In this document: one piece after another, positions 1 to 64,000 of the stretch
Layout of the letters: each line of letters opens with the position of its first letter
Position numbering within the stretch: the stretch's first letter is position 1
NCBI RefSeq assembly: GCF_030166655.1
Contig: NZ_CP126446.1
Span: 3,224,001-3,288,000, forward strand
DNA: 64,000 bases
Direction: 5' to 3'
Source: Pontibacillus chungwhensis
GTDB lineage: Bacteria > Bacillota > Bacilli > Bacillales > BH030062
Made by a program: the position numbers and the translations under genes
Notes under the pieces: generated by a model
Databases searched by the model: none
The model's input: only the letters and a program-made list of their open reading frames with translations
Told to the model about the DNA's origin: nothing

Positions 1-274
1 CACCAATGCCGATAATCCAATCAGGTTCAAAATCATTTAGCGTGCCAAGATGCTCTTGAACTAAATTAGTCGAAGGCTCTTCTGTGATGCCCTCAATCAC
101 TTTCGTTTCTATATTAGCCTTAGCCAGATGGCTTTCAATTTTATCTAAGTTTCCATTCTCCTTAACCGATCCACCACCGATTACAAGGATAGCTTTCTTC
201 CCATCTAAGGATTCGAGCGTCTCTAACGCCCCTTCTCCGAAGTAAATATCTCTTGGAATTGTAAAACGATTCAT
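1..274 (-). CDS. Iron-containing alcohol dehydrogenase, N-terminal part (cut by window edge)
   Basis: The frame opens at an ATG with GGAGG 9 bases upstream and runs off the left edge after 91 codons. The product begins MNRFTIPRDIYFGEGALETL and has a Rossmann-like strand ending in VIGGGSVKENG and a second segment DWIIGIGG. This is the N-terminal NAD(P)-binding half of the group III (Fe-dependent) alcohol dehydrogenase family, which also includes glycerol and butanol dehydrogenases. The metal-binding half lies outside the window, so substrate and metal cannot be judged. A paralogue of the same family lies at 28786-29952. Confidence 0.8.
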   Translation of the reverse strand, partial: MNRFTIPRDIYFGEGALETLESLDGKKAILVIGGGSVKENGNLDKIESHLAKANIETKVIEGITEEPSTNLVQEHLGTLNDFEPDWIIGIG

Positions 275-412
275 ACCTTTTAGCCTCCAATACGATTAGA
301 TAGTGAAGAAATAACCGTTTTTAGAGGTGAACAAACCTATGAAGGCAATAATGATCGGTTTTACTCATAGGTCCATATCGCTAATCCGCTTACATAAGGT
401 GTCTTTAGGACC

Positions 413-451
413 ACCTACCCTGCCCTATTCTTATTCCATAATAGGGTAGGT
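413..451. repeat. Nested inverted repeat in the menC/ADH gap
   Basis: ACCTACCCT at 413-421 is the reverse complement of AGGGTAGGT at 443-451. CCCTATT at 423-429 can instead pair with AATAGGG at 440-446, so two stems compete. A separate 8-bp inverted repeat (ACCTATGA/TCATAGGT) lies at 335-372. No T-run follows in either direction. The remaining 275-545 holds no gene that I can support. Confidence 0.4.
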
Positions 452-545
452 TTGATGGAGTATTCCCGTTAATTGTGGATGGCGCGTAAGGTGAGCATTG
501 GAAACAACTTCGAACGTTCCATATAAGGCCGCTTATAGGGAACAT

Positions 546-573
546 AAGAGCATTCGTTAGGACGAATGCTCTT
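546..573 (-). terminator. Hairpin at the end of menC
   Basis: An 11-bp perfect stem (546-556 with 563-573) has a 6-base loop that contains the TAA stop of menC. The T-run after it is weak (TTATGTT), so termination may be partial. Confidence 0.55.
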
Positions 574-1675
574 TAAAGTGATAGGTAAATGTGTGTTCTG
601 TAATTTGTTCGATGCGTCTCTGGTTAATTTCAAAACCAATCCCGGCCTTATCATGTGGGACTTCTACCTGACCGTTTTGTAACTCGACTTCTGGGATGAT
701 TACGTCTTCATGCCAATAACGCTTAGAAGCAGATAAATCTCCCGGAATGGTCATGCCAGGGAGGGAGGCAAATGCAAGGTTATGAGCTCTAGAAATTCCA
801 GTTTCAAGCATCCCTCCACACCACGCATCTACTCCAGATGATTCGCATAGGTTATAAATCTTCATAGCCTCCGTAAGCCCACCTACACGACTAATCTTAA
901 TATTGATCGTTTTACAACTACCAAATTGAATAGCCTGGTAGGCATCATGATAGCTTTCTATACTTTCATCTAAGCAAATCGGCGTATTCATACGTCCTTG
1001 TAGTTCTCGGTGTAAATAGAAATCACCAGCGGCGAAAGGCTGTTCGATCATCAGAAGCCCGAGGTCGTCTAATGAAGCCAGGTGATCTAAGTCCTCTTCT
1101 TCGTAGGCTCCATTTCCATCAAACATAATAGAGAGGTCTGAGGAAAGACCCTTAACCGCTTCGATATCTTCACGCTCATGCCCCTTTCGCACCTTCACTT
1201 TTATTCGCTTATAACCTAGTGATTCATATAGAGGGACGAGTTCATTCAGATTCTCGGATAAGCTTATCACGACACCCACAGGGATAGAAGGTTGTGTTCC
1301 ACCAATAAGAGAAGGAAAGGATTGGTTATTTTGTTTAGCATACAAATCCCAAAGAGCCCCTTCAAGGGCTGCTTTTGCCATTTGATGGCCTTTTTCTTTC
1401 TTCAAAAGTTCCGGTAGCTCAGAGGGATGTTGGACCTTTCCTTCTTCCAGTACAGGAAGAAAATGATCCCTCAACATCACCCAACACGTTTCTACCGTTT
1501 CAGCTGTATAAAAAGGAGTCGAAAACGCAACCCCCTCTCCCCAGCCTGAACACCCATCAGCATCCATTGCTTCGACTAGGATGCCTTCTCGTTCTTTCAC
1601 GGTTCCTGCATGTGTCGTAAAAGGTGTTACAAGTTCCATTGTGTACCGATAAAGTTTCACAGAAGCGAGGTTCAT
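557..1675 (-). CDS. menC: o-Succinylbenzoate synthase
   Basis: MenC dehydrates SHCHC to o-succinylbenzoate in menaquinone synthesis (cytosolic, enolase superfamily). The 372-residue protein shows the family pattern: KVK with catalytic Lys161, metal ligands Asp186 (FDGNG), Glu211 (IEQPF) and Asp236 (LDES), the second catalytic lysine Lys260 in NIKISRVGG, and a C-terminal GGMLETGISRAHN stretch. The ATG overlaps the menE stop by 4 bp and has GAGGAG inside the end of menE, so it is translationally coupled to menE. Some family members also racemize N-acylamino acids, but the men context makes the MenC role very likely. Confidence 0.95.
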   Translation of the reverse strand: MNLASVKLYRYTMELVTPFTTHAGTVKEREGILVEAMDADGCSGWGEGVAFSTPFYTAETVETCWVMLRDHFLPVLEEGKVQHPSELPELLKKEKGHQMAKAALEGALWDLYAKQNNQSFPSLIGGTQPSIPVGVVISLSENLNELVPLYESLGYKRIKVKVRKGHEREDIEAVKGLSSDLSIMFDGNGAYEEEDLDHLASLDDLGLLMIEQPFAAGDFYLHRELQGRMNTPICLDESIESYHDAYQAIQFGSCKTINIKISRVGGLTEAMKIYNLCESSGVDAWCGGMLETGISRAHNLAFASLPGMTIPGDLSASKRYWHEDVIIPEVELQNGQVEVPHDKAGIGFEINQRRIEQITEHTFTYHFKEHSS

Positions 1676-3165
1676 TGAACATTTCTCCTCTGTTTCAGCC
1701 AGTTAGCCAGTTCTCTGCGTAACAACTTATTGGTGGCATTACGCGGTAAATGATCGACGAAGTAGAGTTCTTTTGGTTGTTTATAAGAAGCAAGACGATC
1801 GTTACAAAAGGTTAGAACATCTTCTTTTGTTAGAGACGTGCCTTCCCTTCTGACAATAAAAGCTACGGGCACACTCCCCCATTTTTGATCTTCTTTACCA
1901 ACCACACCCACTTCTTTTACTTGATCCATTCCGCTTAAAACCCCTTCAATCTCCGCTGGGTAAATATTTTCACCACCTGAAATAATTAAATCCTTCCGGC
2001 GGTCCACTACATATAAGAAGCCATCTTCATCGACATAGCCAAGATCTCCTGTTCGTAGCCATTCTTTTTGGATGGTGTCTTCATTCGTTTCGGGTCTTCG
2101 ATAGTAGCCCTTCGTCACCATCGGGCCTTTAACAACGATTTCTCCTATTTCATCAGAAGCTGCTCGTTTCCCGTCTACTTCAATTGAAAGTTGCGCTGGG
2201 AATAAGGGTTTCCCTGCCGATCCGATTTTGTTTAATGCATAGTCCGGACTTAGCGTTACAATTTGTGAAGATGTTTCCGTCATTCCATACGATTGGAACA
2301 CGGGAACAGATTTCTCTTTTGCTTTATATAATAATGGTTCAGGTGCAGGACCGCCCCCTAAGAGCATCCCACGAAATTCATCAGGATACCGTTCAGTACC
2401 CAGTCGGTCCATCAGACCATCTAGCATAACCGTTACGACTGATACCGTCGTAACGCCTTTATTCATAATGGCATCATGGACCTTCTCGACATCAAAGGAA
2501 GTATGGAGGTGGACAGGCATGCCATAAATAACACTTTTCATAAGGATTGATAGTCCTCCTACATGGAAAAGGGGTAAAGCAGCCAGCCATTGGTCTTTTT
2601 CCGTAATGCCAAGGTTCAATGCAGAACTCACTGCACTCCACCAGTGATTACTATAGGATAAGAGAACCCCTTTGGGAGAACCGGTTGTGCCAGACGTATA
2701 TAAAATTGTGTAAGGATCTTCCATTGTGACCTCTTTCAGAAAATCAACAGAACGAGCTTCAGAACTCATCAGCTCTCCAAAGGAAAGAGAAGGAATGTCT
2801 GTTTTTTGTGTAAGTTCATGGAGCGTATCTTTAAATCCGTCTTCCCCCACTACATACACACACCCTGCATCCGTAACCTGAAAGACTAGCTCATCAATGG
2901 TTAAACGGGTATTTAATAACACCCCAACAACTCCCAAATAGGAGAGTGCGTGCACGATCTGAACCATTTCAACAGAGCTCTTCGCATAAACTGCAATATG
3001 ATCTCCCTTATGGATTCCAAGAGTGGATAATCGAGAAGCCCTATCCTTTGCTCGATGCTGAAGCTCAGCAAACGTCAAGCTCTCTTCATCCGTCACAAGA
3101 GCCGTGCGCTCAGGTGTTAAAAATGCACGTTGATCTAACCAATTGGGCATTGTTTGTTCGCTCAT
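1672..3165 (-). CDS. menE: o-Succinylbenzoate--CoA ligase
   Basis: MenE is an acyl-adenylate-forming enzyme that activates o-succinylbenzoate to its CoA ester. The 497-residue protein has the ATP loop YTSGTTGSPKG (about 156-166), YGMTETSS (from about 293), TGDLGY (from about 372), DRRKDLIISGGENIYP, and the C-terminal lysine in RNATNKLLRR (about Lys479). I chose the ATG at 3165, which has AAAGGGTGAGG in front. A GTG at 3174 would place the ribosome site directly against the start. The gene is followed by menC with a 4-bp overlap. It is separated from menB by a terminator and a repeat-filled gap, unlike the compact operon usual in bacilli. Confidence 0.95.
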   Translation of the reverse strand: MSEQTMPNWLDQRAFLTPERTALVTDEESLTFAELQHRAKDRASRLSTLGIHKGDHIAVYAKSSVEMVQIVHALSYLGVVGVLLNTRLTIDELVFQVTDAGCVYVVGEDGFKDTLHELTQKTDIPSLSFGELMSSEARSVDFLKEVTMEDPYTILYTSGTTGSPKGVLLSYSNHWWSAVSSALNLGITEKDQWLAALPLFHVGGLSILMKSVIYGMPVHLHTSFDVEKVHDAIMNKGVTTVSVVTVMLDGLMDRLGTERYPDEFRGMLLGGGPAPEPLLYKAKEKSVPVFQSYGMTETSSQIVTLSPDYALNKIGSAGKPLFPAQLSIEVDGKRAASDEIGEIVVKGPMVTKGYYRRPETNEDTIQKEWLRTGDLGYVDEDGFLYVVDRRKDLIISGGENIYPAEIEGVLSGMDQVKEVGVVGKEDQKWGSVPVAFIVRREGTSLTKEDVLTFCNDRLASYKQPKELYFVDHLPRNATNKLLRRELANWLKQRRNVQ

Positions 3166-3274
3166 GTTCCTCACCCTTTCTACAATTCCATCCAGAACTT
3201 GTTTGTTATAAGATTCTCATAAAATCTATGGTTTATTTTGATTTAAATGGGCCCGTTACGTTTGATGAGTGCTT

Positions 3275-3401
3275 GGGCTTGCTCGGGGACAACTAGCTTT
3301 CCTGCGGGGAGCTGGGGAGCCTCCTCGTTCGCTATCGCTCTCTGTGGGGTCTCCCCTAGGCTCCTTCCCCCGCGGGAGTCTCGATGTCCTCGAGCAAGCC
3401 C
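3275..3401 (-). repeat. Structured dispersed repeat, copy D (inverted)
   Basis: The 17-nt arms at 3275-3291 and 3385-3401 are complementary with one mismatch. On the minus strand the interior reads GAGACTCCCGCGG, then GGAGCCTAGGGGAGACCCC, GAGGAGGCTCCCCAGCTC and GGAAAGC. That interior closely matches copy A at 3472-3653, but the outer arms are unrelated to those of copy A. No gene is supported in it. Confidence 0.7.
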
Positions 3402-3471
3402 TGGCTATTGTTCTAGAAACAGCCCCGCATTCTAAAGGCGCCAACGGTTGAAGGGGTTTCGCATATGGCAT

Positions 3472-3653
3472 GTTTCCGTTACACCATGTATAGCAAAGGT
3501 GGGGCGGGAAATTGCGAGACTCCTGCGGCAGTAGGAGCCTAGGGAAGACCCCGGAAAGCGCGTAGCGATTGAGGAGGCTTCCCAGCTCGCCGCGGAAAGC
3601 GAGTGATTTCCCGAACCACCTTACACTCAATTATAGCTAACGGAAACATTCTC
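3472..3653 (+). repeat. Structured dispersed repeat, copy A
   Basis: The ends are GTTTCCGTTA (3472-3481) and TAACGGAAAC (3638-3647), perfect inverted repeats. Inside them, 3496-3512 pairs with 3606-3622 apart from two adjacent mismatches. The GC-rich core shares GCGAGACTCCTGCGG, GGAGCCTAGG and GAGGAGGCT with copy D. Related copies lie at 16263-16326 and 52750-52884. The element type is common in Bacillaceae intergenic DNA as far as I recall. It encodes no transposase. Confidence 0.75.
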
Positions 3654-3712
3654 TCAGCTTCGAGTGTACAGCAATTTTGCCCGATTACTGAACAGTTGCC
3701 TTTGGCATAGTC

Positions 3713-3775
3713 AAAGAAAAGAGGGTGCCCATGAGGCTCTCCCGTAGGAGAAGAGCTCATCACAGGCACCCTCTG
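3713..3775 (-). terminator. Strong terminator after menB
   Basis: On the minus strand AGAGGGTGCC pairs with GGCACCCTCT across an inner stem (ATGAG with CTCAT, and CTCC with GGGAG), followed by TTTTCTTT. It should end most transcripts coming from menFDHB before menE. Confidence 0.8.
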
Positions 3776-3788
3776 ATTATCGTTCGAT

Positions 3789-4610
3789 TTATGGGAAACG
3801 CGGGAACTGTTTGAAGTCTGGCTTGCGTTTTTCTTTGAACGCATCGCGACCTTCTTTTGCTTCATCTGTTGTGTAATAAAGAAGCGTTGCGTCGCCACCC
3901 ATTTGTTGAAGACCTGCAAGGCCATCTGTATCAGCATTAAAGGACGCTTTCAAGAAGCGTAGCGCTGTAGGTGATTTCTCAAGCATTTCCTGACACCATT
4001 GTACCGTTTCTTCTTCAAGCTTTTCTAATGGAACAACGGTATTGACCATGCCCATGTCCTCTGCTTCTTTAGCAGAATATTGACGGCACAGGTACCAAAT
4101 TTCACGAGCTTTCTTATGGCCAACCATACGGGCTAATAATCCAGCTCCATAACCTGCGTCGAAGCTGCCGACTTTTGGTCCTGTTTGTCCAAAGATTGCA
4201 TTATCAGCTGCAATTGTAAGGTCACATACAACGTGAAGAACGTGGCCTCCACCAATCGCATAACCTGAAACCATGGCAACAACCGGTTTTGGAATCACAC
4301 GGATTAAACGTTGTAAGTCTAAAACGTTAAGGCGTGGAACTTCATCGTCCCCTACATAGCCTCCATGACCGCGAACTTTTTGGTCTCCACCTGCACAGAA
4401 TGCATCGTCTCCTGCACCTGCAAGAACAATAACACCAATTTTAGAATCATCACGAGCGTAAGAAAACGCATCTAACAATTCTTTAACGGTATGAGGACGG
4501 AAAGCATTACGTACCTCTGGGCGGTTAATCGTAATTTTCGCGATTCCATCATTAGTTTGATAAAGGATGTCATCATAGTGACGTTCATTAATCCATTCTA
4601 CTGCTGACAT
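3789..4610 (-). CDS. menB: 1,4-Dihydroxy-2-naphthoyl-CoA synthase
   Basis: MenB closes the second naphthoquinone ring (Dieckmann-type reaction, crotonase fold). The 273-residue product has FCAGGDQ (71-77), the oxyanion loop GYAIGGGH (about 116-123) and [15 protein letters not shown] (141-155). The QTG at 142-144 is the signature of bicarbonate-dependent (type I) MenB enzymes; that assignment rests on family knowledge. The ATG at 4610 has an ideal AAAGGAGG. An upstream in-frame extension to 4673 would overlap menH and lacks a ribosome site. It lies 31 bp behind menH and is followed by a strong terminator. Confidence 0.96.
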
Positions 4611-4641
4611 ATGTATATTCCTCCTTTTAATTATAGCGCTT

Positions 4642-5451
4642 TCATCTAGTCTCACTAGAAAAGATGAATTCACTTACTATTTTAGCAAAAGTTTGCGCTT
4701 GTTCCACGTGAATTGCATGACCAGTTTGTGGAATGTTGTGATGAGAGGCATGCAAGAAGTGATCTTCCATTTGATTTGCAATGGCTGTAAACTTCTCATC
4801 CCATTCTCCTGTTAGGAGCAGGACAGGGCTTGTAAATGTTGATAAGCGGTCCCACCATGATGGCTGAACCCCTGTCCCCATACCTCTTAATGAGGCAGCT
4901 AGACCTTTTGGAGATTGTTTCATACGCTCTCTACGTATCTCACTTTGAATCTCTTGTGGTAAGTTCTTTTGACTTTGAAACATATCAAGATTCTCCCACT
5001 TTTCCACAAAAGCTTCAATACCATCTTTCTCTAAAGATTGGGCTAATCCTTCGTCTTTTGTTTGCCTGGCCAGTTGATCTTGTGTGGAATGAAGTCCTGG
5101 ACTTGCGCTTTCAAGCGTAAGACTCCTCACCATTTCAGGGTATGCCATTGCAAAGGAGAGAGCTGTTCTCCCTCCCATAGAATAGCCTACTACATGAACA
5201 GAGGGCAAGGAAAGGTGCTCTAGAAGTTCACTGATATCTTTACATACCGATTCCATGGTAAACCCAGCTGATGCTTCTGTCTTCCCGTGGCCAGGAAGGT
5301 CAATCCGTATCCATTGTATACGGTTTTGATCGTTTTCAACCAGGTTATCCCACGTAGAGTGAGTACCTGTAAAACCATGTAAAAGTAATACAGGTATCCC
5401 TTGCCCTACGCTTTCCACCCAATAGTCTTGTTCGTGTATCGTTATATACAT
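4642..5451 (-). CDS. menH: SHCHC synthase (alpha/beta hydrolase)
   Basis: MenH eliminates pyruvate from SEPHCHC to give SHCHC. The 269-residue protein shows [12 protein letters not shown] near the N-terminus, the nucleophile elbow GYSMGGR with Ser91, Asp218 in GEWDEKF and His245 in TGHAIH, a complete catalytic triad. It lies 9 bp after menD, and its GGTGG ribosome site overlaps the menD stop region. Position and triad support MenH rather than an unrelated hydrolase. Confidence 0.93.
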
Positions 5452-5460
5452 CGTCCACCA

Positions 5461-7194
5461 TTACCCTTCTAATAAGGCTTGTTCGATCTGCTTCCACTTC
5501 TGACGATGCCAAGTAGCATTTTCTTCACGATCTGTTTTTACTTCTATGACGGAAAGCCCTTTTGTTTCAACGAGACTAGACGTTAATTCCTGAAATTCAT
5601 TCCTTGAATTCACCTGTGTAAACGAACCACCATACATCTCAATAACTTTACTAAAATCAAGAGACAAAGGGGTTCCAAACAGTGGTTCAAAGTGGTCCTT
5701 ATGCTCAGCTTGAGGTAAGAAAGAGAAAATGCCTCCTCCTTCGTTGTTGATAACCACAATCCGAAGGTTCAAACCAAATTGCTTCGCCGCAAAGAGACCA
5801 TTTAGATCGTGAAAGAACGATAAATCTCCTAACACTAAGGTAACGTCTTCTCCATGAGCAGCTGCACCGAGTGCACTTGAAACAACGCCATCGATCCCGT
5901 TGGCCCCCCGATTAGCCATAGTTCTGACTGATTTAGGAGTGGTCAACATAAATGTATCTAAATCACGAATAGGCATGCTATTTCCTACAAATAGGGTCCC
6001 TTTTTCAGAGAAGCTCTTTAAAATCTCTGTAAATACATGACCTTCTGACAAGTTATGACCTTCAACCTCTGTCAGAATAGCTTTTGCTTTTTGATTCGCT
6101 TCCTGCCATTTCTTTAACCAACCAACGTCAAAGAACGAAGACTCTAGATGGTTGACCCACGTCTCACAGAATTGCTTTCCGTCAGCTAGGATCAAGGAAG
6201 CTTCATTTCCACTTGGATCCCTAAATCCCTCATAGGATTCAACCACATATTGTTCAATTTCTGGGTGGTCTTGAAGCATAAGCCAATAAGGCTTAGAAAC
6301 AGGCATAGCACCAAACCGGATAATGAAATCAGGAACAAATTGCTCTCGGACTCCCGGGCTTTTCAAAATCGCATCATAAGCTTCAATGACATGGTCTTTC
6401 TCATGCTGCCCAGCCCGCACTTGGGACAGAGGATCCGCTAAGACAGGTAGCTGTAAATACCGGGCAAGCTGTGTAACAGCTTCTGGTAGTCCCGGATCAG
6501 TTTGAGGACCACATACAATCAACCCTTTTTGATGCTTTTCTACGCGTTGTTTAATCTCTTCAACGGCCTCATGTTGAAGCTTTCTTTCCCCTTTATAGGC
6601 ATAATGAAACGATCGTTCAGTACGTTGGCCCCATAAATGGTCAAGAGTGAAGTCAGGGATAAGCGGTGAGCGAAACGGGAAATTCAGATGAACCGGACCC
6701 GCGTTATGATCAAGAGCTGTATGAAAGGCTCTAGCTGCTTTACTTCGTACGTAACGAAGCATCTGTTCACTGCTCTCAGGAAGCGCCATCTCTTCGAACC
6801 ATTTTACGTATTGACCAAACATATGAATTTGATCAATAGCTTGGGGAGCCCCTACATTGCGGAGTTCGTGTGGACGATCCGCTGTTAAAACGATGAGTGG
6901 GACTCGACTATAAAAAGCTTCCACAATAGCAGGATAATAATTTGCCGCAGCTGTTCCAGATGTACACACAAGTGCTACCGGACGTTGTTGTTCTTTTGCG
7001 ATTCCTAAGGCAAAAAAAGCAGCAGAACGTTCATCAACGTGAATCCAATGATGAACGTCTTCATGCTCAGCGAATGTCATTGATAATGGTGTCGACCTTG
7101 ATCCAGGAGAAAGAACAACATCTGTTAATCCCGTGTGAACAAGTTCATCTACAAAGTTGGCCACGTATCTGGTCAAAGTTTCTGTGTGTGTCAT
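5461..7194 (-). CDS. menD: SEPHCHC synthase (ThDP-dependent)
   Basis: MenD condenses isochorismate with the succinic semialdehyde-ThDP adduct made from 2-oxoglutarate, the committed step of the pathway. The 577-residue protein matches the family length. It has LSPGSRSTPL (28-37), the ThDP-activating Glu55 in DERSAAFFALG, and the Mg-ThDP motif GDLSFFHDLNGL (456-467) followed by NNEGGGIFSFLPQ (from 483). The start has AGGAGG and overlaps the menF stop by 4 bp (ATGA), indicating coupled translation. Confidence 0.97.
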   Translation of the reverse strand: MTHTETLTRYVANFVDELVHTGLTDVVLSPGSRSTPLSMTFAEHEDVHHWIHVDERSAAFFALGIAKEQQRPVALVCTSGTAAANYYPAIVEAFYSRVPLIVLTADRPHELRNVGAPQAIDQIHMFGQYVKWFEEMALPESSEQMLRYVRSKAARAFHTALDHNAGPVHLNFPFRSPLIPDFTLDHLWGQRTERSFHYAYKGERKLQHEAVEEIKQRVEKHQKGLIVCGPQTDPGLPEAVTQLARYLQLPVLADPLSQVRAGQHEKDHVIEAYDAILKSPGVREQFVPDFIIRFGAMPVSKPYWLMLQDHPEIEQYVVESYEGFRDPSGNEASLILADGKQFCETWVNHLESSFFDVGWLKKWQEANQKAKAILTEVEGHNLSEGHVFTEILKSFSEKGTLFVGNSMPIRDLDTFMLTTPKSVRTMANRGANGIDGVVSSALGAAAHGEDVTLVLGDLSFFHDLNGLFAAKQFGLNLRIVVINNEGGGIFSFLPQAEHKDHFEPLFGTPLSLDFSKVIEMYGGSFTQVNSRNEFQELTSSLVETKGLSVIEVKTDREENATWHRQKWKQIEQALLEG

Positions 7195-8579
7195 TCTTTT
7201 CCTCCTAGGGCGTGGATCATAGGTAAGAATTTAACTGCTGTTTCCTGATATTCTTCTTCCGGATCGGAATCTTCTACAACCCCACACCCAGAGAAAAGAA
7301 CTGCCTCATCTTTTTTCAATAGGGCTGAGCGGATAGCAACTGCAAATTCACCATTTTGATAGCTATCAAACCAACCTACAGGAGAAGCATACCAACCCCT
7401 GTGAAAGGGCTCATATTCACGAATGAACTGTAAAGAGTCCTCTCTTGGGTAACCTCCTAATGCTGGTGTCGGATGAAGCCTCTCGACCACATCTAGTAAT
7501 GAAACCCCATCCTTAAGAGTTCCACTTACAGGAGTATAGAGATGTTGAAGATTGCGAAGCGGGTACAAGACAGGTGCGTCCGGAACGTGAACATTTTCAC
7601 AACAACCTGTTACAGCTTCTTTAATCATTTGAACCACGAAATCATGTTCCTGTAAGTTTTTCTCATCATTCAAAAGCGCTTCTCCTAAAGCTTCATCCTC
7701 ACTCGGAGTCTTCCCTCGCGGAACAGTCCCTGCTAAGCAAGTAGATAATAGCTCGTTATTCTCTACCTTAACAAGACGTTCAGGTGTGGCTCCTACAAAA
7801 CAAGAATCTCCGCTTTCAAAGGCGAATATATAACTTTGTGTTTGTTCTTCTTTCAGCTTTCGAACAACTGACGCAGCTTTTCGATCATCAGAAAAGGAAA
7901 CAACCATCTCTCTGGCTAATACAACTTTTCCGATTTGATCGGTCTTAATATGATCGGTCGCTTTTGAGACAATTTGTTTAAATTCAGCAGGTAGGATTTC
8001 TTCTTGTCCTGTAACCTCTACACGCTCTTCTTCTTTATAACGGCCTGAAATCAGGTTCTGATATTCTTTCGTAACAATGTTGTATAATTCCTCTTCATTG
8101 TCATTAGGATGAATCATAAGGTTAAGGGTTAGATACGTATCCTCTCCCCACTCTGTTAAAAGGTACATTGGAATAAAGACTTTGCTATTCGGAAAATCTT
8201 CCCAAGTTCCGTCACCTTCCTTTAGCGGATCAAACGAAAAACCGCCCAAAGCTACAGGCCCTGTACCTGGTATTTCATATGGGTTCAGAACAACAGCATC
8301 CCCTAAGAGATCATTCCACATTTGGCGAGTTGAGAAGAAACGGTTTCGATCCGCCTCAAATGTATAGGCTGAACCAACGCCTACGAGGGTGAACGTCGTA
8401 TCAGCACTTGTCCAATAAACCCGCTCTCCCTGATAAACCTTCCCAGCCTGAAAAAAACCAAGGGAATCAACCGAATCCAGCTTAGTGGTGACACTTACAA
8501 GCTGAGGTTTCTCAATATGCTTTCTATTTGAAAGAGCTTTATAAAGCTTTTCATGATAATACGAAGTTGTTTCAATCAA
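7191..8579 (-). CDS. menF: Menaquinone-specific isochorismate synthase
   Basis: MenF converts chorismate to isochorismate and commits it to menaquinone. The C-terminal chorismate-binding domain shows KVVLAREM, FVGATPERLV, LAGTVPRGK, TPALGGYPR and a Mg-binding segment near FSGCGVVEDSDPEEE. I place the start at the TTG of 8577-8579 because GGAGGG lies 7 bases upstream. A longer frame from 8594 would put that ribosome site inside the coding region. It is the first gene of the cluster; the probable -10 is at 8638-8643. Confidence 0.93.
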   Translation of the reverse strand: MIETTSYYHEKLYKALSNRKHIEKPQLVSVTTKLDSVDSLGFFQAGKVYQGERVYWTSADTTFTLVGVGSAYTFEADRNRFFSTRQMWNDLLGDAVVLNPYEIPGTGPVALGGFSFDPLKEGDGTWEDFPNSKVFIPMYLLTEWGEDTYLTLNLMIHPNDNEEELYNIVTKEYQNLISGRYKEEERVEVTGQEEILPAEFKQIVSKATDHIKTDQIGKVVLAREMVVSFSDDRKAASVVRKLKEEQTQSYIFAFESGDSCFVGATPERLVKVENNELLSTCLAGTVPRGKTPSEDEALGEALLNDEKNLQEHDFVVQMIKEAVTGCCENVHVPDAPVLYPLRNLQHLYTPVSGTLKDGVSLLDVVERLHPTPALGGYPREDSLQFIREYEPFHRGWYASPVGWFDSYQNGEFAVAIRSALLKKDEAVLFSGCGVVEDSDPEEEYQETAVKFLPMIHALGGKE

Positions 8580-8637
8580 ATAAATGCCCTCCAATCATCA
8601 GGGACTTTGTCACTATATATTTTGGCACAACAGTACT

Positions 8638-8643
8638 ATTATA
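8638..8643 (-). promoter_or_regulatory. Possible -10 of menF
   Basis: A perfect TATAAT lies about 60 bp upstream of the menF TTG. The -35 is poor, so the assignment is tentative. Confidence 0.35.
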
Positions 8644-8716
8644 TCGAAAAAATCATTACAAATCATAAAAATCCCACCTTTATTTTATTCCCTTTTTCAA
8701 CATAGCTCAAGTAAAA

Positions 8717-8926
8717 AGAAAAGCGCAGGTGGGTTGACTTATCACGCTAGGTCCTAACCGCCGGAGCTGGACACTAAAGAAAAGCGCAGGCGACTGTTTA
8801 GCCCCGTATGCATAAGCAAAAGAACGGAAGTTCGCAAAGCGGACTGCAGTTCTCTTGCTTATGACACTAGGGGCTAGGAGCCGGAGATGGATCAAAAGAA
8901 AAGCGCAGGCAGGATAAGCCGGAGTT
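8717..8926. repeat. AGAAAAGCGCAGG repeat cluster between menF and menA
   Basis: AGAAAAGCGCAGG occurs exactly three times (8717-8729, 8778-8790, 8897-8909). Each is followed at variable distance by GCCGGAG. The middle unit folds: TAGCCCC (8799-8805) pairs with GGGGCTA, and GCATAAGCAA (8810-8819) pairs with TTGCTTATG (8855-8863). Similar short mosaic repeats occur in Bacillaceae intergenic DNA. An 87-codon frame across it is not supported. Confidence 0.65.
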
Positions 8927-9032
8927 TGACTACAACCGTCCCGACAATAAACAACTTTTAACCATCCCACTTCATGTGGGCTTTCGCACCCTGCAAGCTC
9001 TTCAATGGTAGGTAATCAAGGCTTTTTCTATG

Positions 9033-9061
9033 TTGACAGTGTCATACAGTTTGCCTAAACT
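9033..9061 (+). promoter_or_regulatory. Probable menA promoter
   Basis: A consensus TTGACA, a 17-bp spacer and TAAACT, ending about 45 bp before the menA ATG. A second possible -10 (TATGAT) lies at 9072-9077. Confidence 0.6.
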
Positions 9062-9106
9062 GAAATAGGACTATGATGAAATGGTCATGATTAAGGAGAG
9101 AAGAAG

Positions 9107-10054
9107 ATGCAAAGCATGAACAAAAAAGATATACAAACAGCCTTGAATGAGCGCAAAGGTTGGCAAGTATGGTGGCGATTGTTGCGACCCCACACGTTGA
9201 CTGCAGCGTTTGTACCTGTTTTTATCGGTACAATGTTGGCGGGGCTAGATGGTTCGTTTCATATAGGTTTATTCCTTGCCATGCTTTTGGCTTCCATCCT
9301 CATTCAAGCAGCTACAAACATGTTTAATGAGTACTATGACTATGTGCGTGGTTTAGATACAGAGCAATCCATAGGGATCGGCGGAGCTATTGTCCGCGAT
9401 AATATCCCAGCCAAGAAAGTATTGGGACTTGCTCTAAGTTTCTTCGGTGTCGCAATGGTCCTTGGGATTTATATCTGCCTCTTAACAACTTGGTGGATTG
9501 CTGCAATTGGAATCGTATCGATGCTATGTGGTTATTTATATACAGGCGGTCCATACCCAATTGCCTATACACCATTTGGTGAACTCGTTTCTGGCTTCTT
9601 TATGGGAACAGTCATCATCGGAATCAGTTATTATATCCAAACCAATACCCTGACGTCTCAAGTCGTTCTCATCTCTATCCCTGTTGCCATTTTAATTGGA
9701 GCGATCCTTCTTGCGAACAATATTCGCGACTTGGAAGGGGATCAGGAGAATGGACGCAAAACACTAGCAATCCTATTCGGACGAAAAGGAGCCATCCGCT
9801 TTCTTGCCTCCTTATTCGGTATAGCCTACGTTTTAACAATTGTGTATATCGCAATCGGGTTACTCCCGTTATGGTCCTTATTAGTATTGATCAGCTTAGC
9901 TAAACCAAAAGGGGCAGTTCAGACCTTCTCAAACAATTCCACACCTCTTACTATGATGCCCGCTATGAAATACACGGCTCAAACCAATACAATTTTTGGA
10001 TTCTTACTTGGACTATCGCTATTATTCCAGTTTATTATACCCGTATCATGGTAA
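9107..10054 (+). CDS. menA: 1,4-Dihydroxy-2-naphthoate polyprenyltransferase
   Basis: MenA attaches the polyprenyl chain to DHNA in the membrane, giving demethylmenaquinone. The 315-residue UbiA-family protein begins with a short basic segment (WWRLLRPHTLTAAFVPVFIG) and has about eight to nine membrane helices. The prenyl-diphosphate motifs are NMFNEYYDYVRGLD (about 72-85) and NNIRDLEGDQENGRKTL (about 205). GGAGAG precedes the ATG. It stands divergent from menF across a repeat cluster. The methyltransferase (menG/ubiE) is not in the window. Confidence 0.95.
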   Translation: MQSMNKKDIQTALNERKGWQVWWRLLRPHTLTAAFVPVFIGTMLAGLDGSFHIGLFLAMLLASILIQAATNMFNEYYDYVRGLDTEQSIGIGGAIVRDNIPAKKVLGLALSFFGVAMVLGIYICLLTTWWIAAIGIVSMLCGYLYTGGPYPIAYTPFGELVSGFFMGTVIIGISYYIQTNTLTSQVVLISIPVAILIGAILLANNIRDLEGDQENGRKTLAILFGRKGAIRFLASLFGIAYVLTIVYIAIGLLPLWSLLVLISLAKPKGAVQTFSNNSTPLTMMPAMKYTAQTNTIFGFLLGLSLLFQFIIPVSW

Positions 10055-10094
10055 AAGGAAGCTAACGTTTGGTGTTAAAAGGGTTGACCCCTCT

Positions 10095-10133
10095 AAAGAG
10101 GCACAGATCTTAATGATCTGTGCCTCTTTCGTT
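10095..10133 (+). terminator. menA terminator
   Basis: A perfect 15-bp stem (10095-10109 with 10115-10129), a 5-base loop and a T-rich tail. Confidence 0.85.
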
Positions 10134-10195
10134 TGTATTTATAATCCAATACCTAATAAGACGAACATGAAACCAAATTCCATTTACATTCTTCA

Positions 10196-11386
10196 TCAAG
10201 CCGTAAAGGTCCGATCTTCCCTCTTCCCTACGTTAGGCTTGGCTTTCCCTTTCCAGGAGAAATACGTCCACATACGCAACGGCTTTTCAAGGGGCCCTGT
10301 TTGAAACTTCGATAGATAAAGCAGGCTTATGAACCACTGTGCCGAGAAGATGAGCACTGAGAGCGCTACACCCGTTAGCATACCAAGTTCTCCAAACCAT
10401 CCAAAGCCAAACCCATAAAATACACTGACACAAATTATTGTCTGAAGGATATAGTTGCTCAACGAGAGCCTCCCAACCCTTTCTAATCCTTTAGTGAAGA
10501 TCGAATGACGAGAGGAAAGCCATAGAGTAAACCCAAAAATATACCCAAACGCTAATACCGGTCCGCCTAACGCATATCCAACCCCACTCCCAATAAAGTC
10601 AGGCCATATTTCATTCATTGCTTTTAGGGCAATGCCTAATCCTACAAACAGAACTGCTTTACGGCGCCATTTTGTTGTCCTGGTACGAACTTCATAAAAC
10701 CAACGTTCTTTCGCCGCTACCATACCGAATAAAAACATCGGCAATGTCAATATAGGGGACAAAATAAGAAGTACGACCAACTCTCCCCCTGTCATCATCA
10801 GAGGATCTTCATTTAAGCGGTGATCCATTATTTCACCAAATGTCCCGCTTCCATAAATGATCTCCGTTTGTTTCACATATTCATCCATCACCAGCTGCTC
10901 CTCCTCGGAAGTGACCAAGCTCGTTCCGCCAAGGCCTAATCCACCTATGATAACGAATAGAAGCAGCGCCCAGATCTTTAATGTTTTACTCCTGCGTCCC
11001 ATAAACAGAAGTAACACGAAACCGGTCATCCCATAGGAAAGTAAAATATCCCCTTCCCACAGAAGAGTCCCATGAAAGATACCGATTATTATTAAGCCAA
11101 TAAAGCGTCTGACCAAGAAACGTTTCCTTGGTAACCCTTTTCGATCTAAAGACTCTGTCATCTTGATAAGCCCATATCCAAATAAAAAGGCAAAGATAGG
11201 CATAAAACTGGTCTCCACGAAAACCTTCAGCACCCCATGTACCACTTGGTCCATACTGGATACAGAATACACACTTAGTTGATCCTTCCCGTATATTCCA
11301 TATTGAAAGATTAGCATGTTTGCCATCAGAATTCCGAATAAACACAATCCCCTTAACCGATCGACAACTCCAATTCTATTCTCCAT
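10196..11386 (-). CDS. DUF418 family membrane protein
   Basis: The 396-residue protein starts MENRIGVVDRLRGLCLFGIL, the N-terminal signature of YeiB/DUF418 proteins. It has about ten membrane segments and a C-terminal DUF418 region with SLSNYILQTIICVSVFYGFG. The family is often annotated as putative transporters or acyltransferase-like proteins, but no biochemical role is established. I chose the ATG at 11386 because GGAGGG and AAAGGG lie just upstream. It follows the stop of the preceding small membrane-protein gene by one base, so the two are probably co-translated. Confidence 0.8.
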   Translation of the reverse strand: MENRIGVVDRLRGLCLFGILMANMLIFQYGIYGKDQLSVYSVSSMDQVVHGVLKVFVETSFMPIFAFLFGYGLIKMTESLDRKGLPRKRFLVRRFIGLIIIGIFHGTLLWEGDILLSYGMTGFVLLLFMGRRSKTLKIWALLLFVIIGGLGLGGTSLVTSEEEQLVMDEYVKQTEIIYGSGTFGEIMDHRLNEDPLMMTGGELVVLLILSPILTLPMFLFGMVAAKERWFYEVRTRTTKWRRKAVLFVGLGIALKAMNEIWPDFIGSGVGYALGGPVLAFGYIFGFTLWLSSRHSIFTKGLERVGRLSLSNYILQTIICVSVFYGFGFGWFGELGMLTGVALSVLIFSAQWFISLLYLSKFQTGPLEKPLRMWTYFSWKGKAKPNVGKREDRTFTA

Positions 11387-11387
11387 C

Positions 11388-11579
11388 TCACCCTTTCCCT
11401 CCATAGGATTCATCCCCTACATAGGATGGGGTTATAATTGTCCCTAGAAAAAATATAGCCCCAAACCCATAACGCACATATCTTATATGTTCATAATGAT
11501 TGAACACCACAACAGACAATATAAGCCCAATCGCACCTAAAATCATGACATAAATCCCTATATTCTTACTTACCATCAT
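11388..11579 (-). CDS. Small two-helix membrane protein of unknown function
   Basis: About 63 residues: MMVSKNIGIYVMILGAIGLI forms the first helix, then a HYEHIRYVRYGFG loop and a second helix FGAIFFLGTIITPSYVG. The start at 11579 has GGGAG 8 bases upstream. An ATG at 11597 has no ribosome site. Its stop TGA abuts the DUF418 start, so it likely forms a two-gene unit with it. I do not recognise the family. Confidence 0.6.
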   Translation of the reverse strand: MMVSKNIGIYVMILGAIGLILSVVVFNHYEHIRYVRYGFGAIFFLGTIITPSYVGDESYGGKG

Positions 11580-11680
11580 CAAAAACACTCCCGCCATCCA
11601 TTTTTATACATTCATTGTACAACGTTTTCCTTACTAAAAAAGGAACACGACCTTACTTATATCAAACAAATCGACGCTCA

Positions 11681-11710
11681 TTGTTAAGGTTTTCGTAAGG
11701 TAGCTATGAT
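11681..11710 (+). promoter_or_regulatory. Two-component operon promoter with direct repeats
   Basis: TTGTTA, an 18-bp spacer and TATGAT. The spacer carries two imperfect direct repeats, TTAAGGT and GTAAGGT, about 11 bp apart. That spacing is typical for binding of OmpR-type regulators, so autoregulation is possible. Confidence 0.5.
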
Positions 11711-11734
11711 AGGATAGTTCGGGGGTGGAAATAC

Positions 11735-12436
11735 ATGAATATTTTACTAGTTGATGATGAACCTTCCATTCTAACCATGATGGAGAAAGTCTTAAGAAAA
11801 GAAGGATACACATCGATACAAACCGCTGCTTCAGCCGAAGAAGCTATGCAGGAAATTAACCATTTATCCTATGATGTCATTTTGCTCGATGTTATGTTGC
11901 CAGATGGATCAGGATTTGATTTAGGACCAAAGATACGCGAGAAAACGAATGCCTACCTTTTGTATTTAACAGCCAAAACCTCAGACCTAGATGTGCTAAC
12001 TGGCTTTGCTATGGGAGGAGATGACTATGTCACGAAGCCCTTCAATCCACTTGAAATTGTAGCGCGTATGAAAGCGGTAGAGAGGCGAATACACCATACA
12101 CAAGCTTCAGACAATAAACCAACACTCGTCCATGACTTTGGTTACTTCTCCATAAATGAAATAACGAAAGAGTTAACCGTTAATGGCAAGACTGTGCCTT
12201 GTCCAGCTATGGTTTATAAACTTCTTCTTTATTTAGCTAAAAATCCAAATCGAGTCTTTACGAAAGCTGATTTGTTCGATGCTGTATGGGGAATGGACCA
12301 TATCGCTGATGACAATACCATCATGGTTCATATCAGACGCATACGTGAAAGAATCGAACCAAACCCAAGCCATCCTCAATTCTTAATTACTGTTCGAGGT
12401 CTTGGTTATAAATTGGTAAAGGATTCTTCAATATGA
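11735..12436 (+). CDS. OmpR-family response regulator
   Basis: The 233-residue protein has a receiver domain (1-115) with the acidic pair Asp7/Asp8, phosphoacceptor Asp52 in LLDVMLPDGSG, Thr79 and Lys101 (VTKPF). A winged-helix DNA-binding domain follows (about 135-230), ending GLGYKLVKD. It pairs with the histidine kinase that overlaps its stop by 4 bp. The stimulus is not evident. GGGGGTGG precedes the ATG. Confidence 0.93.
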   Translation: MNILLVDDEPSILTMMEKVLRKEGYTSIQTAASAEEAMQEINHLSYDVILLDVMLPDGSGFDLGPKIREKTNAYLLYLTAKTSDLDVLTGFAMGGDDYVTKPFNPLEIVARMKAVERRIHHTQASDNKPTLVHDFGYFSINEITKELTVNGKTVPCPAMVYKLLLYLAKNPNRVFTKADLFDAVWGMDHIADDNTIMVHIRRIRERIEPNPSHPQFLITVRGLGYKLVKDSSI

Positions 12437-14157
12437 AATCCATTAAACGAAGAATCGGTTTCCACTTCTCCATTCAATTTGTCTTTTTAAGCGTATTCAT
12501 TATTACAGTCTTACTCATTGTCTTTTTTATGCTAGTCAACTTCCTAATGAATGAAGATGTAAACCGAAATTACCCTAAAGGGGCTTTGGAGACAATTGCA
12601 ACTGAGGCTTGGATTGAGGAAGGTAAAGTAGATATACCAGAAATGTGGATCAACGAATTAGAAGAAAAAGACATGTGGATGCAAATTATAGATGGAAGCG
12701 GGGAAGCCCTGTATTCTGCCAATGTGCCTTCCTCCATTCAGCATACATATACAATGGATGAGATTCTGGCCATTCAAGAACGAGAATCGATCCAAACTTA
12801 TGAAATTGTTACTTATATCGATTCCTTATTTTACGACCAACCCTACCTCTATATTTTAGGGTACCAGAACCAAAAGCAAGAACAGCTAGACGAATGGGTT
12901 CAGTCTTTTGAGGAGAAAGGACGGGTTTCTGAAGAAGGGGTTTCTCAAATCAAACAACAGATGGAAGAAACAGATGTTTACTTAGATGTTGTAAACTCTG
13001 AAGGAGAAGTTCTACAGCGGATTGGTTCTGGCCCTTCCCCTGAACGTTATACAACGATTGAAATTCCAGCAAGGCTTTCTGAACCTCAAAATTATGATAC
13101 AAAAATTATGACGAAGCGACTTCCCGAAACTACGTGGATCCTTCACACACCAACAGAAGAAGGAAAATGGAAGTTCTCTTCGATTCAACAAATTTTAATT
13201 GTACTGATTAGCATAGGGTCAGCAACACTTCTTCTATTGATTGCTCTATCTATTTGGCATGGCATTCGGTACGGGCAACCCCTCTTACTCTTTATCAGTT
13301 GGCTTGAAAGAATGCGCAATGGAAATTATGAAGAGGTGTTCACAGAACGGGAACGCAAAAAATTATTTAACAAAAAGAACAAGATTCGCCTTCGTTATCG
13401 CCTGTATAAAGAAGTGATTCAGGAATTCTATGACATGGCCGAACAATTAGATCATGCGGAGAAAGAACGTCTCCTACTCGATCAACAACGTGAAGAGTGG
13501 ATGAGCGGCATTTCTCACGACCTTCGTACTCCCCTGACAACCATTCAGGGATATGGTCATATGCTAGAGACAGGCTACTATGAGTGGGAGAAAGAAGAAT
13601 TGAAAGACATGGGGGAAACAATTCGGAAGAAAGGGGATTACATGCTCGAGTTGATCCAGGACTTTTCCCTTATTTCTAAACTGAAACAGCAAGGCTTGCC
13701 TATTGAGTATGAGATAATTGATTTGAAAAAGACAGTAGAACGGAGCCTCAATAAATATCAGGAATATGATACGATTAGCGTCAACGTTGAACCCAATACT
13801 AGATTAGAGGCAAACCCAAAATGGATTGAGCGGCTGCTTGATAATTTAATCATTAATGCCTTAAAACACAATCCAACAGGAACATCCGTAACGATTACCT
13901 CTAAGGTTGAGAAAGATTGGATCTTTCTTTCCATTCAAGACAACGGCATCGGTATGGACGAGCATACACAAAAGAATTTATTTACTCGCTATTTCCGCGG
14001 CACGAATAGTGAAGAAGAGAGTGATGGAAGCGGTCTGGGAATGAGTATTGCTAAAGCAATAGTCCACGCTCATCACGGCTCTATTTCCGTGTCTTCTAAA
14101 CTACAGAAGGGGACGACTATAATCGTTAAGTTTCCCATCCAACAAAACAAAAGATAA
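12433..14157 (+). CDS. Membrane sensor histidine kinase
   Basis: 574 residues: membrane helix 1 (about 14-38), an extracytoplasmic sensor of about 210 residues with no motif I recognise, helix 2 (about 252-274), a linker/HAMP region, a coiled dimerisation segment with the H-box MSGISHDLRTPLTT (His362), N-box DNLIINALKHN (Asn475), G1 DNGIGMD (from Asp503) and G2 GSGLGMSIAKA. It autophosphorylates and passes phosphate to the regulator encoded just upstream, with which it overlaps (ATGA). No ABC transporter lies next to it, so this is not an evident BceS-type detoxification kinase. Confidence 0.92.
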   Translation: MKSIKRRIGFHFSIQFVFLSVFIITVLLIVFFMLVNFLMNEDVNRNYPKGALETIATEAWIEEGKVDIPEMWINELEEKDMWMQIIDGSGEALYSANVPSSIQHTYTMDEILAIQERESIQTYEIVTYIDSLFYDQPYLYILGYQNQKQEQLDEWVQSFEEKGRVSEEGVSQIKQQMEETDVYLDVVNSEGEVLQRIGSGPSPERYTTIEIPARLSEPQNYDTKIMTKRLPETTWILHTPTEEGKWKFSSIQQILIVLISIGSATLLLLIALSIWHGIRYGQPLLLFISWLERMRNGNYEEVFTERERKKLFNKKNKIRLRYRLYKEVIQEFYDMAEQLDHAEKERLLLDQQREEWMSGISHDLRTPLTTIQGYGHMLETGYYEWEKEELKDMGETIRKKGDYMLELIQDFSLISKLKQQGLPIEYEIIDLKKTVERSLNKYQEYDTISVNVEPNTRLEANPKWIERLLDNLIINALKHNPTGTSVTITSKVEKDWIFLSIQDNGIGMDEHTQKNLFTRYFRGTNSEEESDGSGLGMSIAKAIVHAHHGSISVSSKLQKGTTIIVKFPIQQNKR

Positions 14158-14269
14158 GAGATATTGGTTTAAGGGAGGAATGCATTCCTTCAAAGCGGAA
14201 TTAAGATATAGAGACTTGTTATGTTTGACTCCAGATTGAAAAGGAAATAAAAAAGAAAGGATCGATTAT

Positions 14270-14662
14270 ATGAATTTAACTGCTAAAAATACATTACTGG
14301 GAGCTTTAGGAATTGAAGAGGTTGAAATGACAAAAGAACGTGTTGTGTTGTCTATGCCTGTAGATGAACGCACGCACCAACCTCTAGGATTTTTACACGG
14401 AGGTGCAAGCGTCGCCCTCGCAGAAACAGCGGCAAGCATTGGTTCAATTCTTCATGTGGATATGGAACAATACAACGTATTTGGCATTGAAATTAATGCA
14501 AACCATATTAAAGCGAAACGAAGTGGCACCGTGTATGGGATTGCTACCCCAACACACATCGGGAAAAGTACGATGGTATGGGAAATAAAAGTAGTAGATG
14601 AAGAAGATGAACTCATTTGTCTGTCTCGTTGTACCGTTGGCGTCGTGCCAAGAAAGAAATAG
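14270..14662 (+). CDS. Hotdog-fold PaaI-type thioesterase, candidate DHNA-CoA hydrolase
   Basis: The 130-residue protein shows the YdiI/MenI-type hotdog pattern: QPLGFLHGGASVALAETAAS with candidate catalytic Glu52, followed by GIEINANHIKAKRSG and VWEIKVVDE. Such enzymes cleave aromatic acyl-CoA; in several bacteria, including B. subtilis YuxO as I recall, this is the DHNA-CoA thioesterase needed between MenB and MenA. Location about 4 kb from menA fits but does not prove that role. GAAAGGA precedes the ATG. Confidence 0.75.
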   Translation: MNLTAKNTLLGALGIEEVEMTKERVVLSMPVDERTHQPLGFLHGGASVALAETAASIGSILHVDMEQYNVFGIEINANHIKAKRSGTVYGIATPTHIGKSTMVWEIKVVDEEDELICLSRCTVGVVPRKK

Positions 14663-14698
14663 CCCTCCCTCTCCCTACAAGTGAAAGGAGTATTCACC

Positions 14699-15070
14699 AT
14701 GTTAACAGAGGATCAATTAAAAGAATTAAAAAAGCAGCTATTAGAAATGAAAGAAGATGCTGAAAAAGAACACCATAACCATGATGGCTACTTAAATAAC
14801 GAAGAGGACCAGGGCAATTCTGTTGGTGAGTTATCCAACGTAAATAGCCACCCTGGCGATCTTGGTACAGAGAAATTTGAACGGGAGAAGGCCTATACAT
14901 TAAGTGAACATGCGGAAGAACAGCTCGATGAAATTAATGCTGCTTTAGAACGCATAGAAAAAGGGACATATGGATATTCCGAACATTCAGGTAAACCAAT
15001 CCCATTTGAACGTTTACAAGCTATGCCAACAGCTCGCTACTTGGTGGAGGAGCAAGAAGAATCCTCTTAA
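14699..15070 (+). CDS. DksA/TraR-like protein (YteA/YocK type) lacking zinc cysteines
   Basis: The 123-residue protein has a helical N-terminal coiled region (LKELKKQLLEMKEDAEKEHH), an acidic middle and the C-terminal signature IEKGTYGYSEHSGKPIPFER. In DksA-like proteins this region forms a zinc finger that lets the protein reach RNA polymerase; here the first CxxC pair reads SEHS (94-97). Bacillus relatives are annotated as sporulation or regulatory proteins. The ATG at 14699 has AAAGGAG 8 bases before it; an upstream GTG at 14681 overlaps that ribosome site. Confidence 0.75.
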   Translation: MLTEDQLKELKKQLLEMKEDAEKEHHNHDGYLNNEEDQGNSVGELSNVNSHPGDLGTEKFEREKAYTLSEHAEEQLDEINAALERIEKGTYGYSEHSGKPIPFERLQAMPTARYLVEEQEESS

Positions 15071-15087
15071 TGGAAAAGGCATATATG

Positions 15088-15133
15088 AGGCAAGCTACGT
15101 AACATAGATGTTACGCTAGCTTGCCTTCGTCTT
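15088..15133 (+). terminator. Terminator between the DksA-like gene and tspO
   Basis: AGGCAAGCTACGTAACA pairs with TGTTACGCTAGCTTGCCT, with one bulge, followed by a T-rich stretch. Confidence 0.7.
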
Positions 15134-15164
15134 TGTCTAATCCATGTGAAAGGAGTGCGAACAA

Positions 15165-15647
15165 TTGAACAAAATAGTTAAAGGTATCCTTCTTTTTCTA
15201 CTTATATATGGCTTGTTCAGCATTGCAGGGTTCTTATTTCCAATCGACCAAGAATGGTATAACAGCTTAGAAAAACCTTCTTGGACTCCATCAGGGTCTG
15301 TAATTGGGCTTATATGGGCAGTATTGTTTGCTTTTATTGCTCTTTCATTAGTCTTAGCATGGGCTTCTAAAGGATCTTTCTCTCCTACACTGTGGACAGT
15401 CCTAATTATTAATTATGTAACGAACCAACTATTTAGCTTCTTCCAATTTGAACTAAAGGCATTAATGCTAGCGACAGTCGATACGTTTATTGTTGCTGTT
15501 ACGACTGCTTTATTAATCATCATGATCCGCAAATACAATAAAGTTAGCCCTTGGCTTCTCGTCCCATACTTTTTATGGACATCATTTGCGACCTATTTGG
15601 CTTTTACATTCTATAGGTTAAACCCAACCGAAACCTTCTTTATGTAA
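15165..15647 (+). CDS. tspO: TspO/MBR family tryptophan-rich sensory protein
   Basis: 160 residues with five membrane helices and the TspO signatures WYNSLEKPSWTPS and IWAVLFAFIALSL, ending with YRLNPTE. TspO proteins bind porphyrins and degrade or sense tetrapyrroles under light or oxidative stress. The start is TTG with AAAGGAG 9 bases upstream. No partner gene is evident in the neighbourhood. Confidence 0.9.
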   Translation: MNKIVKGILLFLLIYGLFSIAGFLFPIDQEWYNSLEKPSWTPSGSVIGLIWAVLFAFIALSLVLAWASKGSFSPTLWTVLIINYVTNQLFSFFQFELKALMLATVDTFIVAVTTALLIIMIRKYNKVSPWLLVPYFLWTSFATYLAFTFYRLNPTETFFM

Positions 15648-15880
15648 GAACCAAACCTTCTTTCTCTTTGTAAACGTTTCACAATTCCATTAAAATGTAG
15701 AAAGAAGTTATTGATTCTATGTGAACTTCTTGTTTAAATAGAAAAAAGAATCATGTTAGAGTAATACTCTAGGAAGAATGAGGGCGATCCATTTAGGGTA
15801 TAGTTAAGAAAAACCTCTCGCCCCCATTAATCAATCAGAATTTAAAATGCCAATACATTTACTAGGAAGGGGATCCTCTC

Positions 15881-16177
15881 ATGGCTGACGAAAATATGAG
15901 TAAAGACTTAATCAATGCTGCGTTTGAAAAGAAAAATGCAGAAGAACCTGTAGAAGATGAAAAAATAAAGGAAGAAGATAAAGCAACCGAAGGTGATATC
16001 ATTACCTTCCAACGAGATGGACAACAACTTGAAGGAATCGTAACTTCCTCGAAGTTAGAAAACTCTGTGGTTGTGGATATGACCATTATGGATGACTTCA
16101 ACGAGCGAAACTTAGATTTTGAGAAAACTGTTGTGGCTCATACGAAATACAGCATTAAGAAACGTCGCGACGTGTAA
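15881..16177 (+). CDS. DUF2187 (YkvS-like) small protein
   Basis: 98 residues: an acidic, lysine-rich N-terminal extension of about 35 residues, then the compact SH3/KOW-like DUF2187 core GDIITFQRDGQQLEGIVTSS through HTKYSIKKR. Such proteins are small and cytosolic, with no established function; KOW-like folds often touch nucleic acids or ribosomes. It is monocistronic with its own terminator. Confidence 0.8.
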   Translation: MADENMSKDLINAAFEKKNAEEPVEDEKIKEEDKATEGDIITFQRDGQQLEGIVTSSKLENSVVVDMTIMDDFNERNLDFEKTVVAHTKYSIKKRRDV

Positions 16178-16196
16178 GCGGACAGTTCCTATGCAT

Positions 16197-16236
16197 AAAA
16201 GAGCATCGCACTCTACTTAGAGTGCGATGCTCTTTT
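16197..16236 (+). terminator. Terminator after the DUF2187 gene
   Basis: A perfect 18-bp stem (AAAAGAGCATCGCACTCT and its complement) with a 4-base loop and a T-tail. Confidence 0.9.
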
Positions 16237-16262
16237 CTTTATAAGCCTCCTTACGAATTTGG

Positions 16263-16326
16263 GAGAAAGTTTCCGTTAGCCTTAGTCTAAGTGTAAGGTG
16301 GCCCGAGAAATCACTCGCTTTCCCCC
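16263..16326 (-). repeat. Structured dispersed repeat, copy B (truncated)
   Basis: Read on the minus strand this matches the 3' third of copy A: GGAAAGCGAGTGATTTCTCG, CCACCTTACACTTAG and GCTAACGGAAACTTTCTC. The 5' two-thirds are missing. It lies in the convergent gap between the DUF2187 gene and ribU; the rest of that gap holds only terminators. Confidence 0.75.
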
Positions 16327-16387
16327 TAGCACTCATTAAACAGAACGGCCTTCATCCACACTAAAATGCCTTAACTATGTGCTTTCA

Positions 16388-16424
16388 TAAAAAAAGCCCC
16401 CCACACATAGGTGCAGGGGACTTG
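16388..16424 (-). terminator. ribU terminator
   Basis: On the minus strand AGTCCCCTGCAC pairs with GTGTGGGGGGCT, followed by seven T. Confidence 0.8.
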
Positions 16425-16438
16425 GTTTATATCTATTG

Positions 16439-17026
16439 CTAAGCAGCGTTGATGGTTTTTGTTCGTTTCTGTTCAAACCAAGGCCTCATTTTAATAAACA
16501 ACGGCACAAAGAGCATTCCTACAATGATTCCTTTCATCGCATTAAACGGCATAATGAAGGCTGTTACGTAGGCCATCTTTGTCCCTTCTACCTCAAAGCC
16601 CATCAACCATGTGTAGGCTGGTAGAATAACAAGGTAGTTTAAAACAGACATACCAAGTGTCATTACGATGGTACCTGTAACAAGGCCAGATACAACACCT
16701 TTTACACTTTTGAAACGGTGATATAGCAAGGAAACGGGCAGGATAAACATGATTCCCGCTATGAAGTTTGCGCTTGCTCCAATAGGATCTCCACTTCCTA
16801 GCATGAAGTGAAGGCCATTTTTCATAGCCTCTACAATAATACCGGCTACCGGTGAAAAGATTAATGCTGCAAATAAAGCTGGAACATCACTAAAGTCCAC
16901 TTTTAGAAAACCTGGTAAAAGCGGCAGTGGAAAGTCCAACAGCATTAATAATAGTGAAATGGTGCTCATTAACGAGAGCGTAATGAGCTTGAATAATTTG
17001 GATGATTGACCTCTTGGTTTCATCAT
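16439..17026 (-). CDS. ribU: Riboflavin ECF transporter S component
   Basis: The 195-residue protein has about six hydrophobic helices and the RibU pattern FLKVDFSDVPALFAALIFSP and GASANFIAGIMFILP, which form the riboflavin pocket in this family. It works with the shared EcfAA'T module, not encoded here, to import riboflavin. GAAGGAGGAG precedes the double ATG. An FMN riboswitch with a terminator-type expression platform lies in the leader, which independently supports the substrate. Confidence 0.95.
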   Translation of the reverse strand: MMKPRGQSSKLFKLITLSLMSTISLLLMLLDFPLPLLPGFLKVDFSDVPALFAALIFSPVAGIIVEAMKNGLHFMLGSGDPIGASANFIAGIMFILPVSLLYHRFKSVKGVVSGLVTGTIVMTLGMSVLNYLVILPAYTWLMGFEVEGTKMAYVTAFIMPFNAMKGIIVGMLFVPLFIKMRPWFEQKRTKTINAA

Positions 17027-17102
17027 CGATCTCCTCCTTCATCTTTACTCTCGATTCACATCCCAGATGAAGGTGAGCGAATAATCCTATCGTTCGTTCC
17101 AT

Positions 17103-17139
17103 CAAAAAATCCCTCAAGCATTAAAAATCGCTTCAGGGG
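17103..17139 (-). terminator. FMN riboswitch terminator stem
   Basis: CCCTGAAGC pairs with GCTTGAGGG (one central mismatch) followed by ATTTTTT, between the aptamer and ribU. It is the likely expression platform: FMN binding should favour this stem and stop transcription. Confidence 0.7.
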
Positions 17140-17193
17140 TGATAAAAGACCATAGGGAAATAAAGGTATCATATATACCTATTTTTCGCTCTA

Positions 17194-17340
17194 CATCTTC
17201 TCCCATCCAGACTGTAACTGTCGGTCCCGGATTCTCACCAGGTCCACCGATCGGCACATAAGTACCAAGCGGGTCACGGACTTAGGACACCAAGTGGGCC
17301 CCTCACCGTCGGTCGGGAATTTCACCCTGCCCCGAAGATG
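17194..17340 (-). promoter_or_regulatory. FMN riboswitch (RFN element)
   Basis: On the minus strand the conserved blocks appear in order: GAAGATG-closing P1 arms (17334-17340 with 17194-17200), TTCGGGGCAGGGTGAAATTC, CCGACCGACGGT, GATCGGTGGACC and TCCGGGACCGACAGT, ending AGTCTGGATGGGAGAAGATG. All expected parts of the FMN aptamer are present. Confidence 0.96.
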
Positions 17341-17368
17341 GAATCGTATTTTATTGAGTACAATTCTC

Positions 17369-17397
17369 ATTATAACGTCTAATTGAGAATTTGAACA
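17369..17397 (-). promoter_or_regulatory. ribU leader promoter with flanking inverted repeat
   Basis: On the minus strand TGTTCA, a 17-bp spacer and a perfect TATAAT lie about 30 bp before the aptamer. AATTCTCA and its near-complement TTGAGAATT flank the -10 on either side. The rest of 17400-17537 shows no feature that I can support. Confidence 0.6.
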
Positions 17398-17537
17398 GTA
17401 AAATGTTTCACAAAATGAACATTCATTCATTTTTGTTAAAATTGTTGTCCTAACTCGCTATATTATGCAGCCGATCTCATCTTCGGAACTAAATGACAAC
17501 AAATAACCCATCCACATTCCTTCTCAACAAAACAATA

Positions 17538-17576
17538 TTAAAAATCCCCCTCAGCATTTACACTGAGAGGGAGATC
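17538..17576 (-). terminator. M42 peptidase terminator
   Basis: CTCTCAGTG and its partner CTGAGGGGG form a stem on the minus strand, followed by ATTTTTA. Confidence 0.75.
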
Positions 17577-17582
17577 TTTATG

Positions 17583-18641
17583 TTAATCTTCTAGCGGATT
17601 AAGGCTTTCTTCTCCGGACATTTTCTCAATCATCGTCACAAGTAAATCGATTTCTTCATCAATGTCCTTGATACTTGCCGTTTCGACTGGTGAATGCATG
17701 TAGCGTAATGGCAAGGAAACAAGGCTAATCGGAACTCCTTTTCCTGTCAGACGCATCTTATCCGCATCCGTCCCTGTCATACGCGGCGTTAATTCATACT
17801 GAACACGCATCCCCTTAGAACGAGCTGCTTCTTCTAACAAGCGATTAATCTTAATGTTAATAGGAGCACCTTTCGCTAGAACAGGTCCACCATCTAGCTT
17901 AATGTCTCCGTGCTTGTTCTTATTTACATATGGATAATCCGTTGCAAATGTAACATCTACAGCAATGGCCATCGTCGGTTCCAGACCAGCAGCTGCAAAA
18001 TAAGCTCCGCCCATGTTTGTTTCTTCATTTACTGTACTCGCAGCATATACTCCAACATTAATATCTTTCTCTGAGAGTTTTCTCAATACTTCTGCTACAA
18101 TGAAGGAACCTGTACGGTTATCTAAACCACGCCCGGATATGTATCGGTCCATCATGATTTCTGGTTCACGTTTATATACAGCAAGGTCTCCAATTTGAAC
18201 GAACTTTTCCATCTCTTCTTTCGATTTTGCTCCACAATCGATAAATAAATCATCAAGGCCAAAATCACCCTTTAGCCCCCCGTGATGTTGAGCATTCACA
18301 CCAATGACACCAGTGAGAGTTCCGCCTTGCCCAAGAACGGTTACTTTCATTCCTACAGCCGCTTTTGGATTAATGCCTCCCATTTTATCAAAGTGCAAGA
18401 AGCCATGATCATCTACACGATTCACTACTAGAGCAATCTCGTCACTATGACCAGCCAAGAGAATTTTAAAATCTGCTTCAGGATTTAATACCCCTATCAC
18501 GTTTCCAGCATTATCTGTTCGAATCTCATCCGCAAAAGGCTTGACGTATTCTATCCATTTCTTCTGAATCTCCATTTCCATACTCGATGGTGATGGAGTC
18601 TGTAGCATCTCTAACAAAAATTTCTGTTCATTTTGTTCCAT
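17583..18641 (-). CDS. M42 family aminopeptidase
   Basis: The 352-residue cytosolic metallopeptidase has metal-site signatures LAGHSDEIALVV (His/Asp near 65), SGRGLDNRTG with the bridging Asp, STVNEETNMGGA (catalytic and metal Glu pair), VDVTFATD and RYMHSPVETA (His). The family includes TET-type and glutamyl aminopeptidases and the Bacillus YsdC protein. It trims peptides as a large oligomer. The peptide preference cannot be read from sequence. GGGAGG precedes the ATG. Confidence 0.9.
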   Translation of the reverse strand: MEQNEQKFLLEMLQTPSPSSMEMEIQKKWIEYVKPFADEIRTDNAGNVIGVLNPEADFKILLAGHSDEIALVVNRVDDHGFLHFDKMGGINPKAAVGMKVTVLGQGGTLTGVIGVNAQHHGGLKGDFGLDDLFIDCGAKSKEEMEKFVQIGDLAVYKREPEIMMDRYISGRGLDNRTGSFIVAEVLRKLSEKDINVGVYAASTVNEETNMGGAYFAAAGLEPTMAIAVDVTFATDYPYVNKNKHGDIKLDGGPVLAKGAPINIKINRLLEEAARSKGMRVQYELTPRMTGTDADKMRLTGKGVPISLVSLPLRYMHSPVETASIKDIDEEIDLLVTMIEKMSGEESLNPLED

Positions 18642-18701
18642 CCACTATTCCTCCCTAATCGTTTCCTTCATCTTATCAATTTCCTTGACTTTACACCAAT
18701 G

Positions 18702-19559
18702 CTAGGCTGTTCCAACCTTTTTATTCTTCCAAAACATATAAAACGAAGCCCCGAAAATAATAGCATAACCGAGGAAGCTTAAAGTGTCTGGAACTTGATT
18801 AAACACGACGATACTGATTACCGCTGAGAACAAAATATTGGTGTAGAAAAAGATTGAAATTTCCTTGGCCGGCGCAAATTTATAGGCAAGCGTGATCCCA
18901 AACTGACCTATTGTTGCAAAGACTCCCGCCAACAATAAATATAGAGTTTGCTGAAGAGACATCGGTTCATAAAGAAGGGCCGTGAACGGCAACAACACAA
19001 CCGTCGAGAAGAAAGAAAAGTAAAATACAATTGTGTAGTATTCTTCTTTATCACCTAAGAAACGAAGAACCGTATAGGCAAGGGCAGCAAAGACTGCAGA
19101 AGAAACACCCGCCATATATGGAATGGTCTCTACAGAAAACTCAGGTTTAATAATGAGCAATGTGCCTAAAAACGCAATCACGATCGCAACAATTTGAAAC
19201 TTACGCGCTTTCTCATTTAAAAATAAAGCGGAAAAAATAATTAAAAGAAACGGGCTTAGTTTATTCAACATATCGGCATCCGACAGCACAAGATGGTCAA
19301 TAGAATAAAAATACAGCACCATTCCTAGCGTTCCAAGTGATGATCGTAATAGCAAGTACTTCTGGTTCTCTTTCTTCCCGAAGAAGCGTTCTTTATGATA
19401 GAGAACGAACCCAAATGCTATAAAAGCAGAGACAATGTTGCGAAACATCGTCTTTTGAACCGCTGGTAGGTCCCCCGAAAGTTTAACGAACGTCGACATC
19501 ATCGCAAAACCGAAGGCAGCGCTTAATAATAGTAAAATTCCTTTATTCATGTTGCTCAT
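18702..19559 (-). CDS. EamA/DMT-superfamily transporter
   Basis: About 285 residues and ten membrane helices in two EamA repeats (about 5-137 and 148-283). Features are MMSTFVKLSGDLPAVQKTMFRN early and LAYKFAPAKEISIFFYTNILF in the second half. The family exports metabolites; the substrate is not evident. GGAGG sits 6 bases before the ATG at 19559; a longer frame to 19619 lacks a ribosome site and carries an unlikely basic N-terminus. Confidence 0.85.
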   Translation of the reverse strand: MSNMNKGILLLLSAAFGFAMMSTFVKLSGDLPAVQKTMFRNIVSAFIAFGFVLYHKERFFGKKENQKYLLLRSSLGTLGMVLYFYSIDHLVLSDADMLNKLSPFLLIIFSALFLNEKARKFQIVAIVIAFLGTLLIIKPEFSVETIPYMAGVSSAVFAALAYTVLRFLGDKEEYYTIVFYFSFFSTVVLLPFTALLYEPMSLQQTLYLLLAGVFATIGQFGITLAYKFAPAKEISIFFYTNILFSAVISIVVFNQVPDTLSFLGYAIIFGASFYMFWKNKKVGTA

Positions 19560-19686
19560 GTTATTCCTCCAACAAGGTGGTCTTGATCGTTGCAAACGTT
19601 CGTATCTTATCCCCCTCACGTACCTTTGTCAACTATCTTGCCCCCCCACGGCCCTCTCATGCACCGCGCACCTGACCAGAATCACC

Positions 19687-19725
19687 ACAAAAAAGGCCCA
19701 GTCAATTGATTGATTGGGCCTTTCC
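19687..19725 (-). terminator. xpt-pbuX operon terminator
   Basis: AAAGGCCCA pairs with TGGGCCTTT around an AT-rich loop, followed on the minus strand by TTTTTT. Confidence 0.85.
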
Positions 19726-19732
19726 TTTCTAT

Positions 19733-21627
<1,895 letters not shown>

Positions 21628-21648
21628 CTACAAAGACGCACTCAACAA

Positions 21649-21698
21649 AAGAAAAACCTCACAAAAGGCACGAGTATCGCGCCATCTGTGAGGTTTCC
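21649..21698 (-). terminator. Purine riboswitch terminator stem
   Basis: On the minus strand AAACCTCACA pairs with TGTGAGGTTT across a GC-rich loop, followed by TTCTTTT. This is the off-state expression platform upstream of xpt. Confidence 0.85.
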
Positions 21699-21757
21699 TT
21701 CTACAAATAATGAAAATAGAGCTAGTCTTTAACCTAGCATCCACAAATGTGTGCAAT

Positions 21758-21826
21758 ACTCATAGTCAGGCCATTTACGGTAGCCTGGTAGAAACTTGCG
21801 AGCCTTATCCTCGCCCTTATATGAGT
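21758..21826 (-). promoter_or_regulatory. Purine (guanine-type) riboswitch
   Basis: On the minus strand P1 is ACTCATA/TATGAGT. The conserved GTTTCTACC lies between P2 and P3, and the P3 arms are CAGGC/GCCTG. The base that pairs with the ligand lies in GACTAT and is C, the guanine/xanthine-specific form rather than the adenine form (T). Genes downstream agree. Confidence 0.95.
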
Positions 21827-21852
21827 ACGTCCGAAATATTTTGTTGAGATTA

Positions 21853-21881
21853 ATTATAGGAGACTAACCAAAAGAATTCAA
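21853..21881 (-). promoter_or_regulatory. xpt-pbuX promoter
   Basis: TTGAAT, a 17-bp spacer and TATAAT on the minus strand, about 20 bp before the riboswitch. The remaining part of the gap to 22046 shows nothing I can assign apart from the VOC gene ribosome site. Confidence 0.8.
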
Positions 21882-22046
21882 CCCAATTCTGGAAAATAAC
21901 GAATATAGAATACTAAAACATCATAAACGTTCGTGTTTCTAAGAGGAGTTTTGAAATTTCTATAAAGGGAAGTCTATACACTATACACCAAGATATCTAG
22001 CATTTACTTATCTAACCATCTAACTACATTCAGGAGGCGATTCATT

Positions 22047-22439
22047 TTGAATATATGTAAGATAAATATTTATGTAAGCGACTTAGATTTCGCGATCCAA
22101 TGGTACAGCGAAGTACTTGACCTCAAGAGATCAGACGATCATGATAACTACCCTACTTGCATTGATTTAATCCATGATCGTAACATACGTTTAACGCTTC
22201 ACAAAACGGAACGCGATACGGAGATCGAAATCTGGAAAGAAGCCTCTACTATAATTACATTTGAAGTCGAAAACATTCGCGCCACTATGAAAGATTTAAA
22301 AGAACGGGGTGTGCGCTTTTATAACGAAGAACCTGTGTGGTTCCCAGACGGTGAACGCATTGCTTTCAATGATCCATTTGGAAACGTCCACGAACTTGCT
22401 GAAGTTAAGAAACAGGGCAATGAAACAATGGAGTGTTAA
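22047..22439 (+). CDS. VOC-family (glyoxalase/bleomycin-resistance fold) protein
   Basis: The 130-residue product begins MNICKINIYVSDLDFAIQWY (TTG start with AGGAGG about 10 bases upstream). It has the paired beta-alpha-beta modules of the VOC superfamily and ends FNDPFGNVHELAEV with the usual metal-ligand Glu. Members act as dioxygenases, isomerases or drug-binding proteins; nothing here identifies the substrate. Confidence 0.82.
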   Translation: MNICKINIYVSDLDFAIQWYSEVLDLKRSDDHDNYPTCIDLIHDRNIRLTLHKTERDTEIEIWKEASTIITFEVENIRATMKDLKERGVRFYNEEPVWFPDGERIAFNDPFGNVHELAEVKKQGNETMEC

Positions 22440-22442
22440 AGA

Positions 22443-22478
22443 AAAAGAACCTATTTTGAATAGGTTCTTTTTTTTATT
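22443..22478 (+). terminator. Terminator after the VOC gene
   Basis: AAAGAACCTATT pairs with AATAGGTTCTTT around TTG, followed by an eight-T run. Confidence 0.9.
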
Positions 22479-22529
22479 ATAATGCGTTTCAGGTATGGGC
22501 ATACTTGTAGAAAAAAGCGGAGGTTTCGC

Positions 22530-23540
22530 ATGAAGGTCCATTTACATCAAGCCATCCAGTGGTATTTTCGAACACCCGTCTTTCTACGGCTACTTCTAAC
22601 TGTAGCCTTTTTTATGATTTTCTTCGGAGCCCTCGTGCATTGGGTGGAGCCGGAGGCATTTCCTACAGTCTTTGATGGGATTTGGTGGGCAGTCATTACT
22701 GGCTCCACTGTAGGATATGGGGATTACGTGCCTTTAACGATAGTAGGAAGAATCATTGGTATATTCCTGATTATTGCAGGAGGAGGCCTTGTTACATTTT
22801 ATATGGCGACTGTCTCTTCCTCTACCGTAAAATACGAACGAAACTTATCTGAGGGGAAGGTTGAGTATAGAGGAAGTAATCACATCATTATCATCGGTTG
22901 GAATGAACGGACGAAACAACTACTTAATATGATTACGGATTATATAGAAGAAGAAAATATCGTCTTAATCGATAAATCACTCGATCAAATTGGCTATCAA
23001 GAATACAAACTTCATTATATAAACGGAGATGCATCTGAAGATAGCACCCTTTTGAAGGCACGAATTTCAGAAGCACGTTGCATGATCATCACATCAGACC
23101 CATCCAAACAGGAACATCAGGCGGACCAAGTCAGCATCCTTACAACTGTAGCCGCTAGAGGAATGAATTCCGATATGTTCATCATTACAGAAATCTTATT
23201 AAAGAATCAAGTGACAAACGCAAGGCGCGCCGGTGCTGATACGGTGATTCGTTCGAATGATTTCATGAGTACACTGTTTTTCCACGAGTTATACCGGGAA
23301 GCACACATTAAACCGTTTGATACCCTAGTCGCTCAGCTTTCTTCACAGCAATATAAACAAATGAAAGTACCGAAAGACTTAGTAGGAGAAACCTTCAAGG
23401 AATGTGCCTTAGCGTTTTTAAAGCAAGAAGAATTGCTGTTAGGAATGGAACAAAACGGAGAGTTATTCATAAACCCTCCGTCTCAATCCATTATTAAAGA
23501 AGATGATCACCTGATTGTGCTCTCCAACCTAAGTGAGTAA
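22530..23540 (+). CDS. yugO: Potassium channel with RCK (TrkA-N) domain, YugO-like
   Basis: About 336 residues: two membrane helices around the pore loop with selectivity filter TVGYGD (from about 60), then a cytosolic Rossmann-type RCK domain beginning NHIIIIGWNERTKQ and a C-terminal regulatory region. It is a two-helix K+ channel gated by ligands or ions on the RCK ring; B. subtilis YugO has been linked to K+ signalling in biofilms. GCGGAGG lies 6 bases before the ATG at 22530. Its 3' end overlaps convergent yugN by 12 bp, and yugO next to yugN mirrors B. subtilis. Confidence 0.92.
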   Translation: MKVHLHQAIQWYFRTPVFLRLLLTVAFFMIFFGALVHWVEPEAFPTVFDGIWWAVITGSTVGYGDYVPLTIVGRIIGIFLIIAGGGLVTFYMATVSSSTVKYERNLSEGKVEYRGSNHIIIIGWNERTKQLLNMITDYIEEENIVLIDKSLDQIGYQEYKLHYINGDASEDSTLLKARISEARCMIITSDPSKQEHQADQVSILTTVAARGMNSDMFIITEILLKNQVTNARRAGADTVIRSNDFMSTLFFHELYREAHIKPFDTLVAQLSSQQYKQMKVPKDLVGETFKECALAFLKQEELLLGMEQNGELFINPPSQSIIKEDDHLIVLSNLSE

Positions 23541-23933
23541 AATCCGTTCTAATTCTTCTACGAGTTCCTTCCCAGTTTCAATATATTCTTCAGGAAATTC
23601 TGCATCAGGGTCCTGAGGCTCTGAAAACTGGTCAAAGGAGGCACTAAGATTTCCAACATGTACATTGTCGTCTAATCCTCGCTGATACTTATGTGATAAA
23701 AGGTATGGTTCACCGAGTCTTACGGTTACTTCTTTATCATCTAGCTGACCATTCACCACAGAAAAGGGCACTCGCAAAAACTGATACCCCACTTCATCAG
23801 AGATTTTATAATCAAAGGAGCCATGGTCATAATCCCAGTTGCCTCCAATATCGTAGCCACGGGGTTTTAGCTTCTGCTCGAGATCAAACAATGAAAACAC
23901 TTGCCCTTGTATCCCAGAAGGAATCGGAATCAT
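23529..23933 (-). CDS. yugN: YugN-like family protein
   Basis: The 134-residue protein begins MIPIPSGIQGQVFSLFDLEQ and contains GYDIGGNWDYDHGSFDYKI, matching the Bacillus YugN family of unknown function. No membrane segment or signal peptide is present. AAAGGCGGG precedes the ATG. It overlaps the end of yugO on the opposite strand, so read-through of one could silence the other. Confidence 0.85.
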   Translation of the reverse strand: MIPIPSGIQGQVFSLFDLEQKLKPRGYDIGGNWDYDHGSFDYKISDEVGYQFLRVPFSVVNGQLDDKEVTVRLGEPYLLSHKYQRGLDDNVHVGNLSASFDQFSEPQDPDAEFPEEYIETGKELVEELERILLT

Positions 23934-24000
23934 GTTATCCCGCCTTTCTTTTTTCTTAGCTTACCCCAACCCAAACAATCGGTATTCACCCAAGATCGAA

Positions 24001-24037
24001 TAAAAAAACGGCACCCTATAGCGAGGTGCCGTTTTCC
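24001..24037 (-). terminator. Terminator of the GntP permease gene
   Basis: AACGGCACC pairs with GGTGCCGTT, with seven T on the minus-strand side. Confidence 0.88.
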
Positions 24038-24043
24038 TATGCT

Positions 24044-25324
24044 TTATACCAGTCCAATATAAGACATTAAAATTCCCACTACAGTCGCGATAAACGGAAT
24101 AAGTAATCCTACAAAGAAAATATCTTTATAAGAATCTTTGTGAGTCATTCCCGTAATCGCAAACACTGTTAGCAATGCTCCGTTGTGGGGCAATATCGAA
24201 GCACCTGAAGCTAAAGCAGTAACACGGTGTAAAATCTCAGGATTTAACCCCATATCTAATGCTTGTTGATAATACTCTGATCCAAGAGCATTAAGGGTAA
24301 TATTCATACCACCTGACGCTGACCCTGTAATCATTGCCAGAACCTGAGTTGATAAAGCATCAGAGATGGTTAGGCCACCTTTAATATTCAGTAATGCTTC
24401 TTTAATAGCTGGGAAAGCAGGCGCATTCTTCACAACTGCACCAAAACCAACAGCCGCACCAGTATTGACAACAGCTGTAACCGCACCCTTAGCACCATCG
24501 TTCATGGCACCTGTAAACTTCTTAAAGGACTTAAAGTTCAGAACAAATGTGAGAACGATCCCAATTAATAACGCACTTAGCATTTCTAGGTTTAGTACAT
24601 TGATGGAAATTACAACAGCAAGAAGTGGTAAGAAAGAAAGGATTACATTTGGATCTTGCCCCTCTTCTTCTTTGGCCTCTTCTCCACCTGGTTCAGTAAA
24701 TCCTTCACCAGCTTTCGTTAATTTGTTTGCACGATAGGAGAGGTAAAAATAGCCTCCCACCGCCATAATAAGACCCGTTACAATCCCCATAATCGGAGCC
24801 GCCATCATCGTCGTATTAAAGAACTCCGTTGGAATGTAGTTCTGTACTTGAGCAGTACCTGGTAAGGCTGTCATCGTGAACGTAAAGGCCCCTAGTACAA
24901 TTGTTCCAGGTATCACTTTACGACTGATGTCAGCTTGCCTGAACAGGTTTAAAGCTAAAGGATACATAACGAATACCACAACGAACAAACTCACTCCGCC
25001 GTATGTAAGAATCGCAGCACCTAATAGCACACCCAAGATCGCCCTTTCTTTACCGACAATCTTCGATAAGAAAGAAGCTACTGTTCTGGCACTCCCTGTA
25101 ACCTCCATTAATTTCCCGAATACGGCACCAAAAAGGAACACCGGGAAGAAATCTCTAGCAAATGATGCAAAGCCGGTCATGAAATCAGATGTAAAAGCAT
25201 CGAAAATATCCATGCCAGATAGCAAAGCAACGATAGCCGCAGCGACTGGAGCAATCCACAAGATCGACCACCCTAAGTACGCCATGACCATTAAAGCAAT
25301 TAAACCTACAATGATTGCTATCAT
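24044..25324 (-). CDS. GntP-family permease, probably for 3-hydroxybutyrate
   Basis: The 426-residue protein has about 12 membrane helices with GntP-family motifs (FLFGAVFGKLMEVTGSA, YGGVSLFVVVFVMYPLA, LPGTAQVQNYIPT, ITGSASGGMNITLNALG). The family carries gluconate and other hydroxy acids by proton symport. The gene is divergent from a 3-hydroxybutyrate dehydrogenase, as in the B. subtilis yxj region, so 3-hydroxybutyrate import is the best guess. AGGAGG precedes the ATG. Confidence 0.85.
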   Translation of the reverse strand: MIAIIVGLIALMVMAYLGWSILWIAPVAAAIVALLSGMDIFDAFTSDFMTGFASFARDFFPVFLFGAVFGKLMEVTGSARTVASFLSKIVGKERAILGVLLGAAILTYGGVSLFVVVFVMYPLALNLFRQADISRKVIPGTIVLGAFTFTMTALPGTAQVQNYIPTEFFNTTMMAAPIMGIVTGLIMAVGGYFYLSYRANKLTKAGEGFTEPGGEEAKEEEGQDPNVILSFLPLLAVVISINVLNLEMLSALLIGIVLTFVLNFKSFKKFTGAMNDGAKGAVTAVVNTGAAVGFGAVVKNAPAFPAIKEALLNIKGGLTISDALSTQVLAMITGSASGGMNITLNALGSEYYQQALDMGLNPEILHRVTALASGASILPHNGALLTVFAITGMTHKDSYKDIFFVGLLIPFIATVVGILMSYIGLV

Positions 25325-25523
25325 GTTTGTACCTCCTAATTTTTGTTGTTAAATTCTTTAGATATAATTTCAATTAAGTTCCTAAAAAGACATACTTTAT
25401 AGGACAACAGAATAATCCTATCTTCTTTAAAAACCACAATCCAATAATATGCTTCAATCTCAAACATTCTTTTTCTTGCTAAAATAAAGAAAATTATGCG
25501 TATTCCATTGTTAATCAAAATTT

Positions 25524-25552
25524 TTGAGTTAAACCTATAACTGACTTATAAT
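25524..25552 (+). promoter_or_regulatory. bdhA promoter
   Basis: TTGAGT, a 17-bp spacer and a perfect TATAAT, 64 bp before the bdhA ATG. No convincing promoter for the divergent permease was found in the AT-rich gap. Confidence 0.7.
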
Positions 25553-25615
25553 TTCTTAGGTACGCAATGATGATCTAAACAAATAAAACCACATAAGTTG
25601 GGGAGGAAAAATAGT

Positions 25616-26392
25616 ATGGTCGAAAATCAAGTAGTATTTATTACAGGAGCCGCACGCGGAATTGGTTATGAAATCGGAGAGACTTTTGCAGAGAATGGTG
25701 CAAAAGTAGTTCTATCCGACGTAAACGATGAAGGCGTTCAAGAAGCTGCTAAAGCTCTTACAGACAAAGGCCTAAACGCTATCGGTGTTAAAGCGGATGT
25801 AACAAGCGAAGAAGAGATCGAAGCTGCAATTGATCAAGCTGTAGAAACATACGGCCGAATTGACGTTTTAATCAATAACGCAGGTCTTCAACACGTATCT
25901 CCAATCGAAGAATTTCCAACAGAGAAATTCCGCCTGATGCAAGATATCATGCTTACAGCACCATTTATCGCAACTAAAAAAGTATTCCCTATCATGAAAG
26001 AACAAGGCTATGGCCGCATTCTAAACATGGCCTCAATCAATGGATTAATTGGTTTCGCCGGGAAAGCTGCATACAACAGCGCGAAGCATGGTGTAATCGG
26101 CTTAACAAAAGTATCAGCACTTGAAGGTGCCGAGCACGGCATCACAGTTAACGCTATTGCACCTGGTTATGTAGACACACCACTTGTAAGAGGTCAAATG
26201 GAAGACCTTGCGAAATCTCGCGGTGTTGAGCTAGAAAAAGTATTAGAAGAAGTGATCTATCCACTTGTACCTCAAAAACGTCTTCTTCAAGTAGAAGAAA
26301 TCGCCGACTACGCTATGTTCTTATCTAGCGAAAAAGCGAAAAGCGTAACAGGACAAGCGATTGTCATCGACGGCGGATATACCGCTCAATAA
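25616..26392 (+). CDS. bdhA: D-3-hydroxybutyrate dehydrogenase (SDR)
   Basis: The 258-residue short-chain dehydrogenase has the cofactor motif TGAARGIG (about 10-17), Asp after the second strand (LSDVND, NAD preference), NNAG, catalytic Ser-Tyr-Lys in NMASINGL and AAYNSAKHG, and NAIAPGYVDTPLVR. The long segment QMEDLAKSRGVELEKVLEEV is the usual lid of 3-hydroxybutyrate dehydrogenases. The ATG at 25616 has GGGGAGG 9 bases upstream. It probably oxidises 3-hydroxybutyrate from storage polymer or medium to acetoacetate, and pairs with the divergent permease. Confidence 0.9.
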   Translation: MVENQVVFITGAARGIGYEIGETFAENGAKVVLSDVNDEGVQEAAKALTDKGLNAIGVKADVTSEEEIEAAIDQAVETYGRIDVLINNAGLQHVSPIEEFPTEKFRLMQDIMLTAPFIATKKVFPIMKEQGYGRILNMASINGLIGFAGKAAYNSAKHGVIGLTKVSALEGAEHGITVNAIAPGYVDTPLVRGQMEDLAKSRGVELEKVLEEVIYPLVPQKRLLQVEEIADYAMFLSSEKAKSVTGQAIVIDGGYTAQ

Positions 26393-26402
26393 TTCAATTT
26401 TT

Positions 26403-26441
26403 CATAAAAAAAGAGGACCCATCTTTGGGTCCTCTTTTTTG
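26403..26441 (+). terminator. bdhA terminator
   Basis: AAAGAGGACCC pairs with GGGTCCTCTTT, followed by TTT. Confidence 0.9.
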
Positions 26442-26512
26442 TGTTGGATTGGGGGCTAGGGGTTGTGAAGATGTAGCAGGGGGTTGAGGGTGAGGCTGAG
26501 GCTAGGGGCCGG

Positions 26513-27215
26513 GCTTGAGCCGTTTTGTCCTGAACTTGAGCCATTCTACTTCTCTTTAAGCCATTCCTTCTCCTCTTAAACCATTCTTTGCTTTCTCGAG
26601 CCGTTATTTTGGCGCCTTGAGCCGTTTTTGAACTATCTCAAGCCGCTTCTCCCCTCACTTGAGCCCCACTCTCCTTACTTGAGCCGCAACCCCGCACTAT
26701 GCCAACAGAGATTCCGCTTGAGCCATCTCGGTCTCATCTTGAGCCACTCTTCCCCTTCTTAAGCCGCTCCTTCTCCTCTTAAGCCACTCTCCTCATTCTC
26801 GAGCCGTTATTTTGGCCTCTTGAGCCGTTTTTGAGCTTTCTCAAGCCACTTCTCCCCTCACTTGAGCCCCACTCTCCTTACTTGAGCCGCAACCCGCACT
26901 ATGCCAACAGAGATTCCGCTTGAGCCATCTCGGTCTCATCTTGAGCCACTCTTCCCCTTCTTAAGCCGCTCCTTCTCCTCTTAAGCCACTCTCCTCATTC
27001 TCGAGCCGTTATTTTGGCCTCTTGAGCCGTTTTTGAGCTTTCTCAAGCCGCTTCTCCCCTCACTTGAGCCTTCATTTCCATACTTGAGCCGCCTTCACCT
27101 CACTCGAGCCGCCTTCGCCTCACTTGAGCCGCCTCACCTCACTCGAGCCGCCCTCGCCTCACTTGAGTCGCCTCACCTCACTTGAGCCGCCTTCACCTCA
27201 CTCGAGCCGTCCTCC
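26513..27215 (+). repeat. Array of about 33 CTYRAGCC boxes, 19-21 bp apart
   Basis: A box CTTGAGCC, CTCGAGCC, CTTAAGCC or CTCAAGCC recurs about every 20 bp, separated by pyrimidine-rich spacers. At a larger scale a unit of about 202 bp is repeated 2.5 times (about 26560-26761, 26762-26963, 26964-27070); each full unit contains one longer spacer with GCACTATGCCAACAGAG. The last part (27079-27215) has simpler 18-20 bp units. The DNA just before it (26446-26512) is purine-rich on the same strand. It lies between the convergent bdhA and pgi, bounded by their terminators. No credible coding frame or RNA family was recognised. Confidence 0.9.
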
Positions 27216-27230
27216 CCACCCTACCCAGAA

Positions 27231-27268
27231 CAACAAAAAAAGCGAGCACCCTCACCAGGTGCTCGCTC
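27231..27268 (-). terminator. pgi terminator
   Basis: AGCGAGCACC pairs with GGTGCTCGCT, followed by seven T on the minus strand. Confidence 0.9.
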
Positions 27269-27274
27269 TAACAC

Positions 27275-28627
27275 TTATTTATTTAAACGTTGTTCAAGTT
27301 CTGCTTTCTGCGCCTCAAAGCCAGGCTTTCCAAGTAAAGCGAACATGTTTTTCTTATAAGCTTCTACTCCAGGTTGATCAAATGGATTCACACCTAGAAG
27401 ATAGCCGCTGATGGCACATGCTTTCTCAAAGAAGTACACCATGTAACCGAATGTGTAAGCATCTAATTTCGGAACGTGGACGATTAGGTTTGGTACCTCA
27501 CCATCTGTATGAGCAAGCATAGTCCCTTCGTATGCTTTCTGGTTTACGAAATCAACCGTTTCTCCTGAAAGATAATTCAGACCATCTAAGTTTTGTTCAT
27601 CTTCCTTAATCGTTACATCGCTCTTAGGTTCTTCAACATGAAGAACCGTTTCGAACAAGTCACGACGTCCATCTTGTATATACTGTCCCATTGAATGAAG
27701 ATCAGTTGAGAAGTTAGCAGAAGAAGGGAAAATTCCTTTTTGGTCTTTGCCTTCACTTTCGCCAAATAACTGTTTCCACCATTCAGCAAAATACTGAAGA
27801 GAAGGTTCGTAATTGACAAGCATTTCAATGGTCTTCCCTTTGCTATATAAGGCATTTCGAACGGCAGCATACTGGTAAGCAGGGTTCTTCTCAAGGTCTT
27901 CTTCGCTTAATTGTTGCTGAGCAAGCTGAGCTCCATCCATCATAGATTGGATATCGATGCCACTTGCCGCAATTGGAAGTAGTCCAACTGCTGTTAGAAC
28001 AGAGAAACGTCCACCCACATCATCAGGGATTACGAAGCTTTCATATCCTTCTTCTGTAGCAAGTGTTTTAAGAGCGCCTTTTTGTTTATCTGTAGTCGCG
28101 TAAATACGTTTACGAGCTTCTTCCTTCCCGTACTTATTCTCTAAGAATTCACGGAAAATGCGGAAGGCAATAGCCGGCTCTGTTGTAGTACCACTTTTAG
28201 AGATGACGTTAATCGAAACATCTTTGTCCTTAATTGCATCAAACAGATCATTCACATATGGTGCACTAATGCTATTACCAACGAAGAATACTTGAGGCGT
28301 ATCACGCTGGTCTTTAGAAAGTTCATTGTAGAACGAGTGGTTTAACATTTCTAATGCCGCGCGAGCGCCAAGATAAGAACCTCCGATTCCTACTACTAAA
28401 AGAACATCAGAGTCTGATTTAATTTTTTCTGCAGCTTTTTGGATACGAGAGAATTCTTCCTGGTCGTACTGTTCAGGAAGGTCTAACCAACCTAAGAAGT
28501 CATTTCCTGCTCCCGTTTTATTGTGTAAAGAATGATGTGCAAGCTTTACAGTTTCTTTTATATTCGTTAATTCGTGTTCACCGAAAAACGGCAACGCTTT
28601 TTCATATTCAAATCGAATGTGAGTCAT
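27275..28627 (-). CDS. pgi: Glucose-6-phosphate isomerase
   Basis: Pgi interconverts glucose-6-phosphate and fructose-6-phosphate. The 450-residue protein has the SIS-domain motifs [29 protein letters not shown] and [14 protein letters not shown], the active-site segment [17 protein letters not shown], and DQPGVEAYK near the C-terminus. The ATG at 28627 has GGAGGG 7 bases upstream; an in-frame TTG at 28642 overlaps that site. Placement between yugN and yugJ matches B. subtilis. A near-consensus cre-like site (28667-28680) is too weak to claim. Confidence 0.97.
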
Positions 28628-28752
28628 TATGTATCCCTCCAACTTATCTTTCTAAACTTCACTTTATCGAAACGCTTACAGCAAATCAAGCGATCTTAAA
28701 GATGTAAGCGAATACAGTATAGATTTTCTCCAAAAATCGTTCTAAAGAAACA

Positions 28753-28780
28753 GAAAGGCAGGCTGCGAACAGCCTGCCTT
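28753..28780 (-). terminator. Terminator of the alcohol dehydrogenase gene
   Basis: AAGGCAGGCTG pairs with CAGCCTGCCTT (11 bp) around CGAA, followed by TTCTGTTTC on the minus strand. Confidence 0.85.
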
Positions 28781-28785
28781 GTGAA

Positions 28786-29952
28786 TTATAGAGACATTTC
28801 TAAAATTGCTTTTACATCTTCGTCATGAAGTTCTTTGAAGTTACCGAAAGGTCCGCGTTTCATTGCACGGTCTACGATCAGATCAAGTTGATCATTACCG
28901 ATGTCATAATCAGCTAATCGCTCTGGAGCACCTAGGGAAGTCCAGAATGCACGAAGTTTATCGATACCTTCAAGAGCAACTGTGCGGTCGTCTTTTCCTT
29001 CAGGGTCGACGTCAAAGACGCGAACTGCGAGCTGTTTGAAACGATCTACGTTGTGATCTAAGTTGTGCTTCATCCAGTTCGGGAAGAGAATAGCAAGTCC
29101 GCCTGCGTGCGGAATATCGTAAACAGCTGAAACAGCATGCTCGATGTTATGCGTTGCCCAGTCTCCACGGTAGCCCATTTGAAGCATACCATTTAATGCA
29201 ATTGTACCTGCGTAAAGGATCGTTTCACGATGCTCATAAGACTCAAGGTCTTCAAGCAATTTAGGCGCTGTTTCAATAACAGTTTTTAAAACACCTTCAG
29301 CCATACGATCTTGAACGGGTGCATTTGTTGGCTGGTGGAAGTACTGTTCGAAGATATGACTCATCATGTCCACCATTCCATAGATAGTTTGATCACGAGG
29401 AACGGTTAATGTGTTCGTTGGATCTAAAATCGAGAACTTAGGATTTGTAAACGGTGGTGCACCCCATCCGTATTTCTCATTTGTTTCCCAGTTCGTAATA
29501 ACAGAACCTGCGTTCATTTCTGAACCAGTCGCTGCCAGTGTCAGAACTGTACCAAATTCAACGGCATCTTCAGGAGTCGCTTTACGAGTTACAAGGTCCC
29601 AAGGATCTCCGTCGTATTTAGCTCCTGTTGCAATGGTTTTAGTAGCATCAATAACACTACCGCCACCTACTGCAAGCATAAAGTCAATATTATTTTCTTT
29701 AGCAAGCTCTACACCTTTTTTCACTGTCGCTAAACGTGGGTTAGGCTCTACACCTGCTAACTCTGTAATCGTTACATTCATATTATTTAACTTATTGACA
29801 ACTTGGTCATATAAGCCATTCTTTTTAATGCTTCCGCCACCATATACTAGCAGCACATTTTTTACATCGGAAGGGATTTCCTCTGATAATTTCTCTAGCT
29901 GATCTTTACCAAAGATTAACTTCGTTGGATTATGAAAAACAAACTGTTCCAT
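28786..29952 (-). CDS. yugJ: Iron-containing alcohol dehydrogenase (YugJ/butanol dehydrogenase type)
   Basis: The 388-residue group III alcohol dehydrogenase has cofactor motifs [10 protein letters not shown] (38-46) and [12 protein letters not shown] (from 94), and a full metal set: Asp195, His199, His268 and His282. The family members nearest in length are the NADH-dependent butanol dehydrogenases BdhA/BdhB and B. subtilis YugJ/YugK. One copy is present here where B. subtilis has two. AAAGGGG precedes the ATG. The exact aldehyde substrate is unknown. Confidence 0.9.
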
Positions 29953-30162
29953 GTTGGTAAATTCCCCTTTCAGAATTAAGTCCAGTGTCTATTATGTCCA
30001 AAATGAAATCAAAGATCAAAAAATCAGCTTAAGAAGGGGAACATATAGGCACGAATGTCAGCACACACACTCCAGGCATTGGCTTAACATTTTTGTATAC
30101 TTCCTTAAAAACTACAAAAGCTACTACAGAATCATATTCAAATAATGAAGGAGGAATAGATC

Positions 30163-30399
30163 ATGAGTACTCTACAACGTATTGCTTTATTGTTAGTGAT
30201 TATCGGAGCTGTTAACTGGGGACTTATTGGATTGTTTCAGTTCGATTTAGTAGCAGCCCTATTCGGAGGCGGAGAACAAAGCGGTGCATTTGCTCGTGTT
30301 ATTTACACACTTGTGGGCATCAGTGGTCTAATCAGCCTAAGCTTGCTATTTAAGCCAAGTGAAGAAATGGCTGATCGCACAGAACCAGAAACCGAATAA
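30163..30399 (+). CDS. yuzA: DUF378 membrane protein, YuzA-like
   Basis: The 78-residue protein has two membrane helices with the DUF378 motif VIIGAVNWGLIGLFQFDLVA and a second helix VIYTLVGISGLISLSLL, followed by an acidic tail. Function unknown. AAGGAGG precedes the ATG. It lies between the yugJ and yugI counterparts, as in B. subtilis. Confidence 0.88.
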   Translation: MSTLQRIALLLVIIGAVNWGLIGLFQFDLVAALFGGGEQSGAFARVIYTLVGISGLISLSLLFKPSEEMADRTEPETE

Positions 30400-30443
30400 A
30401 ACGAGTATGGTTATATGGGGATCTTTCCTCTGACCACATCACC

Positions 30444-30480
30444 ATAAAAAAAGGCCGTCCCTATGGGACAGCCTTTTTTC
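30444..30480. terminator. Bidirectional terminator between yuzA and yugI
   Basis: AAAAAGGCCGTCCC pairs with GGGACAGCCTTTTT, with A-rich and T-rich flanks serving both convergent genes. Confidence 0.85.
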
Positions 30481-30484
30481 TTTA

Positions 30485-30889
30485 TTACTTACGGAAAGTA
30501 TTTTCGCGCTCTTTGGACTGGTTAATCCACTCATCAAGCTTATCTTTAAGCGTGTTGAAGCCAGCTGGTGTACCTTCTTCTTGCTGAGCAGCAGCTTGTT
30601 GCTTTTGCTGTTGAGGCTTACGCTGTGGTTGCTTCTCTTGCTTAGGAGCTTCTTGAGTCGCACGGATTGATAAAGAATATTTACCTTTTTCTTCATCAAT
30701 ATTAAGGATTTTAACATTTACTTTGTCACCAACATTTAGGTGCTCGTTAATGTCTTTAACGAAGCCATGAGTAACCTCAGAAATGTGTACTAAACCTTGT
30801 ACTTCTTCGTCTAAAGCAACGAATGCACCATAAGGTTGGATGCCTGTTACTTTACCTTCCAATACTTGACCTTGTTCGAACTTTGCCAT
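30485..30889 (-). CDS. yugI: S1 RNA-binding domain protein (general stress protein 13, YugI)
   Basis: 134 residues: a canonical S1 domain at 5-75 (GQVLEGKVTGIQPYGAFVAL, GLVHISEVTHGFVKD, VGDKVNVKILNID), then a basic glutamine-rich linker and a short helical tail. Such proteins bind RNA or ribosomes; B. subtilis YugI is a stress-induced ribosome-associated protein. GGGAG precedes the ATG. Confidence 0.92.
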   Translation of the reverse strand: MAKFEQGQVLEGKVTGIQPYGAFVALDEEVQGLVHISEVTHGFVKDINEHLNVGDKVNVKILNIDEEKGKYSLSIRATQEAPKQEKQPQRKPQQQKQQAAAQQEEGTPAGFNTLKDKLDEWINQSKERENTFRK

Positions 30890-31169
30890 TGCTATACAAC
30901 TCCCGATCTGTTTATATTCGTTTTATTTTCACGCAATTAATGATTATATCACAAGACCTCATTTTTCGCAAAAGGAAACCGGACAAAAATCCTATTGCAT
31001 AGGCATAAACAGCTTCTCCCCATCCCCTAGGATTTCTCCTTATTTACCCCTTCACAGAATGTGACCCAAAGAGGTTCAAAATGTTGTGACAAATTCAGAT
31101 TAAATCGTCCTTTATGTATGATAAGATAAACGTAGTAGCGTTTCAAGAAATGGATAAGGAGGCATTCTG

Positions 31170-31520
31170 ATGAGTTTAGGTAAGCAGATTCGTAAGCAAC
31201 GGGAGCGATTAGGGCTCTCTTTAGAGGAATTCGCTGTTCGCGTCCGGACCGGACAACAAACCATTGAAAGAATCGAAAAGGATGAACACATCCCTGAATT
31301 ACAAACGATCTTAAGAATATCCACCGTCCTTGATATGCCAGCTTCTGAATTATTAGAGAGCACAACCACTGAATCAGAAGTTGATGAGGAGTTGAAGAAT
31401 TTAATTATGGAAGTTGGCGTCAAACGAACGAAACTGTTCCTCCGTCACGTTAAAGAATTTTCAGAAGATGATGTGTTGAAGGTTATGGAGATGCTAAAAG
31501 AAATTAAATATAAAAATTAA
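31170..31520 (+). CDS. XRE-family transcriptional regulator
   Basis: The 116-residue protein has an N-terminal helix-turn-helix (LGKQIRKQRERLGLSLEEFA through LDMPASELLE, about 3-65) and a helical C-terminal half rich in charged residues (LKNLIMEVGVKRTKLFLRHV). AAGGAGG precedes the ATG. There is no adjacent toxin or phage gene, so it looks like a stand-alone housekeeping regulator of unknown target. Confidence 0.85.
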   Translation: MSLGKQIRKQRERLGLSLEEFAVRVRTGQQTIERIEKDEHIPELQTILRISTVLDMPASELLESTTTESEVDEELKNLIMEVGVKRTKLFLRHVKEFSEDDVLKVMEMLKEIKYKN

Positions 31521-31593
31521 AAAAAGAGGTTTAACCTATATAAAATACGGTAATATTGACTAATGTAAGACTTTCTCGTATTCCCCCTGTGAG

Positions 31594-31626
31594 GCAAAGC
31601 GTACTCGGCGCTTTGCTTTTTTTTTG
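31594..31626 (+). terminator. Terminator after the XRE regulator
   Basis: GCAAAGCG pairs with CGCTTTGC, followed by nine T. Confidence 0.85.
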
Positions 31627-31774
31627 CCTTCTGCATGAAAATCCTCTCTTCGTAAACGATAACCTTATGCCCAATCATTCCAACCGATTCAAACGTTTAT
31701 TTTTTCCTTAAAAAGGATAAACATTATTACGATCTTTTTCTCTTATCCAATCTAATTTTGGAGGTTAAAGCACT

Positions 31775-32635
31775 GTGAGCGTAACAAACATCCATGTCGA
31801 AGACGAGTGGCTCGAACACAACGGCGTTAACATCGCCTACCAGCGTTACACATCTCCTCCTACAGGTACAAAACCTGCGTTGATCTTTGTGCACGGATTT
31901 TTATCTTCTAAGTTTTGCTACCGTTATATGATTCCTGAATTGCTCGATCAATTTGATCTCTATTCCTTCGATTACCCACCTTTTGGCAACAGCGATAAGA
32001 ATGACGCTTATGAATTCTCATATAAGAATTTTGCCCATATTATCATTGAATTAATGGATCAGCATCATATTCAAAAAGCTTCCATTGCCGGCCATTCTAT
32101 GGGAGGGCAAGTGGCTCTCATCTGCAGTCACCTTTTCCCTGAACGAATTGAGAAGCTGATCTTAATGGCCCCTTCCACTTATATGAAAAAGCTTGGCTTT
32201 TGGCTACAGCATGCCAGCCGATTGCCCATTTTCCCATTACTTTTAAAACGTTATTTATATAAGAGGGGGGTGTACCATTCTCTACTTGATTGTGTACATG
32301 ACCCGCACATGATTAATAAAGAGATGATTCAAGGATATATGCAACCTTTCTTTAAAGAAGAGATCTTCAGATGTTTGTCTAAAATGATACGAGACCGTGA
32401 AGGGGATCTGCCAGCAAGGCATTTACGAGATATTCGAGCCAATTGTTTAATATTTTGGGGTAAAGAAGATAAAGTCCTGCCTGTTTCACTTGGATATCGA
32501 TTAGTACAAGATTTACCTTCAGCAGAACTAGAGGTTTTTGATCGAAGTGGTCATTTGTTACCAGAAGAGATCCCTGCTGTCATAACCGACAAGATTAAGC
32601 AATTCTGTTTACCCACCAAGCAAGCGACCCCTTAA
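31775..32635 (+). CDS. Alpha/beta-fold hydrolase
   Basis: The 286-residue protein (GTG start, GGAGG 11 bases upstream) shows LIFVHGFLSSKFCYR (oxyanion), DYPPFGNSDK, the nucleophile elbow AGHSMGGQVAL, FWGKEDKVLP (Asp) and DRSGHLLPEE (His): a complete triad. It resembles B. subtilis YugF-type hydrolases, and patB next door also fits the yug neighbourhood. Substrate unknown. The stop codon falls in the loop of its own terminator. Confidence 0.87.
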   Translation: MSVTNIHVEDEWLEHNGVNIAYQRYTSPPTGTKPALIFVHGFLSSKFCYRYMIPELLDQFDLYSFDYPPFGNSDKNDAYEFSYKNFAHIIIELMDQHHIQKASIAGHSMGGQVALICSHLFPERIEKLILMAPSTYMKKLGFWLQHASRLPIFPLLLKRYLYKRGVYHSLLDCVHDPHMINKEMIQGYMQPFFKEEIFRCLSKMIRDREGDLPARHLRDIRANCLIFWGKEDKVLPVSLGYRLVQDLPSAELEVFDRSGHLLPEEIPAVITDKIKQFCLPTKQATP

Positions 32636-32656
32636 CAGGTCGCTTGTTCTTTTTCT
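32621..32656 (+). terminator. Terminator overlapping the hydrolase stop codon
   Basis: CAAGCGACC pairs with GGTCGCTTG. The loop holds the TAA stop, and TTCTTTTTC follows. Confidence 0.82.
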
Positions 32657-32745
32657 CCCTTTTTTCTCATACGGATTGTTTCGTTTTTCCACGATTTTTT
32701 TGTATCATACTAATAGAAATGGAACTACTCAAGGAGGGAAACGAT

Positions 32746-33927
32746 ATGACATTTAACGAAGTTGTAGATCGACGTAACACACGCTCTGTCAAATGGGACC
32801 TTACAGAGCAACTTTTTAAAGATAAAGAAATCCTGCCTATGTGGGTGGCTGACATGGACTTTCAGACGCCAAAGCCTGTTATCGATGCCCTAGTAGATCG
32901 TGCAAGCCACGGAATTTTTGGATATACAGTAACAGACGAAGCCATTCATTCCATTATTAAAGAATGGCTATCGAAAAGGCATGACTGGGAGATCCAAACG
33001 GATTGGCTTACCTATAGTCCAGGGGTTGTGCCTTCACTTCATACCATTGTTGAGGCCTTAACAGAGCCTGGAGACTCCATTCTCATTCAAACACCTGTTT
33101 ATCCACCTTTTTATGATGTCATTAAGAAACATGACAGAAGCATTGTCACAAGCTCTCTTTATTTGCAAGAGGGTCGCTATGAAATTGACTTTGAAGATTT
33201 CGAGGAAAAGATCCAAAACGTGAAGGCTTTCATTCTGTGTAATCCTCACAATCCGGTTGGACGAGTGTGGACAAAAGAAGAGTTACAGCGTATGGCTGAT
33301 TTATGCACGAAGCACGATGTCCTTATATTCTCCGATGAAATTCATGCTGATCTTATCTATGCTGGACATAAACATGTTCCAATGGCATCCTTATCAGATA
33401 AGGTTGCAAACAGAACGACTACGTGCTTGTCACCAACGAAGACTTTCAACATTGCAGGATTACAAGCATCTTATATTGTGACGCCTGAGTCTGAAATGAA
33501 AAAGAAAATTGATGCTCAATTCGGCCTTCAGGGAATTAACATGCTTAACACCATGGGGGTAACAGCCATTGAATCTTCCTACGCTCATGGCGAGGAATGG
33601 CTTGATGAATTAGTTGAAGTGTTAGATTCCAATAAGGAATTACTCATGAAACGCATGCACGAGGAAACGGACCACATTCAGATTATTGAACCTGAAGGTA
33701 CTTACCTCGTATGGATGGATTGCCGGGGACTAGGCTTATCTCATAATGAACTAAAAGAGTTTATGAGAACAAAGGCTAAAGTCGGCCTAAACGACGGGGC
33801 TTCCTTCGGAAAAGAAGGCGAAGGATTCATGCGTATTAATATTGCTACACCTCCTCAAACATTGAACGAAGGCATCGACCGTATTGTCGAAGCCGCTAAT
33901 AACCATCGAGGCAACGGTTCGAATTAA
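32746..33927 (+). CDS. patB: PatB/MalY-type cystathionine beta-lyase
   Basis: The 393-residue PLP-dependent fold-type I enzyme has LPMWVADMDF (30-39), the PLP aspartate in FSDEIHADLIY and the Schiff-base lysine Lys232 in LSPTKTFNIAGLQ. The NPHNPVGRVW stretch and C-terminal GASFGKEGEGFMRINIA are typical of MalY/PatB beta C-S lyases, which split cystathionine to homocysteine. AAGGAGGG precedes the ATG; a longer frame to 32644 would include terminator sequence. Confidence 0.92.
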   Translation: MTFNEVVDRRNTRSVKWDLTEQLFKDKEILPMWVADMDFQTPKPVIDALVDRASHGIFGYTVTDEAIHSIIKEWLSKRHDWEIQTDWLTYSPGVVPSLHTIVEALTEPGDSILIQTPVYPPFYDVIKKHDRSIVTSSLYLQEGRYEIDFEDFEEKIQNVKAFILCNPHNPVGRVWTKEELQRMADLCTKHDVLIFSDEIHADLIYAGHKHVPMASLSDKVANRTTTCLSPTKTFNIAGLQASYIVTPESEMKKKIDAQFGLQGINMLNTMGVTAIESSYAHGEEWLDELVEVLDSNKELLMKRMHEETDHIQIIEPEGTYLVWMDCRGLGLSHNELKEFMRTKAKVGLNDGASFGKEGEGFMRINIATPPQTLNEGIDRIVEAANNHRGNGSN

Positions 33928-34010
33928 TTCACAATCCATGGTATCGTAATGGGTAGGGCTATAAAGAAAATACCAAGACCCTTTCAGTTCTAGAAGGTAA
34001 GGTGAGAAAC

Positions 34011-34763
34011 ATGATTAATCGTAAAAGTAAGCGAGAAATTGAGTTGATGCATGAAGCAGGAAAACTTCTAGCCTCTACACACAAAGAAATCGCAAAAATG
34101 ATTAAACCTGGTGTTACAACGATGGAGATTGAAAATTTCGTTGATCGTTATTTAGCTAAACACGGCGCTACACCAGAACAAAAAGGTTATCAAGGCTATG
34201 AATTTGCCACGTGCGCTTCAATCAATGATGAAATCTGCCATGGTTTCCCTCGTAAAGAGGCCCTTAAAAATGGCGACATTGTAACCATTGATATGGTTGT
34301 GAACTTAAACGGCGCGCTAGCTGACTCTGCGTGGACCTATACAGTCGGGGACGTCTCAGAAGAAACACAGCGTCTCGTCGATGTGACGAAAACAGCTCTA
34401 TATAAATCAATTGAGCAATGCCAGGTCGGAAAACGTTTAGGTGACATTGGCCATGCGATTCAATCGTATGTTGAAGGAGAAGGCTACTCTGTTGTTCGTG
34501 ATTTCACAGGACACGGAATCGGTAATTCCATTCACGAAGAACCAAATATTCTTCACTACGGAGAAGCAGGAAAAGGACAGCGCCTTAAAGAAGGTATGGT
34601 CATTACTGTCGAACCGATGGTGAACACAGGCACTTGGCATTCTCAAATGGATGAAAACGGATGGACGGCTCGAACAACGGACAAAGGATTATCCGCACAG
34701 TTTGAGCATACAATCGCCATTACAAAAGAAGGACCAGTCGTTCTAACAGAACAAGATGACTAA
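34011..34763 (+). CDS. map: Methionine aminopeptidase type I
   Basis: The 250-residue protein has the pita-bread fold pattern with metal ligands in TIDMVVNLNGALADSAWTY (two Asp), the His in DFTGHGIG, Glu in TVEPMV and Glu in QFEHTIAIT. It removes the initiator methionine from new proteins. It is not in the usual ribosomal-protein/adk context, so it is probably the second paralogue (like B. subtilis YflG). The ATG at 34011 has GGTGAG close by; a GTG at 34002 is an alternative. Confidence 0.93.
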   Translation: MINRKSKREIELMHEAGKLLASTHKEIAKMIKPGVTTMEIENFVDRYLAKHGATPEQKGYQGYEFATCASINDEICHGFPRKEALKNGDIVTIDMVVNLNGALADSAWTYTVGDVSEETQRLVDVTKTALYKSIEQCQVGKRLGDIGHAIQSYVEGEGYSVVRDFTGHGIGNSIHEEPNILHYGEAGKGQRLKEGMVITVEPMVNTGTWHSQMDENGWTARTTDKGLSAQFEHTIAITKEGPVVLTEQDD

Positions 34764-34793
34764 AAAAGCTGCCCAACATGGGCAGCTTTTTTC
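34762..34793. terminator. Bidirectional terminator between map and sodC
   Basis: AAAAAGCTGCCCA pairs with GGGCAGCTTTTT around ACAT, serving both convergent genes. Confidence 0.88.
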
Positions 34794-35380
34794 TATTCTT
34801 TCTTCTCTTCTTGTCCTCCATCTTCAGAAGGGTCTGAAGGCGTGTCCTTTTTAGAAGCCTCTTCGAGCTGTATGACACCACAAGCTATTCGATCTCCTGA
34901 ATCTCCCGCAGGCTGAGTCAAACCATCATCGACACCTTCATGAATGACTAACGACGTCCCTTCATCTTTCAGTAAAGACATCTTTCCATCCATTAACGTC
35001 GCTCCCTGGACTGCTAATTCTGCATTGACTTTCCCAGACGAGTCTGCTTCCACATTTGGCATGTCCCCTAAATGAGTTCCTTTTGGATTCATGGCTCCAT
35101 GCTCCTTTTTATCTGGATTCAGATGATTTCCTGCAGATTTAAAATCCGGGCCTTCACACACAGGATACTCATGTACGTGAATACCATGAAGTCCTGGCGA
35201 AAGGCCTGTTAATGACAGTTTAATCGCTACTGAATCATTCTCTTCTGAGAATTTAGCTGTTCCAAGTGCATCACCAGCAGGATTGTACATTTCTATTTCA
35301 AAGGCGGCTCGATTTTGACTAGAACACCCTGCCACCCATAAAGTTAGGGCTAAAATGACACCAAGTTTTCTTACTCTCAT
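34793..35380 (-). CDS. sodC: Cu/Zn superoxide dismutase-like lipoprotein
   Basis: 195 residues with signal peptide and lipobox WVAGC (lipidated Cys19), so membrane-anchored outside the cell. The Cu/Zn fold shows copper ligands His68, His70, His86 and His147, zinc ligands His86, His94, His103 and Asp106, the disulfide pair Cys75/Cys167 and the active-site Arg164 (DRIACG). All metal ligands are present, so dismutase activity is expected. The acidic C-terminal tail (after 175) is probably flexible. Confidence 0.92.
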   Translation of the reverse strand: MRVRKLGVILALTLWVAGCSSQNRAAFEIEMYNPAGDALGTAKFSEENDSVAIKLSLTGLSPGLHGIHVHEYPVCEGPDFKSAGNHLNPDKKEHGAMNPKGTHLGDMPNVEADSSGKVNAELAVQGATLMDGKMSLLKDEGTSLVIHEGVDDGLTQPAGDSGDRIACGVIQLEEASKKDTPSDPSEDGGQEEKKE

Positions 35381-35551
35381 TTACTCTCTTCCCTTCCACC
35401 ATACTTACCCTACAGTGTTGACCAGTTCCAATTCTTTTAACCCCTTGGTCTTTATTTCTAAGGGTAATCTTTTCAATTCTGTGAACCAAATTGAACTTCT
35501 CATATGAAAGCGGTACACTAAGTGTAAATGCTTGATAAAGGAGAATGACAG

Positions 35552-36037
35552 ATGCGTAAGATGTCCATATTTTTTATTGGACTGCTGCTCTTGGTTACAG
35601 GATTAACGGGGTGCGGAAGTGAGGAAAGTAAGCACGACAACCATGATGATCAACAGCAGGTAATGGGGGACCTTCAGGAAACTACAGCAAGCAAAGAAGC
35701 TCTCCCTTCTTTTTTAGACAACAAACACGAAGACATTCAAACGATTTATCAAGGGGCAGCTCAACATAAGGAATTGCTTGAACAAATGCCTTGTTACTGC
35801 GGATGCGGAGATAGCGTAGGACATATGAACAACTATGACTGCTTTATTCATGACCAGGATAACCAATCTGTTGTATGGGATGATCACGGCACGAAATGTA
35901 ATGTATGTTTAGAAATTGCCGCTAAAGCAATGATTGAATACAGTAAAGGGCAGTCCGTTAAAGACATACGTCATATGATTGATGAGGCATATAAAGAAGG
36001 ATATGCTCCCCCGACCCCAACGCCTCCCGTTTCATAA
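35552..36037 (+). CDS. PCYCGC-motif lipoprotein
   Basis: The 161-residue protein has a signal peptide with lipobox LTGC (Cys21), an acidic His-rich linker (HDNHDDQQQ), then the signature MPCYCGCGDSVGHMNNYDCF and a later KCNVCLEIA. The cysteine- and histidine-rich domain suggests metal or redox binding at the outer membrane face. The family is widespread in Bacillaceae without a proven function. AAGGAG precedes the ATG. It is followed by its own terminator. Confidence 0.85.
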   Translation: MRKMSIFFIGLLLLVTGLTGCGSEESKHDNHDDQQQVMGDLQETTASKEALPSFLDNKHEDIQTIYQGAAQHKELLEQMPCYCGCGDSVGHMNNYDCFIHDQDNQSVVWDDHGTKCNVCLEIAAKAMIEYSKGQSVKDIRHMIDEAYKEGYAPPTPTPPVS

Positions 36038-36056
36038 CAGAAGCCTAGAACAAAAA

Positions 36057-36100
36057 AAATCGAGCACAGGCGCTAAAGACCCATGCTCGATTTCTTTATT
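36057..36100 (+). terminator. Terminator after the PCYCGC lipoprotein gene
   Basis: AAATCGAGCA pairs with TGCTCGATTT around a 17-base loop, followed by CTTTATT. Confidence 0.7.
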
Positions 36101-36121
36101 ATGTCCCTCTTTAACGTTCAT

Positions 36122-36334
36122 CTACTTGAACTCTTCTTTATCCTTTGAATCTTCTTGAGATACAGAATGTTCACCGGTTTGACCAAACTCTTCTTCCGCC
36201 CGCTGTTCTTGCTTTTTGTTTACGCTTATAATCCACCTCATGACAATGACAGCACCAATAGCAAAGATTAATAGAGAGATGACAGCGGGAATGTATTCCG
36301 TCTTGTCCTCCGGGAAGTAAAGAAATTCCATCAT
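36122..36334 (-). CDS. Small single-span membrane protein, unknown
   Basis: 70 residues: a short outer N-terminus, one helix YIPAVISLLIFAIGAVIVMR and a charged cytosolic tail (KKQEQRAEEEFGQTGEHS). The ribosome site is weak (GTGG 7 bases before the double ATG), which lowers confidence. No family was recognised. Confidence 0.55.
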   Translation of the reverse strand: MMEFLYFPEDKTEYIPAVISLLIFAIGAVIVMRWIISVNKKQEQRAEEEFGQTGEHSVSQEDSKDKEEFK

Positions 36335-36493
36335 GATGCATCCACGCCCTTTACTCTTTCAGAAGTCCATTCATTACTATTGATGATAACGATTTCCAAA
36401 ACCAATGGCAATAGCTAATCTGTGACAATTCCTTTTCCCTTCCAGATTTGATACGATATAAAGAAAATAGATTCCAATCAGGAGGGAATGGAG

Positions 36494-36874
36494 ATGGCGG
36501 AACTAGAAGTTGGAACAATCGTAAAGGCGCACTATAAAACAGGGATTTACGCAGGTGAAATTGTTGAGGATCGGGGTGCTATGTACTTAGTCAAAGTACT
36601 AGCCGTATTAAAACACCCCCAACAAGGTGATCTACATAATCCTGGGCAAACGGAAAATGTCTTTTTCCATCAGCGTAAAGCACTAAGCCAGTTTGAAAAA
36701 GCAAATGTAGCTAAATCAGCTGTACACTTTTATTCTGATGAGGTCCCATCCTATGAAGAATCATTAAAGGATGCACTAAATGGATTAAGAGAGAAACTCA
36801 ACAAGAAAGATAATGACTTCTCGAAACTTGCCCTACAACGAGTAGATGAGTTAGAACACCAGTACTTCTCGTGA
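36494..36874 (+). CDS. kapB: Kinase-associated protein KapB
   Basis: The 126-residue protein begins MAELEVGTIVKAHYKTGIYA and continues VKVLAVLKHPQQGDLHNPGQ, the KapB pattern. In B. subtilis kapB follows kinB and is needed for KinB-dependent sporulation signalling. No lipobox is seen despite the historic lipoprotein name. AGGAGGG lies 7 bases before the ATG at 36494. No kinB-like sensor kinase is adjacent, so it stands alone here. Confidence 0.85.
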   Translation: MAELEVGTIVKAHYKTGIYAGEIVEDRGAMYLVKVLAVLKHPQQGDLHNPGQTENVFFHQRKALSQFEKANVAKSAVHFYSDEVPSYEESLKDALNGLREKLNKKDNDFSKLALQRVDELEHQYFS

Positions 36875-36885
36875 ACAATGACATG

Positions 36886-36918
36886 AAAACGGCTCTCCAC
36901 TGGAGAGCCGTTTATTTT
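36886..36918. terminator. Bidirectional terminator between kapB and khtU
   Basis: AAACGGCTCTCCA pairs with TGGAGAGCCGTTT, followed by ATTTTT on the plus strand. Confidence 0.82.
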
Positions 36919-38102
36919 TAACCAGGAACCTTTAAATTCTTTTTCTTCTTCTTTGGTTTCCCGTAAATTAAATTCGTAATTTGCGGGGCACGTTCGAATA
37001 ACATCATCCCCACAAAGGCCGCAATAACAATGTAGATCCCACTAAACACTTTAATAACACCTGTTGCTAGAGCAGCAATAACAACCGAAAACTCTCCCCT
37101 CGAGCAAATGGATAAACCAGCCCGAAAAGACACCCTTTTCGAAAGACCATAAAGCCTTCCCCCGATCATACCAACTAAAATCTTCGCTACTAATGACCAA
37201 CCAAGGAGTGTAATTAACAACCCAACTTTCGGAACACCGTCTCCAAATTCGATTGTCGTTCCAAAATAAACAAAGAATAGAGGAAGCATTAAATCTTTTA
37301 CAGGTAGCACAGTCTGTTCCACCCGTTCGATTTTTCCGATTTCAGCAAGCATCATTCCTGCAAGAAACGCTCCCAATACTTCTGAAAGACCTAAATAGAG
37401 AGCCAGTCCACCATAGGATAGAGAAATCCCGATTAAAAGGGCAATTTTAAAGTCCTCATCATCAATCTTCTCAAGCAACTCTTCAAAGCGTTTGAACAGG
37501 GTCTTCCCTAAGAGAATGGCTCCTACGGTCAGACCTATAATCTTCCCGATAAGAATCAATAAGTCCACCGTTTGGAATTCCCCGCCACTTGTCACACCCA
37601 TTAAGACTGCGACAATAATGGGAGCAACTAGATCTTCAAAGATCAAAAGAGCGAGGATAAACTCTGTTTCCGAGTTCGCCATTCGGCTTGTGTCATCAAG
37701 CAATTTCGCTGTTATGGAGGAACTTGTTGCATATGTAACGCCCCCTATTAGGAAAGATGTCAGAAGATCCAGCCCAAACCCTAAGCAGATTACAAACGAG
37801 ATTCCTAAACTAAACGCAACATCCAGCAATCCCGCAGGCCAGATTTTCTTCGCAATTCCACCTAATCGTTTGATGTTGAACTCAAGCCCCAGAAGAAAGA
37901 ACAGCAACACAATTCCAATCTCACTCGCAAAATGCAATATTTCATTTCCATGTATGGCGTCAGCCAGGACAATACCTAACAAAATATATAAAATTACATT
38001 CGGAAATTTGATCTTGATACTTAAAAAGCCAAGCCAAAAAATGAGCAAAAGAACGAGCCCGGCTCCTAACAACGTGGGCACTTCAACATGCACGGGAATC
38101 AT
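36918..38102 (-). CDS. khtU: K+/H+ antiporter membrane subunit, KhtU-like
   Basis: The 394-residue CPA2 antiporter has about 12 membrane helices and family motifs FFLLGLEFNIKRL and TYATSSSITAKLLDD, with LIFEDLVAPIIVAVLMG holding the conserved acidic pair, and SICSRGEFSVVIAALA late. It exports potassium in exchange for protons, usually at alkaline pH or high K+. Its start overlaps the khtT stop by 4 bp, and KhtT gates it. Confidence 0.9.
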   Translation of the reverse strand: MIPVHVEVPTLLGAGLVLLLIFWLGFLSIKIKFPNVILYILLGIVLADAIHGNEILHFASEIGIVLLFFLLGLEFNIKRLGGIAKKIWPAGLLDVAFSLGISFVICLGFGLDLLTSFLIGGVTYATSSSITAKLLDDTSRMANSETEFILALLIFEDLVAPIIVAVLMGVTSGGEFQTVDLLILIGKIIGLTVGAILLGKTLFKRFEELLEKIDDEDFKIALLIGISLSYGGLALYLGLSEVLGAFLAGMMLAEIGKIERVEQTVLPVKDLMLPLFFVYFGTTIEFGDGVPKVGLLITLLGWSLVAKILVGMIGGRLYGLSKRVSFRAGLSICSRGEFSVVIAALATGVIKVFSGIYIVIAAFVGMMLFERAPQITNLIYGKPKKKKKNLKVPG

Positions 38103-38587
38103 TCCTCCCCTTTACACAAAGCAGTTAGCGAAGAAATTTGATCTTTCTTTCCAATGGCCATCAGCACATCCCCTGCTTGAAGCGTCGTATACGCTTCTGG
38201 GATCGCGATGATATCGTCTCCTTTTACTAGTCCAATGATGGTGGCACCTGTCTTGTTGCGAATCTCTGATTCTTCAATTGATTTCTGCGTAAGAGAAGAA
38301 GCCGCTTTGATCTCGATCCAGTCCATCACAATCTGATTATTGAACATCTTCAGTTTATCGGCATCTACAGGCTGATAGGTTGCGCCGAGAAGTTGCGCAC
38401 CCAGCTCTCTCGTTTCATCCGCTGTTAAGTCCATGCCGAAATCCGCTTCGTCACTGTCAGCATCTTCAAAGAAGTACAGTTCCCGCTTACCAGTGTGATG
38501 CACAATCAATACAAGTTGACTGTCTTCAGCTGTCGTAAGAGAGATTTTTTGACCAATTCCTGGTAATTTAGAAATAGATATGTTCAT
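38099..38587 (-). CDS. khtT: Regulatory subunit of the K+/H+ antiporter, KhtT-like
   Basis: The 162-residue cytosolic protein has an N-terminal domain (MNISISKLPGIGQKISLTTA) and a C-terminal RCK_C/TrkA-C domain (from about 75, with GATIIGLVKGDDIIAIPEA). In B. subtilis KhtT gates KhtU in response to cyclic di-AMP and pH. The two genes overlap and form one operon. No khtS gene is present upstream. The ribosome site is ambiguous (AAGGGG at 12 bases). Confidence 0.88.
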   Translation of the reverse strand: MNISISKLPGIGQKISLTTAEDSQLVLIVHHTGKRELYFFEDADSDEADFGMDLTADETRELGAQLLGATYQPVDADKLKMFNNQIVMDWIEIKAASSLTQKSIEESEIRNKTGATIIGLVKGDDIIAIPEAYTTLQAGDVLMAIGKKDQISSLTALCKGEE

Positions 38588-38847
38588 TACCCCAAAAGCC
38601 CCTTTCCTTCCTCCACATCTTTCCTACGTCGGATGAGAAGTATAAGCATAGTTTATTAGAGCCCTTTCTCTTTCGTGAAAAAGAAGGGCTCTTTCATCAG
38701 TTTTTCCATTTACTCTTTATTGTACCAAGAGATGTATGGAAAACCTAGCCACGTACGAATTTCTGCTGAAATCGTTACCATTTGTTTTGTAACCACTCTT
38801 GTGGTACCTTTGAAACGTAAGCTTGAAAATTAAGGAGGTATGTTCCG

Positions 38848-39555
38848 ATGAGTGTACATATTGGTGCAAACAAAGGAGATATAGCTGATAAAATTCTATT
38901 ACCGGGTGACCCCCTTCGCGCGAAATACATCGCAGAAAACTTTCTAGAAGATGTAACTTGCTACAATGAAGTACGTGGCATGTATGGTTACACAGGAACG
39001 TATAAAGGAGAACGCATTTCTGTTCAAGGGACAGGCATGGGAGTTCCGTCGATCTCCATCTACGTTAATGAACTCATTCAAGAATATGATGTGCAGAAAT
39101 TAATTCGTGTTGGATCTTGTGGAGCGCTTCAAAAAGACGTGAAAGTACGTGATGTTATCTTAGCATCTACTTCATCCACAGACTCTCAGATGAACCGCAT
39201 GACGTTCGGCGGCATTGACTACGCGCCAACAGCTGACTTTGGTTTATTAAAAGCTGCCTACGATACAGGTGAAAAACAGGGACTTAAACTACGTGTTGGG
39301 AACGTCTTTACAAGCGACAGCTTCTATCGCGATAACGCTATGGAACTATTCGACCAACTTGCATCTTATAACGTATTAGCAGTTGAAATGGAAACAACAG
39401 CCCTTTATACTCTTGCTGCAAAATACAACCGCGAGGCCCTTTCCGTATTAACGGTTAGTGACCACATCCTTACTGGTGAAGAAACAACATCAGAAGAACG
39501 CCAAACGACATTTAATGAAATGATTGAAGTGGCTTTAGAAGCAGCTATTCAATAA
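38848..39555 (+). CDS. deoD: Purine-nucleoside phosphorylase, DeoD type
   Basis: DeoD cleaves purine (deoxy)ribonucleosides with phosphate. The 235-residue hexameric type shows [40 protein letters not shown], the substrate glutamate in [13 protein letters not shown] and the general acid Asp in [14 protein letters not shown] lies 9 bases before the ATG. It complements the xpt-pbuX salvage unit. Confidence 0.96.
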
Positions 39556-39563
39556 CTTTACTT

Positions 39564-39595
39564 AACCTGGGTCCTGATGGATTCAGGTTTTGTTG
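39564..39595 (+). terminator. deoD terminator
   Basis: AACCTGGGTCC pairs with GGATTCAGGTT (two G-T pairs) around TGAT, followed by TTGTTG. Confidence 0.6.
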
Positions 39596-39699
39596 TACTT
39601 CCTGTAAGACAGCTTCCCCAAACCATGCTATACTTAAGCAAAGCGACATACCTCTAAGACCTATAATAAATCATCCCCAAGCATGAGGAGGTGAGTATA

Positions 39700-40320
39700 T
39701 TGATTGGAATTCAAGCCGAATACTCCAGAATTCAAACACCGAAATCCACTCTAATAAAGAACCATCCCGTCCAAGACAACCAAGAAATAACCCAGACCCA
39801 AAAAGAACAACACGCCGGATATACTCAACACGTCACAACCTCTCTAGAGAAAAGCGACCTTCACTATGGCCATCTATTATCCCCTGAACAGAAAGACCAA
39901 CTAGCTGAACTAAAGTCTCGGGAACAAGAAGTAAAGGCCCATGAGCAAGCCCATCAATCTGTAGGAGGAAAGTTTGCAGGTGGAATTAGCTACGATCTAC
40001 AAAAAGGGCCAGACGGTCAACAATACATCGTCGGCGGAGAAGTTCCGATTCAAATGCCTGATAGCAATCATCCAGAAGATACTATAACAACAATGGAGCA
40101 GGTTCGTAACGCAGCACTAGCTCCCGCAAACCCTTCTTCCCAGGACATGCAGGTAGCTTCCAAAGCTTCTCAAGCTATTTTACAGGCACAATCTGAGCTA
40201 AGAAGCGAGGAGTTTAATACGAAAGACAATTCCCAGTTCAAACGAGCATCAGATACTTATAAACAATACCAAAATGCTTTTATGGTGAAAGCAGAACCGC
40301 TTTACGAACAATTTGCATAG
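39700..40320 (+). CDS. HExxH metalloprotease-like protein (CJM1_0395/SprA-related family)
   Basis: About 206 residues: a low-complexity Gln/His-rich N-terminal half, then the conserved core ELKSREQEVKAHEQAHQSVG with HExxH, and GGISYDLQKGPDGQQYIVGG. The family is annotated as putative metalloprotease; the HExxH could bind zinc. No signal peptide is seen. I favour the TTG at 39700 because AGGAGGTGAG lies directly before it; a GTG at 39691 overlaps that site. Confidence 0.7.
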   Translation: MIGIQAEYSRIQTPKSTLIKNHPVQDNQEITQTQKEQHAGYTQHVTTSLEKSDLHYGHLLSPEQKDQLAELKSREQEVKAHEQAHQSVGGKFAGGISYDLQKGPDGQQYIVGGEVPIQMPDSNHPEDTITTMEQVRNAALAPANPSSQDMQVASKASQAILQAQSELRSEEFNTKDNSQFKRASDTYKQYQNAFMVKAEPLYEQFA

Positions 40321-40381
40321 AGGAAGCGCACAGAACTTCCCTCCTCTTCATATAGTGTTATGTGAAGAAGGAGGGTTTTGT

Positions 40382-40750
40382 ATGTATTATTATCCAGTGT
40401 GGATTCCCTGCGCCCCTCAAGCGTATGGTCCTTACCCTATGCCACCATCACGCCCCTCTTACCCAGAAGTTGATCCTTCCACCTTAACAGACTCGGCCAA
40501 AGCCTTTCAGTCGCTCATGTCAGATGCTCATATTATTATCGAGAAATTCGCCACTTCCCCAAGTTTCTCACAACAAGTCATGGAAGCTGCTCAACAGTCC
40601 AATAAAGAAAAAGTGAAACAGTTGTTAGAAGGGACTGGCATCAAGCACCCAATTAAGATCCGCTACAATCCGGACGGTCTTCATCTTACCCTAACTGCTC
40701 AATCCCAAAATCAAGACTGTTGTAAAATGGAACTCGCTTTTCATTGGTAA
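40382..40750 (+). CDS. Tyr/Pro-rich small protein with CC motif, possibly spore-coat related
   Basis: 122 residues: the Tyr/Pro-rich start MYYYPVWIPCAPQAYGPYPM, a helical middle (AKAFQSLMSDAHIIIEKFAT) and a beta-rich end (IKIRYNPDGLHLTL, then CCKMELAFHW). The layout recalls small Bacillus coat proteins such as YuzC, but that link is from memory and weak. AAGGAGGG precedes the ATG. It follows the HExxH gene by 61 bp. Confidence 0.7.
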   Translation: MYYYPVWIPCAPQAYGPYPMPPSRPSYPEVDPSTLTDSAKAFQSLMSDAHIIIEKFATSPSFSQQVMEAAQQSNKEKVKQLLEGTGIKHPIKIRYNPDGLHLTLTAQSQNQDCCKMELAFHW

Positions 40751-40817
40751 AGGTGAGTTTCTTTCTTTATGTATGATAGCAGGGAGTGGCAGAGAGGATA
40801 CACGATCACCACAATAC

Positions 40818-40858
40818 AAAAGTGCCAGCCTCCACTAAGGGGAGAGCCGGCACTTTTC
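40818..40858 (-). terminator. pepA terminator
   Basis: On the minus strand AAAGTGCCGGCT pairs with a GCTGGCACTTT partner around a short loop, followed by TTGTATTG. Confidence 0.75.
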
Positions 40859-40902
40859 ACGAGGTCGTTGCTTGATCAATAGTAGGTACAAATTCTATTC
40901 CA

Positions 40903-42393
40903 TTATAAATTCATAATATAAGTAGCTAGCGTACGAGCCATAACTCCTGTTGGACCTTTTGGACCAAGGTCATATGCTGCTTCAGCCTGGGAAGTACCTG
41001 CAATATCCAAATGAACCCAAGGAGTAGATTCTGCAAACTCTGCAAGGAAGGAACCAGCCATAATGGCATGTCCTTTACGCCCTGGTGAATTGTTTACATC
41101 TGCTAGTTCACTTGAGCGAACGCGCTTTTTGTAGATTTCGTTATAAGGAAGCTGCCAGATCAGTTCATCCGTTTCTTTTGAAGCAGCATCCACTTTAGCA
41201 TATAACTCATCGTTATTCGTCATAGCGCCTGTCATCCAATCCCCTAATGCAACGACAACGCCACCAGTCAGAGTGGCTACATCAATAATTCGATCCGCTT
41301 TATGATGTTTGGCATAGGTGATTCCGTCCGCCAGAGCTAAACGGCCTTCTGCGTCCGTGTTTAGTACTTCGATGGTTTTTCCACTTAAGGAAGTAATCAC
41401 ATCGTCAGGTTTAAAGGCACTTCCACTAATCATATTGTCAGTAGAAGGAATGACTGCTACAACATTTTGTTTAGGCTTCAAGCGACCGACAATTTCCATA
41501 GCCCCTAACACGGCGGCAGCACCACCCATATCTCCTTTCATACCTACAATGCCATCTTTTGACTTAATGGAATATCCACCTGTATCAAATGTAATCCCTT
41601 TTCCGACAAGTCCTACAACATCGTCCCAGGTTTCTTTACCTTGATACTTTAGAACGATCATTTTAGGAGGTTCGGTTGAGCCTTGATTGACAGCTAAAAG
41701 CGCTCCCATCCCGAGACGTTCCATATCTTCTTTCTCTAAGATTTCTTTTTCAAAACCAAAATCTTCAGCTAAGGAGCTAGCATATTCAGCTAGATCTGTT
41801 GCCGTTAATAAATTACCAGGCAATTGAACAAGGTGCCGCGCTGTATTCGCGCCGTGCCCTAGAGCTGATCCCTTTTCAAGGCTCTTCTGTAATTCAGACT
41901 GTTCCTGATCCGATAAAACGGTCACGCGATCCATTTGAGTCACAGGTTTCTCATTGTTTGTCTTATAATTATCAAATTGATATGGGCCCATAACCATTGC
42001 TTCTGATAAAGCTTCTGCTGCAGCCAGCTCGGAAATTTGATCCGTCTGGAAGCTATTTAAAACAAAAGTCGATTCTGATTGCCCATCCGCTTGCAATTGC
42101 TTGAAGAGACGGCCAAACGCTTTCTTCAGCTTTTGAGAAGTTAGTTCTTTCTTCTTCCCAAGTCCCACCACGTAAATACGCTTTGCAGTCGTTTGATTCA
42201 ACGTAAACACTTTAGAGATCTTCTTATAATCATTGGATAGATCCCCATCTTGTATGTACTGATCTAAAGCTCCACCAAGGGCTTCGTTGAGCTGTCCATA
42301 CACAGGTTGATGCTGTTTGTTTTCATGATAGAGCCCAAATACAAGGGAATCTGTTTCTGTAAATAATGCAGTAGTTGGTTGTATTGTAAACAA
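40903..42393 (-). CDS. pepA: Leucyl aminopeptidase (M17)
   Basis: The 496-residue dizinc peptidase has an N-terminal macro-like domain and a catalytic C-terminal domain with LVGKGITFDTGGYSIK (Lys, Asp), GMKGDMGGAAAVLG (Asp), the signature NTDAEGRLALADG (Asp, Glu, Arg) and ATLTGGVVVALG. It trims N-terminal residues from peptides as a hexamer. I chose the TTG at 42393 because the GGAGGTGGAGGTG just before it is a strong ribosome site; frames starting at 42414 would place that site inside the gene. It matches the B. subtilis YuiE position next to yuiD. Confidence 0.94.
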   Translation of the reverse strand: MFTIQPTTALFTETDSLVFGLYHENKQHQPVYGQLNEALGGALDQYIQDGDLSNDYKKISKVFTLNQTTAKRIYVVGLGKKKELTSQKLKKAFGRLFKQLQADGQSESTFVLNSFQTDQISELAAAEALSEAMVMGPYQFDNYKTNNEKPVTQMDRVTVLSDQEQSELQKSLEKGSALGHGANTARHLVQLPGNLLTATDLAEYASSLAEDFGFEKEILEKEDMERLGMGALLAVNQGSTEPPKMIVLKYQGKETWDDVVGLVGKGITFDTGGYSIKSKDGIVGMKGDMGGAAAVLGAMEIVGRLKPKQNVVAVIPSTDNMISGSAFKPDDVITSLSGKTIEVLNTDAEGRLALADGITYAKHHKADRIIDVATLTGGVVVALGDWMTGAMTNNDELYAKVDAASKETDELIWQLPYNEIYKKRVRSSELADVNNSPGRKGHAIMAGSFLAEFAESTPWVHLDIAGTSQAEAAYDLGPKGPTGVMARTLATYIMNL

Positions 42394-42518
42394 TCCATTC
42401 ACCTCCACCTCCATTATACAAAAAATATCGACAATTGAGTAAATTCTGGTTTTGTTTATCCATCCTATTCCTCAATAAATCCGACACCTCGTTGAACAAG
42501 ACTTTTAGAGGAGGATTA

Positions 42519-42527
42519 TGGTATAAT
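42519..42527 (+). promoter_or_regulatory. Extended -10 promoter upstream of yuiD
   Basis: TGGTATAAT, an extended -10, lies 180 bp before the yuiD ATG, giving an untranslated leader of about 170 bases. The -35 region is weak. Confidence 0.45.
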
Positions 42528-42681
42528 GTTGAAACATTCACAAATGGAAGAGAAGCGGTTTTTCATCTTTTCTCTCGATCCCCTTACTTAACTTTCACAC
42601 AATTTTTACAATCATGAGCACCAAGTAACGGTTACACTCATGTTAAACTAATAGGACTACAGTGTACGAATGTTTCAACAT
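42526..42681. repeat. Long-range 14-bp inverted repeat around the yuiD leader
   Basis: ATGTTGAAACATTC at 42526-42539 is the exact reverse complement of GAATGTTTCAACAT at 42668-42681. The left arm overlaps the -10 and the right arm ends 24 bp before yuiD. The 128 bp between them hold no gene that I can support. Confidence 0.65.
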
Positions 42682-42705
42682 GCAGAAAGGAAGGATTATA
42701 CACAC

Positions 42706-43182
42706 ATGGAGATCTTCAGCAACTTTCCTCTATGGGCATCGCTATTTGCGATTGTCTTCGCCCAACTCGTAAAAATTCCAATACAATTCATCGCAATGAG
42801 AGAGTTTAATCCAGGTCTCGCTTTTGCAACAGGAGGAATGCCAAGCAGTCACTCAGCTGCTGTTACCGCCCTCGCTACTGGTATCGGTATCCAAGAAGGT
42901 CTTGGTTCAAATATCTTTGCCCTGTCTTGCGTATTCGCTATTATCGTGATGTTTGACTCAACTGGCGTCAGACGCCAAGCTGGTGAGCAGGCCATTATGC
43001 TGAACCAACTGTTAAAGGATTTTTCCCATTTCGTTGAAGAAGCGCGTCTTTGGAACTCAAAGGCAGAATACCAAAAGCGTGAAGAATTAAAAGAACTGCT
43101 CGGACACCAGCCTATTGAAGTCTTTTTCGGCGGAGTAACAGGTGTATTGTTGACCATTGTTCTACATACATTATTGTTCTAA
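42706..43182 (+). CDS. yuiD: Divergent PAP2-family membrane protein YuiD
   Basis: The 158-residue protein has the YuiD pattern: helix SLFAIVFAQLVKIPIQFI, the motif FATGGMPSSHSAAVTALATG (divergent acid phosphatase site with SSH), VMFDSTGVRRQAGEQA and a C-terminal helix. It probably acts on a membrane lipid phosphate, but activity is unproven. The ATG at 42706 has AAAGGAAGG about 10 bases upstream. Confidence 0.88.
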   Translation: MEIFSNFPLWASLFAIVFAQLVKIPIQFIAMREFNPGLAFATGGMPSSHSAAVTALATGIGIQEGLGSNIFALSCVFAIIVMFDSTGVRRQAGEQAIMLNQLLKDFSHFVEEARLWNSKAEYQKREELKELLGHQPIEVFFGGVTGVLLTIVLHTLLF

Positions 43183-43193
43183 AGAATCCATCC

Positions 43194-43226
43194 ATACTCT
43201 ACCGCACGTGCGGTAGAGTATTTTTA
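43194..43226 (+). terminator. yuiD terminator
   Basis: A perfect 28-base palindrome (ATACTCTACCGCAC and complement) followed by TTTT. Confidence 0.85.
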
Positions 43227-43261
43227 TGCTTTAATCTTTTCGTACCCTTATGTTAAAACCC

Positions 43262-43298
43262 AAAAAGAGCCTGGAGTGCATATTACTCCAAGCTCTTC
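43262..43298 (-). terminator. yuiC terminator
   Basis: AAGAGC and TTGGAGT pair with ACTCCAG and GCTCTT on the minus strand, followed by TTTGGG. Confidence 0.7.
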
Positions 43299-43319
43299 GT
43301 CTGCTGTTTTAAAACATCG

Positions 43320-44006
43320 TTACCCTTTATAATCTTGTCTAAATACTTGTAGGGCCTCATTATTATTGAGTGTCGATAGTGTTTCCTCACTCAATTTACC
43401 TTCACCGCGTTTAACGACATATACTTCAACGTGTTTTTTACCCCACTCTTCATACACGTCTTCTACCGTTTCATAATATAAGTCAATTTTGTTTCCTGTG
43501 ATGGCTGATCCTTTATCAGCTACAACACCAAATCCGTAATCTGGGATATAAAGGATGGTCCCAAGAGGATATACAGATAGGTCAGCAGCAATGGTGGAAT
43601 AAAGGTCACGCTTTACTTTTACGCCAGAATAAGTAATTCCGTACATAGGGTGGGATGCATCTTTACCAGTTGATTCAACCCCAGCTGTGTATCCTGTAGC
43701 CAACACCGTTTCTCTTGGATACTGAGAAAGGTCCATGGCCTCTTCTATAGTAGACGGTCCTTCTACTTGCTGGCTTGAAATGTACCTAGTCTTGGCAGCA
43801 AAATGGTTCATTCCTTTTTTCGCTAAACGAATAGAACGAAAACTTTCTTCACTTGAATCCGATTGATAATGGAATAACGAGTTCGTTTGTTGCTGGATCC
43901 AGCCTGAAATCTCTTTCGCCGAAACATTCGTAATGGACGTAAAGGTCGTGCTTAACGCACCCAGAAATAAAACTACCATCAACATACGTTTCATTGTTTT
44001 TTTCAT
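43320..44006 (-). CDS. yuiC: 3D-domain exported protein YuiC
   Basis: About 228 residues: a signal peptide ([20 protein letters not shown]), a helical linker, and a C-terminal 3D (three-aspartate) domain from about 130 with [46 protein letters not shown]. The fold is that of stationary-phase muralytic transglycosylases (Sps/YuiC, MltA-like), so peptidoglycan cleavage is likely. GTGAGGTG lies about 10 bases before the chosen ATG. Confidence 0.87.
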
Positions 44007-44080
44007 TGTTTGTAAACACCTCACTAGGTGTCATCTTTTCCAAACAATTCAGTAATTATTCAATAGAATAGAGCTTTTTA

Positions 44081-44135
44081 GATTCCTTTAGCGGAGTGAA
44101 GGGTGTCAGACACCCTTCACTCCGCTAAAGGAATC
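44081..44135. repeat. Perfect 27-bp palindrome
   Basis: 44081-44107 and 44109-44135 are exact reverse complements around a single base. The centre reads GGGTGTCAGACACCC. It lies between yuiC and yuiB just after the yuiB terminator. No T-run follows it on either side, so it is not a typical terminator. Confidence 0.9.
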
Positions 44136-44141
44136 CATAAA

Positions 44142-44169
44142 AAATAAGCAGGAGCTCTCCTGCTTATTT
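44142..44169 (-). terminator. yuiB terminator
   Basis: AAATAAGCAGGAG and its exact complement pair around two bases, overlapping the yuiB stop; TTTTATGG follows on the minus strand. Confidence 0.75.
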
Positions 44170-44485
44170 AGAACATTTGATACCCTCTAACTCGAAGCAT
44201 GCGAATAACGATCCCTGAGCAAATAGCACCAGCTAGCCCTGAAGACAAGATGACTACATCAATCACTTGGAGATTTACCAAATGGGTCATTGCTGTTTCT
44301 AGGGAATCACTAAAGGCTGTGAAATAATCAAATGTCGATATGTTATCAACAATAAAGATTATAATAATCGGATATAAAAAGGCAATCAGCCATGTCTTTC
44401 GCAACAACATATTAACGAGAAATGAAATCCCAAAGAACAAGACAAAAAATAGTAACACAGAAACAATAGCCTGAAAAATAAACAC
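44168..44485 (-). CDS. yuiB: YuiB-like membrane protein
   Basis: 105 residues and three membrane segments (VSVLLFFVLFFGISFLVNML, then TWLIAFLYPIIIIFIV, and VVILSSGLAGAICSGIVI). It matches the Bacillus YuiB family (unknown function) in length once the GTG at 44485 is taken as start; AGGAGG lies 8 bases upstream. It sits upstream of yuiC as in B. subtilis, but the 27-bp palindrome and a terminator separate them. Confidence 0.82.
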   Translation of the reverse strand: MFIFQAIVSVLLFFVLFFGISFLVNMLLRKTWLIAFLYPIIIIFIVDNISTFDYFTAFSDSLETAMTHLVNLQVIDVVILSSGLAGAICSGIVIRMLRVRGYQMF

Positions 44486-44674
44486 CGATGCTTCCTCCTG
44501 TCTGATCAATCTGTCCTAATACCCCATTGACCACATAGTAAAACGGTTTCTTACCATATTTTATTATGTTCTAAATAGAAAAACAAGCTATATTAGCAGA
44601 AAGAAGTCATCAACAAAAACCAGCAGATCAAACGTGTTAAAAATCTCGAAGCTAATCCATATAAGGCTTTTTGG

Positions 44675-44712
44675 CATAAAAAAAGCAAGGAAGATATCCT
44701 CCCTTGCTTTTC
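44675..44712 (-). terminator. ndh terminator
   Basis: AAAAGCAAGG pairs with CCTTGCTTTT around a purine-rich loop, followed by TTTATG on the minus strand. Confidence 0.82.
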
Positions 44713-44718
44713 ACGTAT

Positions 44719-45942
44719 TTATTTCGTGAAGATATTAAATTTACCTTTTTTAAGAAGTAATCCAATTCCACCTAATTTAAGAAGGTAGCGGTTATCGATA
44801 ATCTTCTTCATAACAGAAGCTGTCCAACCGAATAGCTTCTTGTCACCAAATACAACACCGATTGCCTGACCTTCACCAAGGGAAGCAACAGTACCTTTTA
44901 GGTCTGGTTTGAAACTTTCTAGATTGTCTTCTCCGTTCACAATCTTCTTAACGTTGCGTGCTGTTGTCTCTGCTTCTTGGATCGCAATTTGAGCTGTCGG
45001 AGGATATGGACGGTCATTTTCAGGGTTCATGATTAAAGCACAATCCCCTACGATGAAGACATCGTCGTATCCATTAGGACGAAGATCGTCACGAACTGGT
45101 ACACGGCCACGGTTTGTTTCAAATCCAGCTTCTTCAACTAGAGAGTTACCGCGAACACCAGCTGCCCAAACGACTGTATTCGTTGGGATCTCTTCTTGCT
45201 GCTCATCTTTCTCAACAAGAATTTTGTGTTCTTCTACCTCTTTAATCATTGTGCCTACTTTAAATTCAACACCTTTACCTTCAAGAAGGTTCATAGCGTA
45301 CTCTACAAGCTCTTCATCGAAACCTGGAAGAACAGTTGGAGCAGCCTCTACGTTAATAATACGAACTTTCTCACGAGGGATATCGTATTCTTTACATAGT
45401 TCAGGTACTTTATTTGCAATTTCACCCACAAATTCGATACCTGTGAAACCAGCACCACCTACAACAATGTTTAGAAGATCTTGACGTTCTTCTTTTTCAT
45501 TGTTATAACGAGCAAAGTTGTACTCGATGTGCTCGCGAATTAGACGAGCTGCGTTGATGTTACTGATTGTGAATGCGTGCTCTTTCAAGCCTTGAATTCC
45601 AAATGTTGCAGCTTCAAATCCAAGTCCTACCACAAGATAGTCATACGTTAATTCACCGTTCTCAAGTTGAATCTTCTTGCTTGAAGGATCAAGACCTACT
45701 ACCGTATCTTGTACGAAATTCACACGGTTAAAGTTAATGACGTCACTGATCTTGATGCGAGTACGATCGTGGTGAAGCGTACCAGCCGCGTTTTCGTGAA
45801 GCCAAGTCGTTTGATAATGGTAATTATGTTTGTTCACTAACGTAATGTTCGCCTCATTTGAGCCCAACATCTTTTGCAGTTTAGCAGTAGTGATCATTCC
45901 GCCATACCCAGCACCAAGTACAACAATGTTTGGTCTGTTCAT
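44719..45942 (-). CDS. ndh: NADH dehydrogenase type II
   Basis: The 407-residue flavoprotein passes electrons from NADH to menaquinone without pumping protons. It has the FAD motif [10 protein letters not shown] (7-16), the NADH motif [36 protein letters not shown] and the quinone-site segment [14 protein letters not shown], and ends in an amphipathic membrane anchor ([18 protein letters not shown]). GGAAGTG lies before the ATG at 45942. It matches B. subtilis YumB in position. The likely Rex operator in its leader suggests derepression at high NADH. Confidence 0.94.
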
Positions 45943-46002
45943 ACATATCACTTCCATTTACATAAATTTTTCAAAATACACTGCATATCTTTACATCCGT
46001 AA

Positions 46003-46020
46003 TTGTGACTTCCTTCACGA
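46003..46020 (-). promoter_or_regulatory. Probable Rex operator in the ndh leader
   Basis: The plus strand reads TTGTGA, six bases, TCACGA; the Rex consensus is TTGTGA-N6-TCACAA, so one half-site base differs. It is extended by flanking symmetry (CCGTAATT and AATTACGG at 45997-46027). It lies just downstream of the predicted ndh start site, where bound protein would block transcription. Confidence 0.6.
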
Positions 46021-46044
46021 ATTACGGCATAAAAAAAGACACCT

Positions 46045-46074
46045 ATGATAATAGAATTGTCATAATTTCGTAAA
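46045..46074 (-). promoter_or_regulatory. Predicted ndh promoter
   Basis: TTTACG, an 18-bp spacer and TATCAT on the minus strand. The rest of the gap up to 46246 is AT-rich; no clear promoter for the divergent reductase gene was found. Confidence 0.5.
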
Positions 46075-46261
46075 ATATTTTCTAAAAATCATCATAGTCC
46101 TTTTTTCTACAATTTTCAACCCTTAATTGACAAATCAACGACATTCAGACATTTCAAATATTTTTCCCCGCGAGCCGATTTTTGATATGATAAAGAGAAG
46201 GCAATCATAAGTATGATAAAATAGAAACTGGAATGAAACTCTTAGAATGGGGGAATTTATT

Positions 46262-47254
46262 GTGTCAGAAAAAGTGTATGACATTACCATTATTGGTGGT
46301 GGCCCAGTTGGTCTCTTCACCGCTTTCTATGGTGGGATGAGACAAGCTAGTGTAAAAATTATCGAAAGTCTTCCTCAACTTGGTGGACAACTCTCCGCTC
46401 TTTACCCTGAAAAGTATATCTACGATGTTGCCGGCTTCCCAAAAGTACGTGCGCAGGAACTTGTGGACAACTTAATTGAACAGGCGAACCAATTTGATCC
46501 ATCAATTGCGCTTAATGAAGCGGTACAAGAAGTTGAGAAACTAGAGGATGAAACCTTTAAACTCACCACAAATAAAGGCGTACACTACACAAAAACCATC
46601 ATTATAACAGCCGGAAACGGCGCCTTCTCTCCACGTCGTTTAAAAATCGATAACTGTGAGCAATTCGAAGAATCGAACTTGTTCTATCATGTCGATAACA
46701 TGGAACGTTTTGCAGGTCAGAATGTAATGGTCTGTGGTGGCGGGGATTCCGCTGTCGATTGGGCGCTTATGCTTGAGCCTATTGCTAAGCAAGTCACACT
46801 TGTTCACCGAAGAGATAAATTCCGTGCCCACGAGCATACTGTAGAACAACTTCATAATTCTAGTGTGAACATTATGACTCCATATAATCCAGAAGAATTA
46901 GTTGGTTCTGGTGGATCAATTGATCAGGTCGTACTGAAAGAATCTAAAGGTGAAGGTACAGAAACCCTTGATATCGATTCCTTGATTGTGAACTACGGCT
47001 TCATTTCTTCCCTTGGCCCTATTAAGGATTGGAGTTTAGACATCGAGAAGAACAACATTGTCGTTAACTCTCGAATGGAAACAAACATCAAAGGCATTTA
47101 CGCAGCTGGTGATATTTGTACATATCCAGGTAAAGTAAAACTTATTGCTTCCGGATTTGGTGAAGGTCCTACAGCTGTCAACAATGCAAAAGCATATATG
47201 GATCCAAAAGCAAAAGTGCAACCAATGCACTCTACAAGCTTATTCGGTTCTTAA
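46262..47254 (+). CDS. yumC: Ferredoxin/flavodoxin--NADP+ reductase type 2
   Basis: The 330-residue thioredoxin-reductase-like flavoprotein lacks the CxxC of thioredoxin reductases. It has the FAD motif [38 protein letters not shown], the NADPH motif [15 protein letters not shown] with [10 protein letters not shown], and [20 protein letters not shown]. This matches B. subtilis YumC, which is essential there. The GTG at 46262 has GGGGGA 6 bases before it; an ATG at 46247 would overlap that site. It lies divergent from ndh. Confidence 0.95.
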
Positions 47255-47258
47255 TTCC

Positions 47259-47291
47259 TAAGATAGCCTCCTCTAAGGGGGCTATCTTTTT
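47259..47291 (+). terminator. yumC terminator
   Basis: AAGATAGCC pairs with GGCTATCTT around a 9-base loop, followed by TTTT. It may also serve the convergent lipoprotein gene. Confidence 0.8.
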
Positions 47292-47295
47292 TCTG

Positions 47296-47934
47296 TTACT
47301 CTCCATCTTCCTCTTGATCTCCCTCTTTTGTTTGTTCTGTCGTTACATCTTCCTTAGGTTGATCTTTATATTCAACATCATATTGATTAATTAAGTACGT
47401 ACCATCCTTTGGTGCGAAGGTAGCTGTAAGCTTATACTCTCCATATATTTCGGTCTTGTTCTTTTGGACAATTTGATAACTCTGTTCTTCGACCTGTTCA
47501 AATGTATAGGTTTGTTCAGGCAATAAGAATGGAGCATACTCCCCTGTTTTCACATACAAACCATCTTCTTTTTCTTCAAACATGCCCTCTACCAACTGCT
47601 CTCCTACATCTTCCACCACAACTTGATTTAAGTTCTCAACAAGTTCATCTTTCGTCTCAAAATCTTCAACCTTCCCCTCTTCAGTCGTTTCTGGTTGAAG
47701 AAGAGAGCCTAAATTCGTTAATTTACTCGTAGCATCTTCCTTCGTAAAATCACTCGAAGATTGATTGCTATTGCTTCCCTCACCATTCTCAGAAGAAGTT
47801 TCTTCGGACTCATTCATTTCAGTGTCTTCTCCCGTTGAATCTCCAGACCCTGAATCATCTTCTGTTTGACCACAAGCACTAAGTATAAAACCTAACATAC
47901 CCAAAACCATTAAAAATCCTTTCCAATACCTCAT
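47296..47934 (-). CDS. Secreted lipoprotein of unknown function
   Basis: 212 residues: signal peptide and lipobox LSAC (Cys21), a very acidic Ser/Glu-rich linker of about 40 residues, a compact domain (about 65-190) with YTFEQVEEQSYQIVQ and a beta-rich end, and an acidic tail. AGGAGGG precedes the ATG. I do not recognise the family. The acidic composition fits exposure to salty medium. Confidence 0.72.
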   Translation of the reverse strand: MRYWKGFLMVLGMLGFILSACGQTEDDSGSGDSTGEDTEMNESEETSSENGEGSNSNQSSSDFTKEDATSKLTNLGSLLQPETTEEGKVEDFETKDELVENLNQVVVEDVGEQLVEGMFEEKEDGLYVKTGEYAPFLLPEQTYTFEQVEEQSYQIVQKNKTEIYGEYKLTATFAPKDGTYLINQYDVEYKDQPKEDVTTEQTKEGDQEEDGE

Positions 47935-48029
47935 CCTTACCCTCCTACTAATATTGACCTTACTAAACCATTAACCCATTTCCACACACTTAAACGTACA
48001 GAGCACACCCTTTATCCCGTTACAATACT

Positions 48030-48087
48030 AACGCGTGTCTGACACGCTTCTTCACTGTAAAATGGTAAAGGGTGTCTGACACGCGTT
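48030..48087. repeat. Inverted repeat with two GTGTCTGACAC boxes
   Basis: AACGCGTGTC (48030-48039) pairs with GACACGCGTT (48078-48087). Each arm also contains the near-palindrome GTGTCTGACAC (48035-48045 and 48072-48082), closely related to the centre of the 27-bp palindrome at 44081-44135. No gene is present. Confidence 0.75.
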
Positions 48088-48109
48088 GGTTCTTTAAAAG
48101 GGAAAAGAA

Positions 48110-48149
48110 ATAAAAAATCCCGCAAGCCTTTTAAAGGCTTACGGGATTG
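48110..48149 (-). terminator. yutM terminator
   Basis: AATCCCGTAAGCC pairs with GGCTTGCGGGATT around AT-rich bases, followed by TTTTATTTC on the minus strand. Confidence 0.88.
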
Positions 48150-48163
48150 AATCCGGTAGGGTA

Positions 48164-48526
48164 TTAGCAATCTTTGTTTGGTGCACCAGCGTTTGTTGCA
48201 GTACGGAAGGAAGAGCCACAACCGCAGTTTGCGATCGCGTTCGGGTTATCAATGGTAAACCCGCCTCCCATCATGTTCTGTTTGAAATCGATTGTGGTTC
48301 CTTCCACAATAGCTAAATCTTGCTTATTTATGACTAAGGGAATGTCGTTTACGTCAAATGTAGTATCAAGTTCTTCGTTAATTTCACTCTCAAAACCCAT
48401 GGCATAAGATAGTCCACTACAACCGCCGCCTTTGACTCCGAAACGTAGGCGAACATTTTCAGTCTCTTCGTCTTTCATCATTTCCTGAATCTGCTGGCTA
48501 GCATTATCCGTAATGTTAATTGTCAT
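48164..48526 (-). CDS. yutM: A-type Fe-S carrier (IscA/SufA/ErpA-like), YutM
   Basis: The 120-residue protein has the three cluster-binding cysteines Cys36 (GGGCSGLSY), Cys101 and Cys103 (NCGCGSSF). It carries Fe-S clusters from the SUF scaffold to targets. The lipA and yutI genes nearby fit this role. AAGGAGG precedes the ATG. The C-terminal tail (TATNAGAPNKDC) adds one more cysteine, which is usual in Bacillus members. Confidence 0.93.
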   Translation of the reverse strand: MTINITDNASQQIQEMMKDEETENVRLRFGVKGGGCSGLSYAMGFESEINEELDTTFDVNDIPLVINKQDLAIVEGTTIDFKQNMMGGGFTIDNPNAIANCGCGSSFRTATNAGAPNKDC

Positions 48527-48694
48527 ACAAGTACCTCCTTACGTCTTTCTTATCTCCAGTATACTAACAAATCCCAAACTCTTCAATTTTTCAAACCAGA
48601 TCAAGTACCTACTTTGCAAGCATGAGCAAAAAGACTTGTGGCGACCTAAATATTTTAGTACATTTGAACTAACCATTAGCGAAGGAGGGTACAT

Positions 48695-49414
48695 ATGAGC
48701 GAATCGATGCATCCTTTATACGACAAACACGTTCAATGTCCATTCTGTACTCATTCATTCCAAACCAAAAAGGTCCGGTCTCGATTCACTCGCCCTATTC
48801 ATACAGATACAGACTTTTGTACTATGTACAAAGACGAACAGAATAGCCCTCTCCTTTACGTCCCCATTGTATGTCAGCAATGTGGGTACACGTTCACAGA
48901 TCAGTTCTCCAACCTAATGTCTGATCAATCCCGAGAAGAGATATCCAATCGCATTGCCAAACGTTGGACTCCTCAAAACTATTGCAAGGAACGAACCGAA
49001 GTAGAAGCCCTCAACGCATATAAGTTAGCGATCTACACAGCCCAATTAAAGAAAGAGAAAGCTATTGTTTTGGCAGGATTATACCTAAGAGTCGTTTGGT
49101 TGTATCGAAAAAGGAAGGAACCTCAGGAAGAGGCCAGATTCATGAGACTCGCTTTGAAGATGTATAAAAGGGCTTATGAAGAGGATGATCTAACTTATAC
49201 CGATATGAACGCCCTTCGTGTGCTTTATCTTATTGGAGAATTAAACCGACGTTTGGGGCTTAATGAAGAAGCTATTCGATATTTTTCTCTAGTGGTTCAG
49301 AAGAAGCAATTAGCATCTGACCCTAAAATTATTACGATGGCCAGAGACGCATGGTTTCAAATTAGAGAAGATCAAAAAAGTTCCTCTTTAAACCTTTCCA
49401 CAACCGGAAATTAA
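48695..49414 (+). CDS. DUF2225 zinc-ribbon/TPR-like protein
   Basis: 239 residues: an N-terminal zinc ribbon formed by CPFCTHSFQ and CQQCGYTFTDQ, then a helical TPR-like region (about 100-225) with ALNAYKLAIYTAQLKKEK and EEARFMRLALKMYKRAYEE. Family DUF2225 is common in Bacilli, of unknown function, probably cytosolic protein binding. GAAGGAGGG precedes the ATG. Confidence 0.87.
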   Translation: MSESMHPLYDKHVQCPFCTHSFQTKKVRSRFTRPIHTDTDFCTMYKDEQNSPLLYVPIVCQQCGYTFTDQFSNLMSDQSREEISNRIAKRWTPQNYCKERTEVEALNAYKLAIYTAQLKKEKAIVLAGLYLRVVWLYRKRKEPQEEARFMRLALKMYKRAYEEDDLTYTDMNALRVLYLIGELNRRLGLNEEAIRYFSLVVQKKQLASDPKIITMARDAWFQIREDQKSSSLNLSTTGN

Positions 49415-49447
49415 AAGACCTGCAGATGACATCTGCAGGTCTTTTCT
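49412..49447. terminator. Bidirectional terminator between the DUF2225 gene and lipA
   Basis: AAAAGACCTGCAGATG pairs with CATCTGCAGGTCTTTT, serving both convergent genes. Confidence 0.9.
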
Positions 49448-49457
49448 ATTTAATACA

Positions 49458-50405
49458 TTAGAAGTTAAGTGTATCTAATTTATCGTTTGAAGTTTCTTCA
49501 TAACCCTTCATGTACTTAATGCGGCGTTGAAGAGATGTTTCGTTAACTTGCTCATCAGCATGGTAAGAGGAACGAACCAACGGTCCAGCTTGGCAGTGTT
49601 GGAAGCCTTTCTCCATAGCAATTTGGCGAAGCTCTTCAAATTCATCTGGATGGTAATATCTTTCTACTTTCAAGTGTTTCTTCGTAGGTTGAAGGTACTG
49701 CCCGATCGTCATAATATCGACGTCATGAGCAAGTAGATCATCCATTGCCTGCATGATTTCTTCTTTTGTCTCCCCAAGACCAACCATGATACTAGACTTC
49801 GTTGGTGTGTTTGGAGCTACTTCTTTTACGCGTTGTAGCAGTTCAAGAGAACGATCATACGTTGCTTTTGAACGAACTCTTGGCGTTAGACGACGAACCG
49901 TTTCAATATTGTGGTTGAAGATGTCTGGTCCAGCATCCATTAGCATACGGAGGCTCTCATAGTCCCCAGCCATATCGGACGGAAGAACCTCAACGGTACA
50001 ACCAGGCTGGCGGCGGTGGATGGCTTTAACTGTTTCGGCGAATACATAAGCTCCACCATCTTTTAAGTCATCGCGTGCTACAGCTGTTACAACCGCGTGC
50101 TTAAGATCCATAAGCTCTACGGACTCCGCCACTTTTTCTGGCTCTTGCATATCCAACTCGTTTGGTAGACCTGTTTTAACGGCACAGAAACGGCAACCAC
50201 GCGTACATGTATCACCAAGAATCATAAAGGTAGCTGTTTTACGTTCACTCCAGCACTCGTGTATGTTTGGACATCTTGCCTCTTCACAAACTGTATGTAG
50301 GCCGCGTTCACGCATAATTTTCTTCAAGCGATTGTAAGATTTATTAGTCTTGATGTTAATCTTCAGCCATTCGGGCTTGCGTACGTGTTCTTCTTTTTTC
50401 GCCAT
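49458..50405 (-). CDS. lipA: Lipoyl synthase
   Basis: LipA inserts two sulfurs into the octanoyl chain on lipoyl domains (radical SAM). The 315-residue enzyme has the auxiliary cluster cysteines Cys40, Cys45 and Cys51 ([13 protein letters not shown]) and the SAM cluster CTRGCRFC (Cys67, Cys71, Cys74). The C-terminal RSSYHAD serine motif is present. It lies 39 bp behind lipM, which makes its octanoylated substrate; the pair is probably one operon. AAGGATG precedes the ATG. Confidence 0.97.
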
Positions 50406-50444
50406 GTTTACACATCCTTATACTTTTATTTAAAGCAAAAATTG

Positions 50445-51263
50445 TTAACGATAATACGTCCATTCATCCGTCCCATACCGAGTGCGTACAAGCTCATCTA
50501 CTACTTGTTTTTGTTCTTCCGATAGTTCGTATGGTACTAATTCTACATCGAGACCTTGTTCAAAGCCAGCTTTAAAAGCCGATTTCACTTCTTCTATCGG
50601 CACTTCTCGCTCCGCAACCTCGTTGATTGCAACTGCTTTACCCCCAAATGCTTTACGAGCTCTTTCTTTCACACGCTCATTTGGATAGATAAACATATCA
50701 AACAATGTTACATCATCCATTGCAATTGGTAAGGAGCCATGTTGGAGAATAACGCCTTTTTGTCTCGTTTGGGCACTTCCTGCAACTTTTCGTCCTCCGA
50801 CAATCAGTTCATACCAAGAAGGTTCGTCAAAGCAAACTGCGGAACCTGTTTGTTTTAGCTTCCCTTCTGGTATTGAGAATTCCGCGTCTACTCCCAAATT
50901 TCTGAATCCTTGCAATAAACCTTCAGAAATAACCCGATACGCTTCTGTTACCGTTGGAGGCATGGAAGTATGGTTTTCTGAAACAATCACACTATATGTC
51001 AGCTCATTATCATGAAGGACCGCTCTTCCGCCTGTTGGACGGCGCACAATTTCAAACCCATGTTCCTTAACAGAATCAACGTCAATCTTTCCATCTATCT
51101 TTTGAAAATAACCGACTGAAACAGCAGCAGGTTCCCAACCATAAAAACGAATAACTGGGGGAATCTCACCCTGACTATGCCATTTTAACAACGCTTCATC
51201 AAGCGCCATGTTATAAGCAGGGGAGGCATAACCCGAATCTACATAATACCATTTCTCTGTCAT
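50445..51263 (-). CDS. lipM: Octanoyl-ACP:GcvH octanoyltransferase LipM
   Basis: The 272-residue LplA-like protein has [34 protein letters not shown], the catalytic Cys144 in [15 protein letters not shown] and Lys159 in [12 protein letters not shown]. The spacing matches the LipM Cys/Lys pair of B. subtilis, not a LipL or LplA. It transfers octanoate from ACP to GcvH. Placement directly before lipA differs from B. subtilis, where, as I recall, lipM lies elsewhere. Confidence 0.9.
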
Positions 51264-51379
51264 GCTTGAGCCTCTTTTCTATACTAAAGAAATCCTTTAC
51301 CAAGGTAAAACAACAAAGTATATTCTAACAAGCTACCTAATACTTGTAAAACCCCCTGCATCTTCTATGTAAGGAAATA

Positions 51380-51413
51380 AAAGAAAAACGCAGGTAATAA
51401 AGCCCGCGTTTTC
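51380..51413 (-). terminator. yuzB terminator
   Basis: AAAACGC pairs with GCGTTTT around a 14-base loop with a further CCT/GGG match, followed by TTCTTTT on the minus strand. Confidence 0.65.
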
Positions 51414-51428
51414 TTTTTGGTCGTGAAG

Positions 51429-51665
51429 TTAGAACAGGGGATTCTCTTCGATGTGTTTATACACATTTTCAACTAACTCTTCTGGCGTTTCACCTGTCAC
51501 TCGATCTCCGTTGACGAGTGCAAATAAACTTTGGGAACACAAGCCACAATGGCTTAGACATCCATATTCTATCACATCAAGCTCAAGATCTTTTTCAAGC
51601 TCCTCTAGAGCTTTTTGAGATCCGCTCGCTAAATTATTTATACAAAATTCAATTATTGGGTTCAC
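51429..51665 (-). CDS. yuzB: DUF1450 protein, YuzB-like
   Basis: The 78-residue product begins [20 protein letters not shown] and carries [20 protein letters not shown] with three cysteines, matching YuzB in length and pattern. Function unknown; the CxxxCxxC-like cluster suggests metal or redox binding. The GTG at 51665 has GAGGTGG 5 bases upstream; an upstream ATG (51725) lacks a ribosome site. Confidence 0.85.
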
Positions 51666-51827
51666 AAGATCCACCTCTGCTTTACTAGTATGGTGAATCC
51701 CCTCTTCAAAGATACATGCTACCATATTCTAGCCAAATTCGACAACGGACTTACTCATTGTTTTTTAATCTGTATAACTAAAAATCCGATATACTGTTAT
51801 AAGACAGGAAAGGAGTCCTGCTTTTTC

Positions 51828-52151
51828 TTACCCATTCGTTTGAACTCCCTTTTCTTCAATGGCAGAAAAAACGGTTTTTAAACGAGGGTCTCCTTCTCCT
51901 ATGACTTTACCGTCCATAACGATTAGCGGATAAAAAAATTCTTCATCCTCAATTCGCTTTATATAATCCGCATGCTCCTCTTCAACCGCTGGAGTTGAAA
52001 TATCCACATATTGAAATTGAAAGTGCTCACCAGGATACTTGCGCCCAATTGCTGCTTGCAACCATTCAAATGTTTCCTTAGAACCCGGAGCATTTACACA
52101 ACTCGCACAGCGCTCTTCCGCTCCATAGACCGTTATTTCGATTTGCCCCAT
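51828..52151 (-). CDS. yuzD: YuzD-like thioredoxin-fold protein (DUF1462)
   Basis: The 107-residue product starts MGQIEITVYGAEERCASCVN with a CxxC (Cys15/Cys18) after the first strand, and has FFYPLIVMDGKVIGEGDPRL, consistent with a small thioredoxin-like fold. Function unknown; the neighbourhood (yuzB, NifU-like yutI) suggests a part in Fe-S or thiol metabolism, which is inference. GGGGTG lies 6 bases before the ATG at 52151. Confidence 0.85.
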   Translation of the reverse strand: MGQIEITVYGAEERCASCVNAPGSKETFEWLQAAIGRKYPGEHFQFQYVDISTPAVEEEHADYIKRIEDEEFFYPLIVMDGKVIGEGDPRLKTVFSAIEEKGVQTNG

Positions 52152-52329
52152 CCACTCACCCCTCAGAAAATATGACCTACTTCCCATTTTACAAAATCTT
52201 TTGTAAAATATAAAATCATTTTTGGAATCGTATAAAGTGAGCAGAGGGATTATATAAACTTCGGAAATAATTCGATTTCACACTACGAGAAATTCAGTTC
52301 GCACAATAGATTTTTTTGCTTACACACTT

Positions 52330-52335
52330 TATAAT
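52330..52335 (+). promoter_or_regulatory. Probable -10 of yutI
   Basis: A perfect TATAAT about 25 bp before the yutI start. No good -35 was found. Confidence 0.4.
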
Positions 52336-52360
52336 AGAGATATAGGAAAGGAGAAGATGG

Positions 52361-52585
52361 ATGATGGAAAATGAAGTACAAGAAGTATTGAATAAACTTC
52401 GTCCCTTCTTACTACGTGATGGTGGAGACGTTGAATTAGTAGATGTAGATGAGGGAATTGTTCGCCTTCGTCTTATGGGTGCATGCGGAAGCTGCCCAAG
52501 TTCAACAATCACCCTAAAAGCCGGGATTGAACGTGCACTCGTAGAAGAGGTACCTGGAATTCACGAAGTAGAACAAGTCTTTTAA
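52361..52585 (+). CDS. yutI: NifU C-terminal-domain Fe-S carrier, YutI
   Basis: The 74-residue protein is the Nfu domain alone: [20 protein letters not shown] and [19 protein letters not shown] with the cluster-binding pair Cys42/Cys45. It delivers Fe-S clusters to target enzymes. GGAAAGGAG precedes the ATG. It complements YutM and LipA in this region. Confidence 0.94.
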
Positions 52586-52621
52586 TTTGTAGCAAGTATT
52601 TGGCTATTCACTATATGAACG

Positions 52622-52656
52622 AGCTTGTAGATGATTCTACAAGCTTTTTTTATGTT
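52622..52656 (+). terminator. yutI terminator
   Basis: AGCTTGTAGA pairs with TCTACAAGCT, followed by seven T. Confidence 0.9.
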
Positions 52657-52749
52657 TTTCTTTTCTTCTATAGTTGGTTTATTAAAGGCCTTTTAATATT
52701 TGTTCCCTTATAGGGGGAGGACTGTCTAACACTCGAGAACTGAGAGAAT

Positions 52750-52884
52750 GTTTCAGTTCACCCTATTATGGCAAAGGTGGGCCTGGAAACTGCGAGACTC
52801 TCTTGGGCGGAAGAGCCTAGGTGAGCCACAGGAAAGCGGGTGGTTTCCAGGCCCACCTTACGCTCATTCTAAGCTAACGAAAAC
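52750..52884 (+). repeat. Structured dispersed repeat, copy C (shortened core)
   Basis: The ends GTTTCAGTT and TAACGAAAAC resemble those of copy A. The inner arms 52774-52790 and 52843-52859 are perfect 17-bp complements (AAGGTGGGCCTGGAAAC). Compared with copy A both arms have changed together, so pairing is kept. The core is shorter (GCGAGACTC, AGAGCCTAGG, GGAAAGCGGGTG). The rest of 52657-52908 holds nothing else I can support. Confidence 0.75.
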
Positions 52885-52908
52885 TTGTGGGATTAGGAGC
52901 AAAGGGTA

Positions 52909-52946
52909 GAAAAAAGCTGTTCTCCCAACAGGGGAGAACAGCTTTT
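52909..52946 (-). terminator. Terminator of the dicarboxylate symporter gene
   Basis: AAAAGCTGTTCTCCC pairs with GGGAGAACAGCTTTT, with TT and TCTACC on the minus-strand side. Confidence 0.88.
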
Positions 52947-52947
52947 A

Positions 52948-54192
52948 TTATGCCTGTTGTTGCTCTTGTACTACTGGAATTTCGTCTTCGCGGCCTGCTT
53001 CGGAGCGTGCGATAATGACCGCTGCTGTTGCATCGCCTGTTACGTTTACGGCTGTACGACACATATCGATCAGACGGTCAACTGCAAGAACAAGTGAGAT
53101 CGCTTCTACAGGGAGGCCAACTGAAGTTAGAACCATGGAAAGCATGATTAAACCAACTCCTGGGGCACCTGCTGTTCCGATACTTGCAAGCGTTGCTGTC
53201 AGAACAACTGTTACCAGATCACTAAAGGCAAGGTCAACACCATACATCTGAGCGATGAACATAGTTGCTACACCTTGCATAATGGCTGTACCGTCCATGT
53301 TAATCGTTGCCCCAAGCGGCTGGACGAAACTGCTTATCGGTTTTGGCACATTCAGCTTATTTTGAACAGTTTTCATAGATACTGGTAATGTACCTGAACT
53401 ACTTGATGTACTAAAAGCAACCACCATTGCTGGCGAGAAGTTCTTGAAGAATTGAATTGGATTCATCTTACCTAGTAACGCAATAGCAGATCCATATGTG
53501 ACTACAAGGTGAATCAGTAGGGCTAGTAAGACTACGGCCAGATATTTCACCATCTTCAATAACGAGTCACTGCCTTGTGAACCAATTGCATCAGCAATTA
53601 AAGCAAATGCACCATAAGGAGCAAACTTCATAACGAGTTGAACAAGATACATTAAGACTTCATTCGCTTGCTCCACTAATCTATATAAGTCTTTGCCTCG
53701 AGTTCCGATTCGTGATAATCCAATACCAATAAAGATTGAAAAGGCTATAACCTGAAGCATGTCCCCTTTCACCATAGCGTCAAGTGGGTTCGAAGGGATG
53801 ATATTAATGAGCGTATCTACAACTGGCGGAGCTTCACTTGCTTCAAAGTCCCCACCTTGCATCGCTGACCCACCAGCACCTGGTTGAAAGAACGAGCCCA
53901 ACCCTAAGGCTAAGGTGAGGGCAATCGCTGTAGTGACAAGGAAGAATAAAACCGTTTTGATTCCGATTCTCCCTAACTTTTTCGGATCACTAATTCCTGA
54001 AGTCCCAAGAATTAATGAAACAACGACAATCGGTACAACAAGCATCTTAATCAGGCTTACAAATAGTTGACCTACTGGATAAAGTAGGTATTTTTGAGTG
54101 TTATCATAAATGGAAGGGTCTAAGCTGTTTAGCAGTAATCCTACTAATACACCTAGTCCCATTCCAAGTAAGATTTTTTTCGTTAATGACAT
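52948..54192 (-). CDS. DAACS-family dicarboxylate/amino acid:cation symporter
   Basis: The 414-residue protein has eight membrane helices plus two re-entrant loops. It carries the family motifs AFSTSSSSGTLPVSM (HP1 serine-rich), LGATINMDGTAIMQG (NMDGT, cation/substrate site), GAPGVGLIMLSMVL (HP2) and DRLIDMCRTAVNVTGD. It takes up glutamate, aspartate or C4-dicarboxylates with Na+ or H+. GGAGG lies 9 bases before the ATG at 54192. Na+ coupling would suit a salt-adapted host, but is not shown by sequence alone. Confidence 0.9.
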   Translation of the reverse strand: MSLTKKILLGMGLGVLVGLLLNSLDPSIYDNTQKYLLYPVGQLFVSLIKMLVVPIVVVSLILGTSGISDPKKLGRIGIKTVLFFLVTTAIALTLALGLGSFFQPGAGGSAMQGGDFEASEAPPVVDTLINIIPSNPLDAMVKGDMLQVIAFSIFIGIGLSRIGTRGKDLYRLVEQANEVLMYLVQLVMKFAPYGAFALIADAIGSQGSDSLLKMVKYLAVVLLALLIHLVVTYGSAIALLGKMNPIQFFKNFSPAMVVAFSTSSSSGTLPVSMKTVQNKLNVPKPISSFVQPLGATINMDGTAIMQGVATMFIAQMYGVDLAFSDLVTVVLTATLASIGTAGAPGVGLIMLSMVLTSVGLPVEAISLVLAVDRLIDMCRTAVNVTGDATAAVIIARSEAGREDEIPVVQEQQQA

Positions 54193-54239
54193 CTCTTTCC
54201 TCCCCCTCATGCTGGTATACTATTGTATATATAAACACC

Positions 54240-54269
54240 ATTATAAAAGAGAGAGTTCAAGTAATTCAA
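54240..54269 (-). promoter_or_regulatory. Promoter of the dicarboxylate symporter gene
   Basis: TTGAAT, an 18-bp spacer and TATAAT on the minus strand, 48 bp before the ATG. Confidence 0.7.
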
Positions 54270-54419
54270 TAATAGTTCGAAAAATCTAATACACCCATTT
54301 ATCACCAGCCTGCTATATCCCTGCCGTTTTAGGTCACATGTATCTAAATTTCTTATCATCCAATAAACTATTCACATCTGAATGTATATACAATTAGTAT
54401 TATGAATGAGGCGCCAACC

Positions 54420-55391
54420 TTAACCTGCTCCTACTGGAGTTTTTGCCTCTTTTCCATTCAGGACGTGTTGAATATTATCAAGGCAAAGCGTCATCATCGT
54501 TTTCCTTGTCTCTTCAGAAGCTGAGCCAATGTGAGGGGTAGCTACAACTTGCTCTAAAGTTAACAGGGGATGATCCGCAGAGATGGGTTCATTCTTGAAG
54601 ACATCTAAGCCCGCACCTGCTATCACGTTTTGGTGAATAGCATCGTACAGTGCTTCTTCATCAACCAAAGCTCCACGAGAAGCATTAATGAATATAGCTC
54701 GACTTTTCATTCGTTCAAACGCTTCTTTATTAAACATCCCCTTCGTTTCCTCAGTTAATGGTGCTAAACATACCACAAAATCAGATCGTTTCAGCAGCTC
54801 TTCAAATCCTACATAAGTAGCCCCGATTTTTTCTTCCGCTTCCCTTTTACGACTGCGGTTATGATAGAGGATCTCCATTTCAAAACCAGTAGCTCGTTTA
54901 GCAACCGTTTCTCCAATTCGTCCCATCCCTACGATACCAATGGTTTTATGATGAACATCTTGCCCCGCCATTAAGAGAGGAGCCCAGTTTTCCCAAGAGT
55001 TATTTTTTACATATCGTTCTGCTTCCATTAAGCGTCTTGCTGTAGCTAGAAGTAATCCAAATGTTAAATCCGCTGTTGTATCTGTTAATACGTCCGGTGT
55101 GTTTGTTACCACAACTCCTGCTTCCTTGGCAGCGTTTAAATCAATATTGTCATATCCAACAGCAAGGTTTGCAACCACTTTTAGATTGGTTTGTTTTTCA
55201 AATATCTCGTGATTAACCTGGTCACTTAACATAGTAATTAACGCATCAGCATGTTGAACCTTCTCTAATAGCACACCTCTTTCAACAGGTACTTCTTCTT
55301 CTGGCCACATTTCAATCTTAAAAACAGACTCAAAAGCTTCAATCACCGATTCAGGCAGCTTCCTAGTAATATAAACAAATGGTTTTGACAT
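54420..55391 (-). CDS. D-2-hydroxyacid dehydrogenase (glyoxylate/hydroxypyruvate reductase type)
   Basis: The 323-residue enzyme shows ANLAVGYDNIDL, the Rossmann motif GIVGMGRIGETVA, HNRSRK after the second strand (basic residues suggesting NADPH), and the catalytic Arg in NASRGALVDEEAL, Glu in DVFKNEP and His in TPHIGSASEET. It resembles GyaR/GhrB-type reductases of glyoxylate and hydroxypyruvate. AGGAGG precedes the ATG. It may be monocistronic; no clear terminator is present. Confidence 0.9.
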   Translation of the reverse strand: MSKPFVYITRKLPESVIEAFESVFKIEMWPEEEVPVERGVLLEKVQHADALITMLSDQVNHEIFEKQTNLKVVANLAVGYDNIDLNAAKEAGVVVTNTPDVLTDTTADLTFGLLLATARRLMEAERYVKNNSWENWAPLLMAGQDVHHKTIGIVGMGRIGETVAKRATGFEMEILYHNRSRKREAEEKIGATYVGFEELLKRSDFVVCLAPLTEETKGMFNKEAFERMKSRAIFINASRGALVDEEALYDAIHQNVIAGAGLDVFKNEPISADHPLLTLEQVVATPHIGSASEETRKTMMTLCLDNIQHVLNGKEAKTPVGAG

Positions 55392-55525
55392 CTAGATCCT
55401 CCTCTATTGCTATAGTAGTTGCCATTATAGCATGAAGAGTCTTATCATTTCTTTTTCAGAAGGCTGTATAAATGGGATGAAATGCTCCTATCCGTACCTT
55501 GGACAATTCCACCCTCTCCTCTTAC

Positions 55526-56503
55526 TCACCAATCCAGAATAGGAATCCGAAGACGTTTATAATCAATATGCACACCATTAAAGAATTCTTTCAATTGTTT
55601 CTCATATTGATCTTGCTTCTGAAGCAATCCACGATATTCTTGTTCAAGGTCATTCTGCTCCCTTTCTCCCGCACTTAGTGTACGTTCTAAGACATCAAAG
55701 AGATGAACGGGATAAATAAGCCTTGCATAAATTAAACGCCAGCTAAATACGGATAAAGGACGAGTACTTTCATATTCATCAAGCATTGATCGAATAGGAG
55801 GGTAAGCCTGGTTCCCGTTCTCTAACAAAGAGTAGCGGATCCATTCAGCAAGATCCCTCGCCGGGTGATCATATACTAATGTATGAGGCCAAATGGTTTG
55901 GGACATCATGGAAGGATGAAGGCGTTGAAAGGTGAAGGTGCCCTGGTCGTTCGATTCATATCTCCAATCTTGTTCACTTTCTTGCAAGTATTGGATTGCA
56001 CATTCTGATAACCCCTCCACGTACGGAAACGTTTCAATAAATAGCCTTCTCATAGATGAACAGGGGCGTTCGTTCCATTGAACCTTATACTGCTCAAACC
56101 AAGCATCAACTTTGTCTTCCCATAAGGATTTCCATTGGCCATATCTTGAAATGTGTTGGGGTTGATAAGGATATTGATTCCCGGCTTCATGAAGAGTCGT
56201 AAGCCACCGACCATTTGAGTCACTCGTGGCCCCCCAAGGGACCTGGACAAACATATAGTTTTGACCATCCACATTTGTATATAATTTTCCCTCTGTTGTA
56301 AAAAGAGGGAGTCCAATCTGAGGCGTTCCTTGATTCCTTATAAATTCACTAATCGAACGTTGCTCAAATACCTCGTCATCCATTCCTTCTTCATAAGGAA
56401 TTAAGAAATAATATCCGTCGTTTCCTTCATAACCAAACAGCCCATTTTCTTGTATCTCTTTACCGAGGTATACCTGATATTGTTGATGAAGTTGGTCTCT
56501 CAT
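55526..56503 (-). CDS. yutH: Spore coat-associated protein YutH
   Basis: The 325-residue protein has the YutH/CotS-like kinase-fold remnant: PYEEGMDDEVFEQRSISEFI, LVYDHPARDLAEWIRY (position of the catalytic loop) and SVFSWRLIYARLIYPVHLFD. YutH is a sporulation protein of the forespore/coat family. ATG at 56503 has GGTGGTAGG nearby; a GTG at 56515 is an alternative. Neighbour yutG is divergent, as in Bacillus yut gene order. Confidence 0.85.
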   Translation of the reverse strand: MRDQLHQQYQVYLGKEIQENGLFGYEGNDGYYFLIPYEEGMDDEVFEQRSISEFIRNQGTPQIGLPLFTTEGKLYTNVDGQNYMFVQVPWGATSDSNGRWLTTLHEAGNQYPYQPQHISRYGQWKSLWEDKVDAWFEQYKVQWNERPCSSMRRLFIETFPYVEGLSECAIQYLQESEQDWRYESNDQGTFTFQRLHPSMMSQTIWPHTLVYDHPARDLAEWIRYSLLENGNQAYPPIRSMLDEYESTRPLSVFSWRLIYARLIYPVHLFDVLERTLSAGEREQNDLEQEYRGLLQKQDQYEKQLKEFFNGVHIDYKRLRIPILDW

Positions 56504-56659
56504 ATAACCTACCACCCTTTTAGTTGCTCTTATCTATATAGATATGTATGATAACGATAAGCATGATTGGATCTCATGCACGTTTTTCAATTAGTTTCAT
56601 ACCATACGATATAGGTAATAGTATGGATATACTCGATACTTAAGAAATAGGTGATAATC

Positions 56660-57157
56660 ATGGCAAAAGAAAAAATGACACAATTAGAACAGAAAGCACG
56701 TGAACTATTAAAAGAACGCGGCGTAACATTAGATGACATTGCAGAGCTCGTACACTATCTTCAATCTAAGTATCACGATAATCTGGAGATGGAAGAATGC
56801 TTACACAACGTAAACCGCGTCATTGCGAAACGAGAGGTTCAGAATGCCATCTTAACTGGTATTGAACTTGATATTCTTGCTGAGAAAAAGATGCTTCAAT
56901 CCCCTCTTCAGGAAACAATTGAAACAGATGAGAGCTTATATGGTATTGATGAAGTGATTGCATTATCCATAGTAAACGTGTACGGATCAATCGGATTCAC
57001 AAACTACGGCTATATTGATAAACAAAAACCGGGAATTCTTGAAAAATTAAATGATAAATCGAATGGGTGTCATACCTTTTTAGATGACATCGTGGGAGCT
57101 ATTGCAGCTGCAGCCTCAAGCCGCCTAGCTCATAGCGATGCCAACGAAGAATATTAA
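56660..57157 (+). CDS. yutG: Phosphatidylglycerophosphatase A-like protein, YutG
   Basis: The 165-residue protein shows the PgpA-like pattern RGVTLDDIAELVHYLQSKY, YGIDEVIALSIVNVYGSIGF and THEDDI-like HTFLDDIVGAIAAAASSRLA with acidic catalytic residues. PgpA enzymes dephosphorylate phosphatidylglycerophosphate, but the Bacillus YutG group is shorter and less certain. ATG at 56660 has AGGTGAT nearby; the GTG at 56651 overlaps it. Confidence 0.82.
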   Translation: MAKEKMTQLEQKARELLKERGVTLDDIAELVHYLQSKYHDNLEMEECLHNVNRVIAKREVQNAILTGIELDILAEKKMLQSPLQETIETDESLYGIDEVIALSIVNVYGSIGFTNYGYIDKQKPGILEKLNDKSNGCHTFLDDIVGAIAAAASSRLAHSDANEEY

Positions 57158-57173
57158 TAAGTCATATAAAGTA

Positions 57174-57214
57174 AAAAAAGAAGCTTTCCGGATATCCGGA
57201 AAGCTTCTTTTTTA
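57174..57214. terminator. Bidirectional terminator between yutG and yutF
   Basis: A perfect palindrome of 36 bases centred on GGATATCC with AAAA and TTTT ends, serving both convergent genes. Confidence 0.92.
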
Positions 57215-57985
57215 TAAATGTGGTATCCATTCATCTAACGTTTGAATGGTGTACGTAGGTTGCTGGTCATATTGAGATAACTGCTCCTTCGTGGTTACCC
57301 CTGTCTGGACATGAAGCGTATCCATGCCAGCATTAATACCAGCTAAAATATCGGTATGATAGTTATCTCCAACCATTAGTGTCTCTTCACGTTTTAGGTT
57401 GATCGCTTGCATAGCTTGTTCCATAATAATAGACTCCGGCTTACCGATAAAGGTCGGCTCTACTCCAGTAGATACAGTCACAACAGAAGTTATAGAACCA
57501 TTTCCCGGAAGCATCCCTCTCTCCGTCGGAATCGCAATATCCCCATTCGTAGATAAGAAGGTAGCCCCTGCTCTTACATTTAAGCAAGCCTTAGCAAACT
57601 TCTCATAACTCAGCTCTCGGTCCATTCCCATCACAACATAGTCGCAATCTTCATCGGCTATTGTAAGGCCCTCATTTTCTAAAGCATGCATCAATCCTAC
57701 TTCCCCCATTGCATACACCTTTGCATCTGGCTTCTCGGCACGAATATAGGATGCTGTAGCCATACTAGTCGTATAAATTTGTTCTGCTTCGGCAGGAATA
57801 TCAAACGTATTTAATTTATCCGCTACTTGATCAGGCCGACGAGAAGAATTGTTGGTTACAAATAAATGAGGAATCCCCTTTTCACGTAAAGCCTTCACGA
57901 AATCAGATGCTGCTTCCACTCGTTCTGTTCCTCTGTACATAGTTCCATCTAAGTCGATTAAATATCCTTTGTATGTTTTGTCCAT
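57212..57985 (-). CDS. yutF: HAD phosphatase of the NagD family, YutF
   Basis: The 257-residue protein has the HAD motif I LIDLDGTMYRG (nucleophile Asp11, Asp13), FVTNNSSRRP (motif II) and a C2 cap, then IGKPESIIMEQAM and MVGDNYHTDILAGINAGMDT (motif IV). It acts on small phosphate esters. AGAGGTGAT precedes the ATG. It is 22 bp downstream of yutE and likely cotranscribed with it. Confidence 0.92.
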   Translation of the reverse strand: MDKTYKGYLIDLDGTMYRGTERVEAASDFVKALREKGIPHLFVTNNSSRRPDQVADKLNTFDIPAEAEQIYTTSMATASYIRAEKPDAKVYAMGEVGLMHALENEGLTIADEDCDYVVMGMDRELSYEKFAKACLNVRAGATFLSTNGDIAIPTERGMLPGNGSITSVVTVSTGVEPTFIGKPESIIMEQAMQAINLKREETLMVGDNYHTDILAGINAGMDTLHVQTGVTTKEQLSQYDQQPTYTIQTLDEWIPHL

Positions 57986-58007
57986 TGCTGTATCACCTCT
58001 TTAATCA

Positions 58008-58445
58008 TTAGGAGTTCGAAAATGCAGAAACAGGACCTAATTCGTTATTTAAATAGTAACGAACATGTTCACTGTAGTGACCGATTGCTGCTTTACTTTT
58101 TTCAAGCGTTTGGTGAATCGTTTCTGGTTCAATGTTTACGTAGTCTTGAATAAGTGGCTTCCGTAGAGCTATAAGTGTCTTATAACAGTCTTCATCCTCT
58201 TTAGGAATCACCTTTTCATCCATTAAGATGTCAATAATATCATTATAGCTTCCTGGGTCCCGCATAATGAAGCCATCGATCATCATATTCCCTACATCAA
58301 TTACCGATTCTATACTCATCTGGGCAAGACGTTCAAGCGCTAATGCGCCAGTTTCCCCTTCAAAGCTTTGTCTTTCATAAACTCCTATCAAGAAATCCAG
58401 ATGCTGTAATGTTTCTTCTATTTTACTTCGATCAACAAAATACAT
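58008..58445 (-). CDS. yutE: DUF86 (HepT-like) protein, YutE
   Basis: The 145-residue helical protein begins MYFVDRSKIEETLQHLDFLI and has VIDVGNMMIDGFIMRDPGSY. Family members related to HepT toxins carry R-x4-6-H-x-Y; here the corresponding stretch is Arg95-KPLI-Gln100-Asp-Tyr102, with Gln in place of His. There is no MntA antitoxin gene next to it, which suggests a non-toxin, housekeeping version. GGGAGGG lies 8 bases before the ATG at 58445. Confidence 0.87.
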   Translation of the reverse strand: MYFVDRSKIEETLQHLDFLIGVYERQSFEGETGALALERLAQMSIESVIDVGNMMIDGFIMRDPGSYNDIIDILMDEKVIPKEDEDCYKTLIALRKPLIQDYVNIEPETIHQTLEKSKAAIGHYSEHVRYYLNNELGPVSAFSNS

Positions 58446-58582
58446 GGATATGCCCTCCCTTGCAAACTTCCCATACAATCTTATTTCATGATATCACAAA
58501 TCGACAAAATACAAATTCCATTTAAATTGTGCTGTTATTTTGCTATGATATAGAAGGAATTTAAAGTATCGGAGGAAATGAA

Positions 58583-59554
58583 ATGGATCGCGAATTAGCT
58601 CTAGAACTTGTACGTGTAACCGAAGCCGCAGCAGTGAGCTCAGCTCAATGGATGGGAAGAGGTAAGAAGAATGAAGCAGATGATGCTGCCACTTCTGCCA
58701 TGAGAGCCATGTTTGATTCCATTACGATGCAAGGAACAGTCGTAATAGGGGAAGGGGAACTAGATGAAGCCCCTATGTTATACATTGGCGAAGAATTAGG
58801 AAATGGGCAAGGTCCTGCTGTAGATATTGCTGTTGACCCATTAGAAGGTACAAATATCGTAGCAAAAGGACATAATAACGCTATGGCAGTCATTGCAGCT
58901 GCTGATCGCGGTGCTCTTCTTCACGCTCCGGATATGTATATGGAGAAAATTGCAGTCGGAAAGAATGCAAAAGGAAAAATTAGTTTAGATGATCCAATCG
59001 AAAAAACGATTGATATTGTGGCAAAAGCCAATAATAAACGTATTCACGATTTAACAGTCATTATCCAAGAACGTCCACGTCACGAAGAGCTCGTCGAACG
59101 CGTTCGTGCTAAAGGAGCACGCGTAAAACTATTCGGAGACGGTGACGTAGGGGCATCCATCGCTACTTGCTTGCCTCACACGGGAGTAGATATCTTTGTT
59201 GGAACAGGCGGTGCACCGGAGGGTGTTATTTCAGCTGCTGCTGTAAAATGCTTAGATGGAGACATGCAAGCTCGTTTAGTTCCTCAGAATGATGAAGAAA
59301 CAAATCGCTGTATTGAAATGGGACTTAGTGACCCACGTCAGCTTCTTACTCTTGATGACCTTGTAAAAAGTGACGACGCAATCTTTGCAGCTACGGGTGT
59401 TACAGAAGGAGAATTACTAAAAGGGGTTAAATTCTTAGGAAATGATCTTTCTGAGACAGATTCCATTGTGATGCGCGCTAAAACCGGAACGGTCCGCTTC
59501 ATTAAAGCCAACCACCACTTAGACCGCAAGCCACACTTATTAGTTAACGAATAA
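58583..59554 (+). CDS. glpX: Fructose-1,6-bisphosphatase class II
   Basis: The 323-residue protein has the lithium-sensitive phosphatase-fold motifs [16 protein letters not shown] and [20 protein letters not shown] (metal-binding Asp and substrate loop) and [20 protein letters not shown]. It carries out the gluconeogenic dephosphorylation of fructose-1,6-bisphosphate. GGAGG precedes the ATG. It lies 28 bp before a DUF3055 gene and probably shares its transcript. Confidence 0.95.
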
Positions 59555-59582
59555 TAAGATTTGTTAAGGAAGGAGCACAAGC

Positions 59583-59852
59583 ATGAAAGAAGATCGACTT
59601 ATTCTTACCGATCAAGAAGAAAGCACTTCTACACGCTTTGTAAGCTTTATGGGAGAGAGCCATCGATACGATTTAGCCATTACCTCTTCGAAGAAGTATG
59701 AAGATAAGAAAATGGTGATCAATTTACAAAGCAACCATTACGCTCTTTTAAGTCAGTCAGAGGTTGAGGAAGATGGACACCTGGAGCATGCCTTCAATTT
59801 AACAGAAGTGGAAGCAGAAGAATTAAGAGACTTCTTACGGGAAGTCGTGTAA
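59583..59852 (+). CDS. DUF3055 protein
   Basis: The 89-residue product matches the DUF3055 pattern: TRFVSFMGESHRYDLAI, MVINLQSNHYALLSQSEVEE and HAFNLTEVEAEELRDFL. It is small, acidic, likely cytosolic and of unknown function. AAGGAAGGAG precedes the ATG. It is probably cotranscribed with glpX. Confidence 0.87.
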   Translation: MKEDRLILTDQEESTSTRFVSFMGESHRYDLAITSSKKYEDKKMVINLQSNHYALLSQSEVEEDGHLEHAFNLTEVEAEELRDFLREVV

Positions 59853-59858
59853 ACGAGT

Positions 59859-59906
59859 AAAATCCCCCTCTCTTTGGAACACTACATTCCATAGGAGGGG
59901 GATTTT
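59859..59906 (+). terminator. Hairpin combining a terminator and the next ribosome site
   Basis: AAAATCCCCCTC (59859-59870) pairs with GAGGGGGATTTT (59895-59906). An inner stem (TGGAA/TTCCA) adds length. The 3' arm contains AGGAGGGGG, the only ribosome site of the gene starting at 59908, so the fold both terminates and hides that site. Confidence 0.75.
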
Positions 59907-59907
59907 T

Positions 59908-60192
59908 ATGTCTAAAGAAGACAAAGAGAAGTACTCCGATTTCGCTAATGTAGAAGCCATGCGAAATTATTTAATTCCTGAGCAAATGCCAGAAGGGCCT
60001 TACGGCGCGCCACGAAATAAAGATCAACCTGTTGAAAATAAAAGCACACCCTGGCGGCCTGGTCAGAGGTATTATAGCGCCTTTAACTATGAGAATAAAT
60101 CGTTGCATAAAGATTTACAGCGCTTAGATCCAGGCTCTCACCCAACACATGACCACCCAGGCGAAGAAGTAAAACCATCGCAAGAACAATAA
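59908..60192 (+). CDS. Conserved cytosolic Bacillaceae protein
   Basis: 94 residues, hydrophilic: MSKEDKEKYSDFANVEAMRN, PEGPYGAPRNKDQPVENKST, GQRYYSAFNYENKSLHKDLQ, HPTHDHPGEE. It matches a Bacillaceae family usually called only cytosolic protein. No membrane span, signal or catalytic motif is visible. Its ribosome site lies inside a strong hairpin, so its translation may be low unless the message starts within the hairpin. Confidence 0.75.
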   Translation: MSKEDKEKYSDFANVEAMRNYLIPEQMPEGPYGAPRNKDQPVENKSTPWRPGQRYYSAFNYENKSLHKDLQRLDPGSHPTHDHPGEEVKPSQEQ

Positions 60193-60228
60193 AAAAAGCA
60201 GGGCGAATACGCTTGCCCTGCTTTTTTC
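60190..60228. terminator. Bidirectional terminator before yutD
   Basis: AAAAAAGCAGGGC pairs with GCCCTGCTTTTTT around a 10-base loop. Confidence 0.9.
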
Positions 60229-60238
60229 CATATCCTTT

Positions 60239-60514
60239 TTACTTATCTGTTTTCTTTAAAACGAAATGAGCGCAACCAAAGTTACAGTATTCGTACATAT
60301 AATCGTCTAGCGTGCTGATTTTTGTATCAAATGTAGACTTAGGATTTTGATCGTCATAAAAACCTTTCAAACGAAGCTGTCCATATCCCCAATCTCCAAC
60401 GATAAAATCATATTTACTTAAAATATCGCTAAATCTTTCCTTAACCGCTTCTTCTTGGAAGCCCTCTTTTTCGTCCAGAACAACCTGATAATTCTTTCCT
60501 TGAATTTCTACCAC
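60239..60514 (-). CDS. yutD: DUF1027 protein, YutD
   Basis: The product of about 91 residues carries the YutD signatures KYDFIVGDWGYGQLRLKGFY and STFDTKISTLDDYMYEYCNF. In bacilli this small protein has been proposed to have an RNA- or cell-division-linked role, but its function is not established. The GTG at 60514 has AGAGG 8 bases upstream; the GTG at 60523 overlaps that site. Confidence 0.88.
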   Translation of the reverse strand: MVEIQGKNYQVVLDEKEGFQEEAVKERFSDILSKYDFIVGDWGYGQLRLKGFYDDQNPKSTFDTKISTLDDYMYEYCNFGCAHFVLKKTDK

Positions 60515-60670
60515 GTCGATCACCTCTTAATAGTGCTTATAGTGTATCATATTTTGGATATTTTGACTTTTACTTTTCTTGTTTACTCAATATTTTCTAG
60601 CATGAACTTTTCATAATGACTAAAGCTATAGATGAGGGAGAGACAACATTATGCTAGAGGAGGGTTTCCA

Positions 60671-61348
60671 TTGAATTACAAATCATGGATTGCAGCATCA
60701 GCCCTTGCAACTACTTTAGTTGTAACAGGTTGTGGTGCTGACAACACAGACCAGGGTGCAATGGATAGAAATAACGATGGGTACGGCACGAACGTAGGCT
60801 ATGATAGTCCCGAGCTCAACAAGAACAAGAACTACAATTATCAATCAGTTGAGAACATGGGTACCAACAACAACTCATCCCAACGCCTTGGTTACAATCG
60901 CTACTCACGTGGTGAAGTCGATAAGCTCGGCGAAGTACGTTATGGTATTATGAACCGCGAAGCTGTTAGTGACTTAATCACTCGTTACATGCTTCAGTCT
61001 AACGCATTTAAAGATGCAGCTACGTTAGTTACGGATTCAGAAGTACTCATCGCCTACACGAAAGAAGACGATGTAGACCGCGATCGTGCAGCTGATATTG
61101 CGAAGAAAACAGCAATTTCGACTGTACCACGGTACTTCGAAGTGTATGTAACCGACCAGAAGAACATGTATAAGGATTTAGCATCTTTAAGTAATATGAA
61201 AACAAGCGATAAGAACTACCGTAACATGCTTGAATCAACAATTAAAGAAATGCGTAAGTCACCACAAGGTGAAGCGATGTACAATGATGAAACAAAATCT
61301 AAAAAAGATAAGCGTGACGTCCCTCAAGGACAGGGAATGAATCAGTAA
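60671..61348 (+). CDS. yutC: YhcN/YlaJ-family sporulation lipoprotein, YutC
   Basis: 225 residues: signal peptide with lipobox VTGC (Cys21), an Asn-rich linker, then a YhcN/YlaJ domain with VSDLITRYMLQSNAFKDAAT and VPRYFEVYVTDQKNMYKDLA, and a charged tail. Such lipoproteins sit on the forespore membrane. The TTG at 60671 has GAGGAGGG 6 bases upstream; a longer frame from 60632 would precede the signal peptide with a basic stretch. Confidence 0.88.
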   Translation: MNYKSWIAASALATTLVVTGCGADNTDQGAMDRNNDGYGTNVGYDSPELNKNKNYNYQSVENMGTNNNSSQRLGYNRYSRGEVDKLGEVRYGIMNREAVSDLITRYMLQSNAFKDAATLVTDSEVLIAYTKEDDVDRDRAADIAKKTAISTVPRYFEVYVTDQKNMYKDLASLSNMKTSDKNYRNMLESTIKEMRKSPQGEAMYNDETKSKKDKRDVPQGQGMNQ

Positions 61349-61374
61349 CTTATCGAGTTTGAATATGTTTCAAG

Positions 61375-61406
61375 AAGGGACTGTTTATCACAAACAGTCC
61401 CTTTAT
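61375..61406 (+). terminator. yutC terminator
   Basis: AAGGGACTGTTT pairs with AAACAGTCCCTT around ATCAC, followed by TATC. Confidence 0.75.
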
Positions 61407-61507
61407 CACGCTTTTAACCCTCTTCTATTATTAACATTTACCACTTATGTTTACCCTCAAGCTTTCGCAAACTACTGTTATAACCCTTCACTTGGAGGTG
61501 AATTATC

Positions 61508-62476
61508 ATGAAACGCATTGTAGCATTGGTCTTATTGCTAACCCTTCTCCCTCACCAAACATGGGCTGAAGAGCAAAAGCCAGATGTTAAAGCACAACGT
61601 ATGAACTTATATAAAACAATGGAGTCCCTTACTCAAATTCCATGGTACTATCTTGCTGCGGTCGACCAATATGAGCGCAACATTCAAAAAGAACCAGCAT
61701 CTGAAGGTGTAATCGCCATTACCATTCCTAGAGAAATGTGGAATGGTGCCACAAATCCAAGTCAAAAAGATGCCCTTCCTATCTCAGAAATCGAACTATT
61801 CCAAGGAATAGGGCAAGACGGAAATGGGGATGACCTTGCTGACCGAACTAATGATGCCGATATCCTCGTTTCCTTCTCACAATGGATGAGTGGATTTGGT
61901 ACATCTAAGCAAGACATAAAGATTGCGCTATGGAATTATTATGAAAGAGATTTATCCGTACAAACGATTATGAATACAGCAAAAGTATTTAAGACAGAGA
62001 AAACCATCGATTTAGGCCAACACATCTTTCCCGTCCCACTGAATCACAATTACAGTTACAAAAACACATGGGGGGACCCTAGAGGTTTTGGAGGTCGACG
62101 CATTCATGAAGGGACAGATATTTTTGCGAATTATGGAGTCCCTGTTCGCGCTACCTCGTACGGGGTAATTGAGATGAAAGGATGGAACAAATTCGGGGGA
62201 TGGAGAATCGGTGTACGAGATATCCATAATATATACCATTATTTTGCCCATTTAAACGGATTTGAGAAAAATGTAAACGTCGGGCAAGTGGTTAAACCAG
62301 GAGATGTCATTGGATATGTAGGTGCATCGGGATACGGACCGCCTGGAACATCCGGGAAGTTCCCTCCTCATCTTCACTATGGTATGTATAAAGATAATGG
62401 CCATTCAGAGTGGTCTTTTGACCCCTACCCTCATTTGAAACTGTGGGAGCGCCAAACACGCCAATTGAAAAAATAA
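61508..62476 (+). CDS. lytH: M23 peptidoglycan endopeptidase, LytH/YunA-like
   Basis: The 322-residue protein has a signal peptide (MKRIVALVLLLTLLPHQTWA) and a C-terminal LytM domain with the zinc ligands His200 and Asp204 (RRIHEGTD) and the HLH pair His288/His290. B. subtilis LytH (YunA) is a sporulation L-Ala-D-Glu endopeptidase acting on spore cortex peptidoglycan; gene order supports the same assignment. GGAGGTG precedes the ATG. Confidence 0.93.
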   Translation: MKRIVALVLLLTLLPHQTWAEEQKPDVKAQRMNLYKTMESLTQIPWYYLAAVDQYERNIQKEPASEGVIAITIPREMWNGATNPSQKDALPISEIELFQGIGQDGNGDDLADRTNDADILVSFSQWMSGFGTSKQDIKIALWNYYERDLSVQTIMNTAKVFKTEKTIDLGQHIFPVPLNHNYSYKNTWGDPRGFGGRRIHEGTDIFANYGVPVRATSYGVIEMKGWNKFGGWRIGVRDIHNIYHYFAHLNGFEKNVNVGQVVKPGDVIGYVGASGYGPPGTSGKFPPHLHYGMYKDNGHSEWSFDPYPHLKLWERQTRQLKK

Positions 62477-62512
62477 CAAATCCCTCTAACGCTTGTGCGT
62501 AGAGGGATTTCC
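62476..62512. terminator. Bidirectional terminator between lytH and the transporter operon
   Basis: AAATCCCTCTAACGC pairs with GCGTAGAGGGATTT around TTGT, with T-rich flanks on both sides. Confidence 0.82.
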
Positions 62513-62518
62513 TTTATT

Positions 62519-62611
62519 TTATTTAGATGCTTTTACAGCGCGAACAATGCTGGCAATTAAACCTCCCCAGATCACAACTGCACCAATTACAAACATGATA
62601 ATCCAGCTCAT
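62519..62611 (-). CDS. metS: 30-residue small subunit of an NSS amino-acid transporter (MetS-like)
   Basis: MSWIIMFVIGAVVIWGGLIA is followed by a short basic tail SIVRAVKASK, a single membrane helix. Its AAGGAGG lies within the end of the NSS transporter gene, whose stop precedes the ATG by 2 bases. It matches the methionine/alanine import small-subunit family, where the small partner is needed for transport. It is too short for standard gene-length cut-offs. Confidence 0.8.
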   Translation of the reverse strand: MSWIIMFVIGAVVIWGGLIASIVRAVKASK

Positions 62612-62613
62612 GT

Positions 62614-64000
62614 TTAGCCAACCTCCTTCTCATCTTTTGATTCTGTTGGCATAGCCAGTTCATTGTTTGGCCATTTCCGTACCGTCATTAAGGCACCAAC
62701 GAACATAGCCCCAATGGCAACCACCCATCCAAAGTAGAACAAGAATTCAATTGGATAATCCGCGTAGTTTTTCATAAGTTCCACACGTAGGTTTTGTAAT
62801 AACATATAACCTAATACAACCGGAGTAATGATACTTAGGCAAAATCTCCACCAGTACCCTAACATAATATCGGACAGACTATTCGCATGGGCTTGGAGAT
62901 TCTTAAGTTCTTTCGCAAACCAGGCAACAGCGACAACTTCAAACAATCCAGCAAGTGCTACGCCGTAACTGTTAATAAAGTGGTCAACCGTGTCTAGGTA
63001 GAATAGACCTCCCTTAGTTGCGTATAGAAGAGAAATAACGGCTGATAATCCCCCACCGATCGCAACAGCTGTTCCACGGGATAAGTTGAACTTCTCCTGA
63101 ACACCAGCTACATAGGTTTCCGTAATCGAAATTAATGAAGACAACCCTGCTAACACAAGAGAAGCAAAGAATAAGAAACCGAAGAACCCTGATAATACAG
63201 GCATTTCATTAATAATTTGTGGGAAGACCATAAACGCTAGACCAATACCACCATCTACAACATCCGTAACTTCCTGACCTGTTTGCATAGCCATAAATCC
63301 AAGAGCTGCAAATACACCAATACCAGCTAATAATTCAAAAGATGAGTTCGCAAAACCGGTAATAAAGGCGTTGTTTGTGATATCAGATTTCTTTGGTAAA
63401 TAAGAAGAATACGTAATCATAATTGCAAAAGCGATGGATAGACTGAAGAAAATCTGTCCATATGCAGCAACCCAAACAGCAGGATCCCCAATCGCGTCCC
63501 AATTTGGTTGGAAGAAAGCCTGTAGACCATCGACCGCTCCATCAAGTGTTAAAGCACGTACAACAATAATTAAGAATAAGACCACAAGTGTTGGAATGAA
63601 AATCTTGTTCGCCAGTTCAATACCTTTCTTAACTCCCATACCAAGAAACGTTAATGTAATAATCCACACGATCGCAAGTGGGATAAGAACTTTCATATTC
63701 ATGCCACCCATAACACCAGGTTCTGTGGCATTTAGAAAGTCTCCTCCGAAGAATGATGTCGTATCATCCCCCCATGCACCATTTAAAGCATAGCCTGCGT
63801 AAAGAACCGCCCAGGCGATAATAACAGCATAATAAGTAGAAATAACAAATGAGATCGCAACTTGCCACCAACCAATCCATTCAAACCCTTTCCGCATTCT
63901 CCCTAAAGATTTAGGTGCAGAACCACGGTATTTATGACCGATTGTGTACTCCATGATTAATAGTGGAATTCCGGCCGTTAGAAGTGCAAATAAATAAGGT
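62614..64000 (-). CDS. NSS-family sodium-dependent amino-acid transporter (N-terminus beyond window)
   Basis: The frame is open to the right edge, and the edge-encoded stretch LLTAGIPLLIMEYTIGHKYR is the conserved helix 2 region, so the true start lies outside. It shows an NSS helix pattern with IAWAVLYAGYALNG, FFSLSIAFAIMITYSSYL, GFANSSFELLAGIGVFAALG and ASLVLAGLSSLISITETYVA. Uptake is Na+-coupled; with the MetS-like partner the substrates are probably methionine or alanine. Confidence 0.9.
   Translation of the reverse strand, partial: PYLFALLTAGIPLLIMEYTIGHKYRGSAPKSLGRMRKGFEWIGWWQVAISFVISTYYAVIIAWAVLYAGYALNGAWGDDTTSFFGGDFLNATEPGVMGGMNMKVLIPLAIVWIITLTFLGMGVKKGIELANKIFIPTLVVLFLIIVVRALTLDGAVDGLQAFFQPNWDAIGDPAVWVAAYGQIFFSLSIAFAIMITYSSYLPKKSDITNNAFITGFANSSFELLAGIGVFAALGFMAMQTGQEVTDVVDGGIGLAFMVFPQIINEMPVLSGFFGFLFFASLVLAGLSSLISITETYVAGVQEKFNLSRGTAVAIGGGLSAVISLLYATKGGLFYLDTVDHFINSYGVALAGLFEVVAVAWFAKELKNLQAHANSLSDIMLGYWWRFCLSIITPVVLGYMLLQNLRVELMKNYADYPIEFLFYFGWVVAIGAMFVGALMTVRKWPNNELAMPTESKDEKEVG

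Follow-up and report, generated by a model that had tools for sequence, protein, structure and literature searches.

Arrays of a conserved 8 bp box at gene 3′ ends in Pontibacillus belong to the 20–21 nt class of bacterial tandem repeats

The array of CTYRAGCC boxes that lies between a short-chain dehydrogenase gene and pgi in Pontibacillus chungwhensis is a real member of the known class of 20–21 nt repeats, with which it agrees in every feature tested. We tentatively interpret it as a DNA-level platform on which a putative box-binding protein would assemble along one face of the helix. The window referred to below is the whole stretch of DNA that was analysed, 64 000 nucleotides in length.

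Tandem repeats of 20–21 nt with constant length and variable, species-specific sequence have been described in Bacillus and other bacteria (Subirana and Messeguer, 2021; PMC8161180). They occur in many bacteria, are non-coding, have no known function and carry a short constant motif in their units, for example TCGCGG in B. weihaiensis. The same authors note that the length equals two helical turns and suggest nucleoid proteins or small RNAs for the repeats. The class is delimited by at least four repeats, of which at least 60% have the same length (±1). The Pontibacillus arrays share the unit of 20–21 nt, the variable sequence, the dispersed species-specific families and the short constant motif, and differ in the box itself, in the ordering of their units into a module of about 200 bp that includes a single AT-rich unit, in their gene-end position and in the conservation of their loci between species. 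The text of PMC8161180 makes no mention of Pontibacillus, terminators, intergenic position or orientation; the priority of our position and polarity findings over earlier descriptions of the class is not certain.

The features of the locus are as follows (window positions).
25616–26392, + strand: short-chain dehydrogenase (bdhA-like) gene (Pfam adh_short_C2, 4.2e-63)
About 26410–26441, + strand: intrinsic terminator of the short-chain dehydrogenase gene
26446–26512, + strand: G-rich (purine) tract between the terminator and the first box
26512–26521, no strand assigned: first box, GGCTTGAGCC, a CTYRAGCC match on both strands
26514–27208, + strand: 33 CTYRAGCC boxes phased at 20/21 bp
26514–26716, + strand: higher-order unit 1, nine boxes and one degenerate unit
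26595–26615, also 26798–26818 and 27000–27020, + strand: anchor unit, a box followed by GTTATTTT, recurring at ten other unrelated array loci
26686–26716, repeat copy at 26889–26918, + strand: spacer across the degenerate box CACTATGCCAAC, giving the 39 and 38 bp intervals
26717–26918, + strand: higher-order unit 2, 202 bp
26919–27082, + strand: higher-order unit 3, incomplete
27083–27208, + strand: homogeneous tail of 19/20 bp units, with CTTGAGCC and CTCGAGCC mostly in alternation
27232–27268, − strand: intrinsic terminator of pgi
27275–28627, − strand: pgi, phosphoglucose isomerase (Pfam PGI, 9.5e-24), present in all nine family genomes

An earlier reading made from the sequence only had described about 33 boxes, nearly all fitting CTYRAGCC in all four pyrimidine–purine combinations, with a periodicity of 19–21 bp. 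This is in agreement with our count: 30 of the 33 boxes are exact, all four combinations are present, and of the 32 intervals 28 measure 20 or 21 bp and two 19 bp, while the remaining two (39 and 38 bp) each cover one degenerate unit with a box that has decayed to CACTATGCCAAC or similar. The exceptions to the consensus, put at 'at least two', exist and are three in number (TTTAAGCC at 26555, CTTAAACC at 26575 and CTTGAGTC at 27162). The density of boxes goes beyond base composition, with 35 CTYRAGCC matches in the window compared with 6.4 (s.d. 2.7) expected from shuffles and only four of the 35 outside the array region. The proposed 202 bp higher-order unit is recovered by Tandem Repeats Finder (2.8 copies, 92% matches, 26535–27092), and the array does lie between convergent intrinsic terminators. 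A coding role, which had been doubted, is ruled out because the unit lengths mix 20 and 21 bp and because no convincing reading frame runs through the array, the only candidate being a 95-amino-acid TTG frame that overlaps its end. The purine tract had also been suggested to pair with the pyrimidine-rich array; the duplex energy does not stand out from that of the shuffled tract (z = −0.8), which gives no support for specific pairing.

The host genome contains 15 such arrays at about 370, 475, 762, 782, 937, 1129, 1139, 1149, 1285, 1391, 1485, 1559, 3250 (the window array), 3333 and 3963 kb (C1), and zero arrays of the reversed control pattern. Among nine family genomes the box family is found in three, namely the host, Pontibacillus salipaludis CGMCC 1.15353 and the draft genome of P. 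chungwhensis BH030062, and is absent from five Pontibacillus congeners and one sister-genus genome. When the loci are grouped through their flanking orthologous genes, 19 groups are obtained across three Pontibacillus species, 12 of which are common to at least two species and nine to all three; most of the host arrays thus have a counterpart at the same place in the other two species. A plasmid search with the window array as the query gave no match. At one further locus (L183, reverse complement 3752–3816 and 4000–4061) terminator-like hairpins recur between modules, as if the terminator of the upstream gene had been duplicated together with the array.

Over 41 loci, 798 of the 823 single-unit intervals (97%) are 20 or 21 bp, with a mean of 20.46. 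In the set of 1030 boxes from the three species, the CTTGAGCC positions carry 1.4–1.85 bits of information, while most spacer positions carry less than 0.4. Some signal extends beyond the box in the form of R at +8 (0.92), T at +10 (0.75) and the near absence of C at −1, and the 21 bp units are more AT-rich than the 20 bp units (GC content 0.41 versus 0.52). The sequence-only reading had confined changes to a symmetric hexamer. This fails, since C→T at position 7 (157 boxes) is the most frequent variant and position 8 also varies (C→T, 64), next to T→C at position 3 (142) and G→A at position 4 (86). The variation is wider than the symmetric hexamer, which accounts for only part of it and is rejected as a protein site.

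Divergence is about four times slower in the boxes than in the spacers. In close species pairs the box divergence is 4.5%, compared with 17.4% for spacers of the same units (Fisher p = 1.6e-10), and over all species pairs the values are 9.9 and 35.1%; the boxes were located by similarity, which biases their apparent conservation upwards even though up to four mismatches were permitted during gap filling. In the full set the boxes also show an excess of transitions relative to the spacers (77:22 versus 185:233, p = 1.5e-9), but in the close pairs this excess is not significant (14:8 versus 70:63, p = 0.37), which points to a long-term filter or, in part, to saturation of the spacers.

These data bear directly on a serious rival to the platform, a satellite conserved by descent. 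A functionless minisatellite element of about 200 bp would have spread once and then grown and shrunk by unequal exchange where this is harmless, behind gene ends, while exchange between units kept the boxes identical. The varying copy number (33, 11 and 8 boxes at pgi in the three species), the near-identical superunits in tandem, the gene-end position as a tolerant site and the lack of a significant transition excess in close pairs all fit such an element. In orthologous arrays, however, it is the boxes that are slow and not the spacers of the same units, and this speaks against the minisatellite because exchange would homogenise the spacers as well. The register of unit lengths is moreover kept although the spacer sequence is nearly lost. 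We consider an origin by descent without function less likely than the platform.

The arrays are composed of modules of about 9–12 units each, and the spacer of the anchor unit starts with the AT-rich GTTATTTT, often behind the box CTTGAGCT. Around this single AT-rich unit, one order of unit lengths, 21-20-20-20-21-21-21-20, is common to 11 unrelated loci despite the drift of the spacers. The agreement of unit lengths by register is 0.78, compared with 0.51 when the unit order is shuffled (z = 11.7); the anchor unit, which was picked by sequence, is excluded from this test. Apart from the anchor unit the spacer sequence shows only a weak signal by register (z = 2.0), so we restrict the claim to the anchor and the lengths of the units. 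Such a shared order means that the modules descend from a common ancestor, that their geometry is constrained, or both. It could persist by common descent, since indels are rarer than substitutions.

From the conservation of the boxes, the spacing, the unit-length order, the position and the conservation of loci between species, we infer that a putative sequence-specific protein would bind each CTTGAGCC-type box. As 20–21 bp correspond to two helical turns, its protomers would be aligned on one face of the helix and cooperative assembly would be possible, and each module of about 200 bp contains the AT-rich unit GTTATTTT once, always in the same position. Because the arrays lie at the 3′ ends of genes and outside transcription units, the likely role of such an assembly would be in local topology or insulation at these ends, as proposed for Escherichia coli BIMEs. 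The sequence-only reading had left the choice between a protein-binding array, a structured RNA and a satellite. The platform is the reading we favour, because the boxes resist change unlike the spacers of the same units while the phase and module geometry persist; the satellite behaviour is also real, and RNA is disfavoured. Against the platform stand the mean spacing, which is slightly below two turns of relaxed B-DNA, and the related species that live without the CTYRAGCC box, and mere tolerance may be an alternative cause of the placement 3′ of genes. A more specific version, which we regard as doubtful, is that a putative oligomeric protein would read the module, with its fixed 20/21 order around one AT-rich unit, as a whole and would mark or insulate a chosen set of genes at their 3′ ends, the word being replaced rapidly between lineages and the places being kept.

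The Pontibacillus arrays are located 3′ of genes, mostly past terminators, never between divergent genes and usually with the box strand antisense. Six of the 19 groups lie between convergent and 13 between codirectional genes; none is divergent, compared with 23 of 76 background gaps, and in all 19 at least one of the two neighbouring genes ends towards the array. A terminator-like hairpin separates the gene from the array in 28 of 35 cases. Of the codirectional groups, ten have the box on the antisense strand and three on the sense strand (p = 0.09), the ratio being 7:0 in groups shared between species, and each of the three exceptions is present in one species only. With crude gene calls, the TTGAGCC arrays of two other genera have antisense:sense ratios of 7:0 (G374) and 7:4 (G136), and the ratio is 4:3 in a genus with the box CCGAACTC. 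Polarity as a general law is thus rejected; at most, arrays of the TTGAGCC type tend towards it. The genes beside the arrays serve metabolism, transport or regulation and have no functional theme in common; among them are pgi, a glycyl-type class II tRNA synthetase, levansucrase, BCCT and GntP transporters, PelG and a YhcN lipoprotein.

Within the order, 12 of the 399 genomes, belonging to nine genera, contain TTGAGCC at 20–21 bp spacing, and in the other genera the spacers are different (for example TTGAGCCGCTTCTATCGGCAG in G374). In G136 the TTGAGCC boxes alternate between 19 and 21 bp and the modules recur about every 280 bp. The reversed control pattern also matched in several genomes of the order, and it is through these matches that the arrays with the box CCGAACTC were discovered as a family belonging to one genus. 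In two genomes of this genus, which is part of another family of the order, the CCGAACTC arrays are dispersed, have 20/21 bp spacing and reach 41 boxes.

Two Pontibacillus congeners have 20 bp arrays of the unrelated box TGCTCSSAAA, with five loci known that include the downstream side of pgi and the glycyl-type tRNA synthetase. Sister species thus carry another box in their 20 bp arrays, and these coincide in place with the CTYRAGCC arrays once or twice. As the TGCTCSSAAA box was first noticed at pgi, only the tRNA synthetase locus is an independent coincidence.

A replication or recombination signal with strand polarity, Chi-like or segregation-like, that avoids the terminus is improbable. 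With dnaA at base 1 of the host chromosome, the stretch from 1.56 to 3.25 Mb is free of arrays (p = 0.01 for 15 arrays, 0.036 with clusters counted once), a nominally significant gap that is suggestive of terminus avoidance, although the test is post hoc. Gene direction is moreover confounded with replication direction. The candidate Chi word AGCGG is strongly biased towards the strand opposite the boxes (132:7), but it occurs in only about one eighth of the units and follows from the final CC of the box and the spacer composition; as a signal it is rejected.

A structured or sponge RNA, in which the array would be transcribed and its repeats would bind protein or other RNAs, is quite improbable, even though a 52 nt repeat class is reported to be transcribed in B. 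coagulans and small RNAs are discussed there as a role (PMC8161180). The folding energy of 210 nt segments from the 41 loci does not differ consistently from that of shuffles on either strand, the Rfam search gave only matches below the gathering score, and the arrays are mostly beyond terminators. Least probable of all is a Rho-loading region in a C-rich, G-poor box-strand RNA that would end antisense or read-through transcription towards the gene end: pyrimidines are enriched on the box strand, which in most cases is antisense to the gene beside it, but intrinsic terminators are already present on most gene sides and Rho sites require neither a fixed 8 bp box nor a 20–21 nt phase.

The gene-end position of the arrays parallels that of the BIME/REP elements of enterobacteria, which in E. 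coli are binding sites for gyrase and IHF and often lie between convergent genes (PMC2817692, PMC1525189). Like them, the arrays are dispersed, extragenic and often tandem, and are common behind genes, including convergent pairs; in contrast to these palindromes of alternating orientation, they are direct repeats of an asymmetric box. No transposase was found among the array-adjacent genes tested. The likeness is therefore one of place and perhaps of role, and not of membership.

Plasmid centromeres such as parC of pSK41 consist of 20 bp direct repeats, and likewise present tandem sites of about 20 bp in helix phase, suited to a protein superhelix. Here, however, at least 15 chromosomal loci lie beside unrelated housekeeping genes, and none of the 15 adjacent genes at 14 host loci is a partition gene by Pfam. 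CRISPR arrays also alternate a constant word with variable spacers; in our arrays the box has 8 bp and the spacers 12–13 bp, the spacers are duplicated in superunits rather than unique, and the window array matched no CRISPR RNA family.

The clean box, the ordered module, the conserved loci and the sister species with another box lead to concrete testable predictions, namely that a protein binds the box, that the spacing matters and that gene ends are affected. On the practical side, the draft genome of P. chungwhensis has five contig ends inside or beside these arrays. Another repeat in the window is a two-copy 37 bp direct repeat at 48035–48107 (GTGTCTGACACGCTTCGTC...), with 78% matches.
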